From Picochlorum sp. 'celeri' (lineage: Eukaryota; Chlorophyta; Trebouxiophyceae): a stretch of DNA of 64,000 nt. The stretch is taken from positions 682,001 through 746,000 of the forward strand of contig JAACMV010000023.1 in assembly GCA_010909725.1 (NCBI GenBank), in the 5' to 3' direction. Below the pieces are notes generated by a model. It was not told the DNA's origin, did no database searches, and saw only the letters and a list, made by a program, of their open reading frames with translations. Below are positions 1 through 64,000 of this stretch, piece after piece; position 1 is the first letter of the stretch; each line of letters begins with the position of its first letter. The position numbers were made by a program, and so were the translations under genes.

Positions 1-1056
1 TATCTACTACATTGACCTTGTCAGCATGTGAGGACACAATATATGCTGTATGTGCTGGGGAACTCGTGTCAAGGGCACCAGCAAGGCAGCCCTGATCACC
101 TCGGCTGACAACCATGGTGAATTGATATCGTTCTACCATGTATGTAATGAAATCGTGCAGGTACGCTTCCCGAGATACCCCCTGGGCATCCCTCCCAATG
201 AGGGATGCAAACTCTAGTGCTTCGAATTCATTGCAAAACAGCAAATCTATCAATTTGTCTTCTAAAATCTGCAGGAAAAGTTCAATGAATCCCTTGACAA
301 CATCAAAGCTGGCAAAATCAAAGGATATTTTGGATCCTGTGTCCTTCAGATGCCTCATGGTGTCTACGATTGTCGAGCTCTTGTGAACATAATATCCTTC
401 AAAATGGGTCCAGGTGGGACGCAGCTCATGAATCTCCTTTTGAGTTAATGTATGGTTCATGGAGGCTCTGAGACATGTTCGCATTGTCCGCTGTCCATCA
501 GGGCCAACGAGACACAGGCATACACCATTCCCTCTGGTCTGGTCTATTGATGCATATTCCATCCGTACGCCACAGGATGCCATCGCTGATACATACTCCT
601 GACCATTCTGATCACTCCCTAGAGTCCCTGAAAAGTTGACAGAGACACAATCGTTGTCCTCCGATGGCTCGATATGGTCAGGACGCTCCGTCTGAGGGTC
701 TTGTACTGAGCTGCAGGAAGAAAGCCCAGCCAAGCATTTGGCGACATTTGCAGCCGATCCTCCCGGAATCCTATACATATAGTATGAAAATAATGAGCTG
801 AATCCGCCATACTATCATTATATCCAACTCTCGCATGCGTGTGACATGCAGTCAGTCAGCATGTGCCATACCTCGCCACGATCTCAATCTCTTTTAGGCA
901 TTTCTCGAGCTCATCTTCATCTATGATATCAGATCCTCCAGCAGAGTATCCAAAACGCTCTAGTAAACCCTGTGGTGACTCACATGCAATTATATCAAGT
1001 ACTGGATCACCAATACATAACACAGTAGCATTTAAGGGGCTCTGATTACCATTCAT
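1..1056 (-). CDS. PfkB-family carbohydrate/nucleoside kinase (3' part missing)
   Basis: Two exons are visible on the minus strand: 1056-872, then 770 to the window edge, around a 101-bp intron with GTATGG donor and TATAG acceptor. The join gives the PfkB substrate/phosphate motif PGGSAANVAKCLAGL. The reading frame then stays open to base 1 and reaches SSHADKVNVVD, which normally leads into the catalytic TGAGD motif just outside the window. This family phosphorylates sugars or nucleosides with ATP. The sequence resembles the adenosine-kinase/ribokinase-like group of plants and algae, but the substrate cannot be named. The start is the first Met before the conserved LCIGDPVLDI strand. The C-terminus, with the catalytic Asp, lies beyond the left edge. 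Confidence 0.85.
771..871 (-). other. Intron of the PfkB kinase gene
   Basis: GT...AG intron of 101 bp, phase 2. Its removal restores the Arg codon that joins EIVAR to IPGGSAAN. Without splicing the frame runs through unrelated sequence. Confidence 0.8.
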
Positions 1057-1267
1057 TTCAAGAAATATTGATATATATTGGACAATGTGGTATATAGATG
1101 GAAGAATATGAGGCAGATCAGTGTGTACCATGTTTGAAATAAAGACTCCCGTCAAAGAAATCATTGGATGGGATCAATGTCCCATCTATACGTTGTGTTC
1201 TCTTGATGCCTCTTTCATCTCTCGACAAACTGAAGGCAGGCAATACAATCAACAGAAATGGAAAATA

Positions 1268-1818
1268 ATGACCTCTGTGATATATTCGCTCTGGATTGTG
1301 GGGAGAAATGGGGGTCTGTTGTTTAGCAAGGTGGTTTTTTTTTCACTGTTTCATGTTTCAATTCCATGTTGTTTCATCCCGATTGGTTTGGATTTTCGTA
1401 GGATATACCAGGTCATAAAGATTCATCAACCCTAGGAATTGATTTTAATGATAAATTACGGTTGGCGAGTAGTTGGTTTGGCATGTGCGGCATATCGTCT
1501 CAGTTGTCACCTCAGCCTTTGAGTCCCTCATCATCGTCAGGTGGCATGCACGTGCTCAAGGCGGATACGTTTGATCTCCATAGCTATCAGACTCTGACTG
1601 GGACAACGTTCATGATGGTGACGAGCCCAAATTATAGGAATGCGGCTAGTGTTTTGAAGGATACAGTGTACAAATTGTATTGTGACTATGTGCTGAAGAA
1701 TCCCTTTTATGAAGCAGATCAGGTGATCAAGAGCAGTTTATTCGATCAAAAGATAGTAGAATCGCTTTCAAGATATTCAATAGGAGCACCTGGGGTGGCT
1801 GCGCCACTCGCTGCATAA
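1268..1818 (+). CDS. TRAPPC4: TRAPP complex subunit 4 (Trs23/TRAPPC4)
   Basis: Exons 1268-1330 and 1402-1818 around a 71-bp phase-0 intron (GTGGTT...CGTAG) encode 159 residues. The N-terminus (YSLWIVGRNGGLLFSK) is the first longin-fold strand of sybindin-type proteins. The segment LKADTFDLHSYQTLTGTTF followed by YKLYCDYVLKNPFYEADQVI is the strongly conserved Trs23 core. TRAPP is the Ypt1/Rab1 exchange factor for ER-Golgi and autophagy traffic, and TRAPPC4 sits in its catalytic core. The length matches plant versions and is shorter than the 219-residue human protein. The donor GTGGTT is one of the weaker sites in the window. Confidence 0.88.
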
Positions 1819-1901
1819 ATATCACATTTATTACAATTCAACAACAAGGATATTGTGTGTGTGTCGTTTTAGGGAAAAAACACGAGGGTTTCAAAAGTGT
1901 T

Positions 1902-3458
1902 CTACCAAGATGGCAACTCTCGAATGTCCACTCGTTCAAACTTTGACGCGCGGGGCTTGTGTCTCTTTCTGGATGTGTCTCTCAGGGCGACTGGGTCCTC
2001 GAAAACATCCTCTTCTTCCTCTACAGCCTTCCTCCGATTGGTATTCCTTCTTCTCTTGCTCAAAGAGTCTTCAAACGCGCTGATATCTCCATCATCGTCT
2101 TGGAAGGCGTCTTCTTCTTCATCATACAATCTGTTTTTACGAGTATGTGTTCTGGTCTTGCTATGCCATGACGTGCGCTGAGGCATGTCTTCCTGCTCCT
2201 CGTCCTCGTCCTCTTCCTCCTCGTCTGCAAACCTATGTTTCCGTGGTGGACTCTTTCTGCGTCCAGTACCTGACCCGCGTGTTCTACTAGGAGCTTTTTT
2301 AGAGGATGATATCGGAGAAGGGCGATACGTAGATTTCACATGGCTAGCCTTCTTTGATGGCCTTTTTGGTTTCTCATACCTGGTGAATGATGTTGTAATG
2401 TCTTCTTCTTCTTCTTCTTCCTGGTCTTCCTCCTCGTCCGGATTCAAGATATCTCTGTCGTCGTCTTCATTGTTAGTAATAATATCTTCATCGCCAATAC
2501 TATCGTCGTCTTGCTGGAAAAGACCATACTGTTGCTCTTCATCTTCCTCAGGCAACTGCTCCTCATCAAGTCCTTCATCATCCTCTGGCTCAAACACATC
2601 ATCGTCTGCCTCCTCCTCGTCTGCCTCCTCCTCCTCATTGCCAAACACATCATCTTCGTCCTTCTCTTGTTCCTCGTCATCTCCTGGCTCCAGCAGGCCA
2701 TCATCACTTGCCTTGGCCAAAGAGCCATCCTCTTCTTCCTCCTCCTCTTCACCCCTCATCATCATCATCTCATTCCCTTCCTTGTACATCGGCATGACCA
2801 TCTCGGCCATATCATCGCTCAACGTAAAACTCACAGGCGATTTCATTATCTTCATCTCCGTCCCATACTCGGGATGCACCACAGTCTTGACCACCTGGAC
2901 CGCAATCAAATCTGTAGAGACAAAATCGTCCACCATACCCACCACGGTATGCGCGTTCGACCACTCATCATGGTCCACCAATGCAATGTAAAATTCTCCC
3001 GTAGGAGGAATCACGACCACATCACCAGCCACAATCCTCCTCCTACCCTCCTTCTTTGTAGGCAATGGAATACTCTTCCCAAAAGATCCCTGCAACAGAC
3101 CATATGGAGGCCCTTTCGAACCCCTTCCCTTTGGTCGAGCTTCAGCTCTGTAGAACTGGCACTTGGAGCACCTATCGCTTTTCAATTCAGCCGCCTTGAT
3201 CAATGCAGCGGTCGTCTTTGGAGCATTCTTGGTCAACAGAGACACATGGATGGGCCCATACGGCGTCAGCAAAGATATCCTCTTGGTTTCGGGCAATACG
3301 CTACCAGTATACCTTTTATTACGTCTATTTATGTCTAAACTGCTGTGTAAACCTTCGCCACCCGTTCTTCTGTTGGGGATCCGTGCTGCGAAAGACGGTG
3401 ACAGCAAAAGTGTCAAAAATAACACAATCTGCACTAGGATTGTGCACACCCGATTCAT
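1902..3458 (-). CDS. Secreted cyclophilin-like protein with long acidic/basic tail
   Basis: Intronless, 518 residues. Residues 1-24 form a signal peptide (charged start, then IVLFLTLLLSPSFA). Residues ~60-210 resemble the divergent plant and algal cyclophilin-like family: a TPYGPIHVSLL strand, then CSKCQFYRAEA, GLLQGSFG and IALVDHDEWSNAHTVVGMV, which correspond to the peptidyl-prolyl isomerase barrel. Canonical catalytic residues are not obvious, so activity is uncertain. The remaining ~300 residues are low complexity, first Asp/Glu-rich and then mixed Lys/Arg and Glu blocks. The start is the Met directly before the signal peptide. Secretory-pathway location is inferred from that peptide. The acidic tail could bind calcium or cationic polymers, which is speculation. 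Confidence 0.7.
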   Translation of the reverse strand: MNRVCTILVQIVLFLTLLLSPSFAARIPNRRTGGEGLHSSLDINRRNKRYTGSVLPETKRISLLTPYGPIHVSLLTKNAPKTTAALIKAAELKSDRCSKCQFYRAEARPKGRGSKGPPYGLLQGSFGKSIPLPTKKEGRRRIVAGDVVVIPPTGEFYIALVDHDEWSNAHTVVGMVDDFVSTDLIAVQVVKTVVHPEYGTEMKIMKSPVSFTLSDDMAEMVMPMYKEGNEMMMMRGEEEEEEEDGSLAKASDDGLLEPGDDEEQEKDEDDVFGNEEEEADEEEADDDVFEPEDDEGLDEEQLPEEDEEQQYGLFQQDDDSIGDEDIITNNEDDDRDILNPDEEEDQEEEEEEDITTSFTRYEKPKRPSKKASHVKSTYRPSPISSSKKAPSRTRGSGTGRRKSPPRKHRFADEEEEDEDEEQEDMPQRTSWHSKTRTHTRKNRLYDEEEDAFQDDDGDISAFEDSLSKRRRNTNRRKAVEEEEDVFEDPVALRDTSRKRHKPRASKFERVDIRELPSW

Positions 3459-3535
3459 GTTTCGCCTTGTTATTCCTAAAAATAGTTCTTTTCGGAGTAC
3501 AATGTCCTTGCAACCCTATAGTGCAAGAAACGCAT

Positions 3536-3818
3536 CTATTGAATTTTGGCATTCCCATCAGGTGACTGCTTTGACCGTATATTGTGCACTGTACAGCATT
3601 GTCACCTTGACCACCAGCATATATATGCCGTGTACGCTGATGATGCCATCCACAGCGATGAATAGCCAGTGATACATAAAATATGGTATGCATACCTCTG
3701 GGTCTGGAAGGATCTCACATTGTGGGTTCGGGTGTGGCCTATTCACTGGCTCAAGGCTGTTGAAATATCGTACGACTCTGATTGATTGATACGAGGTTTC
3801 ACATGGGATTGTAAGCAT
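3536..3818 (-). CDS. Possible spliced small protein, unidentified
   Basis: A candidate only. An ATG at 3818 opens 41 codons ending PNPQCEILPDPE exactly at a good donor (GTATGC at 3695). Splicing to the acceptor after 3566 would add nine codons and a stop at 3536, giving about 50 residues. I do not recognise the protein. It lies between the divergent starts of the cyclophilin-like gene (minus) and the PPR gene (plus), so it could equally be leader sequence of the former. A different acceptor near 3520 would fuse it in frame to the cyclophilin-like start, ahead of that signal peptide, which seems less likely. Confidence 0.25.
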
Positions 3819-3826
3819 CGTAGGGG

Positions 3827-6397
3827 ATGATAAGGGGATCCAGCATCAGGAGTGACGCATATTGCTGGTCTTTGTGCTCACGGAACTCATGGCATGTGCT
3901 CTTTCGTATATCTTTTCGTCACGGCTGTTTGTCTGAGCATGGTGGTGTAGTAGCACGCAATCATAACCATCGATTCATAAAGATTCAATGTAATGGGTGT
4001 GAGAAAGATGATGCGTGCCCTGTTGAGGTTGAGCAAGGGCGTTTGTGGGAAGCTTGTGTTGAACTCTTGTCTGGGGACATGGAGCGTGTTGATTTGAGTG
4101 TATTTGACGGTGTCGATCAGGCGATTGTGGCACAAGGGATTTTGAAATATCTTCATAATGCACGGAATGTAGAAAGGGTTGTGAATGTGCTTCTGTGTCT
4201 ACGGCATGCTGGTGTGTTGGGTGTAAAGGTTGGATCCACCCAGAGTAGTAGTAGTAGGGATGTGCATGCGTATGGATTTCTTCGATATCGCTTGAAAGCG
4301 CCAGAGTGTGGAACAAATTATTATGATTGCAATGTTCAGGAGAATAGCGATCTTGATTTGTTGTACGACAAGGTGATATTCATGGCACACCGATCACATA
4401 GGTTGGGCTTGATTGATGCTGTGTTTGATATGGCGTTGATTGATGGATGTCGAGTTTCAAGTAAAATGGTTGGAAGATTGGCGTCTTGTTTACGAGAATA
4501 TGATGGAGACAAGGCATATTATTTTTATTGCCATGCGGTTGAGAGAGGTTGGCAATTGGATGCGTTTGCATACAAGTCGATTGTGATCAACATGTTGGCA
4601 GGTATGGCATCCTGATGATACTACTGTTCTGCATTCATGGGTTTGTATGCTATTATTTTTATCAATGTGCATGTAGATGGAACCCAGTATTGGAGTATGT
4701 GCATGGATATTCTTCAGAGATTCCACATGTCCATGCCGTATTTTCTAGAGACAAATCTCCACACATCAATTGCTGTCACATGTGGTAAAAATGGATGGTT
4801 TGAAGAGATGATTGATTTATATTACGCGATGCTGCGCGATGGAGTTGAGCCGAATACGATAACCTGGAATGCGTTTATAACAGCATGCCAGAGATTGCAC
4901 AAGCCTCGTGTTGGGTTTGAATTTGGAGATGCCATGAGGGCCATGGATGTACCCATGGATGTCAACACATATTCGTCGCTTTTGGCATGCGCAGCGGCTA
5001 TGCGAGATGAAACATTAACGGTACAGACGTGGAATTCAATGATAGATGATAATGTTCGGCCAGATAGGATTGTATGTGGAGGATATATGTGGGCGTTGTT
5101 AGAGTCGAGTAGACCAGATCTTGCTGTTGAGGTGTTTGAGAAGTGGAAGAGGGATGGCAGGCCTCCTGGATCGAGTGAGACTCATTCTATTGAGTTGGAA
5201 TATTTTCACCAAGTATCAAAACAGCTGGAGCAGGAGGAGAAATGGAGTATGCATCGCAAAGCCCTCCGGATACAAAGGTGGATGAGGTCACAAGGGGTTA
5301 AGCCAGAGAGTATTGGATTGAGACATGTTGTGGACAAGGGGAAGAATTCGACAGGGTTGTGGAAACAGGCTGCGATGTTGGCAAAAATGTATTTACCTTT
5401 AGATTCTGCAGATCTACTGCCATCAGTTGCCGCGTACAGTTTTGCAATAATAGGATATCATAGGCTTCGGGATGAAGCAAAGGGGCTGGAACTTGCAAGG
5501 GAGTTTGAGAACTTGGAGATGCAGAGGTCGACTGCTGAATACGCGACTGCATTAAACGCGTGTGCGCATATAAATGCATTGGAGCCTGCGTTGAAATTAA
5601 TTAAGAGAGCGAGGGGATCTGGAGTGAAATTGTCACCTCAGGCTTTTACATCAGCTATTAGCATTTGCTCAGCCAGAGGGAGTGCGGATTCTGCTCTTTG
5701 GTTGCTCAGGGAAATGACCTCAAGCGGAATAAAGCCCAATGAACACACGATTAATTGTGTTTTGACCGTTTGTGGTGCTACAGGCCGTGTTTCGGGAGCT
5801 TTGAAATTGTTCCAGTCGATGGAGGCTAGCTTTGGAGTCAAACCTGACATGGTGTGTTTTGCAACGATGTGGGAGATTCTCGGTGCGCGGGGAAACTGGT
5901 GGGAAGCTGCCATTTTTTATCTTGTTGGAGAATGTTACGTTGAAGCATCTGTATGGCCATATGCCAGGTTCATCGGATCAGACGGGAATTTGACATCAAT
6001 CGACCTACATTTGTTTTCGGTTGTTGGATCTAAAATGGTGATACGAATTTGGCTATTGCTGCTCAGGGATGCACATCGAAGAGGAAGTCTCCAAGATAAC
6101 CAGCGACTTGCAATCATCACTGGGAGAGGAAAGAATAGTCCAGATGGCCAGTCGCGCATCAAGCCAAGCATTGAGGAATTTTTATCGGAAGGACTAGGAG
6201 TCAAGATTCCGTGGTATGTTGAGAAGGCTAACAAAGGACAAATTTGTATCAAGTCTGCAGACTTAAAATCGTGGTTTGAAAATGAAATGTCGAGCATCGG
6301 CCTCGGCTCTCCTGCTGATGAAGATGTGATTCTCAAGATTTGCAGAAACAGCACGAATGCAGACTTGACACTGTTGCAGCAGGTCCAAGTACAATAG
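3827..6397 (+). CDS. Pentatricopeptide repeat (PPR) protein
   Basis: Exons 3827-4601 and 4677-6397 around a 75-bp intron (GTATGG...CATGTAG, phase 1) give 831 residues. Degenerate ~35-residue P-type PPR helical pairs recur through the middle and C-terminal half, for example VEPNTITWNAFITACQRLHK, RPDRIVCGGYMWALLES, LSPQAFTSAISICSARG and IKPNEHTINCVLTVCGA. PPR proteins bind organellar RNA one base per repeat and act in processing, stability or translation. Organelle import is inferred from the family. The N-terminus is not a clear transit peptide. The chosen start is the only ATG before several hundred bases of good coding sequence. No C-terminal DYW or SMR domain is visible. Confidence 0.85.
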
Positions 6398-6456
6398 TGT
6401 AGGTTTTTACAATCAATAGTACTAATTTCATTTATTTATAATGTAAATTCGTTCCT

Positions 6457-8691
6457 TCAGTCTTCTCTATGCGTCAGCATTTGTTGAAAAAATGTCATGT
6501 ATTTTGGGAAAGAGTCAATCAGTTTCAAAGGGAGGCAGAAGCCATCAAAAGCAATGCCAACTTTTGAACCTTTCTGAGGAAAACCAGTCGGAAACTTGGG
6601 ATATCTTTGGCTGAAGTGAGTTAAAACTGTCCTGGATGCATTCATTCTATCCGACACATCGACTGCTTCTTCCAGGGTGCTATGTCTCTTTCTCCGAGCA
6701 TCCTGGATCATCTCTGGTTCAAATGTGGCTTCGTGAATCAACAAATCTGCACCCTCCCCATCTCTCACCAGATTGTCACATGGTTCTGTATCTCCTGAAT
6801 ACACAAGCTTAAAAGAGTCCGAAAACACAAATGACACTGCATACGCATCTGCACAGTGACGGACAGGAGTGCATTGTATTGTTGCTCCTCCAATCTGTTT
6901 CAGCATCCTCTTGCAGGCTGATGAATCCACATCTGATACGTGCTCTATTCTAAAGGCAGGAAAATCTACCAACTTTTTTAATCCCAAAATCCATCGAATG
7001 CATGACTTGGGACCTTGTATAAGCACTTCCTCTGAATCCTTTGGCCGCATGGACAAGAGCTCTGCCAAACCAGACATGTGGTCTGCATGCCGATGAGAAA
7101 TCCATATCAATTTCAGCTTTGAAATCCTATCTCTTGCGCCTTGGAAACCATACAGTCGAACCATCTGGCCAAAAGTACCTTCACCACAATCCAGAAGCAC
7201 ATATGCCTCGCCGACCATACGAGGTACATCAACAAGAATCCCACTGGGCCCTCGGTATTTGGACGGCTCTGCTGAGCCAGTCCCAAAGAATGTTACACAG
7301 GGCCCTGGAATCATGTCAGCAAACACTGCGTCATCAGATGTCTCCGCCATCGTATCCGAATTTCGTTTACGTTTTAACATCCGTTCTTTGAGTAACTGTG
7401 CTGCCGACAAATTGCTCGTCTTTTGTCCTTTAAAACTAGTTTGCATCAATGTCTTTGTCTCATCTTGCAAACATCGCAAAGCAGATACATCTATGGAATC
7501 CCTCAGTCTTTGATTATCCTTTAAATCTCTCAAATTATTGATACTATCTGAAGATTCGTACTTTACACACTGCATGTCATCGCTCTGAACATATATCGCC
7601 TGAGAAATAGGTCCAAATATCTTTCCGTCCGCTCCGTGCCCATTACAATTCATCCTCTCCCCCTTCAACAAGGGCTTCCATGCAAATGGAAGTGGAAACA
7701 TATATGGACAGATGGCATTCAATTTGGAAGACACTTTTGCAGTGGAATCAAACCCAAGGCGATGATCTGCCAACGCAGGGTGGCGACATGCAGATGCAAC
7801 TGTACTCACCAACACCACTGTATCGCTGTCACGAGACATGAGGCCACCATCCTCTTCCAAAAGGATGGATGCAGCATCCATTATTTCCTCTTTCGTAAAA
7901 GGACTAGAAATGATTGTTAGACATCGTTTGGATGTATCTGTAGAACACTGAAGCACAACAGGATGTTGCACAAGCTCTTTGATCTGGTCAACACTATCCA
8001 AAAGCCCTGACACAAGAATCATATCCTTTGTCTCTTTCAACACGCAAAGATACCCCAAAATTGTCTTTGCACGCGCTGAGTTGGTTTTTTTCCTAGCCCA
8101 TATATTGCCCTGTCGACTATTCTGGAGCTTGTCATAGCATCTGTTAAAAATACAATGTTCCGTGCTGGAAGGGCTCGGTGCCAGTCCACTCAACTGACTC
8201 AACACCATTGACTTGTCGTATGTCGACTCTTGAAAAAAACTGTCATGAAAATCTCGCACAATAGGATGTACAATGATATTCTCGTCCTCGTACATGGCAT
8301 CTGCTGAAGGCTTGGGGTCTATTTCTGATACCAAGACTGATGGATTCTTCCAAAAACACACATGAGTCAATGCCTCCACATACTTCACACTGTCCCGTGG
8401 ACCAAACAACTCAAACGCCCCATGACCTTCTCCTCTCAGTCGCATCAGAAGCCCAGGCAGCCCGTGACATTCATGACCCAATCCAGTCAAAAAGACGCCC
8501 CTCAGTCCCAACCCAGGGCGCAACTTGTGCTCCAATACAAATCGAGAAAACCCTTCTGGAACATTAAATAGGTACTGAGATGGTATGATTCCTTTAACTG
8601 TCAGTATCACTGATGGATTTAATCCATCATTTGGTGCAGTAGCAACATCCAACCGGAAAGAGCCTCGATGTCTCCCAAGATTTGAAGACAT
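6457..8691 (-). CDS. ELAC2: Long-form tRNase Z (ELAC2-type), tRNA 3'-processing endonuclease
   Basis: Intronless, 744 residues, the usual length of the eukaryotic long form. The N-terminal half is the degenerate metallo-beta-lactamase domain (GVFLTGLGHECHGLPGLL). The C-terminal half is catalytic: PGPCVTFFGTGSAEPSKYRG near 462, LLDCGEGTFGQM near 500, the zinc motif SHRHADHMSGL at ~532-542, YSGDTEPCDNL, and LIHEATFE near 650. It cuts the 3' trailer from precursor tRNAs before CCA addition, in nucleus and/or organelles. The convergent PPR gene ends 60 bp away. The start is the first ATG of the frame, and no strong transit peptide is seen. Confidence 0.93.
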   Translation of the reverse strand: MSSNLGRHRGSFRLDVATAPNDGLNPSVILTVKGIIPSQYLFNVPEGFSRFVLEHKLRPGLGLRGVFLTGLGHECHGLPGLLMRLRGEGHGAFELFGPRDSVKYVEALTHVCFWKNPSVLVSEIDPKPSADAMYEDENIIVHPIVRDFHDSFFQESTYDKSMVLSQLSGLAPSPSSTEHCIFNRCYDKLQNSRQGNIWARKKTNSARAKTILGYLCVLKETKDMILVSGLLDSVDQIKELVQHPVVLQCSTDTSKRCLTIISSPFTKEEIMDAASILLEEDGGLMSRDSDTVVLVSTVASACRHPALADHRLGFDSTAKVSSKLNAICPYMFPLPFAWKPLLKGERMNCNGHGADGKIFGPISQAIYVQSDDMQCVKYESSDSINNLRDLKDNQRLRDSIDVSALRCLQDETKTLMQTSFKGQKTSNLSAAQLLKERMLKRKRNSDTMAETSDDAVFADMIPGPCVTFFGTGSAEPSKYRGPSGILVDVPRMVGEAYVLLDCGEGTFGQMVRLYGFQGARDRISKLKLIWISHRHADHMSGLAELLSMRPKDSEEVLIQGPKSCIRWILGLKKLVDFPAFRIEHVSDVDSSACKRMLKQIGGATIQCTPVRHCADAYAVSFVFSDSFKLVYSGDTEPCDNLVRDGEGADLLIHEATFEPEMIQDARRKRHSTLEEAVDVSDRMNASRTVLTHFSQRYPKFPTGFPQKGSKVGIAFDGFCLPLKLIDSFPKYMTFFQQMLTHRED

Positions 8692-9144
8692 GCCAAAAGG
8701 TGTCGTCCTTTTCTGGACAGATTTGAACTGCTTGTATCGTTAGATAACCATTATTAAGTGTAAAATCCTTTCAATTTACATATCTGATGGCCAGAATGCG
8801 AACAGACCTCATGTACTTGCATGCCAGTTGCGACATGCTCATGATCAGAATAGTCCATCGGTCAATGATCCTTTTTGATGGGAACAAAGTTCCTCCGAGT
8901 TCCTCATCACTGGAGCCAGTATTTCACATGCATGCGTTATTTGGCTGAATACTAATTACATTATTCATATACTATTTCATTAAAGTACTGAAGGATTGTC
9001 AAAAGGCGGAGCAGACTGCTGTATTGGTGAAACTCTTTATTGCAGTTGTGAGCTTTTTGTTTTTAAGCAAACGGAGTCGTAGTTGGCCCTATTACGGTAT
9101 GGTGGGGCTGCATTGTATATATAAACGCTAAAAATTTAATTCAG
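8692..9144. promoter_or_regulatory. Bidirectional promoter spacer between tRNase Z and ZNF598
   Basis: A 453-bp gap between divergent starts. On the plus side TATATATAAA at 9116-9125 lies only 20 bp before the ZNF598 ATG. If it acts as a TATA box, the transcript would start at or inside the present start codon, so a very short leader or a non-promoter role should be considered. No ORF or repeat of note is seen. Confidence 0.4.
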
Positions 9145-11295
9145 ATGGAGGGGCAGGAGAATGCGCCTCCTTCGACGTCGAGCTCGACTGTGAAGAGGGG
9201 AGCACGTCGTAGGCAGAGGACACACCAGGGGAAGCGCGAGTCTTCTCGAGCGCGACAAAACGGTACACTTGACCCTTTTGCAACAGAGTTTAGGCCTGGA
9301 CAGGAAAATGGCTCAGCAGGGTTGTCTCGAACAGCGGGACGGAATAGAAAGGGACGTGGTGGCTCTCGAAAGGTGGACTGGAGGACTCTTGGAAGCGGTC
9401 AACAGAAGAAAGAGGAGCAGACTGTTCCGGAAGGGCATGAAGACGAAAGTATGCCAATGTGTATATTGTGTTGTGAGCCAATGGAGGTGATGTCTTTTGG
9501 TGAATGCAATCACTGGGCCTCCTGTTACAAATGCTGTCTTCGACTGAGGATGTGCTATGATAACACGGAATGCCCCATGTGCAAGAAGGAATTGCGTGAT
9601 ATTGTGATTGCACCATGGAGAAAATCTATGCCGAAATTTAGTGAGTATGTGCGCGGTACATTGCCATATAAGATACATAGGGTAGATTTAAAGCTTGGCC
9701 CAGGGGTGGTCATGGTGGATGATCCTCCTGGCAGGTCACAGAAATTGCTCAACGAGCTGCTGGGTATGGTTTCCCTGTCTTGTTCAAAGTGTAGCACTAC
9801 ATCTCGGAAAAGGTATAAGAATGCGAAGCAATTGACGGATCACATGCAGAAGCAACATTCTACATACATGTGCAAGCTGTGTTTGGATGAGAAGCGAGTA
9901 TTCCCTTTGGACCTAGAAACGTATCCGTCATTATCAGCGCTCAAAAAGCATAAAAAGGAAAAGCATCCAGAATGTAGATTTTGCAATAGGACTAGATTTT
10001 ACGACAGCGATGCACTGTGGCATCATTTGACACAGCATCATTTTCGGTGCATGTTGTGTGATCAGGATGGAGCACATGATGCATGGTATCGTAATGCTCC
10101 GGAATTGCAGCTTCATCTGTCACATGATCATTTTGCATGCGATCATGATAATTGCAGAGCTTGTTTGGTTGCGTTTCATACCCTTGATGAGCTTCAAGAA
10201 CACCATATGCAGCATCATAGTGGGAGGATGCGTCGATGGGATCGATCACAGAGCCGGCCCTTGGAAATTGACATTTCCTATCGCCCAAACTCAACAAGAG
10301 CGGTAGAAAATTCAAGAGCATTTGATAGAGAGGCTCGTGGAGGATTAGAAGTGATTGATGATGATTTTGGAATGCTGAGCCTTGCTGAAGCAAACTCATG
10401 GCGTGGTCCTGTACCACCACCATCACGAGAGGAACACTTCCCCTCATTAGGAGATACAATCGATCGATTGCATGCTGAAAGAACAGCATCGGACAGAAAA
10501 TTAGTGAGTCATGCCGTACGGTGTCCCTGTGGGAGAAGGAAAACACACCATGTTGTGCCCGAAGGAGGTGATGTCCCTACACTGGATTGTGATGCCATCT
10601 GCAGGCTCGAGGATCGCAAGAATCGCCTTGACGATGCATTCGGAATTGATAGGAGTAGACATATTTCTGTGTTCAATAGGCGTAAAGCCAGCTGGAACGG
10701 CGCATTATTGAAGGCTGCAAAGGATGATATTGCCACTATTCAGATGATTGAAAAGGAATTGGAGGACTTTGTTCGCAGTTCTTCAAATAGACGACAGATG
10801 GCACCATCCCCAAAATCTCAGCGAGCAATACTTCATATGATGGCAGAACAATATGGGATCACAACTGCATCGACAGGAAGTGGCCCAAACAGAGCTGTCC
10901 AACTGTTCAGAGGAACATCCTGTGGACTCCCAGACAGACTTTTGAGCTCTGTCTCTCCCACAGTCTCGAAAGAAGAAATAGCCAAATTATTGCTCGCTGC
11001 GGAAGGCTTTCAGCTGAAATTTGTAGATATTGCACCGACTGTTGACCTACATTATTTCCTCCGCCAGTTTGAATCCCACTATACACTGTCCTGGCCCTCG
11101 AGCACAACAGCCATTGCCACATTCGATGAGGAATCCGTGAAACAGGCCATCGTGAACCAACTGGGAGGAGGCATCCGAGGTCTCTTTCGTATAGACCATG
11201 CATGGGAACCAAGAATTGCAATCAATGTCAGTGATGCCAGCTCATCGTCATCTCATGCTCCCTGGGCTACCCAAGCCAATGAGGAATCCGCATGA
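9145..11295 (+). CDS. ZNF598: ZNF598/Hel2-type RING E3 ubiquitin ligase
   Basis: Intronless, 716 residues. After a basic low-complexity N-terminus, residues ~110-155 form the special RING of this family (CILCCEPMEVMSFG, then CNHWASCYKC and CPMCKKEL). C2H2-like fingers follow at ~210-370 (CSKCSTTS, CKLCLDEKRVFP, CRFCNRTRFYDSD, CMLCDQDG, ACDHDNCRACLVAF). A short HFPSLG motif near 435 is typical of ZNF598/Hel2. These ligases ubiquitinate small-subunit proteins of collided ribosomes and trigger ribosome-associated quality control. All RING Cys/His ligands appear intact, unlike the zinc sites of REI1 elsewhere in this window. The C-terminal ~250 residues are less conserved. Confidence 0.9.
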   Translation: MEGQENAPPSTSSSTVKRGARRRQRTHQGKRESSRARQNGTLDPFATEFRPGQENGSAGLSRTAGRNRKGRGGSRKVDWRTLGSGQQKKEEQTVPEGHEDESMPMCILCCEPMEVMSFGECNHWASCYKCCLRLRMCYDNTECPMCKKELRDIVIAPWRKSMPKFSEYVRGTLPYKIHRVDLKLGPGVVMVDDPPGRSQKLLNELLGMVSLSCSKCSTTSRKRYKNAKQLTDHMQKQHSTYMCKLCLDEKRVFPLDLETYPSLSALKKHKKEKHPECRFCNRTRFYDSDALWHHLTQHHFRCMLCDQDGAHDAWYRNAPELQLHLSHDHFACDHDNCRACLVAFHTLDELQEHHMQHHSGRMRRWDRSQSRPLEIDISYRPNSTRAVENSRAFDREARGGLEVIDDDFGMLSLAEANSWRGPVPPPSREEHFPSLGDTIDRLHAERTASDRKLVSHAVRCPCGRRKTHHVVPEGGDVPTLDCDAICRLEDRKNRLDDAFGIDRSRHISVFNRRKASWNGALLKAAKDDIATIQMIEKELEDFVRSSSNRRQMAPSPKSQRAILHMMAEQYGITTASTGSGPNRAVQLFRGTSCGLPDRLLSSVSPTVSKEEIAKLLLAAEGFQLKFVDIAPTVDLHYFLRQFESHYTLSWPSSTTAIATFDEESVKQAIVNQLGGGIRGLFRIDHAWEPRIAINVSDASSSSSHAPWATQANEESA

Positions 11296-11383
11296 TCCAG
11301 AAAAGCACACATTATTTATATAAAAATATTTATTTTCCATGTAATGGAGTGATAGAATCATTGGTATTTAGACGAGTCTCTGT

Positions 11384-12421
11384 ATGGTTGCAGAGATTCA
11401 AACAACTGCTGGGATTCTTCTGTTTTTCCTTATTGCAGCCATTCTGTGGTTGCCAGCACAGTATATACTTTTCAATAAATCATTTATGGGCATATTTGGT
11501 CGTAGAAAAGACCTCAGGGGCAAGCATGTGTTCATTACCGGTGGCTCCAAAGGAATTGGATTTGCAATTGCACAAGCTTTCCTTCGCAAGGGCTGTCGGG
11601 TCTCGATTGTCGCTCGATCAATCAAAGACCTTGATAATGCTAAGAAGATTCTGATGGAAGATAGTCCTGGGCGAGTTTCTCGTTACTCTGCCGACACAAC
11701 ACGCAGTGACCAGCTCTCCAAGGCAGTTGCTGCTGCTGAACAAGACATGGGCCTGATTGATATACTCGTTTGTAATGCGGGCATTTCAATACCAAAGCTT
11801 TGTACGCAAACGACAATAGAAGAGTATGAGAAGCAGGTTGACGTGAATTACATGGGAACTGTGAGGACAACAAAACTGGTTCTTCCTGGGATGCTGGAAC
11901 GACAGTCTGGTCACATTTTGTTTGTCTCTTCGGTGATGGGCGTCTTGGGGTTTGCTGGGTATAGTTCATACGCACCAACAAAATGGGCTATTAGAGGATT
12001 TGCGGATTGTTTGCACAATGAATTACAAGGAACGGGTGTGTCTGTGTCGATTGCCTATCCACCTGATACGGACACCCCTGGGTTTGCCATTGAGAATGAG
12101 GTCAAGGCGGATTTATGCAAAACTGTCAATGCTGCGCTAGGAAGCCATACATTTACATCAGATATGGTTGGAAATACAATCGTGGATAAATTCCGAAAGG
12201 GGCAGTACCATCTGACCCCTCCTGATCTTGGTGCCAGCATGTTGATCTCCACCATGACTGGTCTGACACCAAAGGTGTTTTGGTTTCCAATCACCATGCT
12301 TTTGGCGCCAATTCTAGCTCTGGTGAGCTCTATATTTGGTATGATTGGTAACAGGGCTGCAAGAAAATGCAACATGGAGTATGGCTATCCTTTGCCACCT
12401 TCTTCTTCTTCTTCTAGTTAG
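11384..12421 (+). CDS. KDSR: 3-ketodihydrosphingosine reductase (KDSR/TSC10)
   Basis: Intronless, 345 residues. A membrane segment at residues 8-30 is followed by a short-chain dehydrogenase domain: cofactor loop TGGSKGIG at ~52-59, NAG near 130 and catalytic Y196-x3-K200 in SSYAPTKWA. A second hydrophobic stretch lies at ~290-325 and the tail is Ser-rich. The enzyme uses NADPH to reduce 3-ketodihydrosphinganine to dihydrosphingosine at the ER, directly after serine palmitoyltransferase, whose LCB2 subunit is encoded 50 kb away. Its stop codon TAG (12419-12421) overlaps the stop codon of the convergent gene on the other strand. Confidence 0.9.
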   Translation: MVAEIQTTAGILLFFLIAAILWLPAQYILFNKSFMGIFGRRKDLRGKHVFITGGSKGIGFAIAQAFLRKGCRVSIVARSIKDLDNAKKILMEDSPGRVSRYSADTTRSDQLSKAVAAAEQDMGLIDILVCNAGISIPKLCTQTTIEEYEKQVDVNYMGTVRTTKLVLPGMLERQSGHILFVSSVMGVLGFAGYSSYAPTKWAIRGFADCLHNELQGTGVSVSIAYPPDTDTPGFAIENEVKADLCKTVNAALGSHTFTSDMVGNTIVDKFRKGQYHLTPPDLGASMLISTMTGLTPKVFWFPITMLLAPILALVSSIFGMIGNRAARKCNMEYGYPLPPSSSSSS

Positions 12422-13185
12422 TAGATATGATGGTTGAACACAAAGGATACAACGAGGAGCATGACAACCGGCGATACTAATAATGATACTGCCGACGATG
12501 AAGGAGCAGCAGCAGGCTCCTCTGATCCTGTTAAGAGAGCAACATTCGAGTTATTCCTCAAGCCCTCAGGAATATTTGTTGTTGGGCATGCACAATAAAA
12601 GTATGACCCATCTGGCAGTTCCTCCCCAAAGCCAAGGTACTCTCTGCGGGTAGAACTTTCAACATATTCGCCAAGGTTTTCACTAGTCGCTTGACTAAAT
12701 GCCATGGAAAAATTGAAAATATTTCCACAACACATGTCGATGGCCTTCATGGCGGGTGTTTGGTGATCAGCATCGGCCACATCTTGCTCCTCTTGACTCT
12801 TTCCTGCAACAGCCATGCCAACTGATTCACCCAGAGGTAAATAAGGATGAATGAACCTCACAGTACCAAGTGCATTCGTTTGTCCTTCTGTAATGTTATT
12901 ATAGCAATAGACGTAGGCCCCAGAAGGATATTCTGTGTACTGTCCAGCAATAGTAGTGGCAAGCCCCTCGGTCCCACCGTCATCAAACCCTTGCATTGCA
13001 GAGTCCAACAGGTCTTCACATGTCGCTGAATCACCATCCGCATACACCCCTGCGTACACAAGTCCATGTAGCGTTACTTTGGCGAGCACAAGACACGTCA
13101 CCATCATGTCGAGTCACAAGAATAGAGACCACCTACCCATCACCAGCAACACCATCAGCATCACGACGCTTATTTTCCCAGTCAT
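12418..13185 (-). CDS. Secreted, probably GPI-anchored surface protein, unknown family
   Basis: Exons 13185-13137 and 13049-12418 around an 87-bp intron (GTAGGT...CGCAG, phase 1) give 226 residues. Splicing creates a clean signal peptide (ISVVMLMVLLVMGGVYA, then DGDS). Without it the N-terminus is poor, and this decided the start. The mature part has about six Cys residues (TCEDLL, YVYCYNN, MCCGN, YFYCACP) in two similar halves around the sequences GAYVYCYNN and GSYFYCACP. The C-terminus has a small-residue stretch (AAAPSSSA) and a hydrophobic tail without basic end, which fits a GPI-attachment signal. No known domain was recognised. Confidence 0.65.
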
Positions 13186-13270
13186 GATTGATTTATATGT
13201 GCTCAGAGACCAGATACATGTACAGATTTAATTCTTTTTATGATGAGATGCACGTAAGATGCTCAAGGTC

Positions 13271-13278
13271 TGACGTCA
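13271..13278. promoter_or_regulatory. CRE/bZIP-type palindrome TGACGTCA
   Basis: A perfect TGACGTCA octamer is followed 7 bp later by a TGACGT half-site (13286-13291). It lies in the 217-bp spacer between the divergent GPI-type gene and the lumen protein gene. bZIP factors bind this motif in many eukaryotes; use here is inferred from position only. Confidence 0.4.
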
Positions 13279-13402
13279 ACATGTGACGTTTCCATGATTT
13301 AGAATTGTGAAACATGTTCAAACTCGTTCGATCAATCCCAGATTGTATATCCTCTTGTCCCCATACAGAACAGAATGCATCTTGAGATAGATAGATAGAA
13401 CC

Positions 13403-13855
13403 ATGATAGCCTCAAGATTGTGCTGCCAGCAGCAGCAGCAGTGGACGACAATGTCTGTGGGACGACAACAACCACACGCACGTGGTCGGATGATGCCTCC
13501 CCACGCCTTGAATTCTGAATATAGTCGACAGAACCAACATCAAAAAGAAGGAACAGGTCGCTGGGTGGCAACAGGATTGCTCATCGCTGTGCTTGCAAGC
13601 ACTCCATCTCCAACCATGGCCATGGAGGATGGTAGCAGTCCTGGAAGCAGCAACACCAACCCATATATTGAAGAGCTCCTCAGGAAATCGGAGAGCAAGA
13701 GAGAAGAGCGCAGGAAAGAACGTTTACAAGATTATTACAGAAGGAATTTCACCGACTACTTTACCTTTGAGACGAGTCCAGGAATGAGCCAACAGGGACT
13801 CTCTCCAGAAACAAGCAATCAGATGAAACAGTGGCTCAAGGACAACACTCGATAA
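13403..13855 (+). CDS. Small thylakoid-lumen protein (predicted)
   Basis: Intronless, 150 residues. The first ~50 residues are rich in Gln, Arg and Ser with few acids, like a plastid transit peptide. A hydrophobic stretch (WVATGLLIAVLAST) then ends at an alanine-type cleavage motif PTMAM, the bipartite pattern of lumen targeting. The mature part is a charged helical segment (NPYIEELLRKSESKREERRK) followed by YYRRNFTDYFTFE and a short helix QMKQWLKDN. I believe similar small lumen proteins occur in plants and cyanobacteria, but I cannot name the family. The function is unknown. Confidence 0.6.
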   Translation: MIASRLCCQQQQQWTTMSVGRQQPHARGRMMPPHALNSEYSRQNQHQKEGTGRWVATGLLIAVLASTPSPTMAMEDGSSPGSSNTNPYIEELLRKSESKREERRKERLQDYYRRNFTDYFTFETSPGMSQQGLSPETSNQMKQWLKDNTR

Positions 13856-13896
13856 CTACATATATATTTCATTCATTCACTCATGTATCATATCTA

Positions 13897-14362
13897 CTAT
13901 TGATTCAAGAACTGCGGCCTATATACTTTCATTCCATACTCTCGAGCAGCGACAGCAACATCCTCTGTGAGCACAACAGGCCTCCTGTCCTTTGTAGGAT
14001 ACCCTTCATTCTGCTGAAACTTCAAAGGAGCTTGCATCCTATTCTGCTGAACAACGCATGCTTCATCCACAATATCGTTCAAAAACATCTGGCCGGCTAA
14101 TGAGAACAATCGAAGGGTTCTCACATCCTCACATGTAACGCCAGCCTTGGCCAGAACGTGTCGTGTCAATTCGTCAGGAATCTGCACATCAGGATGGCCA
14201 TTAGATCATGAATTTTTATAGTGTTACCGTTCGACGTACCAAAAGGGTTGTTTCTTGGCCACCGACGGGGTCGAGGTTTTGCAATAATTCGATTACATCT
14301 GACGTCTTGTCTTCTCCTGCAGCATAGGTACTTGTCGTTGGCTGATTTGCATATTCTACCAT
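13897..14362 (-). CDS. TAF10: TFIID/SAGA subunit TAF10
   Basis: Exons 14362-14240 and 14181-13897 around a 58-bp phase-0 intron (GTACGT...TGATGTGCAG) give 135 residues. The histone-fold core IPDELTRHVLAKAGVTCEDV, then LRLFSLAGQMFLNDIVDEA and the end KDRRPVVLTEDVAVAAREYG, is characteristic of TAF10. The first exon supplies SDVIELLQNLDP, like the helix that precedes IPDE in other TAF10s. TAF10 pairs with TAF3 or TAF8 in TFIID and with SPT7 in SAGA. Upstream in-frame ATGs exist (14440, 14419), but the sequence before 14362 looks non-coding. Confidence 0.88.
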
Positions 14363-14518
14363 GATTACATTTGGATAACTTGTATGCAATTGGTACAGTA
14401 TGGATACGGGGGCTATCATGATGGAATCAATCACAAGCATCTATTGTATCTATTTTAGGAGAGCTTGGTCAACAGGAAGTTGCAACTCCCTGTTCAGAGC
14501 ATGTTCCATACCATACTC

Positions 14519-15757
14519 TCATTCAACAAACATCTCTTCTTCCTCATATTCCTTCCCCTTCAGCTTGTTTTCAACGTGCTTCCACCAGTACTCCATCGAA
14601 AGCCTGTACAAGACTTCCAGTCGCCCTTTGGGAGTGCTGTAGTATGGATGCAGCCTTCTCTTCCACTCTGCCAGTTTCTCCTCAGTGATGGAGTCTTCGC
14701 TCCATTCGTCAACTAGAACTACTGGTAACTGTCGATAGGCAGAATCATCGTTGTACTTTTTGATGATTGGTATCACTCCCAGTGCGATAGCCTCCCATGC
14801 TTTGGGACTGGGGTCCAGTCCCCCTCCATGAGGGCACAACAGAAAGGAGTAGTCCATCAATGTGAAAAGGTACGCATCGCCTCTTGGGAGTTCAGATTTG
14901 GGATCACAGAATTCCCACGACTCGCACAGCTTCCGTACCAGGATACGATCGTCAGAGTGAGGTCGGCTTGTATCCACTACTCTCAGCATGCCACGTCTGT
15001 GACTCACAATAGTCTCAGCATCATCGTTATGGTACGGTGACAATGCATTATGCTGGGCCACTATATCAAGAATATGTTCTGGACTGTATTCATGAGGATT
15101 CATCCCCAAAGGCAGTGGTGTCACCTTGGGCCCAGCAGTATCCAAATTCTCAGCAAAGTGATGGATGATCATTTCATTCTCAGCCTGATGCAGTTGCTCC
15201 CACGCAGTCTCATTAATACACTTGAAGTCAAATCTCGGATCCAGTTGGCGAGGCACTGTCTTGTCAGAATCTCCCGAAAGCAGCACAATTGGTTCTGCCA
15301 GACATGGCATAATCTTCTGATGAAAATCACCCAAGTGCTCCGTCCTGACAAACACGGTGCGTGGATGCTCACTGGAATGTACATTCATCCATACAAAATC
15401 CGACGGATTCATCGTAACCGAAGACCGTGTTCCATACACAAGATCACACCTCCCGGGAAACCCTGAAGGTATTGAACTCTCTGAAAGCTGCCTTGTGGCC
15501 ATCATAATGCTAGTCGTGTTTGGCTCATGGCTCAAGATGGATATATTCTTCGACATGAGACACTCCACGAATTCCTGGCGCGAAGACGTTGACAGACGCC
15601 TGCTCTCTTCGTGCAGGTCAACGACCCACCAAAGGGAGGGATTGCTGCTGCTCCACTCGGGTGTGGACACAAAACCCAGGTATAGCATGCACGCTGCCAC
15701 AATGGATGTCAAAATAGCACATCTATTTTTCTGATGAGCCCCCAACATGGTTGCCAT
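14519..15757 (-). CDS. Type II membrane protein, probable exostosin-like glycosyltransferase
   Basis: Intronless, 412 residues. A short cytosolic start (MATMLGAHQKNR) precedes a membrane anchor at ~13-30, the usual Golgi glycosyltransferase layout. Near residues 290-330 the segment YSFLLCPHGGGLDPSPKAWE, continuing AIALGVIPIIKK, has the pattern of the nucleotide-sugar region in GT47/exostosin-like and related enzymes (Gly-rich turn, Asp, then a conserved Glu before a hydrophobic helix). Acceptor and donor sugars are unknown. A Golgi role in surface glycans is inferred. The C-terminus is acidic (KEYEEEEMFVE). No signal of gene breakage is seen. Confidence 0.6.
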   Translation of the reverse strand: MATMLGAHQKNRCAILTSIVAACMLYLGFVSTPEWSSSNPSLWWVVDLHEESRRLSTSSRQEFVECLMSKNISILSHEPNTTSIMMATRQLSESSIPSGFPGRCDLVYGTRSSVTMNPSDFVWMNVHSSEHPRTVFVRTEHLGDFHQKIMPCLAEPIVLLSGDSDKTVPRQLDPRFDFKCINETAWEQLHQAENEMIIHHFAENLDTAGPKVTPLPLGMNPHEYSPEHILDIVAQHNALSPYHNDDAETIVSHRRGMLRVVDTSRPHSDDRILVRKLCESWEFCDPKSELPRGDAYLFTLMDYSFLLCPHGGGLDPSPKAWEAIALGVIPIIKKYNDDSAYRQLPVVLVDEWSEDSITEEKLAEWKRRLHPYYSTPKGRLEVLYRLSMEYWWKHVENKLKGKEYEEEEMFVE

Positions 15758-16346
15758 GTGGATTCAGTGTATATACGAGTCTATTCGTGTACCTCAGTCA
15801 CACGGTGCAACAGCGAATACCGTCGTTTCCTTGGATATCATTCACATGCTGCATGATCCAGCATGTCAATTCACAGTTTCAAAACTATGTATTTGCATAA
15901 TTATCCAGGGGACTTTGAACTGGGGACACACTGCTTCTTCTAGTAATACTTGTTGTTCACCGGTCAACTCGAATATCTGATTTTCAAAAGAAGAACCATC
16001 GGTTTCTTTCGCCCATCACACCAATGGTGTGATGGGAATCTGACCAAAACATTCACTGCAACATTGCCATCGTCATGATGAAAGAAACATCCATCAGCAT
16101 GTCTCCTCATTGGAGTGCAATTTTCACATGAATAATCTCAATCCATTGATCTGCTGCCAATGTTGTTATTGAGCCCTTTCCATCATCATGAGTCAAGGCC
16201 ATCTGACCCTTGTTCTTATTTTTGAATCCATCCCAACAAACATCACGTGCCATCAGCTACTACTATTCCTACGAGTATATACCAATTGCATTTATTTTTA
16301 ATAAACATAAACGCATGATACATCGATGCAAAGTACTCGTTAGGAC
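15758..16346. promoter_or_regulatory. Divergent spacer with strong hairpin
   Basis: A 589-bp gap between the glycosyltransferase candidate (minus) and the FSH hydrolase (plus). It contains an 11-bp perfect inverted repeat (CCCATCACACC at 16012-16022 and its complement at 16026-16036) with a 3-nt loop AAT. No convincing ORF is present. The AT-rich stretch 16282-16300 near the plus gene could hold core promoter elements. Confidence 0.4.
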
Positions 16347-17045
16347 ATGGAAGCATCGAATCGGCTAGTTCGAATTCTCTGTTTACATGGGCATCAACAA
16401 AATGCCCAACTGTTCAGGCAAAAGACCGGATCACTGAGAAAAGCACTGAAAAATACTGCAGAATTAATTTATATAGATGCTCCGCATCAATCCTCTACCC
16501 CAACGCTTCGCACTTGGTGGCTACGACCTTGTGGCCCTCAAGTGTACGAAGGATGGGAAGAGTCACGAAACCGTATACAGGAGTCTCTCCAGGAGCATGC
16601 ACCGATTGATATACTCTTGGGATTCAGCCAAGGGGCAGCAGCCGCGGCATTATATTTGGTACAACAGCAGCATACAGAGGCCTTGCCAGCTCCAGCTGAA
16701 GCAGCAGTGCAGTCTTTGATCAGCATAGCTGGCTTCATCCCTCGAGACGAACGATATAGAGAGGTATTCTACAATACACAAAGAGATCTAGAATTGCATT
16801 CGTGCCATATATATGGGGACATGGATGATATTATCACGCCAGAGCAGAGTAGAGAGTTGAGCCAGGCAATGGCAGCAATGGACCCCACCAGTGATGTTGT
16901 TGTATGCAGCCATGGCGGAGGGCACATGGTGCCGACACTCCGCAAGGGTGATACTTCATCGTATGATGGTGATGATGAAGACATGAGGCGAGTGGTTGTT
17001 CTGTCTCAGACTGTGAAAGACTTTGTCCGGCGAAGGCTACACTGA
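16347..17045 (+). CDS. FSH1/OVCA2-family serine hydrolase
   Basis: Intronless, 232 residues, the usual family length. The start RILCLHGHQQNAQLFRQKTG is typical of FSH proteins. The nucleophile elbow is GFSQG (residues ~94-98), the acid is likely in YGDMDDIITPEQSREL and the His in CSHGGGHMVP, so the alpha/beta-hydrolase triad is complete. These enzymes are small esterases with unclear physiological substrates; OVCA2 prefers long-chain esters. No targeting peptide is seen, so a cytosolic location is likely. The 3' flank carries a run of nine or more T residues just after the stop. Confidence 0.88.
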   Translation: MEASNRLVRILCLHGHQQNAQLFRQKTGSLRKALKNTAELIYIDAPHQSSTPTLRTWWLRPCGPQVYEGWEESRNRIQESLQEHAPIDILLGFSQGAAAAALYLVQQQHTEALPAPAEAAVQSLISIAGFIPRDERYREVFYNTQRDLELHSCHIYGDMDDIITPEQSRELSQAMAAMDPTSDVVVCSHGGGHMVPTLRKGDTSSYDGDDEDMRRVVVLSQTVKDFVRRRLH

Positions 17046-17274
17046 GATTGGCTGTCTCTTTTTTTTTTCCCAAACAAGGATCACGGGCCTGATTCTTCCT
17101 GTTCTTTGGCTGTGGCAACGCATATCCTCATATTTAAAAATCTTAAAAACGCAGTGTGATATTCGTTGATACTGTACTGGTCCATTCTGTAAGCACGTGT
17201 TCATGTATTCCTGTCCACAATTGAATTGAATTCAACTCTGAGGCGAAAAGAGAAGGAAACAGGTATTGAGCAAG

Positions 17275-18319
17275 ATGCCAGTAGCACAGCAGGGTGAGAC
17301 TATTCATAGAGATATCACAGGCAATGATGAGGGGGTGAATGGAGACCAGCGAGGAGGGAACGACTCATCAACGAGACCGTCCGAGCGAATGTTCTCGAGA
17401 GTGTTTAGAACGGTAGGTTTGGTTATATTCCATGTATGAGAGATGCATAGATGTGTGTATCTGACTATAATACTGGTTGTAGCCGCAGAATAGGCCTGAC
17501 TTTGAGCAGCAGAACCGAGGTCGTCGACGACCTCGGGACGAAGGCTGGGAGGATTCTCAACGACCGATATCCCTTCCACCGACATTTGCTGTACCATTTG
17601 TTGGATCTAGAGATTTAACTGAAATATTTAGTGAAATATTTGATGTGGCGAGGCAGCCGGATGTTCGAGTGCGTCGAGTACGTCAGCCGAGGACGGTTGG
17701 GCCGTTGCGCAAGGTGAGTCGTGCACCGTCGAATTGGTATTTGAAGCAGGGGCAGACGTGGACTGGGTGGCAGCATGTGCAGCATTGGCCTCCTGGGTCT
17801 TCAGAAAAGTGGAATGTTCGAGTTGTGCTGGAGCATGTGGATTTGGAACGGGGGGAGGTGTTTGGGACCATGACTGCCACGGATGTGCCTGGAGCCGAGT
17901 CACAGGTTGTGACGTATTTCGAGGGGGAGATGATTGATAACGAGAATGCGACATTTTATTCTGATCCTGATGCGTCAGCTCGGGTATGCTTGTCAGAGCT
18001 GCGGCATTGGTCTCGGTTTCCTGCATTTAGGCCTCTGAGGGATGGGGTGTTGGAGGAGGATGGGAGGTCTCCAGAATTGGCAGCGAGCAGCAAGGTGTTT
18101 ATGCGGTGGAAAGAAAAGTGTTTTCTGTCTGGAGGGGATTGTCGGTTGACTATTGCGGGTGTATATTATGTGACATTGGATAGAAGGAATGGGGATGTGA
18201 ATGCCTATTACTTTGATCAGAATTCAGCACCCGAGCAGAGAATGATACTCAAAGCAGGGGCTGGGAATGCGTCGAATCAGCAGCAAGGATATGCCCTTCC
18301 TGCGCTCAAATATGCCTGA
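17275..18319 (+). CDS. GID4: GID4/Vid24 substrate receptor of the GID/CTLH ubiquitin ligase
   Basis: Exons 17275-17412 and 17483-18319 around a 70-bp phase-0 intron (GTAGGT...GGTTGTAG) give 324 residues. The beta-barrel core is clear: YLKQGQTWTGWQHVQHW, WNVRVVLEHVDLERGEVFG, VTYFEGEMIDNENATF, LRHWSRFPAFRPL, VFMRWKEKCFL and IAGVYYVTLDRRNGDVNAYY. GID4 recognises Pro/N-degrons, in yeast on gluconeogenic enzymes. The N-terminal ~95 residues are Arg- and Glu-rich and divergent. A GTG inside the second exon could be mistaken for a start, but the upstream exon keeps frame for 110 codons and supplies an ATG. Confidence 0.87.
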
Positions 18320-19269
18320 TGGGTGCAACGTTGGAATACTGTCACAGTAGAGGTGTTCTGTAAAATGTCCTTATTATTCTTTGTTATGTCGAATGAGTGG
18401 TTGTATCAGTATTCATAGTATATATATGTTTAACCTTATGAAATACTATTAGTCTCATCGTATGTGCCGGTGATTTACTAAAAATGTGCGGTGATGCAAG
18501 GAGATGTAGAGCTGCAACTCGGGTAAGGCAAGGCAAGGCTTGGCTTCTGATTCTCACTGGTGCCATGTTTGTCTCACTCGGGTGAGTGAGGTATTGGGCC
18601 TGGAGAGGAGCCAGCAGTTATTTTACCTGATGATCATCTTTCTTGGAAGTTAAGTCCTACTCAGATGTTTCAAACGGGCATAGAATGTGAAAACATGCGT
18701 TTAGGATCCAAATGGCTGCGGATCAAGGCACTAGAGCATCAACGCTGTCTCTCACCACGTCCTCCAGAGAGAGGGCCATATGCAGCACAAGAATTGCTGG
18801 TATGCGTGCAAAGCTACAGGTGGAGCAGAATTCCAGCAAGTTAGGATGGAAGATGGCACTTGCAAGCACATATGAAGGGCAAAGAGGCATATGCGTACTG
18901 CATGACTCTCACTGCGGGACCTTGAGAAAAAAGTGTGAGCTTTGCAGCACGGCGATTGCCAAAATATAACTTTACAATGAATGTAGAATATTTGTGCAGA
19001 TTTCTTTCTCCGTAACGTTTGTATCATCTGTAGAAGCTAATCCTTAATATCGCCCGACCGGTCGGGGGTTTTTTCAAGTCCTGATGAATGGAGCCACGCA
19101 CGAAGGTGGCACATTGCTTCTAACGCGTTAGACATCATCATCGGCTGTGACCATAAAGTTCAACCTGCAAGAACCCGTGCTATACAAAAAAATTATTTCA
19201 AATTGATTGAAAAGTCTTAAATATTCGACCTTTTCGTGAAAACTACCCTCGTGATTTCCGTGACCAGAT
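18320..19269. other. Long spacer with hairpins, no convincing gene
   Basis: 950 bp. It holds a 7-bp stem with 4-nt loop (CTCACTC at 18573-18579 and its complement at 18584-18590) and a 14-bp perfect GC-rich palindrome (19053-19066) followed by six T residues on the plus strand. The latter resembles a terminator, possibly of an RNA polymerase III transcript, but I found no A/B box or known small RNA. An 85-codon ORF from ATG 18712 ends at 18969; its composition (HDSHCGTLRKKCELCSTAI) does not settle whether it is real. Confidence 0.4.
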
Positions 19270-20103
19270 ATGTCTCTTGCCAGGACCGTGACAGTTTTCG
19301 CCCTGTTGATGGCCTTGTTTTGCTCATGGTGTGACGCCCGAGAATTGCTGCAAAACGTACGTGACATATATTGCATACATACGAGGTGGACGAAATCCAA
19401 GGGAAAATAGCACAGATATATGTGTCTGGGAAGGCTGAGTACAGACGTGTGGTCTGTACTGAGTCCATTCCTGCCGAGGGTTTTGTTCACATTGTTTTGT
19501 AGCTACTACAACGTGTAAACAAGTGACATGAGATGTAACGCATTGTATATTGCCGCAGAGATGCTCTTCGTCTCCAGGGAAGAGACCCAGAGAATGCAAC
19601 AGGTCGGTCTACAGAGATACTGAATGGTAGGTTTTTATTTGGTGATTGATGACAATGGATACATTGTGCTGCCATTGAAATGTACTTTGTGATGAAAGTT
19701 CTCTATCACGATCTTCCATATTACTACAGGCGTCGTGATGAGATTGAATGCAACGTGAGGGGTGCTGAGTTGGTACGTGGGTGCTTTTGATCTGACATGT
19801 CTATTCAAGTAGTACTGCATGTGTATCATTATATATCTGGAACCCAACGCCCGAGTTGCGACAAAACTAATAATAATGACTATGCTGTGTGCACTACAGA
19901 GCTGCGACCTTGAGGACGACTGGGATGAAAACGGAGATGTGGAATGTGAGTTGGATATTCCAGGACAGAGAGACATTGAATTCCGTTGCCGTGTCGACAA
20001 CAACTGCAACGTCGAATGCCCTAACAATGTGCTCAACTCTAGAATTCCTAGAAGATATCGTTCAAAAACCAAGAAGATCCTTTCTGCATGGAAACCAACA
20101 TGA
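19270..20103 (+). CDS. Small cysteine-rich secreted protein, four exons, unknown family
   Basis: Joined from short exons 19270-19356, 19559-19626, 19730-19772 and 19900-20103, giving 133 residues. Donors are GTACGT, GTAGGT and GTACGT; acceptors are GCCGCAG, ACTACAG and CACTACAG. Exon phases (0, 2, 0) fit without any stop. Exon 1 is a textbook signal peptide (TVTVFALLMALFCSWC before DARELL). The mature chain has about eight Cys in a repeating Arg/acid-rich context (RCSSSPGKRPREC, EIECNVRGAEL, SCDLEDDWDENGDVECEL, FRCRVDNNCNVECPNN) and a basic tail. No known toxin, defensin or domain family was recognised. The model rests on sequence logic only. Confidence 0.6.
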
Positions 20104-20472
20104 TCTAACCTTATGTGGTTGAGTTTGCCAGAAGCAAAAGGGTTTGAGAAGAAATATCACAAGAGTGTTGCTTTAAAAATCGACTCGCATCTTTTCGCGA
20201 TCCGATAGAGAGAATCCTACAGAGAGAATCTTAGAGAGAGAATCTTAGAGAGAGAATCAGCTCTACTGCTGATGTACCATGTCATATTGTTGACACCATG
20301 TAAGATTTCCATGTGTTCTCAAATATGCACCAGTATGTTACATGAGTAATGTACATCATCATTATTGCATGCTGTCGTTCAAGAAGGACACAAAAATCCT
20401 TGTCATCATCAAACGAATTATTATTATCATCATTATTCATATCAGTACTACTATTGATGGTATCCACCATTA
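20104..20472. repeat. Spacer with short tandem repeat
   Basis: 369 bp between two convergent genes. At about 20206-20259 a 14-bp unit (AGAGAGAATCTTAG) occurs in roughly four tandem copies with small changes. Around 20410-20445 there are ATT/ATC microsatellite-like runs. No gene is seen. Confidence 0.6.
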
Positions 20473-20838
20473 TTATGCGAGTGGCGTTTGCTTTGTGACA
20501 AATCCAGCGTGCAATTCTTTGTCTGCATATCCATGAGATCCAGCAGCCTCAGCAGCCTTTTCTGTGGCTCCTGCTCCACCTCCTGTCAACAAATCATCCG
20601 CCCCGCTTGTCTCCTCTGCCGGTTCAACATCAAAATGCTCATGTTCCACTGGTCGAGCCTCGTGCTTGGACACGTGCTCGTGTCCTTCAGCCGGAGGTAA
20701 GCCACTCTGTTTTGATATGAATCCTGCATGCAGATCCTTATCGGCGTATCCTTTGGATCCCGCGTGTGCTGCTGCTTCTTCCGTCAATCCTGCTTCGGAC
20801 CCGAGATTGGGTTCTACTCCTTTGATATCCTCTTGCAT
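20473..20838 (-). CDS. Small acidic protein with duplicated GYADK-LHAGF motif
   Basis: Intronless, 121 residues, no signal peptide or membrane segment. The same ~24-residue block occurs twice, at ~22-45 (AHAGSKGYADKDLHAGF) and ~95-118 (AAGSHGYADKELHAGF), each ending in a KQ dipeptide. The linker is rich in Glu, His and Gly. The overall make-up (acidic, Ala/Gly-rich, low hydrophobicity) recalls intrinsically disordered stress proteins such as LEA or conidiation-type proteins, but I do not recognise the motif. The function is unknown. The two copies differ at the DNA level, so the duplication is not recent. Confidence 0.65.
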   Translation of the reverse strand: MQEDIKGVEPNLGSEAGLTEEAAAHAGSKGYADKDLHAGFISKQSGLPPAEGHEHVSKHEARPVEHEHFDVEPAEETSGADDLLTGGGAGATEKAAEAAGSHGYADKELHAGFVTKQTPLA

Positions 20839-21176
20839 TTCTATATCGTTGATATCTACGATTTCTATTAAACTTTAATAATCTTTGTATGATATAAAAC
20901 GTTGTAAATAATTTTTAATGACACCCTTGGACGGTCTCGGAGATTTTATAGGGCCCTGTGATCGACATGGTGCCACGTCATCACTGTTTGGCACACTGCC
21001 CCAGTCTTCTGCTCAGGTCATCATTGGAGTCCAGATACGCCATAATGTTACACATGTAAAGCAAGATACGAGTCAAAACGTTCGTCAAATGATATAGGTA
21101 CTCTACTCTGAATTAATATGGTATGGAGAAAATGGTCACGCCTTTATGCAAGGCCAAAGCTGTTGTCATCCTATCT
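20839..21176. other. Spacer, nothing recognised
   Basis: 338 bp upstream of the acidic repeat protein (minus) and downstream of the DUF789 gene (minus). I see no ORF of interest, repeat or RNA signature. Confidence 0.4.
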
Positions 21177-23207
21177 TCAAGTACGCGCTACAAAGAATTG
21201 GTAATCTGGGCAAATGTCTTCACCTTGAAGGGTAGACACTGCATTGTCATGGAGGGGCTGTATTCCGAGGCCCAGTGCCAAGCGTTTGGCACCCTCTGCA
21301 AGCTCTTCCAACTGAATGTCCCATGAGAGTGGGCCTCCTTTGGATATAGGATAGTCCTTCTTCACAACCACGTATCCAGAACTTACACTGACGACACATG
21401 CGTTTGTTGAACCTGGCAATGAGTCACCAGATGACAAGCGTGTCTGGTCAGATGCATTGAGCTTGACCATGGTGTCTGTCCAATTCTCTGCTGGAAGTCT
21501 TCGCCTGTTTATTGAGTTTCCTGTGGATGTGTGCCAGCATAAGCCAACTGGTGGGAGTTCTAATTTTGATAATGAGGCGGTCGACGATATGGTAGTTGCT
21601 GCACAGCTGGCATGCTTTTCCTCATCCTCGTCCTCTTCCTCCACCCTTGAATGGGCCTGAGATGGTGGGCTTGAACTCCCATGCGATGCAGTCACAGAAG
21701 CAGTATCGCTACCTTCATCCGTTTTATCATCTCTCTTGGATGCTCCATTATTTAAATCCCCATGTGTTGTAGGCTCTGACGCGTCTGAGCCAGGAAATGA
21801 GGTCACCCCTTTTGGTGTTGTTGATGATGTAGTGGAGCCATCCTTTCTTCCCATCTCTGGCAGTCGTAGACTTGCCTGAGAGTGAAGCGCACTTATTATT
21901 TTCTGATCAGCCATTCCTTGCATCACTGCTTCCCACAGGGGAGCTATTGAATGGAATGTCAAGAACCTGGCTGTCAGTGGTGCCTCTGGTATCCTGTACA
22001 GGGGATACCAGGCTACTGCAAACCAACTGTATGGATGCACATCGGCTATTCTCGAGGATGTCAGGACATGTTTCATGCCTTCGTCTTCACACAGTTCCAT
22101 AATTTGCTGATACAGTGGGAGTCTCTCTCCAACGTGATTTTTGGCCGACCAACTAAAACTTCGCTTCATGTGAATTGGCCACGCATCCAACCCATCTGGA
22201 AATGAGAGGGCCACATCATCGCTTTCATGTGTTGGCTCAAAGATTTGCACACTTGATAAAAACGGAACGAAAAAGCACGTCGATGGTCCTCGTGGTCCTC
22301 CCAGTGTTGGGCACTTGATGCCATTTGCGCTGATCCTCTCAAAATACTTCCAGACATCTAACAGTTTCAAATCTCTCAGAGAGTTGGGATCAGTGCTGAT
22401 TCTAAATCGAGGAGTTGCTGCTCTTAGAAACCGTTCCAAGTCTGGTGCATCGTCCTTCTTATCCTCTATTGCTGGAAGGGCGCTACTTGTCCACAATCTT
22501 CCCAAGGTAGACACTGGTGCAACTGTGCACTCGTTTGGGAGATGCTGAGCATCTCCGTGACTGGCTTTTGGTTTAGGCAATGATGGACGACGTCTATTAT
22601 CCTCACAATTCATCTGTGAAGCTCTGTACAAAACTTTAGGTTCACGATCACGCATCTCATGTCCCACGTCATACTTCACATGCCCGTGCTGCTGATGAGC
22701 AAACATGTCCCATCCAAATGTTGGCACAAATGTCTGCGCCATATATAATGGAGCAGAATTGATTCTTGGCACATGTGATGCATCATAATTTCCGTGATAC
22801 CCCTCTGCATGGTGATATCCATAGGGATAGCCTCCAAACCCATTCACATCGTACTGCACAGCTGTGAAATGATCAGAGCTCCTGGATCGTTGCGTATTAT
22901 TACTGCTTCTCCGATTCCCATGTTTCTTCCGAGAATGATTTTTATTTCCTTTTGATCCGTGCTTTTGTTGCTGCTGACTACGGCTCTGCTCCCTCTGAAC
23001 AGCAGTTTTCACGTCTTCAACTGCCTCGGAGCCTCCAGGCCCTCCAATGCCTGTCTTTACCATGAAATCTACAGAGCAAATCACGCACGAGCTCTCCACC
23101 GGCCCCACTGGAAAAAAACGTTGGCACACGTGTTGTTCTGTATCAGTGTGTACAATTCCTTTCAACTTGCTTGCTGCGAGTGTCTTGCAAAACACAACAG
23201 TCTGCAT
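21177..23207 (-). CDS. DUF789-family protein
   Basis: Intronless, 676 residues from the first ATG. Residues ~240-440 match the plant DUF789 family: LERFLRAATPRFRI, LKLLDVWKYFERISANGIKC, the CFFVPFLSSVQIF strand, ELCEDEGMKHVLTSSRIADV, then the hallmark YSWFAVAWYPLYRIPEAPLT and ARFLTFHSIAPL. The family is confined to plants and algae and has no established biochemical role. The N-terminus has a Lys/Gln/Ser-rich stretch (~80-120), and the region 450-560 is Ser/Thr/acid-rich. The C-terminal ~90 residues hold a second conserved-looking segment (VGLCWHTSTGNS, LSWDIQLEELAEGAKRLALG). The frame extends slightly upstream of this ATG, but only with non-ATG codons. Confidence 0.82.
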   Translation of the reverse strand: MQTVVFCKTLAASKLKGIVHTDTEQHVCQRFFPVGPVESSCVICSVDFMVKTGIGGPGGSEAVEDVKTAVQREQSRSQQQQKHGSKGNKNHSRKKHGNRRSSNNTQRSRSSDHFTAVQYDVNGFGGYPYGYHHAEGYHGNYDASHVPRINSAPLYMAQTFVPTFGWDMFAHQQHGHVKYDVGHEMRDREPKVLYRASQMNCEDNRRRPSLPKPKASHGDAQHLPNECTVAPVSTLGRLWTSSALPAIEDKKDDAPDLERFLRAATPRFRISTDPNSLRDLKLLDVWKYFERISANGIKCPTLGGPRGPSTCFFVPFLSSVQIFEPTHESDDVALSFPDGLDAWPIHMKRSFSWSAKNHVGERLPLYQQIMELCEDEGMKHVLTSSRIADVHPYSWFAVAWYPLYRIPEAPLTARFLTFHSIAPLWEAVMQGMADQKIISALHSQASLRLPEMGRKDGSTTSSTTPKGVTSFPGSDASEPTTHGDLNNGASKRDDKTDEGSDTASVTASHGSSSPPSQAHSRVEEEDEDEEKHASCAATTISSTASLSKLELPPVGLCWHTSTGNSINRRRLPAENWTDTMVKLNASDQTRLSSGDSLPGSTNACVVSVSSGYVVVKKDYPISKGGPLSWDIQLEELAEGAKRLALGLGIQPLHDNAVSTLQGEDICPDYQFFVART

Positions 23208-23219
23208 ATCAATATACAA

Positions 23220-24209
23220 CAGCCATGAGCAACATCTAGACTATACCACTCGAAAAGTATTTTATCGTAAATTCAATGCATGACAATGTGCTATATACCA
23301 CGGACATGCCGTGATATACACACCAACTACCCCTCCCGACCACCTTCCCATCCTCCTTCCCAACCCCAAGGATGAGCCTTCACAACAGCAGCGCAACGTT
23401 GGACATTCCAAGGGCGCAGACGCTGACTGAAAAAAATGTACAGAGATGACCATGCAATCTCATCTAAAATCCATCAGATGATATTATATGTGCAGTATCT
23501 ATACCATTTCAGGCTTATCAGCCCTGACGCAGCAGGGAGTTCCCTGCGCGCCTCGCAGATTTGGACTGCCATCCAGTTGGTCAAAGGCTCCCGCAATTGC
23601 CAGTCTTACCCCCATCATACCCCCAATTCAGACATATATACTTTAATTATTTCCGTATATGACACGTGCTCTCCCGCCCATACCCTTTCAGCAGTGCCAG
23701 CAACAACGATTCCTCTAGAAAACCTTTACACTCGATTTCTAGACAGGTGGCACACACAAGAGTCCCAAATATTTCATCACATATATTTAATAATGCTAAT
23801 AAAGCCACGGACAGGCGGAAAGGATTCTCAGTTGAAGACACCCGACCGCCTTCAGATTCACGGTGGAAACAAACCGTTTCCAGCCCGTCCATCACACCAT
23901 TCCCGTCCTACCTACCTTGATAATTCAATCTATATCTCAGTATTATGACAATTTGTAACAAATTTGAGTACTCGGTCTGTCGAGCAAGCACGAATGATAC
24001 ATCTCCTCGGACCGTGCTTGCTCGTCGGGGCCTCTGATCCCGTCTGCGTCCGTTTCATCCGGTCCGAGGATCTTGTCGATCGTAGAGAGTGGATACCTTG
24101 TCTCATCCGAAAGAATCATGTTACATGGGGTGCTTCATTCGTCATGACTCGTGTATTAAGATCTGTGTTTAGTATATAATACGAATGAGCTGTTGCAAAG
24201 TCGCATGCT
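23220..24209. other. Long spacer with interleaved inverted repeats (possible structured RNA)
   Basis: 990 bp between the starts/ends of minus-strand genes. A 12-bp arm at 23981-23992 pairs with 24013-24024, and a 10-bp arm at 24005-24014 pairs with 24060-24069. The second arm starts inside the first loop and overlaps the partner arm by 2 nt. A smaller CGGG/CCCG stem lies at 24026-24042. The longest plus-strand ORF here (23436-23948) has no gene-like features. I could not match U1-U6, 7SL, RNase P or a tRNA. Confidence 0.45.
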
Positions 24210-25796
24210 TTATTCATGAAACACTGGAGACGTCTCTGGAGAGAACACATGCCAAGAGTTTCCAATGAGTCTGCCTACTGTGAGTATTTTGATGGCTGCC
24301 CAGATGGATACGACGGACACCGTGAAGTGAGGTATGTGGCTCTGTACCAGTAAGGCAAGGACACACATCAAGCTGGTGAAGATCATGGTTCTGCTGAGGG
24401 CTCCAGTCTGTTGAGATCCTAGTAATACACCATCCAAAACTGATGCGAGTCCATCAAAAGGCATGAAGATGGCAATCAGTGGGATGCACGCTGTCACAAG
24501 GGCCATGACGGATGGATCCGATGTGAACACGGTGGGCAGTGTCTCTTTATAGAACAACAATGCTGCCATGACCACGATACCTGCACATGCAGTCAAGGCT
24601 GACGTCCTCAAGAACACCTGAGCTGCAGAATTTCTATCTCCACGCCCAATATAAAAGGCTACAAGGCTCTGTGTTGCGACATCGAGGGATGTGAATGTTT
24701 GGTTCGACACGACCCAAATATTTCTGATGCATTCGTGGGCTGCCAATGCTGCTGCTCCCAGTCCTGCCATGCTTTGCGTAGCAAACATAACCGTACTCAT
24801 CGCTAATATACTTCTCGTTGATAGTAATATCCCGTTTCGAAGCATGGGTGCAACATCCGAGAAGGAGGGAAATTGCTTCATATCCTCAAGCTTGAGATAT
24901 TCATGTTTGAACACAATGCTCGAACCCAAAATAGCCCAATTCAGCCATAATGATATGGCTGTTGCCACCGCTGCTCCCAACGCCCCCATATTCAAACCAA
25001 ATATGCAGATATAATCTAATATAATGTGAGCAACGTTGCTCCATGTGCTCGAGATGAGAGTCGCCTGTGTGTCTTTGAACCCTCGAAACACACCACTCAT
25101 GACATAACTCATCATAATCGCTGGCGTTGCCAGGCAACGAATTCTAAAAAAGTTGACCGCATGTCCCATGACTTCTGGAGTAGCTCCAAGTATGGTGAAA
25201 AAGACAGGACATCCAAAGAATAGGACGGTGCTTGTGAATACTCCAATAGCAATTGCAAGCCACAATCCGTGTGCTGTAATCTTGGACACCTGGTCCATAT
25301 CATTCCTAGACGCTGCTGCTGCTATCCGTGGCGTAGTCGTGTATAATAAAAAGTTAAATATGAAGGTGGAAAAGTTGGAGAGCACCGTGCTACATGATAC
25401 TGCTGCAAGCTGCACAGTCCCAACCCTCCCAATGATTGATGCATCAATTAAACCCATGAGAGGATCCAAGAGGGTCGTCAACAACGCAGGAAGGGCAAGG
25501 CTGAATATTTCTGCATCCCATGGACTCCTTAGAGAGAGAAATTGTCGCCTAAACTGGCCAGCACCATGAGGCTGAAGAACTGCACCCTGACCCAACGACA
25601 CTCGAATCTTTCCCTTCATGTGCCGGTGTTCTCCCTCGTCATCCTTCATCTGATTTTGAATTCGAAACCCATGCTGCAAGGATGCAGCATGTCGAGGCGG
25701 TGTCCTGAACCAACCACTTGTCGTTGGTAGACTCGGTTGCTGGAAAGCAACTGTGCCTCGATATCCGGGCCTGTTCAACCGATTCATAGTATTCAT
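24210..25796 (-). CDS. MATE-family transporter, plastid type
   Basis: Intronless, 528 residues with about 12 predicted membrane helices. Helix 1-2 carries the family signature PALLTTLLDPLMGLIDASII with GRVGTVQLAAVS. The second half repeats the fold (LSTRSILAMSTVMFATQSMA, then GLGAAALAAHE). The N-terminal ~100 residues are Arg/Gln/Ser-rich before the first helix (WDAEIFSLALP), as in plant EDS5/DTX46-47-type carriers of the chloroplast envelope. MATE proteins exchange organic compounds for H+ or Na+; the substrate is unknown (EDS5 exports salicylate precursors in Arabidopsis). Plastid location is inferred from the extension and the family resemblance. Confidence 0.87.
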   Translation of the reverse strand: MNTMNRLNRPGYRGTVAFQQPSLPTTSGWFRTPPRHAASLQHGFRIQNQMKDDEGEHRHMKGKIRVSLGQGAVLQPHGAGQFRRQFLSLRSPWDAEIFSLALPALLTTLLDPLMGLIDASIIGRVGTVQLAAVSCSTVLSNFSTFIFNFLLYTTTPRIAAAASRNDMDQVSKITAHGLWLAIAIGVFTSTVLFFGCPVFFTILGATPEVMGHAVNFFRIRCLATPAIMMSYVMSGVFRGFKDTQATLISSTWSNVAHIILDYICIFGLNMGALGAAVATAISLWLNWAILGSSIVFKHEYLKLEDMKQFPSFSDVAPMLRNGILLSTRSILAMSTVMFATQSMAGLGAAALAAHECIRNIWVVSNQTFTSLDVATQSLVAFYIGRGDRNSAAQVFLRTSALTACAGIVVMAALLFYKETLPTVFTSDPSVMALVTACIPLIAIFMPFDGLASVLDGVLLGSQQTGALSRTMIFTSLMCVLALLVQSHIPHFTVSVVSIWAAIKILTVGRLIGNSWHVFSPETSPVFHE

Positions 25797-25809
25797 GACA
25801 ATATATGAA

Positions 25810-26004
25810 TTAAATTAATGGCAGAAAACCCTCTCTCACCGCCTGTAGGTGTCCTTGTTGAAGGTCGTGTTTGAACGAATCCTCCAGGCAGATGAACAAC
25901 AACGATACGACGACAACAATATCCAGAGATACTGGCACCTGCACTACCCGAAGACTGCCGATGGTTCCATTGTATAGAATAGATGACTGTTGATGACTAT
26001 CCAT
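25810..26004 (-). CDS. Small ORF upstream of the MATE gene (uncertain)
   Basis: 64 codons from ATG 26004, ending 13 bp before the MATE start on the same strand. It encodes a single hydrophobic stretch (VPVSLDIVVVVSLLFICL) between hydrophilic ends. It could be an independent small membrane protein, an upstream ORF in the MATE leader, or chance. I do not recognise it. The rest of the 399-bp gap to the protease gene shows nothing else. Confidence 0.25.
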   Translation of the reverse strand: MDSHQQSSILYNGTIGSLRVVQVPVSLDIVVVVSLLFICLEDSFKHDLQQGHLQAVREGFLPLI

Positions 26005-26195
26005 GTCAGTTGTATGACTACTACAAGGTTACAGGCTGCACGTGTTCGATTTTCTAGAGTCCCATCGAAGTCGACCTTGGATGGGGTACCATGTTGTTGT
26101 GGATTCCGCACGAAGAATCTCACCCATTAGGAAGAGAAACACGCAAGATGATGGCGATGCTCAGGGTTTGATCCATATAATTTTTGAATAACATC

Positions 26196-27068
26196 ATGAA
26201 GGTACATCTTGCAATTTGGTTGCTTGGGTTGGCGATCGCCATCAGCAGATGTGCAGGTAGCCCTGGAAAGAAAGAGCCCAGAATCATTTTCGGCGAGCAA
26301 GCGAAAAAGGGGGCATATCCCGGCTTCACAGTGATATCAATAGTAGGATATCGAACATGTGGTGGCGTATTGATCAGCAAGAATGTGGTCCTGACGGCTG
26401 CGCACTGCTTGGAGATTGATGGATTTGATTTTGCAGAAGTGAGCAATGATTTGGGTCTCTTACAGGTCGGCAGGGGTAACATACGGCTGCAAGCATACAC
26501 AGGAGCGTTTATTTCCTCAGATGAGACGTCCGCCGTGAAGAAAATAGTGGTTCATCCGAAATACAAGTTTGTCTCGATGACTGAAGTGGAGAATGATATC
26601 GCCATGTTGATTTTGGAAAAAGATTTTTCAAAACCATATGCACGAGTTGCGAACAAGGCACCAGCTGCTGGTGCTAAAAGTATTGCTGTAGGATTAGGTC
26701 TGAACAATGATTATTCATGGCCAGGTCCGGACGGCTCGACAGAAATTGGAGCCCCAAAGAGACTCTACCAAGTTGGCTTGACAATTGGAAAGATTGGAAA
26801 GAATCCATGCCCTTCGGAATACGATGGAGCCGCGATCAATTCATCAACCAGCTTGTGTGCATATGGAAAAGCCGTCAAGGGTGGATTTCCGAGCATTTGC
26901 TGGGGTGATAGTGGAGGGCCATTGTACAATTCACAGGGAAATGTGATTGGTCTGACATCATGGGAACCTGATGCATGCACAGATTTGGCCACGCCGTTTA
27001 ACATTTTCACATCAGCACCGTACTATAAGAAGAGTTTCATCGATCGTATCGTAAAAAAGTATGCTTGA
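26196..27068 (+). CDS. Secreted trypsin-like serine protease (S1)
   Basis: Intronless, 290 residues. Signal peptide: IWLLGLAIAISRCAG. The mature chymotrypsin fold begins RIIFGEQAKKGAYPGF, a variant of the IVGG zymogen activation site preceded by a basic KKEPR stretch. The triad is complete: His in VLTAAHC, Asp in ENDIAMLIL and Ser in CWGDSGGPL. Trypsin-type enzymes are uncommon in green algae but frequent in animals, fungi and oomycetes, so this lineage distribution is worth checking. The start is the first ATG; an upstream non-ATG codon only adds four residues. Confidence 0.88.
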   Translation: MKVHLAIWLLGLAIAISRCAGSPGKKEPRIIFGEQAKKGAYPGFTVISIVGYRTCGGVLISKNVVLTAAHCLEIDGFDFAEVSNDLGLLQVGRGNIRLQAYTGAFISSDETSAVKKIVVHPKYKFVSMTEVENDIAMLILEKDFSKPYARVANKAPAAGAKSIAVGLGLNNDYSWPGPDGSTEIGAPKRLYQVGLTIGKIGKNPCPSEYDGAAINSSTSLCAYGKAVKGGFPSICWGDSGGPLYNSQGNVIGLTSWEPDACTDLATPFNIFTSAPYYKKSFIDRIVKKYA

Positions 27069-27457
27069 TGGAACCTTGAGTACACGTGCAGCATACTGAT
27101 GCTCAGTATATGCACAAACTCTGTTTCAAAATACCACCTGTGTTGTATCTTAGGGGAACACATTCGACAATCCCCTCTTCTGTAAAAGATCTGATTACAA
27201 GAAGATGCTTGGATGCAATAATAATAATAATGATGATGGTGATGATTGCAGTATGGCGGCATTATTCCTTTCTGGTACACACACAACACACGGTAATTGC
27301 CAATTTATTGGTCGTGCAACTCTCTGTAGCGCTCGAGTTTTATATTTATCTACATATCAAATGAAGGAATGGCATGGCTTCATTGTGTGTATACAGTGTT
27401 GCCCAAGGTCGAAGCCAGGCAGGAAGCCAGCCTGCCTCTTCCCCAAGCGGCATACGC
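27069..27457. other. Spacer with AAT/GAT microsatellite
   Basis: 389 bp between convergent genes. A run of AAT and GAT triplets lies at about 27216-27247. No gene was recognised. Confidence 0.4.
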
Positions 27458-27814
27458 CTACTTTTTCACGTAGCCGCTGTAGTGCTTGCATCCTTTGCAG
27501 CTATTCGTGTTGAATCTTTTCCATCTCGCTGATCTTTCGAACAACTTGCAGACCTCAGTCTTCCCGTTGTCCACGTAGTCCCACTTTCTGCAACCACATG
27601 TCTTCTTACAGTACCAGCAGCAGGATGAATCTCCATTCTTACCGGTGATATCAATCTCCTCTAGCATTCTTCTGGACCCATAGTACTGTTTGGTACGACT
27701 TCTAGAACATTTGGCCAATAATGTGCGTCCTGTGCCAGACGTGCCAGCGACCGCCCCTGGGATCCAGGACACGGTGGAGAGAAGAAAGACGACCAACAGA
27801 CAAAAGCGCAGCAT
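27458..27814 (-). CDS. Small secreted cysteine-rich protein, PAN/apple-like
   Basis: Intronless, 118 residues from the Met before a strong signal peptide (MLRFCLLVVFLLSTVSW). The frame is open further upstream, but those residues are not secretory in character, and this decided the start. The mature part has ten Cys, mostly in SSCCWYCKKTCGCRKWDY, then VCKLFERSARWK and SCKGCKHYSGYV. The order Cys-x2-Cys-x3-Cys-x-Cys followed by an aromatic strand and another Cys before a hydrophobic residue recalls PAN/apple domains, which bind carbohydrate or protein. This assignment is tentative. Confidence 0.6.
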   Translation of the reverse strand: MLRFCLLVVFLLSTVSWIPGAVAGTSGTGRTLLAKCSRSRTKQYYGSRRMLEEIDITGKNGDSSCCWYCKKTCGCRKWDYVDNGKTEVCKLFERSARWKRFNTNSCKGCKHYSGYVKK

Positions 27815-28355
27815 TTCCGTTAATTCTAGTTCCCAAAGATGTATCCTTTTCCAAAACAATATAAAATGTGATTTACAAAGTGGCTTGAAGCGAGAGAAGA
27901 GGAGTTGATGTAGCTGTACCCGTGTTCGGCTTCCTGGTCGCGTCGGGGCGAGATTGATCCTGCCCCCAGGTTGACGGTCACAAGGGGGATGCGGTCTGTG
28001 GTCGGATTTGTTCGCCTTCTTTGGCATTGATCAGCAGGCACTTCCTCATATGTACTAGTCATTAGATGCTGCCATTGAACGCCGGCGATACGAGCGTAAA
28101 GGATACCTGAGGATACCTGCTACTGGAGAGCCGCCTGCTACCCGCTGCCAGCAGGCCCACGTCTCTAGAGATCTGTAGAGATCTGTCACCGGCATGAGGA
28201 CCACTCTCGAGCCCGTTGAATGTTTGCCTTTAAGGCAAACCATGTCCCCAATTCCCTGCAAGACATATCCATTTTGGACAAAAAAACATGATGCTGAATA
28301 GGACGTGAGGAATCGTAATTGTTTTTTGAAAACGTAGGATATTGGTGGTTGGACC
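27815..28355. promoter_or_regulatory. Divergent spacer with direct repeats and a hairpin
   Basis: 541 bp between the PAN-like gene (minus) and the exonuclease fusion gene (plus). It contains two adjacent copies of GGATACCTG (near 28101), two adjacent TAGAGATCTG units (near 28165-28186) and a 9-bp perfect inverted repeat (GTTTGCCTT at 28222-28230 with its complement at 28232-28240, 1-nt centre). These could be factor sites; no ORF is convincing. Confidence 0.4.
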
Positions 28356-30953
28356 ATGCGCACGGTTTGCAGTTTTGAAAGACTGCATGCGCTTGGGCAT
28401 ATTCATTCCAATATGGGGTTTTGTCGGAAATTTATACACGGTTGTTGCCATAGAAATGGCCTGAGGACTGCTGTGCGTTCGACTTCTGAGGCTGGGAGAG
28501 ACCAGTTGGATTTTTCAAATGTTTTGAGTTTCATGTCCTCTGAAGGTATCCAAGGAACCTCATACGATGATACTCGGATTGAAAATGACATTATTATGGA
28601 TATCAAATGCATCGTTTTCGTCAATCGGTGTGCACAGGAGACGATTGTTGTAATTCTACATGAGAAGGACAAGGTGAACCTGAGAAAGTTGGCAGATCGG
28701 TTGCAAGTAAACAGGGATTGCCTATCGATGGCTCCTCGCAATGATTTGGTAAGGCTGGTTGGGTATCCTCAGGGATATGTTCCTCCATTCGGGCACCTGG
28801 ATGGTGTGCGCCGTGTTGTGGATGAGAGGTTGGTCGCCTCATCAGAGGCGCTGGTGAGGTTCGGCGAGGATGGGAGACGCATTCTTCTGCGTCCTGATGA
28901 TTTGGTGATTGAATCGAGCTCTTCATATCGAGCTGATGTGATGGATGTGAGAGATGATGGGGCACTCAAGGCGGCAAATGATGCCTCTCTACTGCACCGT
29001 CTGCCTTGGTCTGGTGGTGATGAAAACACTCTCGTTGACCTGACTGTTTCGGTAGTGAGAAAACGAAAACTGGCAAAGAGGCTATTGTTTGCTACTGTAG
29101 TCCCTGCAGAGAATAATGATAGCACTTCCACTGCGTTCCGGTTCTGGAGAGGTGGTAGAAAAAGCCTTGTGTGGCAGCACCCTGAGTTGGCTCTGCCATG
29201 TGAGCTTCAATGCATCTTTGGCAAGACTTTAGAGAAACGATATGGTAAAGCTGTGATGGAGAAAATTCTCAAGAAAATCGTGAAGGGGGGTTGTGTTCGT
29301 GTGGTGGGGCAGCCAAAGAAGAATGTGAAGAATAGCAATGACACTGTCATAGATCTGGTGATTCATGATGTCAGTTTTGTGTCCCAGCATGGGCGTCTAG
29401 GCGGCAAATCGGCGCCCACTGCAGTTCAGCCTTTCGTTCCTGTGGGAGAACAGACTCCAGCCCCGATTCCTGCATGGGTTGAGAAGAAGAGGATGAGGAG
29501 GAAGAATCAGCGTGACCCAAACATGCCAGTTTATGTAAGTTCTGTGACCAATGTCTACATGGTCACCACTGCTGATGATGTGAAAATGATGGCAGATAAA
29601 CTTGGATACTGTACATGGAAAGAGGGTGGCGGGGTAATCCCTGGCAATTTGGAGGAGGGGAAAATGTTCACGTCATGGTATATGAAGGCATCAAAGGACA
29701 TGTACCCACCTGTGGGATGGAAACCGCATGCGGTAGTTGCGTTGGATGCAGAATGGCGACCTTCTTCAAAAGAATCTGCTTCTCCTGTAAGTTTGTTGCA
29801 AATAGGAACCCAGGATGAGGGAGTCTTTTTAGTTGACATGCTTCGTATCTGTCACATTGACAGACAACAGGACAACAAATTAACAGAGGCGCAGATGCTG
29901 CTTAGTGATTTTTTCGAATACATGTTTGGGAATCATAGGATAGTGAAACTTGGTTTCGGGCTGCGATACGATATCAAGCGGATGGCAGAATCGTACCCAT
30001 GGATGCCCTGTTTTCAAAAGCAGGGCAAGAGTATCAAGCCCATCTTGTCTCACGTGGACGTCCTGATTCTTGCGCGCCTCTCAACCTTTGCACACAGTAA
30101 TATTGGATTGAAAAAAATTGGGTTGAGTTCATTATGCTCCAAAATTCTGCACAAGTATTTGGAAAAGGAGGAGCAATTGAGTGACTGGGGCCAAAGGCCT
30201 CTGACAGATAGTCAAAAGGAGTATGCTGTAGCTGATGTTGCTTGCGTTGTGGACATCTATCAAGCCATTATGAATGAATCACCCGATATACTGAATAGGA
30301 ACAACATGGTGCAATGCGCGGCGAATTTGTTTGATTTGGCCGGAACTAGCAGCCACAGAGTGAGGAATGCAGGCAGCAATGATGGGATATCTTTGTCCCC
30401 CGAGGCAGCATATCGCAAACAGGCACCCAAAAAATTGCCTCTTATTGAAGCTGAATGTCGCTTTGATGATGCGCGACAACAGTGCTTGGGTCAGCATGTG
30501 CCTGGAGGGGGCAAGATGGGCTGTGTACAGATTTGTCTAGGGCCTGAAGAAATTAAATCATACAGAGTCCCACGGGGCGGGGCAATGTTGGAGATGTCCA
30601 ACGCGTTCTTGCTCTTTATAAACGTACCATCGAGAGTGTACCCGAATACATTCGAAATCGGTGAGACTTGCAGGATGAGCTGGTGGAGCAGCCCAGGACA
30701 AACAGAAAAACATCCTCAGATTGAGCGGCTACTGAGTGGTACAAAACGCATCATGCTCTTTTGCAGAAAAGAAAAGGAGCATTATGTCAGCTTGGGTGAA
30801 TTGAAAGTCGATACTGTAGAAGAAATGGAGTCGCCGCAAATAAAGGTACTCTTCAGTCTCGAGGACTGCAACAATAATATTGTTTCAACACAGGTTCATG
30901 ACTATATCCGTGCCGGTGCACCATCGAATGCATCATCGTCGATAGAATCATGA
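28356..30953 (+). CDS. YbaK editing domain - OB fold - DEDDy 3'-5' exonuclease fusion
   Basis: Intronless, 865 residues. Residues ~80-186 match the YbaK/aminoacyl-tRNA deacylase family (VNLRKLADRLQVNR, LVRLVGYPQGYVPPFGH, VVDERLVASSEALVRFG, RRILLRPDDLV). Residues ~225-345 look like an aminoacyl-tRNA-synthetase-type OB fold (LTVSVVRKRKLAKRLLFA, then GGCVRVVGQPKKNVK). Residues ~395-640 are a DEDDy exonuclease of the Mut-7/EXD type: ALDAEW (D464, E466), GFGLRYDIKRM (D539) and YAVADVACVVDIY (Y623, D627). The C-terminal ~200 residues form an unassigned domain (VPRGGAMLEMSNAFLLFINV; LFCRKEKEHYVSLG). The combination suggests a role on tRNA 3' ends, which is inferred. The first ~40 residues may target an organelle. 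Confidence 0.85.
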   Translation: MRTVCSFERLHALGHIHSNMGFCRKFIHGCCHRNGLRTAVRSTSEAGRDQLDFSNVLSFMSSEGIQGTSYDDTRIENDIIMDIKCIVFVNRCAQETIVVILHEKDKVNLRKLADRLQVNRDCLSMAPRNDLVRLVGYPQGYVPPFGHLDGVRRVVDERLVASSEALVRFGEDGRRILLRPDDLVIESSSSYRADVMDVRDDGALKAANDASLLHRLPWSGGDENTLVDLTVSVVRKRKLAKRLLFATVVPAENNDSTSTAFRFWRGGRKSLVWQHPELALPCELQCIFGKTLEKRYGKAVMEKILKKIVKGGCVRVVGQPKKNVKNSNDTVIDLVIHDVSFVSQHGRLGGKSAPTAVQPFVPVGEQTPAPIPAWVEKKRMRRKNQRDPNMPVYVSSVTNVYMVTTADDVKMMADKLGYCTWKEGGGVIPGNLEEGKMFTSWYMKASKDMYPPVGWKPHAVVALDAEWRPSSKESASPVSLLQIGTQDEGVFLVDMLRICHIDRQQDNKLTEAQMLLSDFFEYMFGNHRIVKLGFGLRYDIKRMAESYPWMPCFQKQGKSIKPILSHVDVLILARLSTFAHSNIGLKKIGLSSLCSKILHKYLEKEEQLSDWGQRPLTDSQKEYAVADVACVVDIYQAIMNESPDILNRNNMVQCAANLFDLAGTSSHRVRNAGSNDGISLSPEAAYRKQAPKKLPLIEAECRFDDARQQCLGQHVPGGGKMGCVQICLGPEEIKSYRVPRGGAMLEMSNAFLLFINVPSRVYPNTFEIGETCRMSWWSSPGQTEKHPQIERLLSGTKRIMLFCRKEKEHYVSLGELKVDTVEEMESPQIKVLFSLEDCNNNIVSTQVHDYIRAGAPSNASSSIES

Positions 30954-31141
30954 GGTTCACACTAGATCCAACGCATGAGTGTGGCATCTTTGCAAAGATC
31001 GGAGCATACTCTCCTTGAAATGAAACCTGCCAGTCTCTCAAGCAGAAGGAGGAAATCTGCCGCTTGGGACCGGGTTGGGTTCTTCGTGGGCCGCCCAATG
31101 TCTAATCTGTGTCTTATTCATTACTATTTTTTGAAATTGAA

Positions 31142-33034
31142 ATGACAATGTCTCGGAAAGATCCATCGTCCTTTTCAAATGCCCACCAAGTCGAAATCAA
31201 ACACTCTGATTTTGAAATTCGTGTTGACTTTCACACGAGCGAACTTGAGTGCTATTGCTGTCACTCCTGTACTCTTTTGGATGAATCATGCCGTGAGGTA
31301 ATTTTGGATACCCGGGATTTGTCCGTGACAAAGGCCTTGGTGAATGGCACGGTTGCTGAGTTTAAAACCACGAAACAGACTGCTGCACTGGGCAGTGCTC
31401 TAGCCGTCTCATTGGGACAAAATATGAGTGGAATCTTTCGACTGGAGCTATGGTGGAAAACATCTCCAAATGCTCTGGGTGCCCAATGGCTCTCCAAAGA
31501 GTTGACGCTGGGAAAGAAGCATCCCTTCTTTTTTACACAGTGCCAGGCCATCCATGCTCGCAGTATTTTTCCATGTTTGGATTCCCCGGGAGCCAAATTT
31601 ACGTATAATGCTGCTGTCAAAGTCCCAAAACCTTTGACTGCTGTTATGTCAGGGATATCAACCGACTTGGACCCGACGCCAGGAGAAGAAAAACAGGGGC
31701 TTGTGTATTTGGAGGAAGAGGAGGAGACACACCAGATCTTCAGGTTTAAGCAAGGACGCTGTATATCAAGCTACTTGTTTGCTTTAGCTGTGGGTAATAT
31801 TGCATATAAAGATGTATCGTCTACATCTCGAATATGGGCCGAGCCAGAGCAGTTGGATGCAGCATACAATGAGTTTATTGATATCCCTTCATTCCTGGAG
31901 GAGGCTGAAAAGCTTGCTGGTCCCTACGTTTGGAAGCGATATGACTGTTTGGTATTGCCCCCTAGCTTCCCGTACGGCGGGATGGAGAACCCGAACTTGA
32001 CGTTTGTGACTCCAACCCTGATTGCTGGGGATAAATCCTTGGTCAATGTGATTGCACATGAAATCAGTCACAGCTGGACAGGAAATCTCGTCACGAATAG
32101 AGAATGGAATGGTTTCTGGTTGAACGAAGGGCCTACTGTATTTTTAGAGAGGAAAATCATGTGTGCAATGGAAGGTGGGGATGATGCACTGTTTGATTTC
32201 TTGGCGATTTTAGGGTGGAATGCCCTCGAGTCCACAGTTGAAGCGTTCGGTCCAGACCACAAATACACTCGTTTGGTGCCAGATTTGGATGATGGTGCGG
32301 ATCCGGATGATGCTTTTAGTAAGGTACCGTACGAAAAAGGATTTGCATTCTTATATCATATCGAATCGATGGTGGGAAAGGACAATTTTGCAGAATGGTT
32401 CAGGGCATATTTAAACAAGTTTGCTGATTCTCCACTTACTCCGGACGAATTTAAGCAGCATCTCGTCGAATTTTTCCACGAGAAAAACATCCGCTCAATC
32501 GATGAATTGGACTGGGATGCTTGGTACTATAGTACAGGCATGCCACCTGTGACCAATGTATACGACGATTCTCTTGTGAAGCAGTCAAAAGAGTTGGCTC
32601 GTTCCTGGGCAGACCATGATGGAAAAGGGACAGAAGCACCAATGGGTGGCACTATGGATTCATGGCAATGTCTTCAAATTGTTGCTTTTCTCAACGAATT
32701 ACTGACCTGTGCCAAGGAGTCTCCCCTACAGGTGTCCACACTGAGGGCAATTGAAAAGGCAGAAAAGGTCCTCCAGCCTCGCATCCTCAATGGCGAGATT
32801 AAACTAGGTTGGTACATGATTTGCCTAGAATGTGGAGATGAGAGTATCTTGCCAGAGGTTGAAGATTTCCTCGGCGCACAAGGTAGAATGAAGTATTTGA
32901 AACCATTGTACAGGGCATTGTTTCGATCCTCAGTTCCTAATGCACAGACACATGCTCGGGATTTATTCCAAAAGAACAGCGCTCACTATCACCCGATTGC
33001 AATACATATGTGTTCAGGAGAGGTCGGACTCTAG
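31142..33034 (+). CDS. M1 zinc aminopeptidase, leukotriene A4 hydrolase-like
   Basis: Intronless, 630 residues from ATG (MTMSRKDPSS); the frame extends upstream only with non-ATG codons. The N-terminal beta domain ends in PYGGMENPNLTFVTP, the GxMEN exopeptidase motif. Zinc ligands are H306-E307-x2-H310 in HEISHSWTGNLV and E329 in WLNEGPTVF. The C-terminal region is helical, as in LTA4H and its plant and yeast relatives. The protein likely trims short peptides in the cytosol; epoxide hydrolase activity is known for animal and yeast members but cannot be assumed here. It ends 57 bp from the convergent dCMP deaminase. Confidence 0.92.
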   Translation: MTMSRKDPSSFSNAHQVEIKHSDFEIRVDFHTSELECYCCHSCTLLDESCREVILDTRDLSVTKALVNGTVAEFKTTKQTAALGSALAVSLGQNMSGIFRLELWWKTSPNALGAQWLSKELTLGKKHPFFFTQCQAIHARSIFPCLDSPGAKFTYNAAVKVPKPLTAVMSGISTDLDPTPGEEKQGLVYLEEEEETHQIFRFKQGRCISSYLFALAVGNIAYKDVSSTSRIWAEPEQLDAAYNEFIDIPSFLEEAEKLAGPYVWKRYDCLVLPPSFPYGGMENPNLTFVTPTLIAGDKSLVNVIAHEISHSWTGNLVTNREWNGFWLNEGPTVFLERKIMCAMEGGDDALFDFLAILGWNALESTVEAFGPDHKYTRLVPDLDDGADPDDAFSKVPYEKGFAFLYHIESMVGKDNFAEWFRAYLNKFADSPLTPDEFKQHLVEFFHEKNIRSIDELDWDAWYYSTGMPPVTNVYDDSLVKQSKELARSWADHDGKGTEAPMGGTMDSWQCLQIVAFLNELLTCAKESPLQVSTLRAIEKAEKVLQPRILNGEIKLGWYMICLECGDESILPEVEDFLGAQGRMKYLKPLYRALFRSSVPNAQTHARDLFQKNSAHYHPIAIHMCSGEVGL

Positions 33035-33091
33035 TGGTCATTTCTCACTCAATAAAGAACAGAAGAATAAATAAATACGCAAAGAAAAATC

Positions 33092-34129
33092 CTATGAATC
33101 AAACCGTGTGACAAGAGGCACACCAGAGCAATTATCTAAAAGGTCATCAGCAGAAGATTCCTGAGGCATTTTATGCCCAATGTGATGGAGTCCGATATCA
33201 TTCGTCAAGAGTAATCGAATAGGCCTCTTAAACATGTGCTGGCGAATTTTCACACCAGCAAGTGCCAACAACTTTTTCGATGCAGCATACTGATCGGCCA
33301 GCCTGCACAACAAAAGCAGCATAGCATTACAATCAGTCACCATATATAAGAAATGTAACAGCAAAATATAGCATCACACACGACGCACCGAAATTTTCCC
33401 GTCCCAGGAGTCTCTGCTTTTGGCTGAGCTTTATCCTCGTGGAAAATAATCTCTGCAATTCCAGCTTGAATCATCAGTTTGGCACACTCATTGCAAGGGA
33501 ACATGGTCACATATACTTTTGATCCCACTACAGATGCCCCATTCTTGTTCAGGATAGCATTCATCTCGGCATGGCATACGTAGGGATACTTGGTGTCCAG
33601 CTTGCTTCCATTTCGTGACAACTTGGCCCAGGGCAATTTTGAATCTGGGCACCCTCGGGGAAACCCATTGTATCCGATACCACATATCACATTGTTCTGA
33701 TCCACAATACATGCCCCCACTTGCTTATTAGGATCTTTACTGCGCTGAGAGCTCAGATATGCCACGGCCATGAAATAGTCATCCCAAGACAAGTAACTGC
33801 AATGATCACCGATCTGTTACACCACCATTCTTGGACACCGCATTCAATTAATGGTCAACGTACTCAGATCTAGGTCTTGGATCATAAGGATCTGCTCGAC
33901 GCCCCGACCTACCGCCCTCGCATGAATTTGAATTCGTGCTTGTCGATGCCAACTTGTCAGGAGAATCACAATACGCCGGATTCTCGTACTGAATGGTCAT
34001 AGGTTCATTAGGTTTTCTATTAGAACGAGTATCGCCGTTATATTTTACAATCGCGTACGTCACTGCCGCAGAGGACAGGGCAGCAGCAGCAGCAACAGTC
34101 CCAAACGCTACTAGATTTGACTGTTCCAT
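33092..34129 (-). CDS. dCMP deaminase (plant type, membrane-anchored N-terminus)
   Basis: Three exons: 34129-33864, 33796-33389 and 33302-33092, donors GTACGT and GTGCGT, giving 294 residues. Splicing yields [20 protein letters not shown], which closely matches plant dCMP deaminase. Catalytic/zinc motifs are HAEMNAIL and [10 protein letters not shown]. Residues 7-27 form a single hydrophobic helix ([15 protein letters not shown]), also present in land-plant homologues. The enzyme converts dCMP to dUMP for thymidylate synthesis and is normally regulated by dCTP/dTTP. Exon 2 alone lacks an ATG, so an annotation without exon 1 would be truncated. The C-terminal exon supplies [18 protein letters not shown]. 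Confidence 0.9.
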
Positions 34130-34178
34130 CCAAGCAGATCTTTTACAAGTCCGAATACATTAAAAAAACTGAGGAGAA

Positions 34179-36284
34179 TCAAGGCGATGGTCGGGGTATT
34201 ATTGTTTTCTTTTCTTTATCCCACGAGGCAGCAGTTTTCAAATCCAAATGGGTGTATCTGACAGAGCCAATCAACCTTTCAGGCAGCTCATCTGGCGCTT
34301 GGCCTTCAATAAGGGGCGATAGATCAACTACTAGCGATGTGATTGAATTGACAACGAGCTTTGTGACATTATTTGCCACAGTATTACTCGTAATGTCCAC
34401 ATCCATTTCAAAATAGGAGCAACCCTTTGCCGTTCTCCCTCTAAAATATTTGGAACTGAGTTTTTGCCCAAGCAATACTGGAGTCGTTCCAACGCTTTGT
34501 CTCACAACCCACGAGCCTTTCGCGACCCGAGGAATCAGTTTGAATTTTTTATTACGTCTCTCATCATCTACAGCGTCGTCTCCCTGGACCCACTCTCTGA
34601 AATTCTTAAAAAATGCTCTCAGTGATCCATCAACATCTTCTTCTGGCCAGTTTGCCAGTAATGTATCTATGCTTTCCTCTGTCGGATCCACCGGACAAGT
34701 CCATACAGTAACAAGAGACTGGAGAGGATTATTTGGAAAGACAAGGTTGAGCACGAATGCATACGGGGCATCACAGAATTGCACCGAGGGCAGGTTTGCA
34801 CCCACATGGAACAAGACCTGGTCACTGTCTATCAAATCACTGCTATACAGTTCAAACACGGGTGATCTCGCCTGAACCTTGATCTTATCTTGAAGATACG
34901 TTTTGCCTCTAATTTTGAGAAAATTGAAGCCAGGATACGACCAAAACCGCTTCTCGCAGCACCCTTGCTTTCCAAACACAGAGAGCGATGTTCTGTGAAT
35001 CGTCTCCTGCGTCCTCTGCTTCATCGATGCGGATGATTCCGAGTAATCTATCCACGTTTTAGAAATATGTTCATGTGTTTCTTCTTCGAGCATATCTTCC
35101 TCCTCGTCATGCGAAAGCATCGATGGCATGACAGTAAACCGACTCTGTTCCAACCTATCCCGCAACAGAATGAGACTCATGAGCAATGGCTCCATCACCT
35201 TCATCCGAACATACGCAAACAAGAATGGAAACAGTCGAGAAAATATCCCGCTATTTGTCAACCAGCCTCCAGCATCAGCCTTCACCACCAATGTCACAAG
35301 AGACTCTTGTGACAATTGCTCCTCATGATGGATATACTCATTCCTGAGGGGTGCAATCGTAAACCCTGCCGCAATAACATTGGCCCTCACCCCATGTGTC
35401 TCCGACGCCCCATACAAATCATCTTCAGGAACAGCCTGATACACGATGACATACGTTCCATCATCATCCTTCCTCCACGTCCTCTGCAGGACAGATTCAC
35501 GGGGTGAAAAGAAAGCTCCCATCATGTTTGACAACCCCCATTTGATCTTTACTATCGACGTGAACGTATCAATACGCTTCAACACCTCTACCGAATCTGC
35601 AAACGCCATCGTCCCTCCTACTTTCGAACTCTGATACCCACCAGACAAGAGACTCTTGAGGCATGCCCGAGGAGTTGACCGAATCACCACTGATGACATC
35701 ACCGCAGCATTCCCATCCAAATTATGTTCGCGAGCCTCCGTATAAATCGAAATACCGTTTATATGCAGAAATGTATTCCAAAGATTCTCAGCATCCTGCT
35801 CTTCCCGGGACACTTGCCGCGATACCACCTCTGGCATACAAAACCGTGCCAGCACCTCCTTCCACGCAACAGCCTGGCCTCGATCCTCAAAACACAACCG
35901 CAGTACACTCTTCTTCCAGGGCACACTATCCTCAGAGAAACACATGACGATCGAATACATATCAATGGTATCCTTGGAAGAATCCTGAAGAGTATATCGC
36001 CGTAAACCATGCTCATCGAATGAGACACTGACACTAGAATCCACCTGACACGTCTCCCCTCCACCCGAGTGTTTCTTCTTCGTCCGAACCACCCCAGCAT
36101 CCGTATGAGGCATTAAGACAAGCCTAGCAGTATTCGTTGATGGTTTATGTTCAATTCTTCCATGCTTTCTCTTCACATATCCATCCAATACGTGAGATTC
36201 GGCAAACACTGTTCCTGACACTAATTCGACGAATCCATCGAATCCTCCTCCTTCGCCTAATGGTCTATGATTCGTATCAGTCAT
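34179..36284 (-). CDS. EDR2-like PH-START-DUF1336 lipid-binding protein
   Basis: Intronless, 701 residues. Residues ~10-150 form a PH-like domain with a typical last helix (RGQAVAWKEVLARF). Residues ~170-390 form a START domain (ISIYTEAREH, MSSVVIRSTPRACLKSLL, YVIVYQAVPEDDLYG, GFTIAPL, LVTLVVKADAGGWL). Residues ~460-700 match DUF1336: FWSYPGFNFLKIRGKTYL, LFHVGANLPSVQFCDAPY, FKLIPRVAKGSWVVRQSVG and DVDITSNTVANNVTKLVV. In Arabidopsis, EDR2 negatively regulates defence-linked cell death and binds PI4P. A membrane lipid-transfer or sensing role is inferred here. Confidence 0.9.
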   Translation of the reverse strand: MTDTNHRPLGEGGGFDGFVELVSGTVFAESHVLDGYVKRKHGRIEHKPSTNTARLVLMPHTDAGVVRTKKKHSGGGETCQVDSSVSVSFDEHGLRRYTLQDSSKDTIDMYSIVMCFSEDSVPWKKSVLRLCFEDRGQAVAWKEVLARFCMPEVVSRQVSREEQDAENLWNTFLHINGISIYTEAREHNLDGNAAVMSSVVIRSTPRACLKSLLSGGYQSSKVGGTMAFADSVEVLKRIDTFTSIVKIKWGLSNMMGAFFSPRESVLQRTWRKDDDGTYVIVYQAVPEDDLYGASETHGVRANVIAAGFTIAPLRNEYIHHEEQLSQESLVTLVVKADAGGWLTNSGIFSRLFPFLFAYVRMKVMEPLLMSLILLRDRLEQSRFTVMPSMLSHDEEEDMLEEETHEHISKTWIDYSESSASMKQRTQETIHRTSLSVFGKQGCCEKRFWSYPGFNFLKIRGKTYLQDKIKVQARSPVFELYSSDLIDSDQVLFHVGANLPSVQFCDAPYAFVLNLVFPNNPLQSLVTVWTCPVDPTEESIDTLLANWPEEDVDGSLRAFFKNFREWVQGDDAVDDERRNKKFKLIPRVAKGSWVVRQSVGTTPVLLGQKLSSKYFRGRTAKGCSYFEMDVDITSNTVANNVTKLVVNSITSLVVDLSPLIEGQAPDELPERLIGSVRYTHLDLKTAASWDKEKKTIIPRPSP

Positions 36285-36374
36285 CTATCTATTCAACATT
36301 GAATATATATGTAATAAAAAATATGTCAGTCTTGACGCAATGCAGGGATTTTATGACTTCAGTCAGGACAGTTC

Positions 36375-37621
36375 TCATGACTTCATGACACCAATGTATG
36401 GGAGCGATCGATAATGTTGATCATAATCTAATCCATAGCCTACGACAAACTTGTCTTCAATCTCAAAGGCCAGCCAGTCGGGTTCAAATGGTACTTCTCG
36501 CCTCGATGGCTTGGACAGGAGGCTGACGAGTTTGACAGAGGCTGGGTTGTGTTGTTGGAAATAGGCAGTCAATGCCTGTCCAGTGAGACCTGAATCTACA
36601 ATATCTTCAACCTACATATGGATACATACAGTTGTTGAGTCGTATGATGGTATACACAAACAGTATCACCACATGTTTTTTGGTGCGTGACAAAGAAACA
36701 TTTTTTCCTCTCTGTGTGTGTAGCCCGGCAAATAGTGAACACGTGCTGTGGGATGGCAGCTCGTATCCGTGGGTAAAGGCACGGTTGTCAGCCGGATACA
36801 AGAGTATACTCTTGTATCGATCGATGTAGGCAACGGAAGCAGAGGGTATACTCATAATGGTGGAATATACCACAGGCATTGTGTTGCCATGACAGCAGAG
36901 AGAATCTCACCACACACTTGTTGTACAACAAGAAGAAGGTATAGATGGGGGTAGAATAGACACGAGACATCCACACGTACCAATAAAATATGTCTACCTT
37001 TAATATCGTCGTCAGATAGTGTGGACATGGTGATGGACACCTGTCCAGACGTGGTTGTCCCACTTCCATAACTGGATGCTCTAATGAATTCCAAACGCAT
37101 GTTGGGTGGAACCGGTTGCATGCATCTCACTAAATCAGACATGAATATGGTGGATCCTTTGAGCGTCTACACATCAGCAAACGTATATATATACATGGTA
37201 TCAGCCTGAAGAATGAATGCATCCAGTAATATTGTGTATACACAATATTACTAATAACAAGATGAAGGACGTACGGCGACAACCAGGGGTTCCTTATCCG
37301 CATATTCTTTCGCAAGCTCTCTGTAAGTACACAACCATACACATATATGAGTAGGCGATGCCAAGAGGATCAATAGCATATCCTTCTGTGTCTTTCGTTG
37401 ACATGCATGCATGCCTGCCAGAGAATGTTTTATTTTATTTTCTCGTTCAACGCGCATGCCTGTTGCTACCGCATGGATATCGATGTCGATTTCTACTTAA
37501 AATAAACCCAGTATAATCTACTACTTCCAGGTCATTCAACAGTCTCGCACCTCCCAAGCTCTGTCACACGAAAAGAAAGTTCCTCCTCTGAGAGCAATAT
37601 ATCACTCAGATCAGGATGCAT
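36375..37621 (-). CDS. HPRT: Hypoxanthine-guanine phosphoribosyltransferase
   Basis: Four exons: 37621-37551, 37320-37275, 37166-36981 and 36611-36375, giving 179 residues. Donors are GTGCGA, GTACGT and GTACGT; acceptors CTTACAG, GTGTAG and TATGTAG. The assembled protein reads through ILLSEEELSFRVTELGR, ELAKEYADKEPLVVATLKGS and TIFMSDLVR, the PRPP loop VEDIVDSGLTG, and the end FVVGYGLDYDQHYRSLPYIG. All are hallmarks of bacterial-length HPRT. It salvages hypoxanthine and guanine to IMP and GMP with PRPP. Introns of 230, 108 and 369 bp are long for this window, and two of them contain perfect palindromes (reported separately). Confidence 0.9.
36612..36980 (-). other. Long HPRT intron 3 with two perfect palindromes
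   Basis: 369-bp phase-0 intron (GTACGT...ATGTAG). It holds a 24-bp perfect palindrome at 36795-36818 (half-site GATACAAGAGTA) and a 16-bp one at 36917-36932 (half-site CTTGTTGT). The proteins of other organisms are continuous across this point, so no hidden exon is expected. Confidence 0.7.
37167..37274 (-). other. HPRT intron 2 with 26-bp palindrome
   Basis: 108-bp phase-0 intron (GTACGT...GTGTAG). Positions 37226-37251 are a perfect 26-bp palindrome, half-site GTAATATTGTGTA. Confidence 0.7.
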
Positions 37622-37849
37622 TGTGATATCCTTATTATTATTTCATCACGTTATTAGGCATTTGTTTGTGAAGTAAGGCATGGTTGAATGAATACGAGTA
37701 GGTCTTGAGCGCATCCTATTCCGTAATAGAAGAGTTTAAACACGTATTAATGTATCTAAATACGACATGCATGCATTCTTGTGGCACTCCACGGCAATAC
37801 GCGTGAGCATTAATAATTACGTATTTGTATTCATAAAATTGTATTTATC

Positions 37850-39311
37850 ATGGAGATGCAAACAGAGAATGATGGGGTGTATTGCAGCACTGCTGGTGCT
37901 GTGTTTCAGGAACGAGAAGCCTTGCAGGAACATTACCACTCTGAGTTTCATAGGTATGTGCATTCTCTTGTTCTGGCATTTTCCTTTCAGAAAAAATGAA
38001 GAGGGTGGTGGTGTTGAGTGTCCAAGAGAGCATTGAGAGATGGGTGTCGTTGCATGGTGCATGAGCACAATTCGCAATTTTTTCCAAATGTTCTGTAGCA
38101 TTCCTTTTTCTCTTTCTACAAAGCGTTCTACTACTATTACGCAGTATTATCAATATAATTAAAAAAAGAAATGATATGGATGGTGCAGGTATAATTTGAA
38201 GAGAAAGGTGGCTGGGTTGCCCCCTGTGACCAAGGAATGGTTTGAAGCACGGAGGGCTCAGATGACGTCGTCGTCGTCGAAGAAGAATGTGCAAAAGATA
38301 TGGATTGATCCTCTGTCGAAGAAAAAGTTTCTGAGTGAGAATACGTACGTGGTGTTTACAAAGTCGAAAAAGTATCAAGAGTTGGTGAGAAAGAGTGGCA
38401 AGCCTGCGCCAGAGCCTGTTGTCCGCATCAAGACTGTGGAAATGGATGGTAGGGCTAGTGTACCGTCATCATCCACGGTTGGGCATGGGGCAACGCTTAA
38501 ACCAGTTGCTGGAAGCATGGTGGATAGATTGATGAAGAATGCAGAGAAGGAAGAGGAGGAGGAGGACGAGGAGTCGGAATGGGAGACTGCGAGTGATGAG
38601 GAGGATCCGGATTCATGGGAGAAATGGGATGTATGTCGCTCCTTGTTTGATAATCATACGAGTGGAACGATGGAGGAGAATTTAGAGTACATGTGGAAAA
38701 CGTATGGATTTTACCTCCCAGATTCCAAGTACCTGAAAGATCCAGAGGGCTTGTTGGCATATCTTGGAGCAAAAATGCAGTATGGTAAATTGCCATTGTA
38801 CGAGTCGGGACTGAACCCAGATGCAAAGAGGATGGCGTCTCTTCATGGAGTGCAGCGGCATATGATTGATTCAGGAAAGTGCAAAATGCTCTATGATGGG
38901 AATGAGGATGAGTATGAGGATTATTATGACTATGGAGATGAGGAGATGGGAACGGATCTTATTATTGCGCCAGAGGATCTTCCATTCACTGCAACAGCTG
39001 GGTATGAGTTGGCTGTTCCATCAAAGAAGGGTGATGGAAGTGTCAGAATATTAGGGTCCAGAGAATTTGCAAGGTACTACAAGCAACGGCATAGAACTGG
39101 TGACACTAGAGCAAGCGCTTCTGCTGCATTAGTAGTATCCACATATAATCAGCTGACGGTTCCCATACTCGGAGATGGTACTGTCGAGGGAGTCCGTAGA
39201 GCAGAGCAGAAGAGAGTCATGAAGTGCAAACAGCGGGTAGAACGAGTTCGTCTTGCCGCCTCCCTCCGACGGAATGTCAATGATAATTTGCCAAAGAATG
39301 TACCATATTAG
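37850..39311 (+). CDS. REI1: REI1/ZNF622 pre-60S factor with degenerate zinc fingers
   Basis: Exons 37850-37953 and 38189-39311 around a 235-bp intron (GTATGT...GGTGCAG, phase 2) give 408 residues. Homology to yeast Rei1/human ZNF622 is clear: HRYNLKRKVAGLPPVT, MEENLEYMWKTYGFYLPD, YLKDPEGLLAYLGAKM, and the C-terminal ILGSREFARYYKQRH. Rei1 acts on cytoplasmic pre-60S particles, recycling Arx1 and probing the exit tunnel with its C-terminus. Most zinc ligands are missing: finger 1 keeps one Cys and both His, finger 2 has lost all four, the third has Ser/Asp/Tyr/Tyr, and the fourth keeps one His. The fold-forming residues between them remain. Confidence 0.88.
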
Positions 39312-39491
39312 TCAATTGATTGTCTTCATACTACATGTTACATGTTAAGAATCTATCTACAGGCTCACATTTCATGACCAACAGATTTTCATCGTTTCTC
39401 ACGTGATAACAAGCATATCTATCATGAATGCACGCAAAAATGGCTATAAAAAATCCAATAGGTCTGTAATGTATTCCACACAACAGCAATT

Positions 39492-40262
39492 TTACTCCTT
39501 GTCCACCCTGACCAATGTACCGCGAATACGTCCAGTTCTCCTGGCAGCAATAAGACCGACCTTCTGTCCTGGTGGTGCATCTCTGCGCACAGTAGATGCG
39601 TGTCCAATATGCTGATGGTTTCCTCCTCCGTGTGGATGCTCGACTGGATTCATAGCAACACCACGAACCTTTGGCCAGCTGTTGCGCTTGACGCGATACT
39701 TATGGTAGGCTCTTCCAGCCTTCAACAATGGCTTCTCGGTACGTCCTCCACCGGACACCTGTCCAACGGCGGCACGGCATGCACTGCTGATAATCTTCTT
39801 ACTTCCAGATGGGAGCTTAACACGGGTGATTCCAGCATCTGGGTTGTGGGCAACAATGATGGCATAGTCACCAGAGCACTTGGCAATGGATCCTCTGTCT
39901 CCTGGCTTCTCTTCTAAGTTGCAGACAATTGTACCTTCTGGCATTTCACCGATAGGCTTGACATTTCCAATAGTGAGGGTGGCATTCTTTCCACAGTACA
40001 CATACTGTCCAGAGTACACTCCCTCTGGTGCAATGAAGAGCTGCTTGTCCTTTCCAAACTTGTTCATGTTACGGAACTCAACCTTGGCCAAAGGAGCACC
40101 ACGTCCAGAATCGTGGATAATATCAGTAACTACACCACGAATGTATCCGTTCCTCTCATTTCCATCCAAAGGTCTGAGCTTGGCAGCTCCCTTTCTGTGT
40201 GTGTTGTGGGATTTGAAGACGGATCCTCTTCCCTTTCTCTGTCCACGAATGACACGTCCCAT
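39492..40262 (-). CDS. RPL8: Cytosolic large-subunit ribosomal protein uL2 (RPL8)
   Basis: Intronless in the coding part, 256 residues, the normal eukaryotic length. It reads [39 protein letters not shown] and, near the peptidyl-transferase centre, [20 protein letters not shown], which includes the conserved HPHGGGNHQ loop. It belongs to the 60S subunit. A TGTAG directly before the ATG could be a 3' splice site of a leader intron, as often seen for ribosomal protein genes, but no donor was chosen. It is convergent with the REI1 gene, itself a 60S maturation factor. Confidence 0.97.
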
Positions 40263-41167
40263 CTACACATACATATAAAAGAATACTTAGAGACTTGTGT
40301 TGTCAGGCACGTTTTCCAACGAGTGGGCCATGAATTTATCGACGGCAGCCGAAACCCACGCAGACTCAGGAGACTCATATGAGATGGAAGCAAATCAAAT
40401 ACAGAAATACAGATGACTGGATCTTATCAACCATCATGCGAGATGTCGCACAACAATATCGCAAATCCTTGAATCGTGGCAAGGCGACGGCGGCCCCCTC
40501 ATGGCACCTCCATCCCCCTCACAGCCACCTCACAGCCATCACAAGTATCTACATTGATTGTCTTTCCATCCCACAGAATCCTTAGAGCATACGAAGGCTC
40601 TCTTCTTCACAGAAGACCATGTGCCGCCTCCACGGGTCGTGTTGCGAGGAATTCGCTCTTCTTCCAACAAGAGCCACCAGAATTCGCACTGGGCATTGAC
40701 GTACCTTTATAAATATATATCAAATATTGGATACAGATGATTGAGTGTATGGTTGGAGTATGGGAAGAACCATGGCACGCACGACGGTGTGATCAAATCG
40801 ATTAGACTATCCCATTAAATCTACGCATTGACGGTGAATACTGATACATCTTTGTATCTCCCATCAAACATACTTGTTGATAGGAATTTCAGAAAATAAA
40901 ATGATACTTCAGGTTGTTGCTGCAACATCACCACTTGATGTCTCGTGCAAGTCACACACGCGTCTTTCGTTTTCAATCCATCATCTTGTATACAATATAT
41001 CAGTTACATGCGTTACTACTACTATACATGCATCAACAAGTTGAGCATTAAAAAAGAAACAGAAGAAGGAACAATAAAAATGACAAGACAAGACACCACA
41101 AAAAACCATGCCATGTCCATCATTCTCCTCAAGAAGAATGATTCAGCCCATTCGTTCATGAATTCAT
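40263..41167. promoter_or_regulatory. Upstream region of uL2 gene
   Basis: 905 bp between the uL2 start (minus) and the end of a small minus-strand ORF. The uL2 promoter must lie here. TATA-like runs (TATAAATATATATC) occur near 40710. ORFs on the plus strand look like chance. No RNA gene was recognised. Confidence 0.35.
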
Positions 41168-41503
41168 TCACAAAGGCTCAATGCCAGTTCCAAGCCAAGA
41201 ATACAAAGCCGTCTTTATATCCAAGGCAAGTTTTGCCAATCCATGAGGATGTGTCTTTTCATAGTCCTCTTCTTCCTCCTCCTCTAGCTGACCTTGCTGC
41301 TGTTCCAACTGAACTGCTTCCTCCTCGACTGGCAGTTCATCGCCTCTCTCCTGTCGCATTGGAGCTTGTTTCTTATGCCCATGGTGATGAGATTTCGATC
41401 CCTTCTTCAGTCTAGAATGGGCAATCACACGATCACGTGTCCGGGACTGTCGAGACACGACAAGGGCAGAAGGCCCTATTGGGGTTACAAGAATACGTTG
41501 CAT
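41168..41503 (-). CDS. Small hypothetical protein with acidic stretch
   Basis: 111 codons from ATG 41503. The first ~35 residues have basic and Ser/Val character (RILVTPIGPSALVVSRQSRT) and might be an organelle presequence. A His/Lys-rich patch (KSHHHGHKKQ) and a Glu run (EEEEEEDYEK) follow, then a C-terminal helix-like segment (LAKLALDIKTALYSWLG). I do not recognise it. Codon-level evidence is weak, but the C-terminal segment looks protein-like. Confidence 0.4.
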   Translation of the reverse strand: MQRILVTPIGPSALVVSRQSRTRDRVIAHSRLKKGSKSHHHGHKKQAPMRQERGDELPVEEEAVQLEQQQGQLEEEEEEDYEKTHPHGLAKLALDIKTALYSWLGTGIEPL

Positions 41504-42011
41504 CGTATCCGAATACAAATAGGTTTGATATGAAATTTCAAGATGTATTTCTTAATATCGCATTAATCATTCAGAATGTAGGGTTTCTTTCTGTGTCATG
41601 TTTTTTTTCGACATTCTGCCTCGGACACGTCATCACCGTCGATCGGAAGAGTCCTTAAATAGATATAAATGAACATCTATGTACTCCACCTCCTCCTCCT
41701 CTCTGATCGAGTCTAATAATGTATAAAACGTGATCAATATTACGATGAATTCTGGATCTACGTTAGATTGCCAATCATCATCATCATCATCCCATGCATG
41801 CATGGGATTTGACCCTCATGTGGGTGTGTACACACATTGGATTGTCCAATGAAGAAGCAAGTACCTGCTTTTTCCCAGGCATGTCCTGTCATTGCCTGGG
41901 ACAGGGGCATTGTCATCTCATGATGCGTCCGAGTGACTCACGCATGATTGATCTGATACTCCTTAATCTTTATACAAATTGTTTATATCGAAGGAACCTA
42001 CTGCTGCTGCG
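41504..42011. promoter_or_regulatory. Divergent spacer dense in palindromes
   Basis: 508 bp. It includes a 16-bp perfect palindrome (41791-41806, half-site CCCATGCA, containing CATGCATG), a 12-bp palindrome (41824-41835, half-site GTGTGT), a 7-bp hairpin with 3-nt loop (41835-41851) and two interleaved inverted repeats at 41873-41905. It precedes the secreted fibronectin-III-like gene. Confidence 0.5.
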
Positions 42012-43022
42012 ATGGTGGGCGTGCGCGCCGCTCACATGTCACATGTGATGAGGACAATGATGCTGCTGGTGTGCTGTGGCCTACCAGGCATGGTATGGGG
42101 AGCGGACGGGGCGTGCAGAGGAGCAACGAGTCGGGATGTGCTCTCAAACCTGCAGATTTACAGTGGGAATGAGAATGCTATTCTCATGTGGGAGTACCCG
42201 GAGGGTGTGTGTTTCCTGAGTTTTGTGGTGAGTGCCACAGAGCTGGATGGCTCTGGGCAGGATGTGAAGGAGGCTGCATCATTTGAGACTACCTTGAGAA
42301 ATACACTTGTGCCAAAGCTGAAAAACGGCATTCCTTATCGGTTTGATGTGCAAGTCAAGTATGCGCGTGATGCGTTCGGCCCGTCAATTTCCAACACAAC
42401 CATACCATCGACTCCATGCAAGCAGAAGGGAGAGCCAGGGCCTGTCAAAGGCCTGAGCGTGGTGCGACAGACACCAGAATCTGTGGAGATTTGCTGGTCT
42501 GCCCCCGAGGAGGGAGTCGGGTGTGTCGATGAATACATTATTGGGAAGAGAATGAAACCCAGGAATGATGCCGAGGCATTTTCAGAGGAATTCGAATGGA
42601 GTATAAGCAAAGCAGCACTCCCTGGCTGCCATACATTTACAGACCATGAGCTCAATCGACCATATGAATATGGTGTCCAAGCATATAATGCTCCTTCACA
42701 GATTGGCGGTGAGGCCAAGGTTGTCAATGTGTATGTGGCTGATTCATGGCGATGTCTTCCTCTTGGAACGTACTACCCCACATGCCAGGCTGCCAAGGAT
42801 GGTGTCTGTGAGGCACTTGACTGCTCTGAGATTGCAGCTCAGGATAAATGTGATCTCCCATCGGTGAGAAAGTATGATGCATTGAGAAAAACTGTTGTTC
42901 AGTACTGCTCAAGCGTTTGTCCATGTGATGTGCCTGATGAGGAAGAGATTGCCGTCATTGATGAATTGGAGTGGATGGATTTTCAGAGTCCTCTGCTGGG
43001 TGATGACATCTGCTGCGCATAA
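42012..43022 (+). CDS. Secreted fibronectin type III-like protein
   Basis: Intronless, 336 residues from the first ATG; the ATG at 42048 gives a tighter signal peptide (MRTMMLLVCCGLPGMVWG, then ADGAC). Two ~90-residue fibronectin-III-like beta domains follow (AILMWEYPEGVCFLSFVV ending PYRFDVQVKY; SVEICWSAPEEGVGCVDEY ending PYEYGVQAYNAPS). The C-terminus is a Cys-rich segment of eleven or more Cys (CLPLGTYYPTC, CEALDCSEIAAQDKC, YCSSVCPCDV, DICCA). Extracellular or cell-surface adhesion is inferred. A related domain style occurs in the hydroxyproline-rich Hint protein at 54.5-58 kb. Confidence 0.65.
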   Translation: MVGVRAAHMSHVMRTMMLLVCCGLPGMVWGADGACRGATSRDVLSNLQIYSGNENAILMWEYPEGVCFLSFVVSATELDGSGQDVKEAASFETTLRNTLVPKLKNGIPYRFDVQVKYARDAFGPSISNTTIPSTPCKQKGEPGPVKGLSVVRQTPESVEICWSAPEEGVGCVDEYIIGKRMKPRNDAEAFSEEFEWSISKAALPGCHTFTDHELNRPYEYGVQAYNAPSQIGGEAKVVNVYVADSWRCLPLGTYYPTCQAAKDGVCEALDCSEIAAQDKCDLPSVRKYDALRKTVVQYCSSVCPCDVPDEEEIAVIDELEWMDFQSPLLGDDICCA

Positions 43023-43062
43023 TCAATTATTAAATCATTGAATCACTCTTATTTCGAATTGA

Positions 43063-43890
43063 TTATTGAAGGATTGCATGCTTGACTGCGGTATACATGA
43101 ACGCCGAAGCCATTATGACGCATATATGAAAGGCCTCGTGATACCCAAAAAGAGACGGAGCAACATTTGGCCAGTGCATAGCATACATGAGGCCACCAAT
43201 TGAATACGTCAGTCCTGCACGCAATAGTATGATCATCATGTATTTTGTACTTGAAGTATTGTCTGATGTTCAGTATATAGATAAAAAACAAACACAACAC
43301 ACACCTCCTGCCACAAGATTAGTATACACTGTCGGCCCAAACATATCATGAATGTTGCTCAACACTGGAATCCCAATCCAACCCAAGGCAATGTATAAAG
43401 CAACAGACACCATCTTTGATTGAAACCCGCCTGCGTTGAAGATGGAATGTACAATCCCCAGTATAGCTCCAACCCACACGAGGAGCAACAAGTATGATGC
43501 ATTCACCTCCTCTCTGTCCAATGCAAGTGCACAGAATGGCGTGTATGTACCAGCTATCAACATGTATATAGCTGCATGATCCCATCTTCGAAGCATCAAT
43601 CGTGTCTCTGGGTCCCAATGAGGTGTGTGGTATATCGATGAGATGCTGAACAGGCATGTTGTGCTTAGTGCAAATACCAGACACGCAGCTCTGCTGATGG
43701 GCGTCGATGCCTCAAAGATCAATCGGATACCTACACTCATGAACAAATTGGGATGAATACTATTTAATATGCCTTCTATCGACATCGATTGTCCCGTACC
43801 GAAAGGAATCGAGAGAAAAGCAGCAATTATGTGGGAAACCCCACGGAGCTTGGCCTTTGCAGGCGCCTGGGCTTTATTTGCAGTGCCCAT
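43063..43890 (-). CDS. PAQR/hemolysin III-family membrane protein
   Basis: Exons 43890-43305 and 43214-43063 around a 90-bp intron (GTGTGT...GCGTGCAG, phase 1) give 245 residues with seven predicted membrane helices. Family residues are visible: SSIYHTPHWDPETR, RRWDHAAIYMLIAGTYTPF and, in the second exon, LFGYHEAFHICVIMAS, which together hold the His/Asp/Ser sites of the metal-binding CREST superfamily. This subgroup (HlyIII/YqfA/PAQR) acts in membrane lipid homeostasis or hydrolase-type signalling. Without the second exon the last helix would be lost. The substrate is unknown. Confidence 0.87.
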
Positions 43891-44115
43891 TTTATCAGCG
43901 TCCCTATAATACTCTATTACGATCTACAATACTATTTATTTTATCGATTTAATGACACAAAGTACGATTTTCTGCGTGAATGAGCGTCACGTCATCGTTT
44001 TTATGTTGTTTGTTTGTCCAACCACATTTTCAAAGTTGATCTGTTGCCTGACATCAACAAATGGCATGCACTCGCTCCCTTTTCCTTCCTATGGTAGGAT
44101 ATCTCATTATCATTG

Positions 44116-45939
44116 TTACTCTAATGGATACATGATGACATTTCTGTCAGGGAACTGTTTCTTGATATCCGGCACAATGCTCTTGGCATCGCCAATAATC
44201 ATAACTGTCATCTGTTTTGGATGCAAATGTCTTGCTGCAGCTGCCTGCACGCTCTGTGGGGTCGCGGTTTTCACCTTGTCCATGTACTCGTAAATATAGT
44301 TCTCATCAATACCGAACGTTTCAAATATGACAGCCCTTCTCAGTTGGTTCTGCAGACTTGCAAAACTGAAAACAAATGAATTTAAAGTTTGCTCTTGTGC
44401 TCTCCTGAATTCCTCATCACTGGGAATCATGGTCGTTGCCATATCAAGCGTAGTGAACAGGCTTTTTAATAGTGGTGCTGGTCTTTCTGTTTGCGCCGTG
44501 GCGAGAAAGAGACCAGGATGATCAATTGGGGTCGATGCCCAACCAGCCGAGACAGAGTAGGCCAGGCCTTCTTTGCTGCGAATGCGATCAAACAAGCTGC
44601 CCCCAAATGAATTGAGCAGCTCCGAAAGAATACCTAGATCTATTTCATCTGGATCTTTAAGGGCTATTCCAGGCTCTGCCACCGCTACCGTGCTCTGTCT
44701 CAAGCCTGGTGAGTCAATGATGTACACATTGCCTGCTACATCTGTTTGGTCTGGAATCCCTGGGTTTGGAACGGCCACAGTATCATTCGAGGCATCACTC
44801 TTCCAATCTTGAAAGTAATCTTGTAATGTACGGGTCATGCGTTTTGTGTTGAAATCGCCGACAATACCAATAACGGTGGCCTTGGGATTCTCATGTTTTT
44901 CAATCCATGCTCGCATGTCATCCATGGTCGTCTGAACAATCTGATCCTCGGTCGGCTCGGCAATATATACTGAATCTTTACCATAGATTAGCTTTTCAAT
45001 CTCTCGAAGTGGCACATTCTGTGGAGAATCATTCTTGTGAGCCAAAGCATTGATCAACTGCAACTTGTTCAACCGCAATTTGCTCTCAGACAAGTGAGGA
45101 TCCTGCACCATTTCAGATACAAGTCCCACTACTCTACTCTCATCCCCTTTCAAGCACGAAAATCCAAATGTTACGGCTTCAGAACCCGATCCTCCTTCTA
45201 TCTGTGCAGACAAGCTTTCTAAAATTTCATCAAACTCTTCCTCTGGATGAGAAACACTCCCACCAGATCTCTGTATCGATGCAGATAAAGTCGACAATGC
45301 TGGATTGGAAGCTGGAGCGAGTCTATCTCCCCCCTTGATGGATACAATCCCACGCACAAGAGGCACTTCATGGTCCTCTAGAAGGATAAGCCTGACACCA
45401 TTCTTCAAGCGCAACCTTGTATACGTTGGCGCATCCGGTGTTTTGATCTCTGAAAATGATTCAGGCAGCGATGGAAGGCTATCAAACGCGGATTTCACCC
45501 GCTGATCAAATTGATACATGGTGGTCACCTCAGGAGGAGGTGGACCAGCATGGGCATCACTTGAAACACCACCACACCCAAGTTGCAGGGCAAGCATACT
45601 CCCGACAACAGATACAGCTGCCTGTCGTACAATGTCTCCAGTAGATGCAGAAGCAGGTGTCTGTGCCCTTGAACAATGCAATGCTCTGCCTGGGACCACC
45701 ACCCTACCACTCATAGCTCCTTCTTGCCTACCATGCCATTCTCGTGGTCCCGATACCGACCTTATTTTCATCGTGTCACCATGTGTGAAACAGGCATATA
45801 GTAATTGAAAATTGTATCGATCAGCCGAAAGACTTGGATGGATGACATCAAACCTTGGGTGTTTTCTAAATCTTAACATCGGAAGAAAAGCGTGGTCTGA
45901 TTGACGGATGGTCCTATTCTGTCCAAAATTTTCAAGCAT
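44116..45939 (-). CDS. M16-type peptidase homologue lacking the zinc motif, probably plastid
   Basis: Intronless, 607 residues. The M16B fold is recognisable (YTRLRLKNGVRLILLEDHEV, SIKGGDRLAP, VVGLVSEMVQDP, IVGDFNTKRMTRTLQDYF, VYIIDSPGLRQSTVAVAEPG, GGSLFDRIRSKEGLAYSVSA). At the place of HxxEH it reads NPALSTLSASIQRSGG, so the zinc ligands are absent; it is likely a non-catalytic partner. Residues ~75-130 look like a bipartite lumen signal ending SSDAHAG. The Met at residue 57 (45771) is an alternative start directly before transit-peptide-like sequence. Confidence 0.8.
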   Translation of the reverse strand: MLENFGQNRTIRQSDHAFLPMLRFRKHPRFDVIHPSLSADRYNFQLLYACFTHGDTMKIRSVSGPREWHGRQEGAMSGRVVVPGRALHCSRAQTPASASTGDIVRQAAVSVVGSMLALQLGCGGVSSDAHAGPPPPEVTTMYQFDQRVKSAFDSLPSLPESFSEIKTPDAPTYTRLRLKNGVRLILLEDHEVPLVRGIVSIKGGDRLAPASNPALSTLSASIQRSGGSVSHPEEEFDEILESLSAQIEGGSGSEAVTFGFSCLKGDESRVVGLVSEMVQDPHLSESKLRLNKLQLINALAHKNDSPQNVPLREIEKLIYGKDSVYIAEPTEDQIVQTTMDDMRAWIEKHENPKATVIGIVGDFNTKRMTRTLQDYFQDWKSDASNDTVAVPNPGIPDQTDVAGNVYIIDSPGLRQSTVAVAEPGIALKDPDEIDLGILSELLNSFGGSLFDRIRSKEGLAYSVSAGWASTPIDHPGLFLATAQTERPAPLLKSLFTTLDMATTMIPSDEEFRRAQEQTLNSFVFSFASLQNQLRRAVIFETFGIDENYIYEYMDKVKTATPQSVQAAAARHLHPKQMTVMIIGDAKSIVPDIKKQFPDRNVIMYPLE

Positions 45940-46005
45940 CAGAGTACAATTAATGCCTAAAATACATTAATCAAGCATATTCTCGTGTTGATTGATTCAT
46001 CCACC

Positions 46006-47986
46006 ATGGGAAAGGGTGATACGAGTGAAAAGGCTGCAACCATGTCTCATGGGGTGTTCTCACGCCATACTGTGTGCTTGGTTCTGGATTACGGATCACA
46101 ATACACTCAATTGATTGCAAGAAGAATTCGTGACAATGGAGTTTTGTCAATGTTGCTTCCAGGGGATGTTTCTTTGGTGCGTCATGCATCCCACATTGTC
46201 ATGCATGTTCGATTCGCCTCTGTCGGAGGCAGTATGGAGCATGATGCGTGATATCATGATGTATTTCTGACTGATACTAATGAAATATTTCTACATCGTG
46301 TAGGATCGTATCAAAGAGGCGCAGCCAAAGGCAATTATTCTGTCTGGAGGGCCAAACTCTGTCCATGTGGAAGGGGCTCCTCGTTTACCTGATGGATTCT
46401 TCGAGTATTGTGATGAGCATAGTATACCAGTGCTTGGTATTTGCTATGGGATGCAGTTAATCGTGCATTCTCTGGGAGGCGAGGTGAAGAGTGCTACTGG
46501 TGGAGGAGAGTATGGAAGGATGCCAGTGCACACTGTGTCTGATTCCATCTTGTATGAGGGTGTTGATGGTCCATCGCAGTTGGTATGGATGAGTCATGGT
46601 GATGAGGCAGTGCGACTGCCTGATGGATTTGTTTGTGTTGGTAAGAGTGAACAGGGGGCTGTTGTTGCGATTGAGAGCCCGTCGCGGAAGATTTTTGGGC
46701 TCCAATATCATCCAGAAGTGGTTCACTCAGAGCGAGGTGGGGAAACGATCAAACACTTTCTGTTCGATTTGGCACAGCTGAGTGGAGATTGGAAGATGGA
46801 GAATGTCTTGGAAGAAGAGATGGAAAAGGTGAGGAAGCAAGTTGGGCCAAAGGATCATGTTATTTGTGCATTATCTGGAGGTGTGGACTCTACTGTGGCT
46901 GCCACCCTTGTGCACAAGGTTTTGGGTGATCGTTTGCACTGTGTTTTCGTTGACAACGGTTTACTTCGGTATAAAGAAGGAGAGAGAGTTATGAGTACGT
47001 TCAAAGAGCATCTGCATTTACCAGTGACAAAAATTGATGATTCCAAGCGCATGCTGTCCAAGCTGGCAGGGGTATCTGATCCCGAGAAGAAACGTAAGAC
47101 GATTGGGGCAGGATTCATAGACGTGTTTTCGGAATTTGCAACAAAACTTGAGAATGAATTGGGCCACAAGCCTAAATTTTTAGTTCAAGGAACTCTGTAT
47201 CCCGATGTGATTGAATCATGCCCTCCTCCAGGGAAGGGCCAGAAGCACAGTCACACTATCAAGAGTCATCATAATGTCGGTGGATTGCCCGAGGATTTGC
47301 AATTTGATTTAATTGAACCATTACGGGAATTGTTCAAGGATGAAGTACGGGCGATGGGAAGGCTTTTGGGTGTGCCAGAACAGTTTATAGCTCGCCATCC
47401 ATTCCCAGGACCTGGTCTGGCTGTCAGAGTGCTGGGTGATGTGACTGAAAACAATGCACTGGATATCTTGCGGGACGTAGATGAAGTATACATTAATGCT
47501 ATTAAAGAACATGGATTATATGATAAAATTTGGCAGGCATTTGCAGTATTTTTGCCCATTAAGAGTGTTGGTACGTGTTTTTTGTGCAAAAGAAGGACTG
47601 TCGCGGTGATGATTGAAGAAAATTACAATTGCTGTTCAATCCGACTGTACAACGTACATCATGGTGGACACGCTGACCCTTCCCCAGCTGAGCGACACAA
47701 ATTACTCTTCTTCCTCATTGTGGCATATGACAATGTACCATGAATTGATACTAGTATCCTTTTGTTTGTCTACCCTGCAGGAGTCCAAGGAGATCAGAGA
47801 ACGCATTCCTACGTTGTTGGTCTAAGGGCAGTTACGTCATCCGATGGCATGACTGCAGACTGGTATCCCTTTGAACCAAGCTTTCTTCAGTATGTCTCTA
47901 CCAAAATCTGCAATACGATTCGAGGGGTCAACCGAGTCGTCTATGATGTCACATCAAAGCCTCCTGGAACAATCGAGTGGGAATAA
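46006..47986 (+). CDS. GMPS: GMP synthase (glutamine-hydrolysing)
   Basis: Three exons: 46006-46176, 46304-47570 and 47781-47986, donors GTGCGT and GTACGT, giving 547 residues. The N-terminal class I amidotransferase starts [20 protein letters not shown], with nucleophile loop [10 protein letters not shown] and LQYHPEV. The ATP pyrophosphatase P-loop is [12 protein letters not shown]. The GMPS dimerisation domain holds [17 protein letters not shown] and, across the last intron, [19 protein letters not shown]. It converts XMP to GMP with glutamine and ATP. The last exon ends TIEWE, the normal GMPS terminus. Introns are 127 and 210 bp. Confidence 0.96.
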
Positions 47987-48328
47987 ATTCAATCGATCCT
48001 TGAAGAAATGGCTGTAAAATAAAAAACCTAGATTAGTCACAAATTAACGTACTCCATTGGTACGATATACGTGGATATTCCCGAGAATCGCCAAAGAATT
48101 AAGGACAGCATGTGCAAGTTCTGCATGTCAACTTGACTGGTGTCGATTCCGTAGGCGACGGTACTATTCAATTTCCTCGAATTAATGACATAAAACTAGT
48201 ATACTATTGTAGATCAATTCTATTTCCTGGACACGACAGCTAGCAGAAAAGTACTTGTGCCACGACATGCGTCTTTGGTCCTAGAGAGAATGTGACTCTG
48301 TTTTTCTGTCTAAAATAGTCTATGCATT
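47987..48328. other. Spacer, nothing recognised
   Basis: 342 bp between GMP synthase and the small membrane protein, both on the plus strand. AT-rich, no ORF or clear repeat. Confidence 0.35.
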
Positions 48329-48854
48329 ATGGAGGACCATCGCGAGGGAGAATCAACAACTAAAGAATCCACCTCTCAGCATGCATTGACTCCATACTCT
48401 CTTCTATCAATTGGATCTGCTGCATTTGCAGGGGCAGCAGTACTCACTGGGACTATGCACTATTACGGAACTGCCAAGGCACTGTCGAAAGAGGGCATAC
48501 CCCCATCTTCTCGATACCAAGCATTCCCAGTTGCTGCAAAAGCTTTAACTGTAAGTACTCTGGGATGCGTGCTGTTTGGAGCCTTGGCAGCATGGGGCAT
48601 GACTTCTTTTGGTCAAGTAGCATACAAAGACACAGCAGGTGTCTCAATTCCTGATGCCATATCTCTGGCCAAGCAACAACGGGTGCGGTTTTACATACCA
48701 TTGGCACAAATAAATAGCAGTTCTGAGATGTATTTTATTATTAAAATAATGTCATTCTGTCTTTGGTTGGCGAATGCAGGAGATTATACAAAATGAGTTT
48801 CGGAAGCGCCTCCAGTCATCATCTGGACAGCATCCCAATGATGATCAACCATAG
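48329..48854 (+). CDS. Small two-helix membrane protein, TMEM242-like (tentative)
   Basis: Exons 48329-48682 and 48780-48854 around a 97-bp phase-0 intron (GTGCGG...GAATGCAG) give 142 residues. Two hydrophobic helices (LLSIGSAAFAGAAVLTG; TLGCVLFGALAAWGMTSFG) flank a short loop, and the C-terminus is a charged helix completed by exon 2 (AKQQREIIQNEFRKRLQ). The layout, with FPVAAKALTVST just before the second helix, recalls TMEM242/DUF1358, a mitochondrial inner-membrane assembly factor for ATP synthase and complex I in mammals. The similarity is weak, so the name is only a suggestion. Confidence 0.5.
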
Positions 48855-49285
48855 ACATATCATAAGAGTTTGTATCCCTCGCTCTGTCATCTGGATAAGG
48901 CGGTATTGGTGAAAAGCTGAGACAATCCTCATTCGAGAGATCACAGGAAAGGGAACATTTTCTGAACCTAGAGCTCGTTTGGAATAGTCAGCAATGCTGG
49001 ATACGTCTTTTGTTATTTGTACAGAGTCATACATTTCATCAACTGTCGCTGATATATAGTGCTACGCTGTGTGTTGAGCGAGGAGTATATTCATTTTCTA
49101 TTTGCTATACATGCTGAATAAATCAATGCATCTTCAGGTGTTTTGTAACTGTAACGTTTCTTTTTTACTTGACATGTTTCAGATCGTGACAACACATTGT
49201 TTCTCCACAAAAGATTGCAAAATAATCGATCACTACTGCGTTTGTATTATTATGTACAATACTACATCAATGTGATTGTAGGACA
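48855..49285. other. Spacer, nothing recognised
   Basis: 431 bp between convergent genes. AT-rich, no supported ORF, RNA or repeat. Confidence 0.35.
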
Positions 49286-50152
49286 CTAGTATCGGTCATA
49301 GTCTCGATACGGGCGTCTGTCATAATACACATCTCTGCATACAACACAATTGGTGAGACCCTTTCATCATCTTCTCTGAAATACATCTTGCGTCATCTCC
49401 AGCAGCAGCAGCAGCACATGCGTATCATTCCACACAGTGATGTACTTACCGACCATCATATCTGTCCCGGCGGTCATAATCCCGACGATCATCACGACGG
49501 TCATAATCGCGGCGGTCATAGTCACGACGATCATAATCGCGGCGATCATAGTCACGACGATCATAATCCCTTCTTCCGGAATCCCTGTATGAGCGCCTGT
49601 CGTCGTATCCCCCACGGCGATCATACCCACCTCTACCAAAGTCTCTGCGTGGTCCACCACGGCCACGGCGAGGTCTTGGGCCAATCTCAGACCGTGGAAT
49701 CGCTGCGCGAACAGAGATACGACGTCCATCAATCTCTGTATCGTGTACCTTGGCAATAGCATCCTCCCTGGATGCTTCGTCCTTGAAGTACACAAACCCA
49801 AAGCCACGGCTCTTTCCGTTGAACTTATCCTTCATCACAACGCACTCATCCGGCGCAAAGTCAGCAAAAACTGCATCAATAAGACATTATAAAGATCAGA
49901 GTATCCATTTAAATAAAGAAAGAATGCAAAGATTCAAGAGCATGCACGAATCTATGTTCATCAGCAGGACGCACTGTCTCTGAGGTCTTCATCCTCAATC
50001 TTCCATGGAAGTCCACCTACAAACGCTTTGAATGAATTGTCTTCCTCATTTTCAGGCATACGTTCATCCTTTGGGGACAAGGAACGGGCTCTGTCACCGT
50101 CGTCATCTCTGCGGGCAGGACTGCGGGAACGTTCTCTGTCACTTTCACTCAT
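49286..50152 (-). CDS. RNA-binding protein with one RRM and RDYDRR-repeat tail
   Basis: Three exons: 50152-49975, 49870-49450 and 49334-49286, donors GTGCGT and GTAAGT, giving 215 residues. An SR-like acidic/basic N-terminus (SDRERSRSPARR) precedes one RRM at ~42-118: RNP2 AFVGGLPW and RNP1 SRGFGFVYF. The tail is RGG-like and then a tandem DRRDY repeat encoded by a 12-bp-based DNA repeat (49474-49590). The microexon adds DVYYDRRPYRDYDRY. The form resembles plant and algal glycine-rich or SR-type RRM proteins in splicing or mRNA handling. The precise orthologue is unclear. Confidence 0.83.
49474..49590 (-). repeat. Tandem repeat coding for RRDYD units
   Basis: Imperfect 12- to 24-bp tandem repeats of CGACGATCATAA/CGGCGGTCATAG type encode the Arg/Asp/Tyr tail of the RRM protein. 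Copy number may vary between strains. Confidence 0.7.
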
Positions 50153-50397
50153 CCTTACTCCTCTGATATCTTTTTAAATATTTTTTTCTGAATACGTAAT
50201 GGGTGGGATGCATGAGTAGACTTTGGTTTTGCTCAATACTCCGCCCATCATTGAAACAAAGACATAGAGGGTACGTCTCCCATCAACGTATCGATTTGAT
50301 GGGTGTATTGGGCATTTGACGGGTTCTCCATGTGGGACTACAGTCTGGCTTGTTCAGTGAGCCATATCTATGTTGCATATTAAATTGAATAGGTAGG

Positions 50398-52359
50398 ATG
50401 TCGTTCTTTAGACTTTGTAGAGGGTGGCGAGATCGAGAAGGATTGGCATGGATGCGTCGTGGGTATCAGCAGGAAGGGACAAGCCTTCTTCTTGGGGACA
50501 GTGCTGTCCTCTGCGGTGCGACGCAGATTGTAACACGATGTGTACATTCACTGTTTGAAAACAACAACAGACGAGTTTCCTCGAAAGAAACACCGAGAGC
50601 GAGGCAACAGCTGCCAGACTCTTTGCTTCCAGTGGTGAGTTGTTCTTCTTTGTCTGTGCTTGAGGAGTGAGAGCTCATTGGTTGGTTCTCTCTCGGGTTG
50701 TGTTATCCTTGTGTTGCATCTACTACTAATAATAATTAATGTACTACTAAATCCATGCAGGTTTCTATTGTTGGTCGGCCGAATGTGGGCAAGAGTGCAT
50801 TGTTTAATAGATTTGTGAAGAAGCGGCAAGCCATTGTCAGAGATACTCCTTTGGGGCATGTGACCAGAGATTATCAAGAAGGAAGAGCTTCTGTTGCAGA
50901 TTTGCAATTTTTGGCTATAGATACGTCTGGTTTAGAGCCTCATTACCCGACGGACTCGATACAGATGCGAGCAACATCATTGACTCGAGATGTGTTGCAG
51001 CGGTCTGATGTCATCTTGTTTCTGTTGGACGGTCGGGATGGCGTTCTGGTGACGGATGAGAATGTGGCAGGATGGTTTCGGTCTTCCGGAAATGATATAG
51101 TACAGAAAATTATTCCCGTGGTGAATAAATGTGAAAGCAGTGCGCGTAGAGATGGTGTTGAAGCAGAGGTGTCACGGTTGGGGTTTGATGACTATGTTGC
51201 TATTTCGGCGGAGACAGGGGAAGGTATGGCTGATTTATACCAGAGTCTTGCTGAGAAGATTGATAGTATTATTGATTCACGGATAGAGGCGATGACGAGT
51301 CTAGGTGACGAGGTGGATAGTGAACGAGATGACAGTGTCCATGCTTCTTCTTCTTCTTCTTCTCATGCACGGCATCCTAAAATTGCCATCATGGGGCTTA
51401 CGAATGTGGTGCGTCATGTTAAATATGTATCGCAATTATCCCTCATATGGCAAACAAATGCGTTGTAACATGCTGTATCTAATGCAGGGTAAGAGCACGC
51501 TGATGAACAGGATCCTTGGGCATGAGAGATGCATCACTGGCCCAGAGCCGGGCTTGACGAGGGATGCCATCTCCACAAGGGTAAATTTTGAGGGTGGAGC
51601 GGTTGAGATTATAGACACAGCTGGATGGATTAAAAAGAGTCAGTTAAAGGCGCACGATGATTCTGAAGGAGCCGTTGCAGAGTTGACCATGCGCGAGGGT
51701 AAAACCGTGTTGCGTTTTGTTCACATTGTGTTGCTCTTAATTGACTGCACCAGGTGCGTGAATCTTGTATGTCTTTATGGCACCGACGGCTACCCTCAAA
51801 CTATTTAAACATCGATTGATGCAGGGTTCTCAGAAGAGATACGGGACTGACGCATGCTGAAGCAGCATTGGCAGCTGATGCTGTGGCCCAAGGCCGAGCT
51901 CTCATTGTGTGCCTGAACAAGGTAGATATGGTATCTTCTCATCCAGGACAATACGAACATATCATAGACTTGGTACAGCAAGATTTAACCCGAGTCACAC
52001 CAGAGCTAGGACAAGGAACGATGATTCCTATTTCAGCACTTCAAGGAAGTGGTGTACCAGGCATTCTGCCAGCTGCAATGGCAGCATATGAGACCTGGAA
52101 TAGACGCATCCCAACAGGAAAGCTCAACTCTTGGCTTCAGAAGGAAAGTAAACTGAGATTTGAAGGAGGAGGAAAGGAGATTGGAAGAATCAAGTATGTA
52201 TCTCAAGTCAAGTCTCGTCCCCCTTCCTTTGTTGCCTTTGTCTCTGGCAAATCCTCCCTAAGTGATGCCACGTGTCGTTTCCTGGCCAATAGCATTCGAA
52301 AAGAATTCAATCTCGAAAGCATACCGATTCGAATTACGGTGCGAACGACTAGAAAATAA
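50398..52359 (+). CDS. der: Der/EngA double GTPase, organellar ribosome assembly
   Basis: Four exons: 50398-50634, 50761-51408, 51488-51753 and 51825-52359, donors GTGAGT, GTGCGT and GTGCGT, giving 561 residues. The first G domain has GRPNVGKSALF, DTSGLE and NKCE-type motifs; the second has GLTNVGKSTLM (split by intron 2), DTAGW and NKVD. The C-terminus is the KH-like domain (IKYVSQVKSRPPSFVAFVSG; NSIRKEFNLESIPIRITVRT). Der assists assembly of bacterial-type 50S subunits, so plastid or mitochondrial location is expected. The ~75-residue N-terminal extension is Arg/Gln-rich, fitting a transit peptide. A Ser run (~295) links the domains. Confidence 0.92.
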
Positions 52360-52399
52360 GATTAAACCTTTATTATGTGTTACACTAGAAGAAAATATT

Positions 52400-53677
52400 T
52401 TACACGAAAAACTCTCTCCCAGCCTCATCCCTCACCTTGATCTTCTCCTCAATCCCAAGGGATGCCATCTCCTCTGCAATGGAGGAAAACAACACTGATG
52501 ACAGATATCTCTCCCCAAACGATGGAATCACCACAACTATATTCTTTCCTTTATACTCCTTCTTTGACGCCACCTCCAACGCAGCACACACAGCAGCTCC
52601 GCTCGAAATACCCACCAACAAGCCTTCCTCTGTGGCAAGCCTCTTGGCCATCTCCACCGCCGCATCACTTGGAACCTTGACAATCTCATCATATATCTTG
52701 GTATCCAAAACCCCTGGAACAAACCCAGCACCAATTCCCTGAATCTTATGCGGCCCGGGGCCGCCACCAGACAACACCGCGCTCTCCTCTGGCTCCACCG
52801 CAACCACCTTGACTAACGGCTTTTTTTCCTTCAAATACCTTCCAGTCCCAGTAATAGTCCCTCCTGTCCCCACCCCAGACACGAGCACATCCACTTCTCC
52901 ATTCGTATCATTCCAAATCTCAGGACCCGTTGTCTCATAATGAATTGCCGCATTCGCAGGGTTTTCAAACTGCTGCAAAATGTAGGCATTCTCTGTCTCG
53001 GCAGCAATATCCACTGCCCTGGCAACAGCACCCTTCATCCCCTTGGCCGGGTCAGTCAACACCAGCTTTGCCCCAAACGCTTGCAACAACACCCTACGCT
53101 CCAAAGACATGGATGCTGGCATTGTCAGAATCAAATCATACCCCTTGGCAGCAGCCACAAAGGCAAGACCAATCCCTGTATTTCCACTCGTTGGTTCCAC
53201 CAACGTTGTCTTCCCAGGCTCAATAATACCCTTCTTCTCCGCCTCTTCAATCATATTCCTACCAATTCTATCTTTCACACTACAGCATGGCTCCATGCTC
53301 TCCAACTTGGCAATCAGAGTCGCCCCGCAGCCCGCACCAACTCGATTCAGATTCACCATGGGGGTATCCCCAACCAAGTCTGTAATAGACGACGCAATCT
53401 TTTGGGTCTTCTTCGTCACAGGACCCGATGATGACGCTGTTGATGATTCATTTGTAGTAGATGATGCAGCTGCTACATAATGCTGTCGTCTCGTGGCAAG
53501 ATTCTTCAAGGACGACAATGGAGATGATTGTCGACCACTCCCAACGCCCCGCATACCTGCTAGAGGCGATGGGTTCATCTGAGTATGAATTCTTGTCATA
53601 TGCAACATCGTATTCATATGAAGTATAATTCTACACAGACCACAGTCTCGTGTATCGTAGAGGTTCAGTGGAAGCAT
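52400..53677 (-). CDS. CYSK: Cysteine synthase (O-acetylserine (thiol)lyase)
   Basis: Intronless, 425 residues from the first ATG; later Mets (53617 onward) are also possible. The conserved part begins [23 protein letters not shown] lysine is in CCSVKDRIG, the substrate loop is [13 protein letters not shown], and the phosphate-binding loop is [16 protein letters not shown]. The C-terminus has [13 protein letters not shown]. It makes cysteine from O-acetylserine and sulfide. The Ser/Arg-rich stretch before residue ~100 fits a plastid transit peptide. It is convergent with the Der gene, 40 bp apart. Confidence 0.95.
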
Positions 53678-54535
53678 TTTAATGTACAATTTACAAAACT
53701 TTCGTGAATTCTACGACAGGGTCAATCTCCAGCGTCATAACTCCTGTTCCATTTAAAGTGTATAATACTATGTAGTACATATCCAGATATCACTATTCAA
53801 TACGTCTGTATCAACCTGTATACTGCCCCAGCTTCACATTGACGAGATGGGCAGTATAAAGGTTGAATGCAACAACACCTGCAAAGTCGTGCAATTCATA
53901 TCCCCTGTTCTATAATCAGAGAATAGAGGTATCACAGGGTGTACTGTTGTTCAAGATCTGGGCAAAGCCGACTGGGTGCCCTGTCCTGGCTGGTGAGTAT
54001 CTCCAATAAGGAGACTGCCAGTCGGTTCAAACACACTGCAAGGAAGTGCGTTGGAACATGGGGCACGTGGCAATGAATTGCCATCATATATATTATCAAT
54101 TTCAATCTTTATTGCGATTACACCATAGGAATACGAACGTTTGTCGATGGAAATGGCACGAGGTGCAATTGTCGCAGGTGGCGCCACCTGCGAGCCGGCC
54201 CTCCAAGAAAACCGACTTCCGATACAGCGTCAACGTGACGCTACTGTGCGGCTTTATATTGTTTGAATACAATTTACAATGAATTCACACATGCGATGTG
54301 GTTCTCCGAGGCACCCAATCAAGAAAATCGGTAGGCTCATCACCTCTCATGGTAATAGGCCCTCATGTATGGTCCGCGCGAGGACGTCGACGAGGCGCGC
54401 GTGGTGGTAAAAAGTACAATATTACGCTACGCGTGTAGGAGCCGGATTCCAACAGCTGCTTTCACAGCAAGAATACCAATCGTTGACATATATCTAAAAC
54501 CTCATTTTTTCGAAGCCTGATTTCCCAATGGAGAC
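53678..54535. other. Hairpin-rich spacer (possible non-coding RNA)
   Basis: 858 bp between divergent genes. In order it holds: an 18-bp arm hairpin (53811-53828 with 53849-53866, only the central 2 nt unpaired); a bulged hairpin (53903-53908 with 53934-53939, inner stem 53909-53913 with 53923-53927); a stem 53968-53975 with 54018-54025 enclosing a small TCTCC/GGAGA hairpin; a 7-bp near-palindrome (54068-54083); and a 22-bp perfect palindrome (54072-54093 region is separate: 54172-54193). No ORF of interest. Confidence 0.5.
54172..54193. promoter_or_regulatory. 22-bp perfect palindrome with nested E-boxes
   Basis: Half-site TCGCAGGTGGC. Each half contains CAGGTG, an E-box core for bHLH factors. 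It lies about 340 bp upstream of the hydroxyproline-rich Hint gene. Confidence 0.45.
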
Positions 54536-57500
54536 ATGGTGCAGGTAATTGTCTGCCTCTGCTTCCTGCTTCAAGTGTGGAGCAAATACCACCGTGTTTC
54601 TGGGAGTGAGGAAACTCGAATCAATGCTACGAGTACATATTTCAGGAGTAATGCGTGGGAGTTGGTGAAAGCTGGTAACAAGGCCGTCACCTCCCTCTCG
54701 GAGCTGACTGATGGTGTCTTTTCTTTTGAGTTGTTAGCAGAGAGGTCAGATTGTGGTAGAGGTACATTTTTTTCACCACGGACATGCGTCATGGTATTCA
54801 CATTATACATGCGTTTTTGATCTTTGTTGATGGTTATTCGATGTCCTCCTGCAGAGTACCTGGGGTTCTACGACAGGAACTGTTCTGTATCATTGTCTAG
54901 GAAATCCACTTCTGGGCCTGTCATGCGGGGACCCAGCGAATCTATGATGTGGCGAGAGTGGTTGGTTCGGGTGGAAGAAGACAAAGATGAGTCCAAGGAA
55001 ATTTCTCTTCAGGCATTCATCCATCCAGAGTTTGAAAAGAAGGCCAGGTGTCTTGGGTTTCTGAGCACCTTCTATAACAGCCCAGAGTACAAGGGGACTT
55101 GTGTTATTCCTCCATACGGAAATAGACTTTTTTTGAACGCCAGCGAGGATCAGTCTAGAAAAAGTTCGCAGATGTGGACAATTCGTTCTGCGAGTTCTGG
55201 GGAAGGAGTATTTGAGTTGAGTGCCTCCAACAAGCCAAATGTCTGCCGACGAGTGCTGGCTGTCGAGGGCTGTCAATCTCAACCAGCGCTTATATTTGAA
55301 GAATCTAGCTCTTATATCACAACATCCATCAAGCATAGGACCTGGAAGATAGTCAAGAGATACGACGTAGTCCCAAAGTCATCGCCACCTCCACCACCTT
55401 CAACTCCTTCTCCACCGCCGTCTCCTCCACAAGAAGACCTTGTATCACCACCACCACCACCACCGGCTCCAGTCCCAGGCCCAGTTATATCTGCACCTAG
55501 CTCCACGAGTTTGGGGTACGTAAATGTCCGAATAAATCAATTGGGGGGCAACAATCGCTGTTCTGTCAGAAATATTGTAATCACTGTCACAGCTAGCAGC
55601 ATTGGGTCAACTGCACAAACATTGGAGGTGTCTGCGTCCTGGCCAAACTTGAACTCTGCAGGTGTTGCCGTCCCTCTGCAACAAACTGGCTATAACTCTA
55701 TATATGCTACAGGGACATGCTCTTCAGGAGAGTCCACAGAGAGATCGAATGGCCTGTCAGTTTTCTACTCTGGCTCTGGAGGTCCTGCTCCAAGAATCGC
55801 AGACTCTGTGCTATTCTCCCTTCGATATGATGGCCTCAGCGGATCATCGTTTAGCCCAGCAGACAAGGATTTGGTTTGCGCAAATATTGATCAAGTTCAG
55901 CCCGGGGGAATCTGTGAAATCCTCTCTGTGCTTCCTGGCAGTGCAGTGGTCACAGGCACTGTGACATACCCTTCCAGCCAGGAAGCAACAAACCTCGTGC
56001 AGCAGCTCAACAGTGGATCCGCATCGACGACATTGGTACAAGGCAATTGGGCTTCGGGCACCCCAACAGGAGTGGTCACGGAGGTTGCTGAGCAGGAACC
56101 CCTCCCACCAACCCCGCGGACACCAGACCCACCAACAGGTGTTGGGATGACGCCATACAATGGCGATTGTCCAACTGCCGGCCTAGATGTATCTTTCACT
56201 CCTCCACCAGATAGAGCAGGCATTCTTGGATATATCACAACCTGTAGTCCTTCAGGGCCTTATTCAACGGCACCCTCCCTGTTGACTGCAACTGTTGTGA
56301 AAACTGGTGCCGGCACATCGCTCATCCGCGTGACGCCACTGAGCCCTCAGGTGAGCTACTCATGCTCGATACAAAGTCTATCTGTAGATGACGTATCTGC
56401 GTTGGCAACGTCTGGAGCGTCAGTGGCCACTGGCTGCTCTCCATCACCACCTCCTCCTTCGTCGCCACCCCCTCCATCACCACCTCCTCCTTTGTCGCCA
56501 CCCCCTCCATCACCACCTCCTCCTTCGTCGCCACCCCCTCCATCACCGCCTCCTCCATCACCACCTCCTCCATCACCACCCCCTCCATCACCACCCCCTC
56601 CATCACCACCCCCTCCATCACCACCTCCTCCATCACCGCCTCCACCTCCACCGCCATCATCGGCTACTGCTCCAACCATTTCTTCAGTACAAAGAAAGGC
56701 TGGATCCGAGAGCAGTGCGCTGCAGGTGACATGGACCCCAGGAAATGACAGTGTTCCTCCAGCAGGAGATCCAGCATTTTTTGTGACATGCATCGCGAGT
56801 GGTGACCCGTGTCCAGTATCTCCAACATATGTGTTGAACAGGCCACCCGGGACAATTACCACTGATGTCCCAGGTCTGCCAACCAATACCTTGTATGACT
56901 GTTATGTGGTAGCGAAAAACTCTCAGGGCAATGGTGTGTGTTCCATTGCACAAAGAAATTCCACATACCCTGCCCCTACCCCTCCAATAATATCTTCTGC
57001 TGATTACAATCCGTTTATTGATGTGTCAGTATCAGTCACATGGACCCCAGGAATAGACAGTGCTCCTCCAGCAGGAGATCCAGCATTTTTTGTGACATGC
57101 TTCACGAGTGGCACTCCATGCCCAGTATCTCCAGCATATAATGTGAGTAGGCCATCTGCGGCAACCACCACTATTGTGAGAGGTCTGCTAACTGACACAT
57201 CGTATGACTGTTATGTGGTAGCCAAAAGCTCTCAGGGCAATGGCGTCTGCTCGAGTATGAAAAATGTCACAACAACATTTTGTTTCCCTGGAGATTCTGT
57301 TGTGATTACCCCAACAGGAAAAAAGCTAATCTCTCATCTTGAGGTCGGTGATAAAGTTTTGACCGTCTCCAGAATGGGTTTGGTAATCTTTGAGGAAATT
57401 TACATGCTGGGGCACAAAGATTTCCACTCTGTAGGGTTATTCCTACAAATTCATACCCTCAGTAATGCTACCTTGCGACTTACACGCGACCACCAGATTT

Positions 57501-57943
57501 CATTTACATCCCAAGTAGATAAAGCACCTAAATATGGACCAGCAGCCGCAGTCAAAGTGGGTGATTATGTCCATGTTGTCTCAGAAGACAACACTATTGT
57601 ATCATTGAGCAAAGTTACAGCAGTAGAAGAGATCTTTGCACAAGGATATTTCAATCCCTACACCATGGAAGGAAATATTGTCGTTGATGGAATTGTCGCA
57701 TCCTGCCATTCGTCTTTCATCTTGGACAAGTTGTTCAATAGAATGGGAATATCCATCCCTGCTGGGTATCAGGCTGTGTTTGCTCCCTTGAGAGTTATTT
57801 TCAAAGCTGTTGGAGCAAAAGCATTCCAGCATATCCAACTCCTGGTAGATGCCATCATTGAAATAGTGAATCACCCTCACTTGACCTGGAGTCAGATCAT
57901 CAGAAATGAATTCTACTGCGGCAAAGTTTCCAAATGTGATTGA
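54536..57943 (+). CDS. Hydroxyproline-rich extracellular protein with C-terminal hedgehog-type Hint domain
   Basis: Exons 54536-54761 and 54855-57943 around a 93-bp intron (GTACAT...CCTGCAG, phase 1) give 1104 residues. Order: signal peptide (VIVCLCFLLQVWS); a Cys-containing beta-rich domain to ~245; a Pro-rich linker; a domain at ~280-420; a fibronectin-like region; a long Ser-Pro4 linker at ~605-678; two similar fibronectin-III-like repeats to ~880 (each with WTPG, PPAGDPAFFVTC and YDCYVVAK); then a Hint domain from Cys885 (CFPGDSVVITPTGKKLI), with LTRDHQISF (His955) and GIVASCHSSF near 1026. The C-terminal tail AVFAPLRVIFKAVGA resembles the adduct-recognition region of Hedgehog. Self-cleavage before Cys885 is predicted. 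Confidence 0.85.
56448..56660 (+). repeat. Ser-Pro4 coding tandem repeat
   Basis: A 15-bp unit (of type CCACCCCCTCCATCA) is repeated about 14 times and encodes the SPPPP linker of the Hint protein. In plants and green algae such stretches are hydroxylated and glycosylated. The antisense strand is open in frame here only because of the repeat. Confidence 0.9.
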
Positions 57944-58859
57944 AACAAACTCTTGTACTAGAAATGAAATGCACATGTATCGAATGCAACACAATATTGT
58001 AAACTAGCAAACTATTTTAATGTCGCCTTGGTGAGGGAAATTCCTTGACTCTAGTGTTACACACCTACTCTTTCGTACTCAAGAGTACACTGCCTGGACC
58101 CAAGATGGCCATTGTCTCCAGGTTTCGAACAAGGGCTTGTACAATACATGGCATGTCCAGCTTGGAATGTCAAGCAGATTGTCCTACTCGGCCACATTGT
58201 ATCCATTATTCTGCTTCAGATGTCCCTAAGTTTCATCTAGCAGACACAGATCCGTCAACGCACCCCTATGAAACAGCGAGACGGCCAAGGTCGTATGTGG
58301 CGCCCTGCGAGACTGGCAGTTGGGCAACATCTCTGCGCATGAGTGCCTGATCAGCAACTGATCGACGACAGTAGCATCTGTATTGGACAGTATTTTCATG
58401 ATATAGGTTTCGGAGCCTTTTGGGATGTATCCAGGAAGCTGAGATTCCTGGACTCTTGGGACCTGACCGTCTATAGTCGCAGTATCCGTTCATCAGATCC
58501 CTCTGATGGGTCGTGAGAACATCTTTCGGAACATGTCGACATCGGTCTGCTTGTACGGTCCCGGTGTCTACTGTGTGGGGCCTGGGCATCAATCTCAGTC
58601 CAATTTTCCAAGCAACGCAGACTCGTCTTGTCGAATGGATTGAGATGTAGCGGTTTTGGAATATTTGGTTGTATGTTAAAAATAATTAGGTGTTTATGGG
58701 AAACGTCGGTTTTTACATTTGAATAACTGTGTGAATACAATCGTGTCGTAGAATCAGCTTCTTCATCTTTTCTTTTCTCTTCTTCTTCTCCGTGGTAAGA
58801 AAGGACGACGGCGCCTTCTTTGTGATATACCACTAGTAATAGTGGTAGTAGCAATTGGT
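57944..58859. other. Long spacer with two perfect hairpins, no supported gene
   Basis: 916 bp upstream of SnRK1. Stem-loops: CCAGGAA at 58431-58437 with its complement at 58445-58451 (7-nt loop), and CATCAGA at 58491-58497 with its complement at 58502-58508 (4-nt loop). A ~100-codon plus-strand ORF ending at 58350 begins with a non-ATG codon and looks non-coding. The segment 58100-58600 is less AT-rich than its flanks, which would fit a non-coding RNA or leader exon. Confidence 0.4.
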
Positions 58860-60464
58860 ATGGCGTCTACACCGACAGGGCATGATATGGGTCACCACCC
58901 TGCTGCAGCTGCAGCAGCTGCGTCTGGGATCCCTGGAGCGGCACCGCATCCTCATAACAGCGCGGATTTCTTTCTATCGAACTATAGGTTGGGGAAGACG
59001 CTTGGTATAGGGTCGTTTGGGAAGGTCAAGGTTGCGGAGCATATCCTCACTGGGAATAAAGTGGCGATTAAGATTTTGAATAGGAAGAAGATTAAGCAGA
59101 TGGATATGGAGGAGAAGGTGAAGCGAGAGATTAAGATTTTGCGGTTATTTATGCATCCTCATATAATTCGGTTGTATGAAGTGATCGAGACGCCGACGGA
59201 TATATACGTGATTATGGAATATGTCCGGAGTGGGGAGCTGTTTGATTATATTGTGGAGAAGGGTAGGCTTGTGGAGGATGAAGCTCGGCATTTCTTTCAG
59301 CAAATTATATCTGGAGTAGAGTATTGTCATAGACATATGGTGGTGCATAGAGATTTGAAGCCAGAGAATTTGCTTTTGGATTCGAGGGCAAATGTGAAGA
59401 TTGCAGATTTTGGATTGTCCAATGTCATGCATGATGGGCACTTTTTGAAGACATCGTGCGGGTCTCCGAATTATGCGGCGCCGGAAGTTATTTCAGGGAG
59501 GTTGTATGCTGGGCCTGAGGTTGATGTGTGGTCGTGTGGGGTGATTTTGTATGCTTTGTTGTGTGGTTCCCTGCCGTTTGATGATGAGAACATTCCCAAT
59601 TTGTTCAAAAAGATCAAGGGAGGGATTTACACCTTGCCCAGTCATTTGTCTCCTGGAGCTCGGGATCTTATACCGAGGATGCTTTTGGTGGATCCGTTGA
59701 AACGGATAACGATCCCTGAGATTCGGCAGCATCCGTGGTTTACCATCCATCTGCCTCGGTATATTGCTGTGATGCAAGCTGGGCCATCATCGTCTGTTGG
59801 AGCCATGGTGGATACGGATTTGGTCAGGGAAGTTGAAAGGTTGGGATTCGAACGGCAGTTCATTATTGAAAGTTTGAGATCGAGACAACAGAATAAAGCA
59901 ACGGTGGCGTACCACTTGTTGGCTGATAATAGACACCGCATGCCATCGTCTGCATATTTGAAAGAGGAAATGACAGAAGGTAGAGATATTGGATCGTACC
60001 CGTCTGCCGGGATGGGATCGCAGCGTAGCTCTGGAAGTCTACAGCCAGCGCCTCGGATTGTCGTGGAGAGGAAATGGAGGCTTGGTATGAGAACGAGGTG
60101 CCATCCTGGTCACTTGGTTCAAGAATTGTGTCGGGTCATGCGTGCCAATAATGTATCGTACAAGATGGGCAAGACGCCGTATAATGTCAAGTGTAGAGTC
60201 GAAATGTACAGTGGTGACTCAAAGAATGATGCTGACACGTCCATGATGGTGGATGACGAGACGAGTGAGACCAGTATGAGGGACATGGATGATGGGACAG
60301 CAGTGCCCCCCACGAGGAATGCGCAGATTGAGGTGATCAAGTTTGAGTTTCAAGTGTATCGGACGAGGGAAGGAGAGTATACATTGGACGTTCAGAGACT
60401 TGAAGGTAGTTTGTTGATGTTTCTTTCATTATCATCAGAATTGATGAGCGCATTGCAGTGTTGA
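58860..60464 (+). CDS. SNRK1: SnRK1/AMPK catalytic alpha subunit
   Basis: Intronless, 534 residues. Kinase domain from ~37: GIGSFGKVKVAEH, VAIK (K71), HRDLKPEN (D165), DFG (D183) and activation-loop Thr198 in LKTSCGSPNYAAPE, the site of upstream kinases. A UBA-like autoinhibitory domain follows (~310-360: VREVERLGFERQFIIESLRS). The C-terminus is the KA1-type regulatory region (RKWRLGMRTRCHPGHLVQE, IKFEFQVYRT, YTLDVQRLEG). SnRK1 senses energy and carbon supply with beta and gamma subunits. The start is the ATG before ASTPTGHD; preceding in-frame codons are non-ATG. The N-terminus is His/Ala-rich. The convergent OTUD3 gene starts 12 bp past the stop. Confidence 0.95.
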   Translation: MASTPTGHDMGHHPAAAAAAASGIPGAAPHPHNSADFFLSNYRLGKTLGIGSFGKVKVAEHILTGNKVAIKILNRKKIKQMDMEEKVKREIKILRLFMHPHIIRLYEVIETPTDIYVIMEYVRSGELFDYIVEKGRLVEDEARHFFQQIISGVEYCHRHMVVHRDLKPENLLLDSRANVKIADFGLSNVMHDGHFLKTSCGSPNYAAPEVISGRLYAGPEVDVWSCGVILYALLCGSLPFDDENIPNLFKKIKGGIYTLPSHLSPGARDLIPRMLLVDPLKRITIPEIRQHPWFTIHLPRYIAVMQAGPSSSVGAMVDTDLVREVERLGFERQFIIESLRSRQQNKATVAYHLLADNRHRMPSSAYLKEEMTEGRDIGSYPSAGMGSQRSSGSLQPAPRIVVERKWRLGMRTRCHPGHLVQELCRVMRANNVSYKMGKTPYNVKCRVEMYSGDSKNDADTSMMVDDETSETSMRDMDDGTAVPPTRNAQIEVIKFEFQVYRTREGEYTLDVQRLEGSLLMFLSLSSELMSALQC

Positions 60465-60476
60465 CATGATTGACTG

Positions 60477-61427
60477 TTACACATAAATATTTGTTGTAAA
60501 ATCGTGTGCCAACGAATTCTCTGCTGATTCTGACAGTGCTTTGATATGCTCCATCCTCTTTTCTCTCTTCTTGCAACATTTTTTGTACTTTTTATTAGAG
60601 CCACAAGGACACGTGTTCTTCGCTTTTGGTGGTTTTTTTGCCCTTGAGGGCATGCTGTTAGGCATTACAAAGCACACATCACATGGAGCAGCCTGATTGG
60701 TATCCTGAGGATGCCGTACACGGATTTCAACTCGAATATCATGGGGTTCTTCTTGAATATCATCTGCCTCATCGTGCTGACGATCAGCAGCGCTGTGTTG
60801 TTTTGGAGCACCATGGGCATGTGTTGATGCCAAAGTTCCATCATTCACACGAGGGCAACAGGATAGAGGTTTTCCCGTAGCTCTATCCCTCACAGAATTA
60901 TAATGATTTCCATCGTGATAGCTTATATGAACCATCCGTGCGCTCTCTTCAGGAAAATTCAGTATCGTCCAAGACGCCTGAAAGGACTGAAAAATCCGTA
61001 CATTGACATGAAACAGGGTTGAGAATGCTTGTATTTCGATATTTCCGCCCCATACGTCTTCTTCAGACATCCGCTCTATATAGTCCTCAAACGACTCATC
61101 ATCCTCAATAAAACAACTAAAAAATTCTTCACCAGCAGAAATTTCCTGCACAATCTTCTTCCTGAGGTCAACATGGTCCTCAACTCCTCCTGCATCTTCC
61201 AAACACTCCAACTGATCATACAATGATCGAAACAGACAGTTCCCATCAGCAGGAACCTCATGCACATAAGCTCCTATTTGATGCAACTGCTGCTGAACAT
61301 TTACATTTGTAGACTGCTGCTGCTGCTGCTGTCCACCACCATGACCCTGTGCTGTCTTTTTGCTATTCTGCTGCTGTTTGCTCTTTTTGTTCTTCTTGCC
61401 CTTCTTCTTGCTATGATGTCCTGCCAT
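60477..61427 (-). CDS. OTUD3: OTUD3-like deubiquitinase with SEC-C motif
   Basis: Intronless, 316 residues. A Lys- and Gln-rich N-terminus (SKKKGKKNKKSKQQQ) precedes the OTU domain at ~50-185: catalytic Cys64 in PADGNCLFRSLYD, and catalytic His in ISYHDGNHYNSV. The C-terminus carries a SEC-C zinc motif (NTCPCGSNKKYKKCCKK), as in plant OTUD3-type proteins. OTU enzymes remove ubiquitin; chain preference cannot be read from sequence. The SEC-C Cys residues are intact. The stop is 12 bp from the SnRK1 stop, one of the tightest spacings here. Confidence 0.92.
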   Translation of the reverse strand: MAGHHSKKKGKKNKKSKQQQNSKKTAQGHGGGQQQQQQSTNVNVQQQLHQIGAYVHEVPADGNCLFRSLYDQLECLEDAGGVEDHVDLRKKIVQEISAGEEFFSCFIEDDESFEDYIERMSEEDVWGGNIEIQAFSTLFHVNVRIFQSFQASWTILNFPEESARMVHISYHDGNHYNSVRDRATGKPLSCCPRVNDGTLASTHAHGAPKQHSAADRQHDEADDIQEEPHDIRVEIRVRHPQDTNQAAPCDVCFVMPNSMPSRAKKPPKAKNTCPCGSNKKYKKCCKKREKRMEHIKALSESAENSLAHDFTTNIYV

Positions 61428-61956
61428 AGTGATACATCACACATCTCTCTCGCTCTGTATACAACTCTACTTATGCTGCTATCTAGGAAGAAAAAAAGAC
61501 TGGGAGCATTCTTATGTTTGGGTTGAACCAAACTTCCTCATGCCAATCACGATGATGCTCTTGGATGCCGTGTGTCACTCATCACACACATGCAGTATAC
61601 TATTTTCAACATGATTGCTGATACATTGATGCGCTCTCAATAATTGGCTCGAGGTTGTGATTTATTTAAAGTATTATTTACGGAGTCCAACGAGGCATGA
61701 CCAGACATGGCCATGTGAAGAAAAGTCACCCGACTGCTGCAACTCTCAGTAGTATTAGACTATATTTCCGAAAAACTCGTAACTTATTGGGATTCGGTTG
61801 ATCTGCGGGTGCTGTGTGGATCGTCAGGGGGTGGATGCCACTGTCGTTGCTGGTGTAACGACGACTCGTGCAGAATTGCTTCAGTCTGTAATCGACGCGA
61901 TAGACGTGCGGATACATTGCATCAGTGTTACATAGTGCTAGAAAAGGCTTTGAAAT
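61428..61956. promoter_or_regulatory. Bidirectional promoter spacer between OTUD3 and LCB2
   Basis: 529 bp between divergent starts. No supported ORF. AT-rich elements (TTATTTAAAGTATTATTTA) lie near 61660-61680. Confidence 0.35.
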
Positions 61957-63444
61957 ATGGCTGGAACTGGAACGCTGTCGCCTCCCCTTGCGACGGCGTT
62001 GGGAACGTATTTTGTATGGACGTGTCTCTTTTTGCTGGGTCATCTGAGGGACTTTTTACGCAATATGTTCTTCAGCCGGACCAAGAAGAAGGGATATGCA
62101 CCCATCAGGCAGGACTATGAGGATTTTTATACCCGTCGAATGTACTATAGGGTTCATGATTGTTGGAATAGACCTATTTGTAGTGCTCCAACAAACTGGA
62201 TTGATGTTATGGAGCGGTCAGAGGTGAATGGCCAGAATCCTATCAATGTGACAGGGAGAACGATTCGATGTTTGAATTTAGGATCGTATAATTATCTAGG
62301 TTTTGCTGCGCATGATGCATATTGCACGCCACGAGTGAATGCCTGTATGAAGGCATATGGGTGGGGTCCTTGTAGCAGTCGTGGCGATGCTGGGACGCTT
62401 CCTGTGCATGTGCAGCTGGAGAAGGAGATGGCAGAGTATTTGGGGAAGGAAGATTGCATTACATGTGGGATGGGATTTGCGACGAATTCGACCTTTATTC
62501 CAGTGTTGGCTGAGAAGGGGACACTGTTCCTCTCTGATGCTTTGAACCATGCATCTATTGTGTCGGGAGTGAGAGGGAGTGGAGCCAAAGTAAAAGTGTT
62601 CAGTCATAATGAACCGGAGCAGCTCGAGGCAATTTTAAGAGCTGTTATTGCTGAGGGGCAGCCACGGACAGGTCGTCCATGGAAGAAGATTATCATTATT
62701 ATTGAGGGGATATATTCCATGGAGGGTGAGATGGCCAAACTGAAGGAGATTGTGGAGATTAAGAAGAAATACAAAGCATATCTGTATCTTGATGAGGCGC
62801 ACAGTATTGGAGCGCTCGGAGCGACAGGGCGTGGTGTGTGTGAGGCATTGGGAGTGGATTCAAAAGATGTGGATATTATGATGGGGACATTCACCAAGAG
62901 TTTTGGATCGTGTGGTGGCTATATTGCTGGAGATAAGAAGTTAATAGATTACCTGAGGGCGCACTGTGCAGCTCATTTGTATTCTACGGCCATGTCGGGT
63001 CCTGCCGTAGAGATGGTTTTGTCAGCCCTCAGGGTTGTGAGAGGTATGGATGGAACGACATCTGGCAAAGATAAGATTGAGAGGCTCAGGAAGAATTCGA
63101 ATTATTTCAGAGGAAAGTTGTTAGAAATGGGATTGAATGTTCTTGGTGATTGGGACTCTCCAGTCATGCCGATAATGATGTTTAAACCTACATCGCTCGT
63201 GGCCTGTAGCAGGGAGATGCTGAAGCGTGGTGTAGCAGTGGTGGTGGTTGGGTTCCCTGCGACGCCATTGTTGACAGCAAGAGTGAGGGTCTGTATATCT
63301 GCATGTCATACAAAAGAGGACTTGGATTTCGCCCTAGATATGTTCAGAGATGTGGGAAATCTTTTGGGCATTGCGTATCGATCCAAAGACAATTTGAAGC
63401 ACCTGACAGCAGCAAGAAATTCAGGTATTGAACTCATGCTTTGA
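61957..63444 (+). CDS. LCB2: Serine palmitoyltransferase subunit LCB2
   Basis: Intronless, 495 residues. A membrane segment at ~12-32 precedes the alpha-oxoamine synthase fold: CLNLGSYNYLGFAAHD, CSSRGDAGTLPVHVQLE, LSDALNHASIVSGVRGSGA, IIEGIYSMEGEMAKL, YLYLDEAHSIGALG and PLP lysine K314 in GTFTKSFGSCGGYIAG. The lysine marks LCB2, since LCB1 lacks it. It condenses serine with palmitoyl-CoA on the ER to 3-ketodihydrosphinganine, the substrate of the KDSR encoded at 11.4 kb. The end region IAYRS is typical. LCB1 is not in this window. Confidence 0.95.
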   Translation: MAGTGTLSPPLATALGTYFVWTCLFLLGHLRDFLRNMFFSRTKKKGYAPIRQDYEDFYTRRMYYRVHDCWNRPICSAPTNWIDVMERSEVNGQNPINVTGRTIRCLNLGSYNYLGFAAHDAYCTPRVNACMKAYGWGPCSSRGDAGTLPVHVQLEKEMAEYLGKEDCITCGMGFATNSTFIPVLAEKGTLFLSDALNHASIVSGVRGSGAKVKVFSHNEPEQLEAILRAVIAEGQPRTGRPWKKIIIIIEGIYSMEGEMAKLKEIVEIKKKYKAYLYLDEAHSIGALGATGRGVCEALGVDSKDVDIMMGTFTKSFGSCGGYIAGDKKLIDYLRAHCAAHLYSTAMSGPAVEMVLSALRVVRGMDGTTSGKDKIERLRKNSNYFRGKLLEMGLNVLGDWDSPVMPIMMFKPTSLVACSREMLKRGVAVVVVGFPATPLLTARVRVCISACHTKEDLDFALDMFRDVGNLLGIAYRSKDNLKHLTAARNSGIELML

Positions 63445-63524
63445 TCGGGGAATAAACGGAATCTATTTTACGAAAGAATTTTTAAAAAGTGTATTCATTT
63501 TTTGTTTCGAGACCATGGTAATTT

Positions 63525-64000
63525 TTAGTGTACGAGGGCCTTGTGCTGTGTCATTCTGGTGAGGGCCTTGAGGTTGGCTGTTGCAGCTTCAATGTCTTGG
63601 GCATTGAAAATGGCTCTCACGACAGCAACTCCATCGGCACCACTTTCTTGTAAAGTGCGAGATGCGTTTGTATCATCTATACCTCCAATTGCAACAACTG
63701 GGATGGATACATGTTCTTTAATCTGCCTGACACCATGGGTTCCTATGACTGAGGAGTCTTTCGTTGTTGTGGGGTAGGTTGCCCCAGATCCAACATAATC
63801 TGCTCCATCACGCTGCGCTTTGAGAGCCAATTCTACCGTTTTGCACGACACCCCTACAATTTTATCCTGTCCAATCATTTTGCGGACAAGTGCTGCAGGA
63901 ATATCACCCTGTCCTACATGAACTCCACATGCATCTGCAGCTATTGCCACATCAACCCTATCATTTACAATAACCTTGACACCTGCAGGCCTGCAGAGCC
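63525..64000 (-). CDS. thiE: Thiamine-phosphate synthase (ThiE domain), 5' part missing
   Basis: The open frame runs from the window edge to a stop at 63525, about 158 codons. ThiE motifs: VIVNDRVDVAIAADACGVHV with GQGD, IVGVSCKTVELALKAQ, YVGSGATYPTTTKDSSVIG (pyrophosphate site) and IPVVAIGGIDDTNAS. It couples HMP-pyrophosphate with the thiazole phosphate to make thiamine monophosphate. In plants and algae it is often fused to ThiD and plastid-targeted; the N-terminal part is outside the window, so fusion cannot be judged. It is convergent with LCB2, 80 bp apart. Confidence 0.93.
   Translation of the reverse strand, partial: LCRPAGVKVIVNDRVDVAIAADACGVHVGQGDIPAALVRKMIGQDKIVGVSCKTVELALKAQRDGADYVGSGATYPTTTKDSSVIGTHGVRQIKEHVSIPVVAIGGIDDTNASRTLQESGADGVAVVRAIFNAQDIEAATANLKALTRMTQHKALVH

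Follow-up and report, generated by a model that had tools for sequence, protein, structure and literature searches.

The window analyzed here, a stretch of 64,000 nucleotides from the green alga Picochlorum sp. 'celeri' (contig JAACMV010000023.1), carries on its forward strand at positions 54536-57943 a gene of two exons (54536-54761 and 54855-57943), which encodes a protein of 1104 amino acids with a single terminal stop. Exon 1 includes the start codon, a putative signal peptide recognized by inspection (MVQVIVCLCFLLQVWS), and the start of an N-terminal module. It is separated from exon 2 by an intron of 93 nt with GT..AG borders (GTACAT..CTGCAG; 54762-54854), in agreement with the deposited protein M9434_001031 from Picochlorum sp. 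BPE23 (P0004), which reads through the identical exon junction and is 97% identical to the window protein over the Hint part and the tail. Since a single frame without breaks connects the Hint domain to all the rest of exon 2, the domain is, by sequence, no part of another gene. In the genome (27.4 Mb, 30 contigs), the Hint gene was found on contig C23, which carries the window, and on contig C3; the two copies, which presumably represent two haplotypes, are distinguished by 8 of 3408 bases and by two residues (P264L and F825V). The Pfam Hint search of the genome returned these two alleles only. The neighbouring frames, which by reading look like a cysteine synthase (52400-53689, reverse strand) and an SNF1-type protein kinase (58842-60464, forward strand), show no obvious connection with the Hint gene.

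The protein upstream of the Hint domain is a mosaic of structured modules and proline-rich linkers, all on the forward strand. The N-terminal module (amino acids 76 to ~252; 54855-55384), which is common to about seven paralogous loci and was modelled with pLDDT block means of at most 56, is followed by the first Pro-rich linker (55385-55498), by the Ser-Pro4 linker, (SPPPP)n, at ~56438-56656, and by two fibronectin type III-like repeats, one at amino acids 683-785 (56675-56983; Pfam and repeat search) and the best fn3 stretch at amino acids 786-884 (56984-57280; Pfam). The Ser-Pro4 linker and the fibronectin-like repeats had been claimed in an earlier note made from the letters of this DNA; the linker is present where expected, and the Pro-rich/fn3 architecture is supported by an fn3 score of 51.4 bits. 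Beyond these claims, the protein contains the N-terminal module and further beta domains upstream of the linker, which are common to the paralogues. Only Hint and fn3 exceeded the cut-off in the Pfam scan of the protein, which otherwise gave a weak Hint_2 match alone and found neither an N-terminal Hedge domain nor a pherophorin domain (PF12499); a genome search for pherophorin gave no match, but neither did its control there. The architecture is of a wall type, the protein is probably secreted, and the (SPPPP)n sequence is what is seen here of a hydroxyproline-rich glycoprotein. The beta-alpha-beta-beta-alpha-beta domain predicted at 55805-56095 (pLDDT block means between 61 and 89 for residues 321-410 of the model), SEA-like by appearance only, sits between Pro-rich linkers; some SEA domains self-cleave. 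The Foldseek matches listed for the N-terminal half, mostly to fibronectin-type chains, were set aside (rmsd above 12, model mean pLDDT 54.9).

The N-terminal half belongs to a gene family. Searching the genome with the exon-2 protein gave seven matches of ~410 to 605 residues at 47-63% identity (on C1, C18, C14, C2, C22, and two on C17), as well as shorter matches of 180-200 residues at 49-51% identity on C2 and C22, from which we infer about seven paralogous loci when presumed allelic pairs are counted once. The paralogues L047-L051 share the N-terminal module, Pro-rich linkers and beta domains, and some of them fn3; in contrast to the window protein, they end in DUF285 arrays, fn3 arrays or other sequences, and none in a Hint domain. 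Many more fn3 repeats of the same type occur elsewhere in the genome. The varied C-termini of the paralogues, together with the fn3-Hint part of the Picochlorum renovo gene model P0013, which is joined to a different N-terminus, give the Hint unit the appearance of a module that can be exchanged at the C-terminus within a family of surface-type proteins. The DUF285 repeats (PF03382), a family named from Mycoplasma, scored 125-572 bits in four proteins at L048, L050 and L051 (C17 and C2). A further copy of the N-terminal half on C21 (L036/L054, 374636-376238) is interrupted by stop codons in all three of its matching pieces and looks like a decayed copy. A GPI or transmembrane anchor on the paralogues was considered and set aside: no frame ends hydrophobic, the most hydrophobic 19-residue segment of the C-terminal 100 residues averaging at most 1.19, in a check that left out L055, had no long enough frame at L054, included frames possibly missing exons, and so is no proof of absence. 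A hydrophobic value of 2.39 near L047 belongs to a different neighbouring frame.

The Hint domain occupies amino acids 885-1029 (57281-57715), with a predicted cut before Cys885, and is recognized by sequence profile, structure prediction and fold matches. Pfam Hint (PF01079) matched the exon-2 protein with E=1.4e-30 and the C-terminal piece with 107.8 bits against a cut-off of 29.7, the match ending at profile position 163 of 213, and the predicted structure matched the Hedgehog Hint fold, with PDB 6TYY as the top hit, tied with the wild-type fly domain 1AT0. In the alignment with fly Hedgehog, the candidate nucleophile Cys885 (C1 of Hint; 57281-57283), which is preceded by Phe884, Thr952 and His955 of the TxxH motif (57482-57493), and Cys1026 of the motif J sequence ASCHSS (57704-57706) correspond to the fly C1, TxxH Thr, TxxH His and motif J Cys, respectively. 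These residues, including LTRDHQ around the TxxH motif, stand in the translated gene at the positions given in the earlier note, whose identification of a Hint/Hog domain with its catalytic residues is thus borne out by Pfam, alignment and fold. The protein departs from the signature of Hedgehog proper, Asp46 with Gly at position -1: its His929 (57413-57415) aligns, in both the alignment and the profile search and with no gap nearby, with the general base Asp46 (fly Asp303), and Phe884 stands where Hedgehog has Gly (PMC13060885, PMC9163320). That the element is a splicing intein or bacterial-intein-like element, or entered recently from a viral or bacterial source, is very improbable in our estimate. 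Foldseek also matched inteins and viral Hint proteins; the intein profile gave 14.7 bits, below its cut-off of 24.5, and the protein has no C-extein, as the Hint-tail unit ends it. Two scans of viral contigs, with P0003 and with alignment A1, gave 4 and 81 pattern-matched stretches, respectively, and a scan of genome contigs for prokaryotic relatives gave 87, none of which was confirmed. Giant-virus Hint proteins (Gaeavirus and Mimiviridae ChoanoV1) were among the fold matches in the viral structure library.

Behind the Hint domain follows a helical C-terminal tail (57716-57940), a candidate adduct recognition region, with helices predicted at amino acids 1033-1038, 1043-1050, 1052-1081 and 1087-1099 and low confidence at the very end. 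The hydrophobic moment of the 30-residue helix at 1052-1081 (57782-57871) peaks at ~1.9 over its last 18 residues. The tail was earlier described as resembling the sterol region of Hedgehog, and this holds in part. The cited motif FAPLRV was located at amino acids 1051-1056; it contains motif K (APLR, with Pro1053 and Arg1055), which the tail has in common with animal Hedgehog, Selaginella and other relatives, and a comparison using the profile of ten algal-type rows aligned this motif with the APLR of a fish Indian hedgehog. The His of HPR is replaced here by Gln1048 (by ungapped count). On the other side, motif L (HWY) is absent from the tail by reading, the Pfam match stops at profile position 163 of 213, and the ten-row algal-type profile matched fly and human Hedgehog over Hint only, not reaching the motif K region. 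A wider profile reached the fly and human sterol recognition region (SRR), but its rows include a fish Hedgehog (P0029) and other distant sequences, and it is therefore not independent evidence on the tail. In human Hedgehog, HPR and HWY lie in and beside the SRR helices (PMC7906309), and HWY is found primarily in Hedgehog Hogs according to Burglin's survey (PMC2362128).

We compared the active-site positions across 51 Hint-bearing relatives, comprising the 35 rows of the main alignment and 16 further rows (seven new among the nine rows of the last protein search, and nine dropped earlier by the start pattern); four proteins without Hint were left out. The rows are clusters, some of them closely related to each other, so that the counts below refer to sequences and not to species or events. 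C1 is Cys in all 48 rows with a letter, and 49 of the 50 rows with a letter retain the TxxH His, whereas the motif J Cys is kept in just 18 of 51; the motif K Arg is present in 49 of 51. Position 46 is occupied by His in 37 rows, Asp in eight, Thr in two and Arg in one, with a gap in three, which makes His the commonest residue (37 of 48 with a letter); among the 11 closest relatives (P0004-P0014) it is His in all ten with a letter. Since His prevails among the relatives sampled, we rejected the idea that it is a peculiarity of Picochlorum; likewise, Asp46 as an animal-only feature was not supported, as Asp also occurs in P0024 and P0052-P0056. These proteins represent another Hog group, which combines Asp46 with a motif-L-like G[IM][HN]PYA. 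Gly precedes C1 in none of the 11 closest relatives and in 8 of the 35 rows of the main alignment. In a tree of 38 Hint domains, the Picochlorum-type rows group with P0015-P0017 (supports 92/70 and 93/75) and not with the animal rows, which P0024 joins with weak support (82/70); the deep forks are weak and do not settle whether His or Asp was the ancestral state at position 46.

The same comparison bears on whether the Hint fold might be kept as a structural or inhibitory domain that undergoes no autoprocessing. Consistent with such a role, the gene model of P0013 lacks the active-site core, the Hint stretch from position 46 to the TxxH His, and the residue at -1 is not Gly; the gap in P0013 is perhaps a gene-model error. 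We nevertheless consider this role improbable, because the catalytic positions are kept in P0012 and P0007, which are 68-70% identical in Hint, and because C1 is invariant wherever it could be read. Among P0004-P0012, Hint is more conserved than the adjoining fn3 repeat in eight of nine relatives, the two being equal in P0004 (0.98 and 0.98), and the tail in seven of nine, the exceptions being P0004 (0.95 versus 0.98) and P0012 (0.56 versus 0.58); the identity of the tail to ten relatives is 0.56-0.97. This pattern fits a working Hint unit and is no proof of one.

Hog domains outside the Hedgehog family provide the closest comparison. Hog domains on assorted N-termini of unrelated sequence have long been known from red algae, mosses and protists (PMC2362128); a 2026 paper on K+Hog and Hog proteins of red algae reports that the Hog genes of unicellular species are mostly expressed in haploid cells, and describes Hog proteins of organisms other than animals as having no known function (PMC13353863). 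Hint domains are widely distributed in eukaryotes and mostly of unknown function according to a survey of eukaryotic inteins (PMC5784728). The window protein resembles these non-Hedgehog Hogs in combining a non-Hedge N-terminus with a C-terminal Hint and motifs J and K, and differs from them in its SPPPP/fn3 wall-type N-terminal part, its paralogous family and its green algal host; no green alga is named among Hog bearers in the available part of Burglin 2008 (PMC2362128). The motif J Cys, changed in the untruncated moss and red-algal Hogs (PMC2362128), is retained here. With the C-terminal domain of animal Hedgehog (fly 1AT0, human SHH), the protein shares the Hint fold, C1, TxxH, the motif J Cys and the motif K Pro/Arg, whereas it has His for Asp46 and Phe for Gly at -1, and lacks the HWY of motif L and the Hedge domain. 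Its top fold match, 6TYY, is the engineered fly Hedgehog D46H/D303H, in which His46 was designed, whereas here it is natural and common among relatives. The open-licence literature matches listed include neither a Hog domain in Picochlorum nor an SPPPP-fn3 Hog, a statement about those matches that does not imply absence from print, and no mention of a natural His46 was found in the parts of them available. The suggestion in the earlier note that the arrangement may be undescribed thus meets no contradiction among the matches listed, with the qualification that a Hog on an unrelated N-terminus is in itself long known (PMC2362128). Taken on its sequence, the protein is a member of the known class of non-Hedgehog Hog proteins, and what is new in this variant is that a green alga carries the unit on a wall-type SPPPP/fn3 protein and that His occurs naturally in place of the general base Asp46.

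Our best explanation, which we regard as somewhat more probable than its opposite, is that the gene encodes a secreted, Pro-rich fn3 protein of the cell surface or wall, whose last part is a non-Hedgehog Hog, and that this protein cleaves itself and acquires a C-terminal lipid ester. It builds on the sequence, the predicted fold, the catalytic residues and their conservation; secretion, cleavage, the nucleophile and the location of the protein are extrapolated from these. In the secretory pathway, Cys885, aided by Thr952 and His955, would most likely convert the Phe884-Cys885 bond to a thioester. His929, in place of Asp46, would activate an alcohol, for which a membrane sterol or a similar lipid at the Hint-tail interface is the most likely candidate. 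Attack of this alcohol on the thioester would release the Hint part, and the lipid then esterified to the new C-terminus may hold the wall protein at the membrane-wall interface. Of these steps, self-cleavage at Cys885 is likely, and it is plausible that a sterol or another lipid is the acceptor. Against this explanation stand the Phe at -1, the lack of HWY, the reach of the algal-type profile over only the Hint part of fly and human Hedgehog, the stop of the Pfam match at profile position 163 of 213, the gap in P0013 and the existence of paralogues without Hint.

The first three of these points, together with the wall-type remainder of the protein with its Pro-rich linkers and fn3, would also suit self-cleavage in which water, a small thiol or a wall-polysaccharide hydroxyl resolves the thioester, resulting in release or cross-linking rather than lipid anchoring. 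A precedent exists in fly Hedgehog, where cleavage by DTT is independent of the sterol step and the D303A mutant is active with DTT (PMC9163320). However, the tail is conserved, predicted helical and nearly invariant at its motif K Arg, which calls for a function beyond hydrolysis, and position 46 retains a residue that could serve an alcohol as general base; we hold this outcome to be unlikely, if worth serious attention. According to a review, the D303H mutant of fly Hedgehog keeps its structure and activity and gains strongly on coprostanol and epicoprostanol, a wider choice of sterols (PMC9163320). The natural His46 links a designed Hedgehog mutant with the wider family and predicts that the range of alcohols used is broader or different, a point relevant to the origin of the cholesterol specificity of Hedgehog. 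It is a tentative and rather doubtful extension that Hedgehog-style cleavage and lipid esterification, via a natural His that fly Hedgehog has gained only through engineering, anchor a wall glycoprotein to the membrane of this green alga, and that His46 is the older or at least the commoner Hog state, with a looser choice of nucleophile than in animal Hedgehog. As the Hog sits on a defined wall-type protein of a small single-celled alga, with a single Hint locus found, the cleavage, the adduct and the knock-out phenotype are directly testable.

The protein ends in the kind of module with which animals cut Hedgehog and attach cholesterol to it, which suggests that self-cleavage coupled to lipidation may be a way of anchoring wall proteins in an alga. 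Patched was not found in the genome by a search that was positive in three control genomes, in keeping with a function apart from Hedgehog signalling. C23 carries a squalene/oxidosqualene-cyclase-type domain, and C3 has one split into two pieces.
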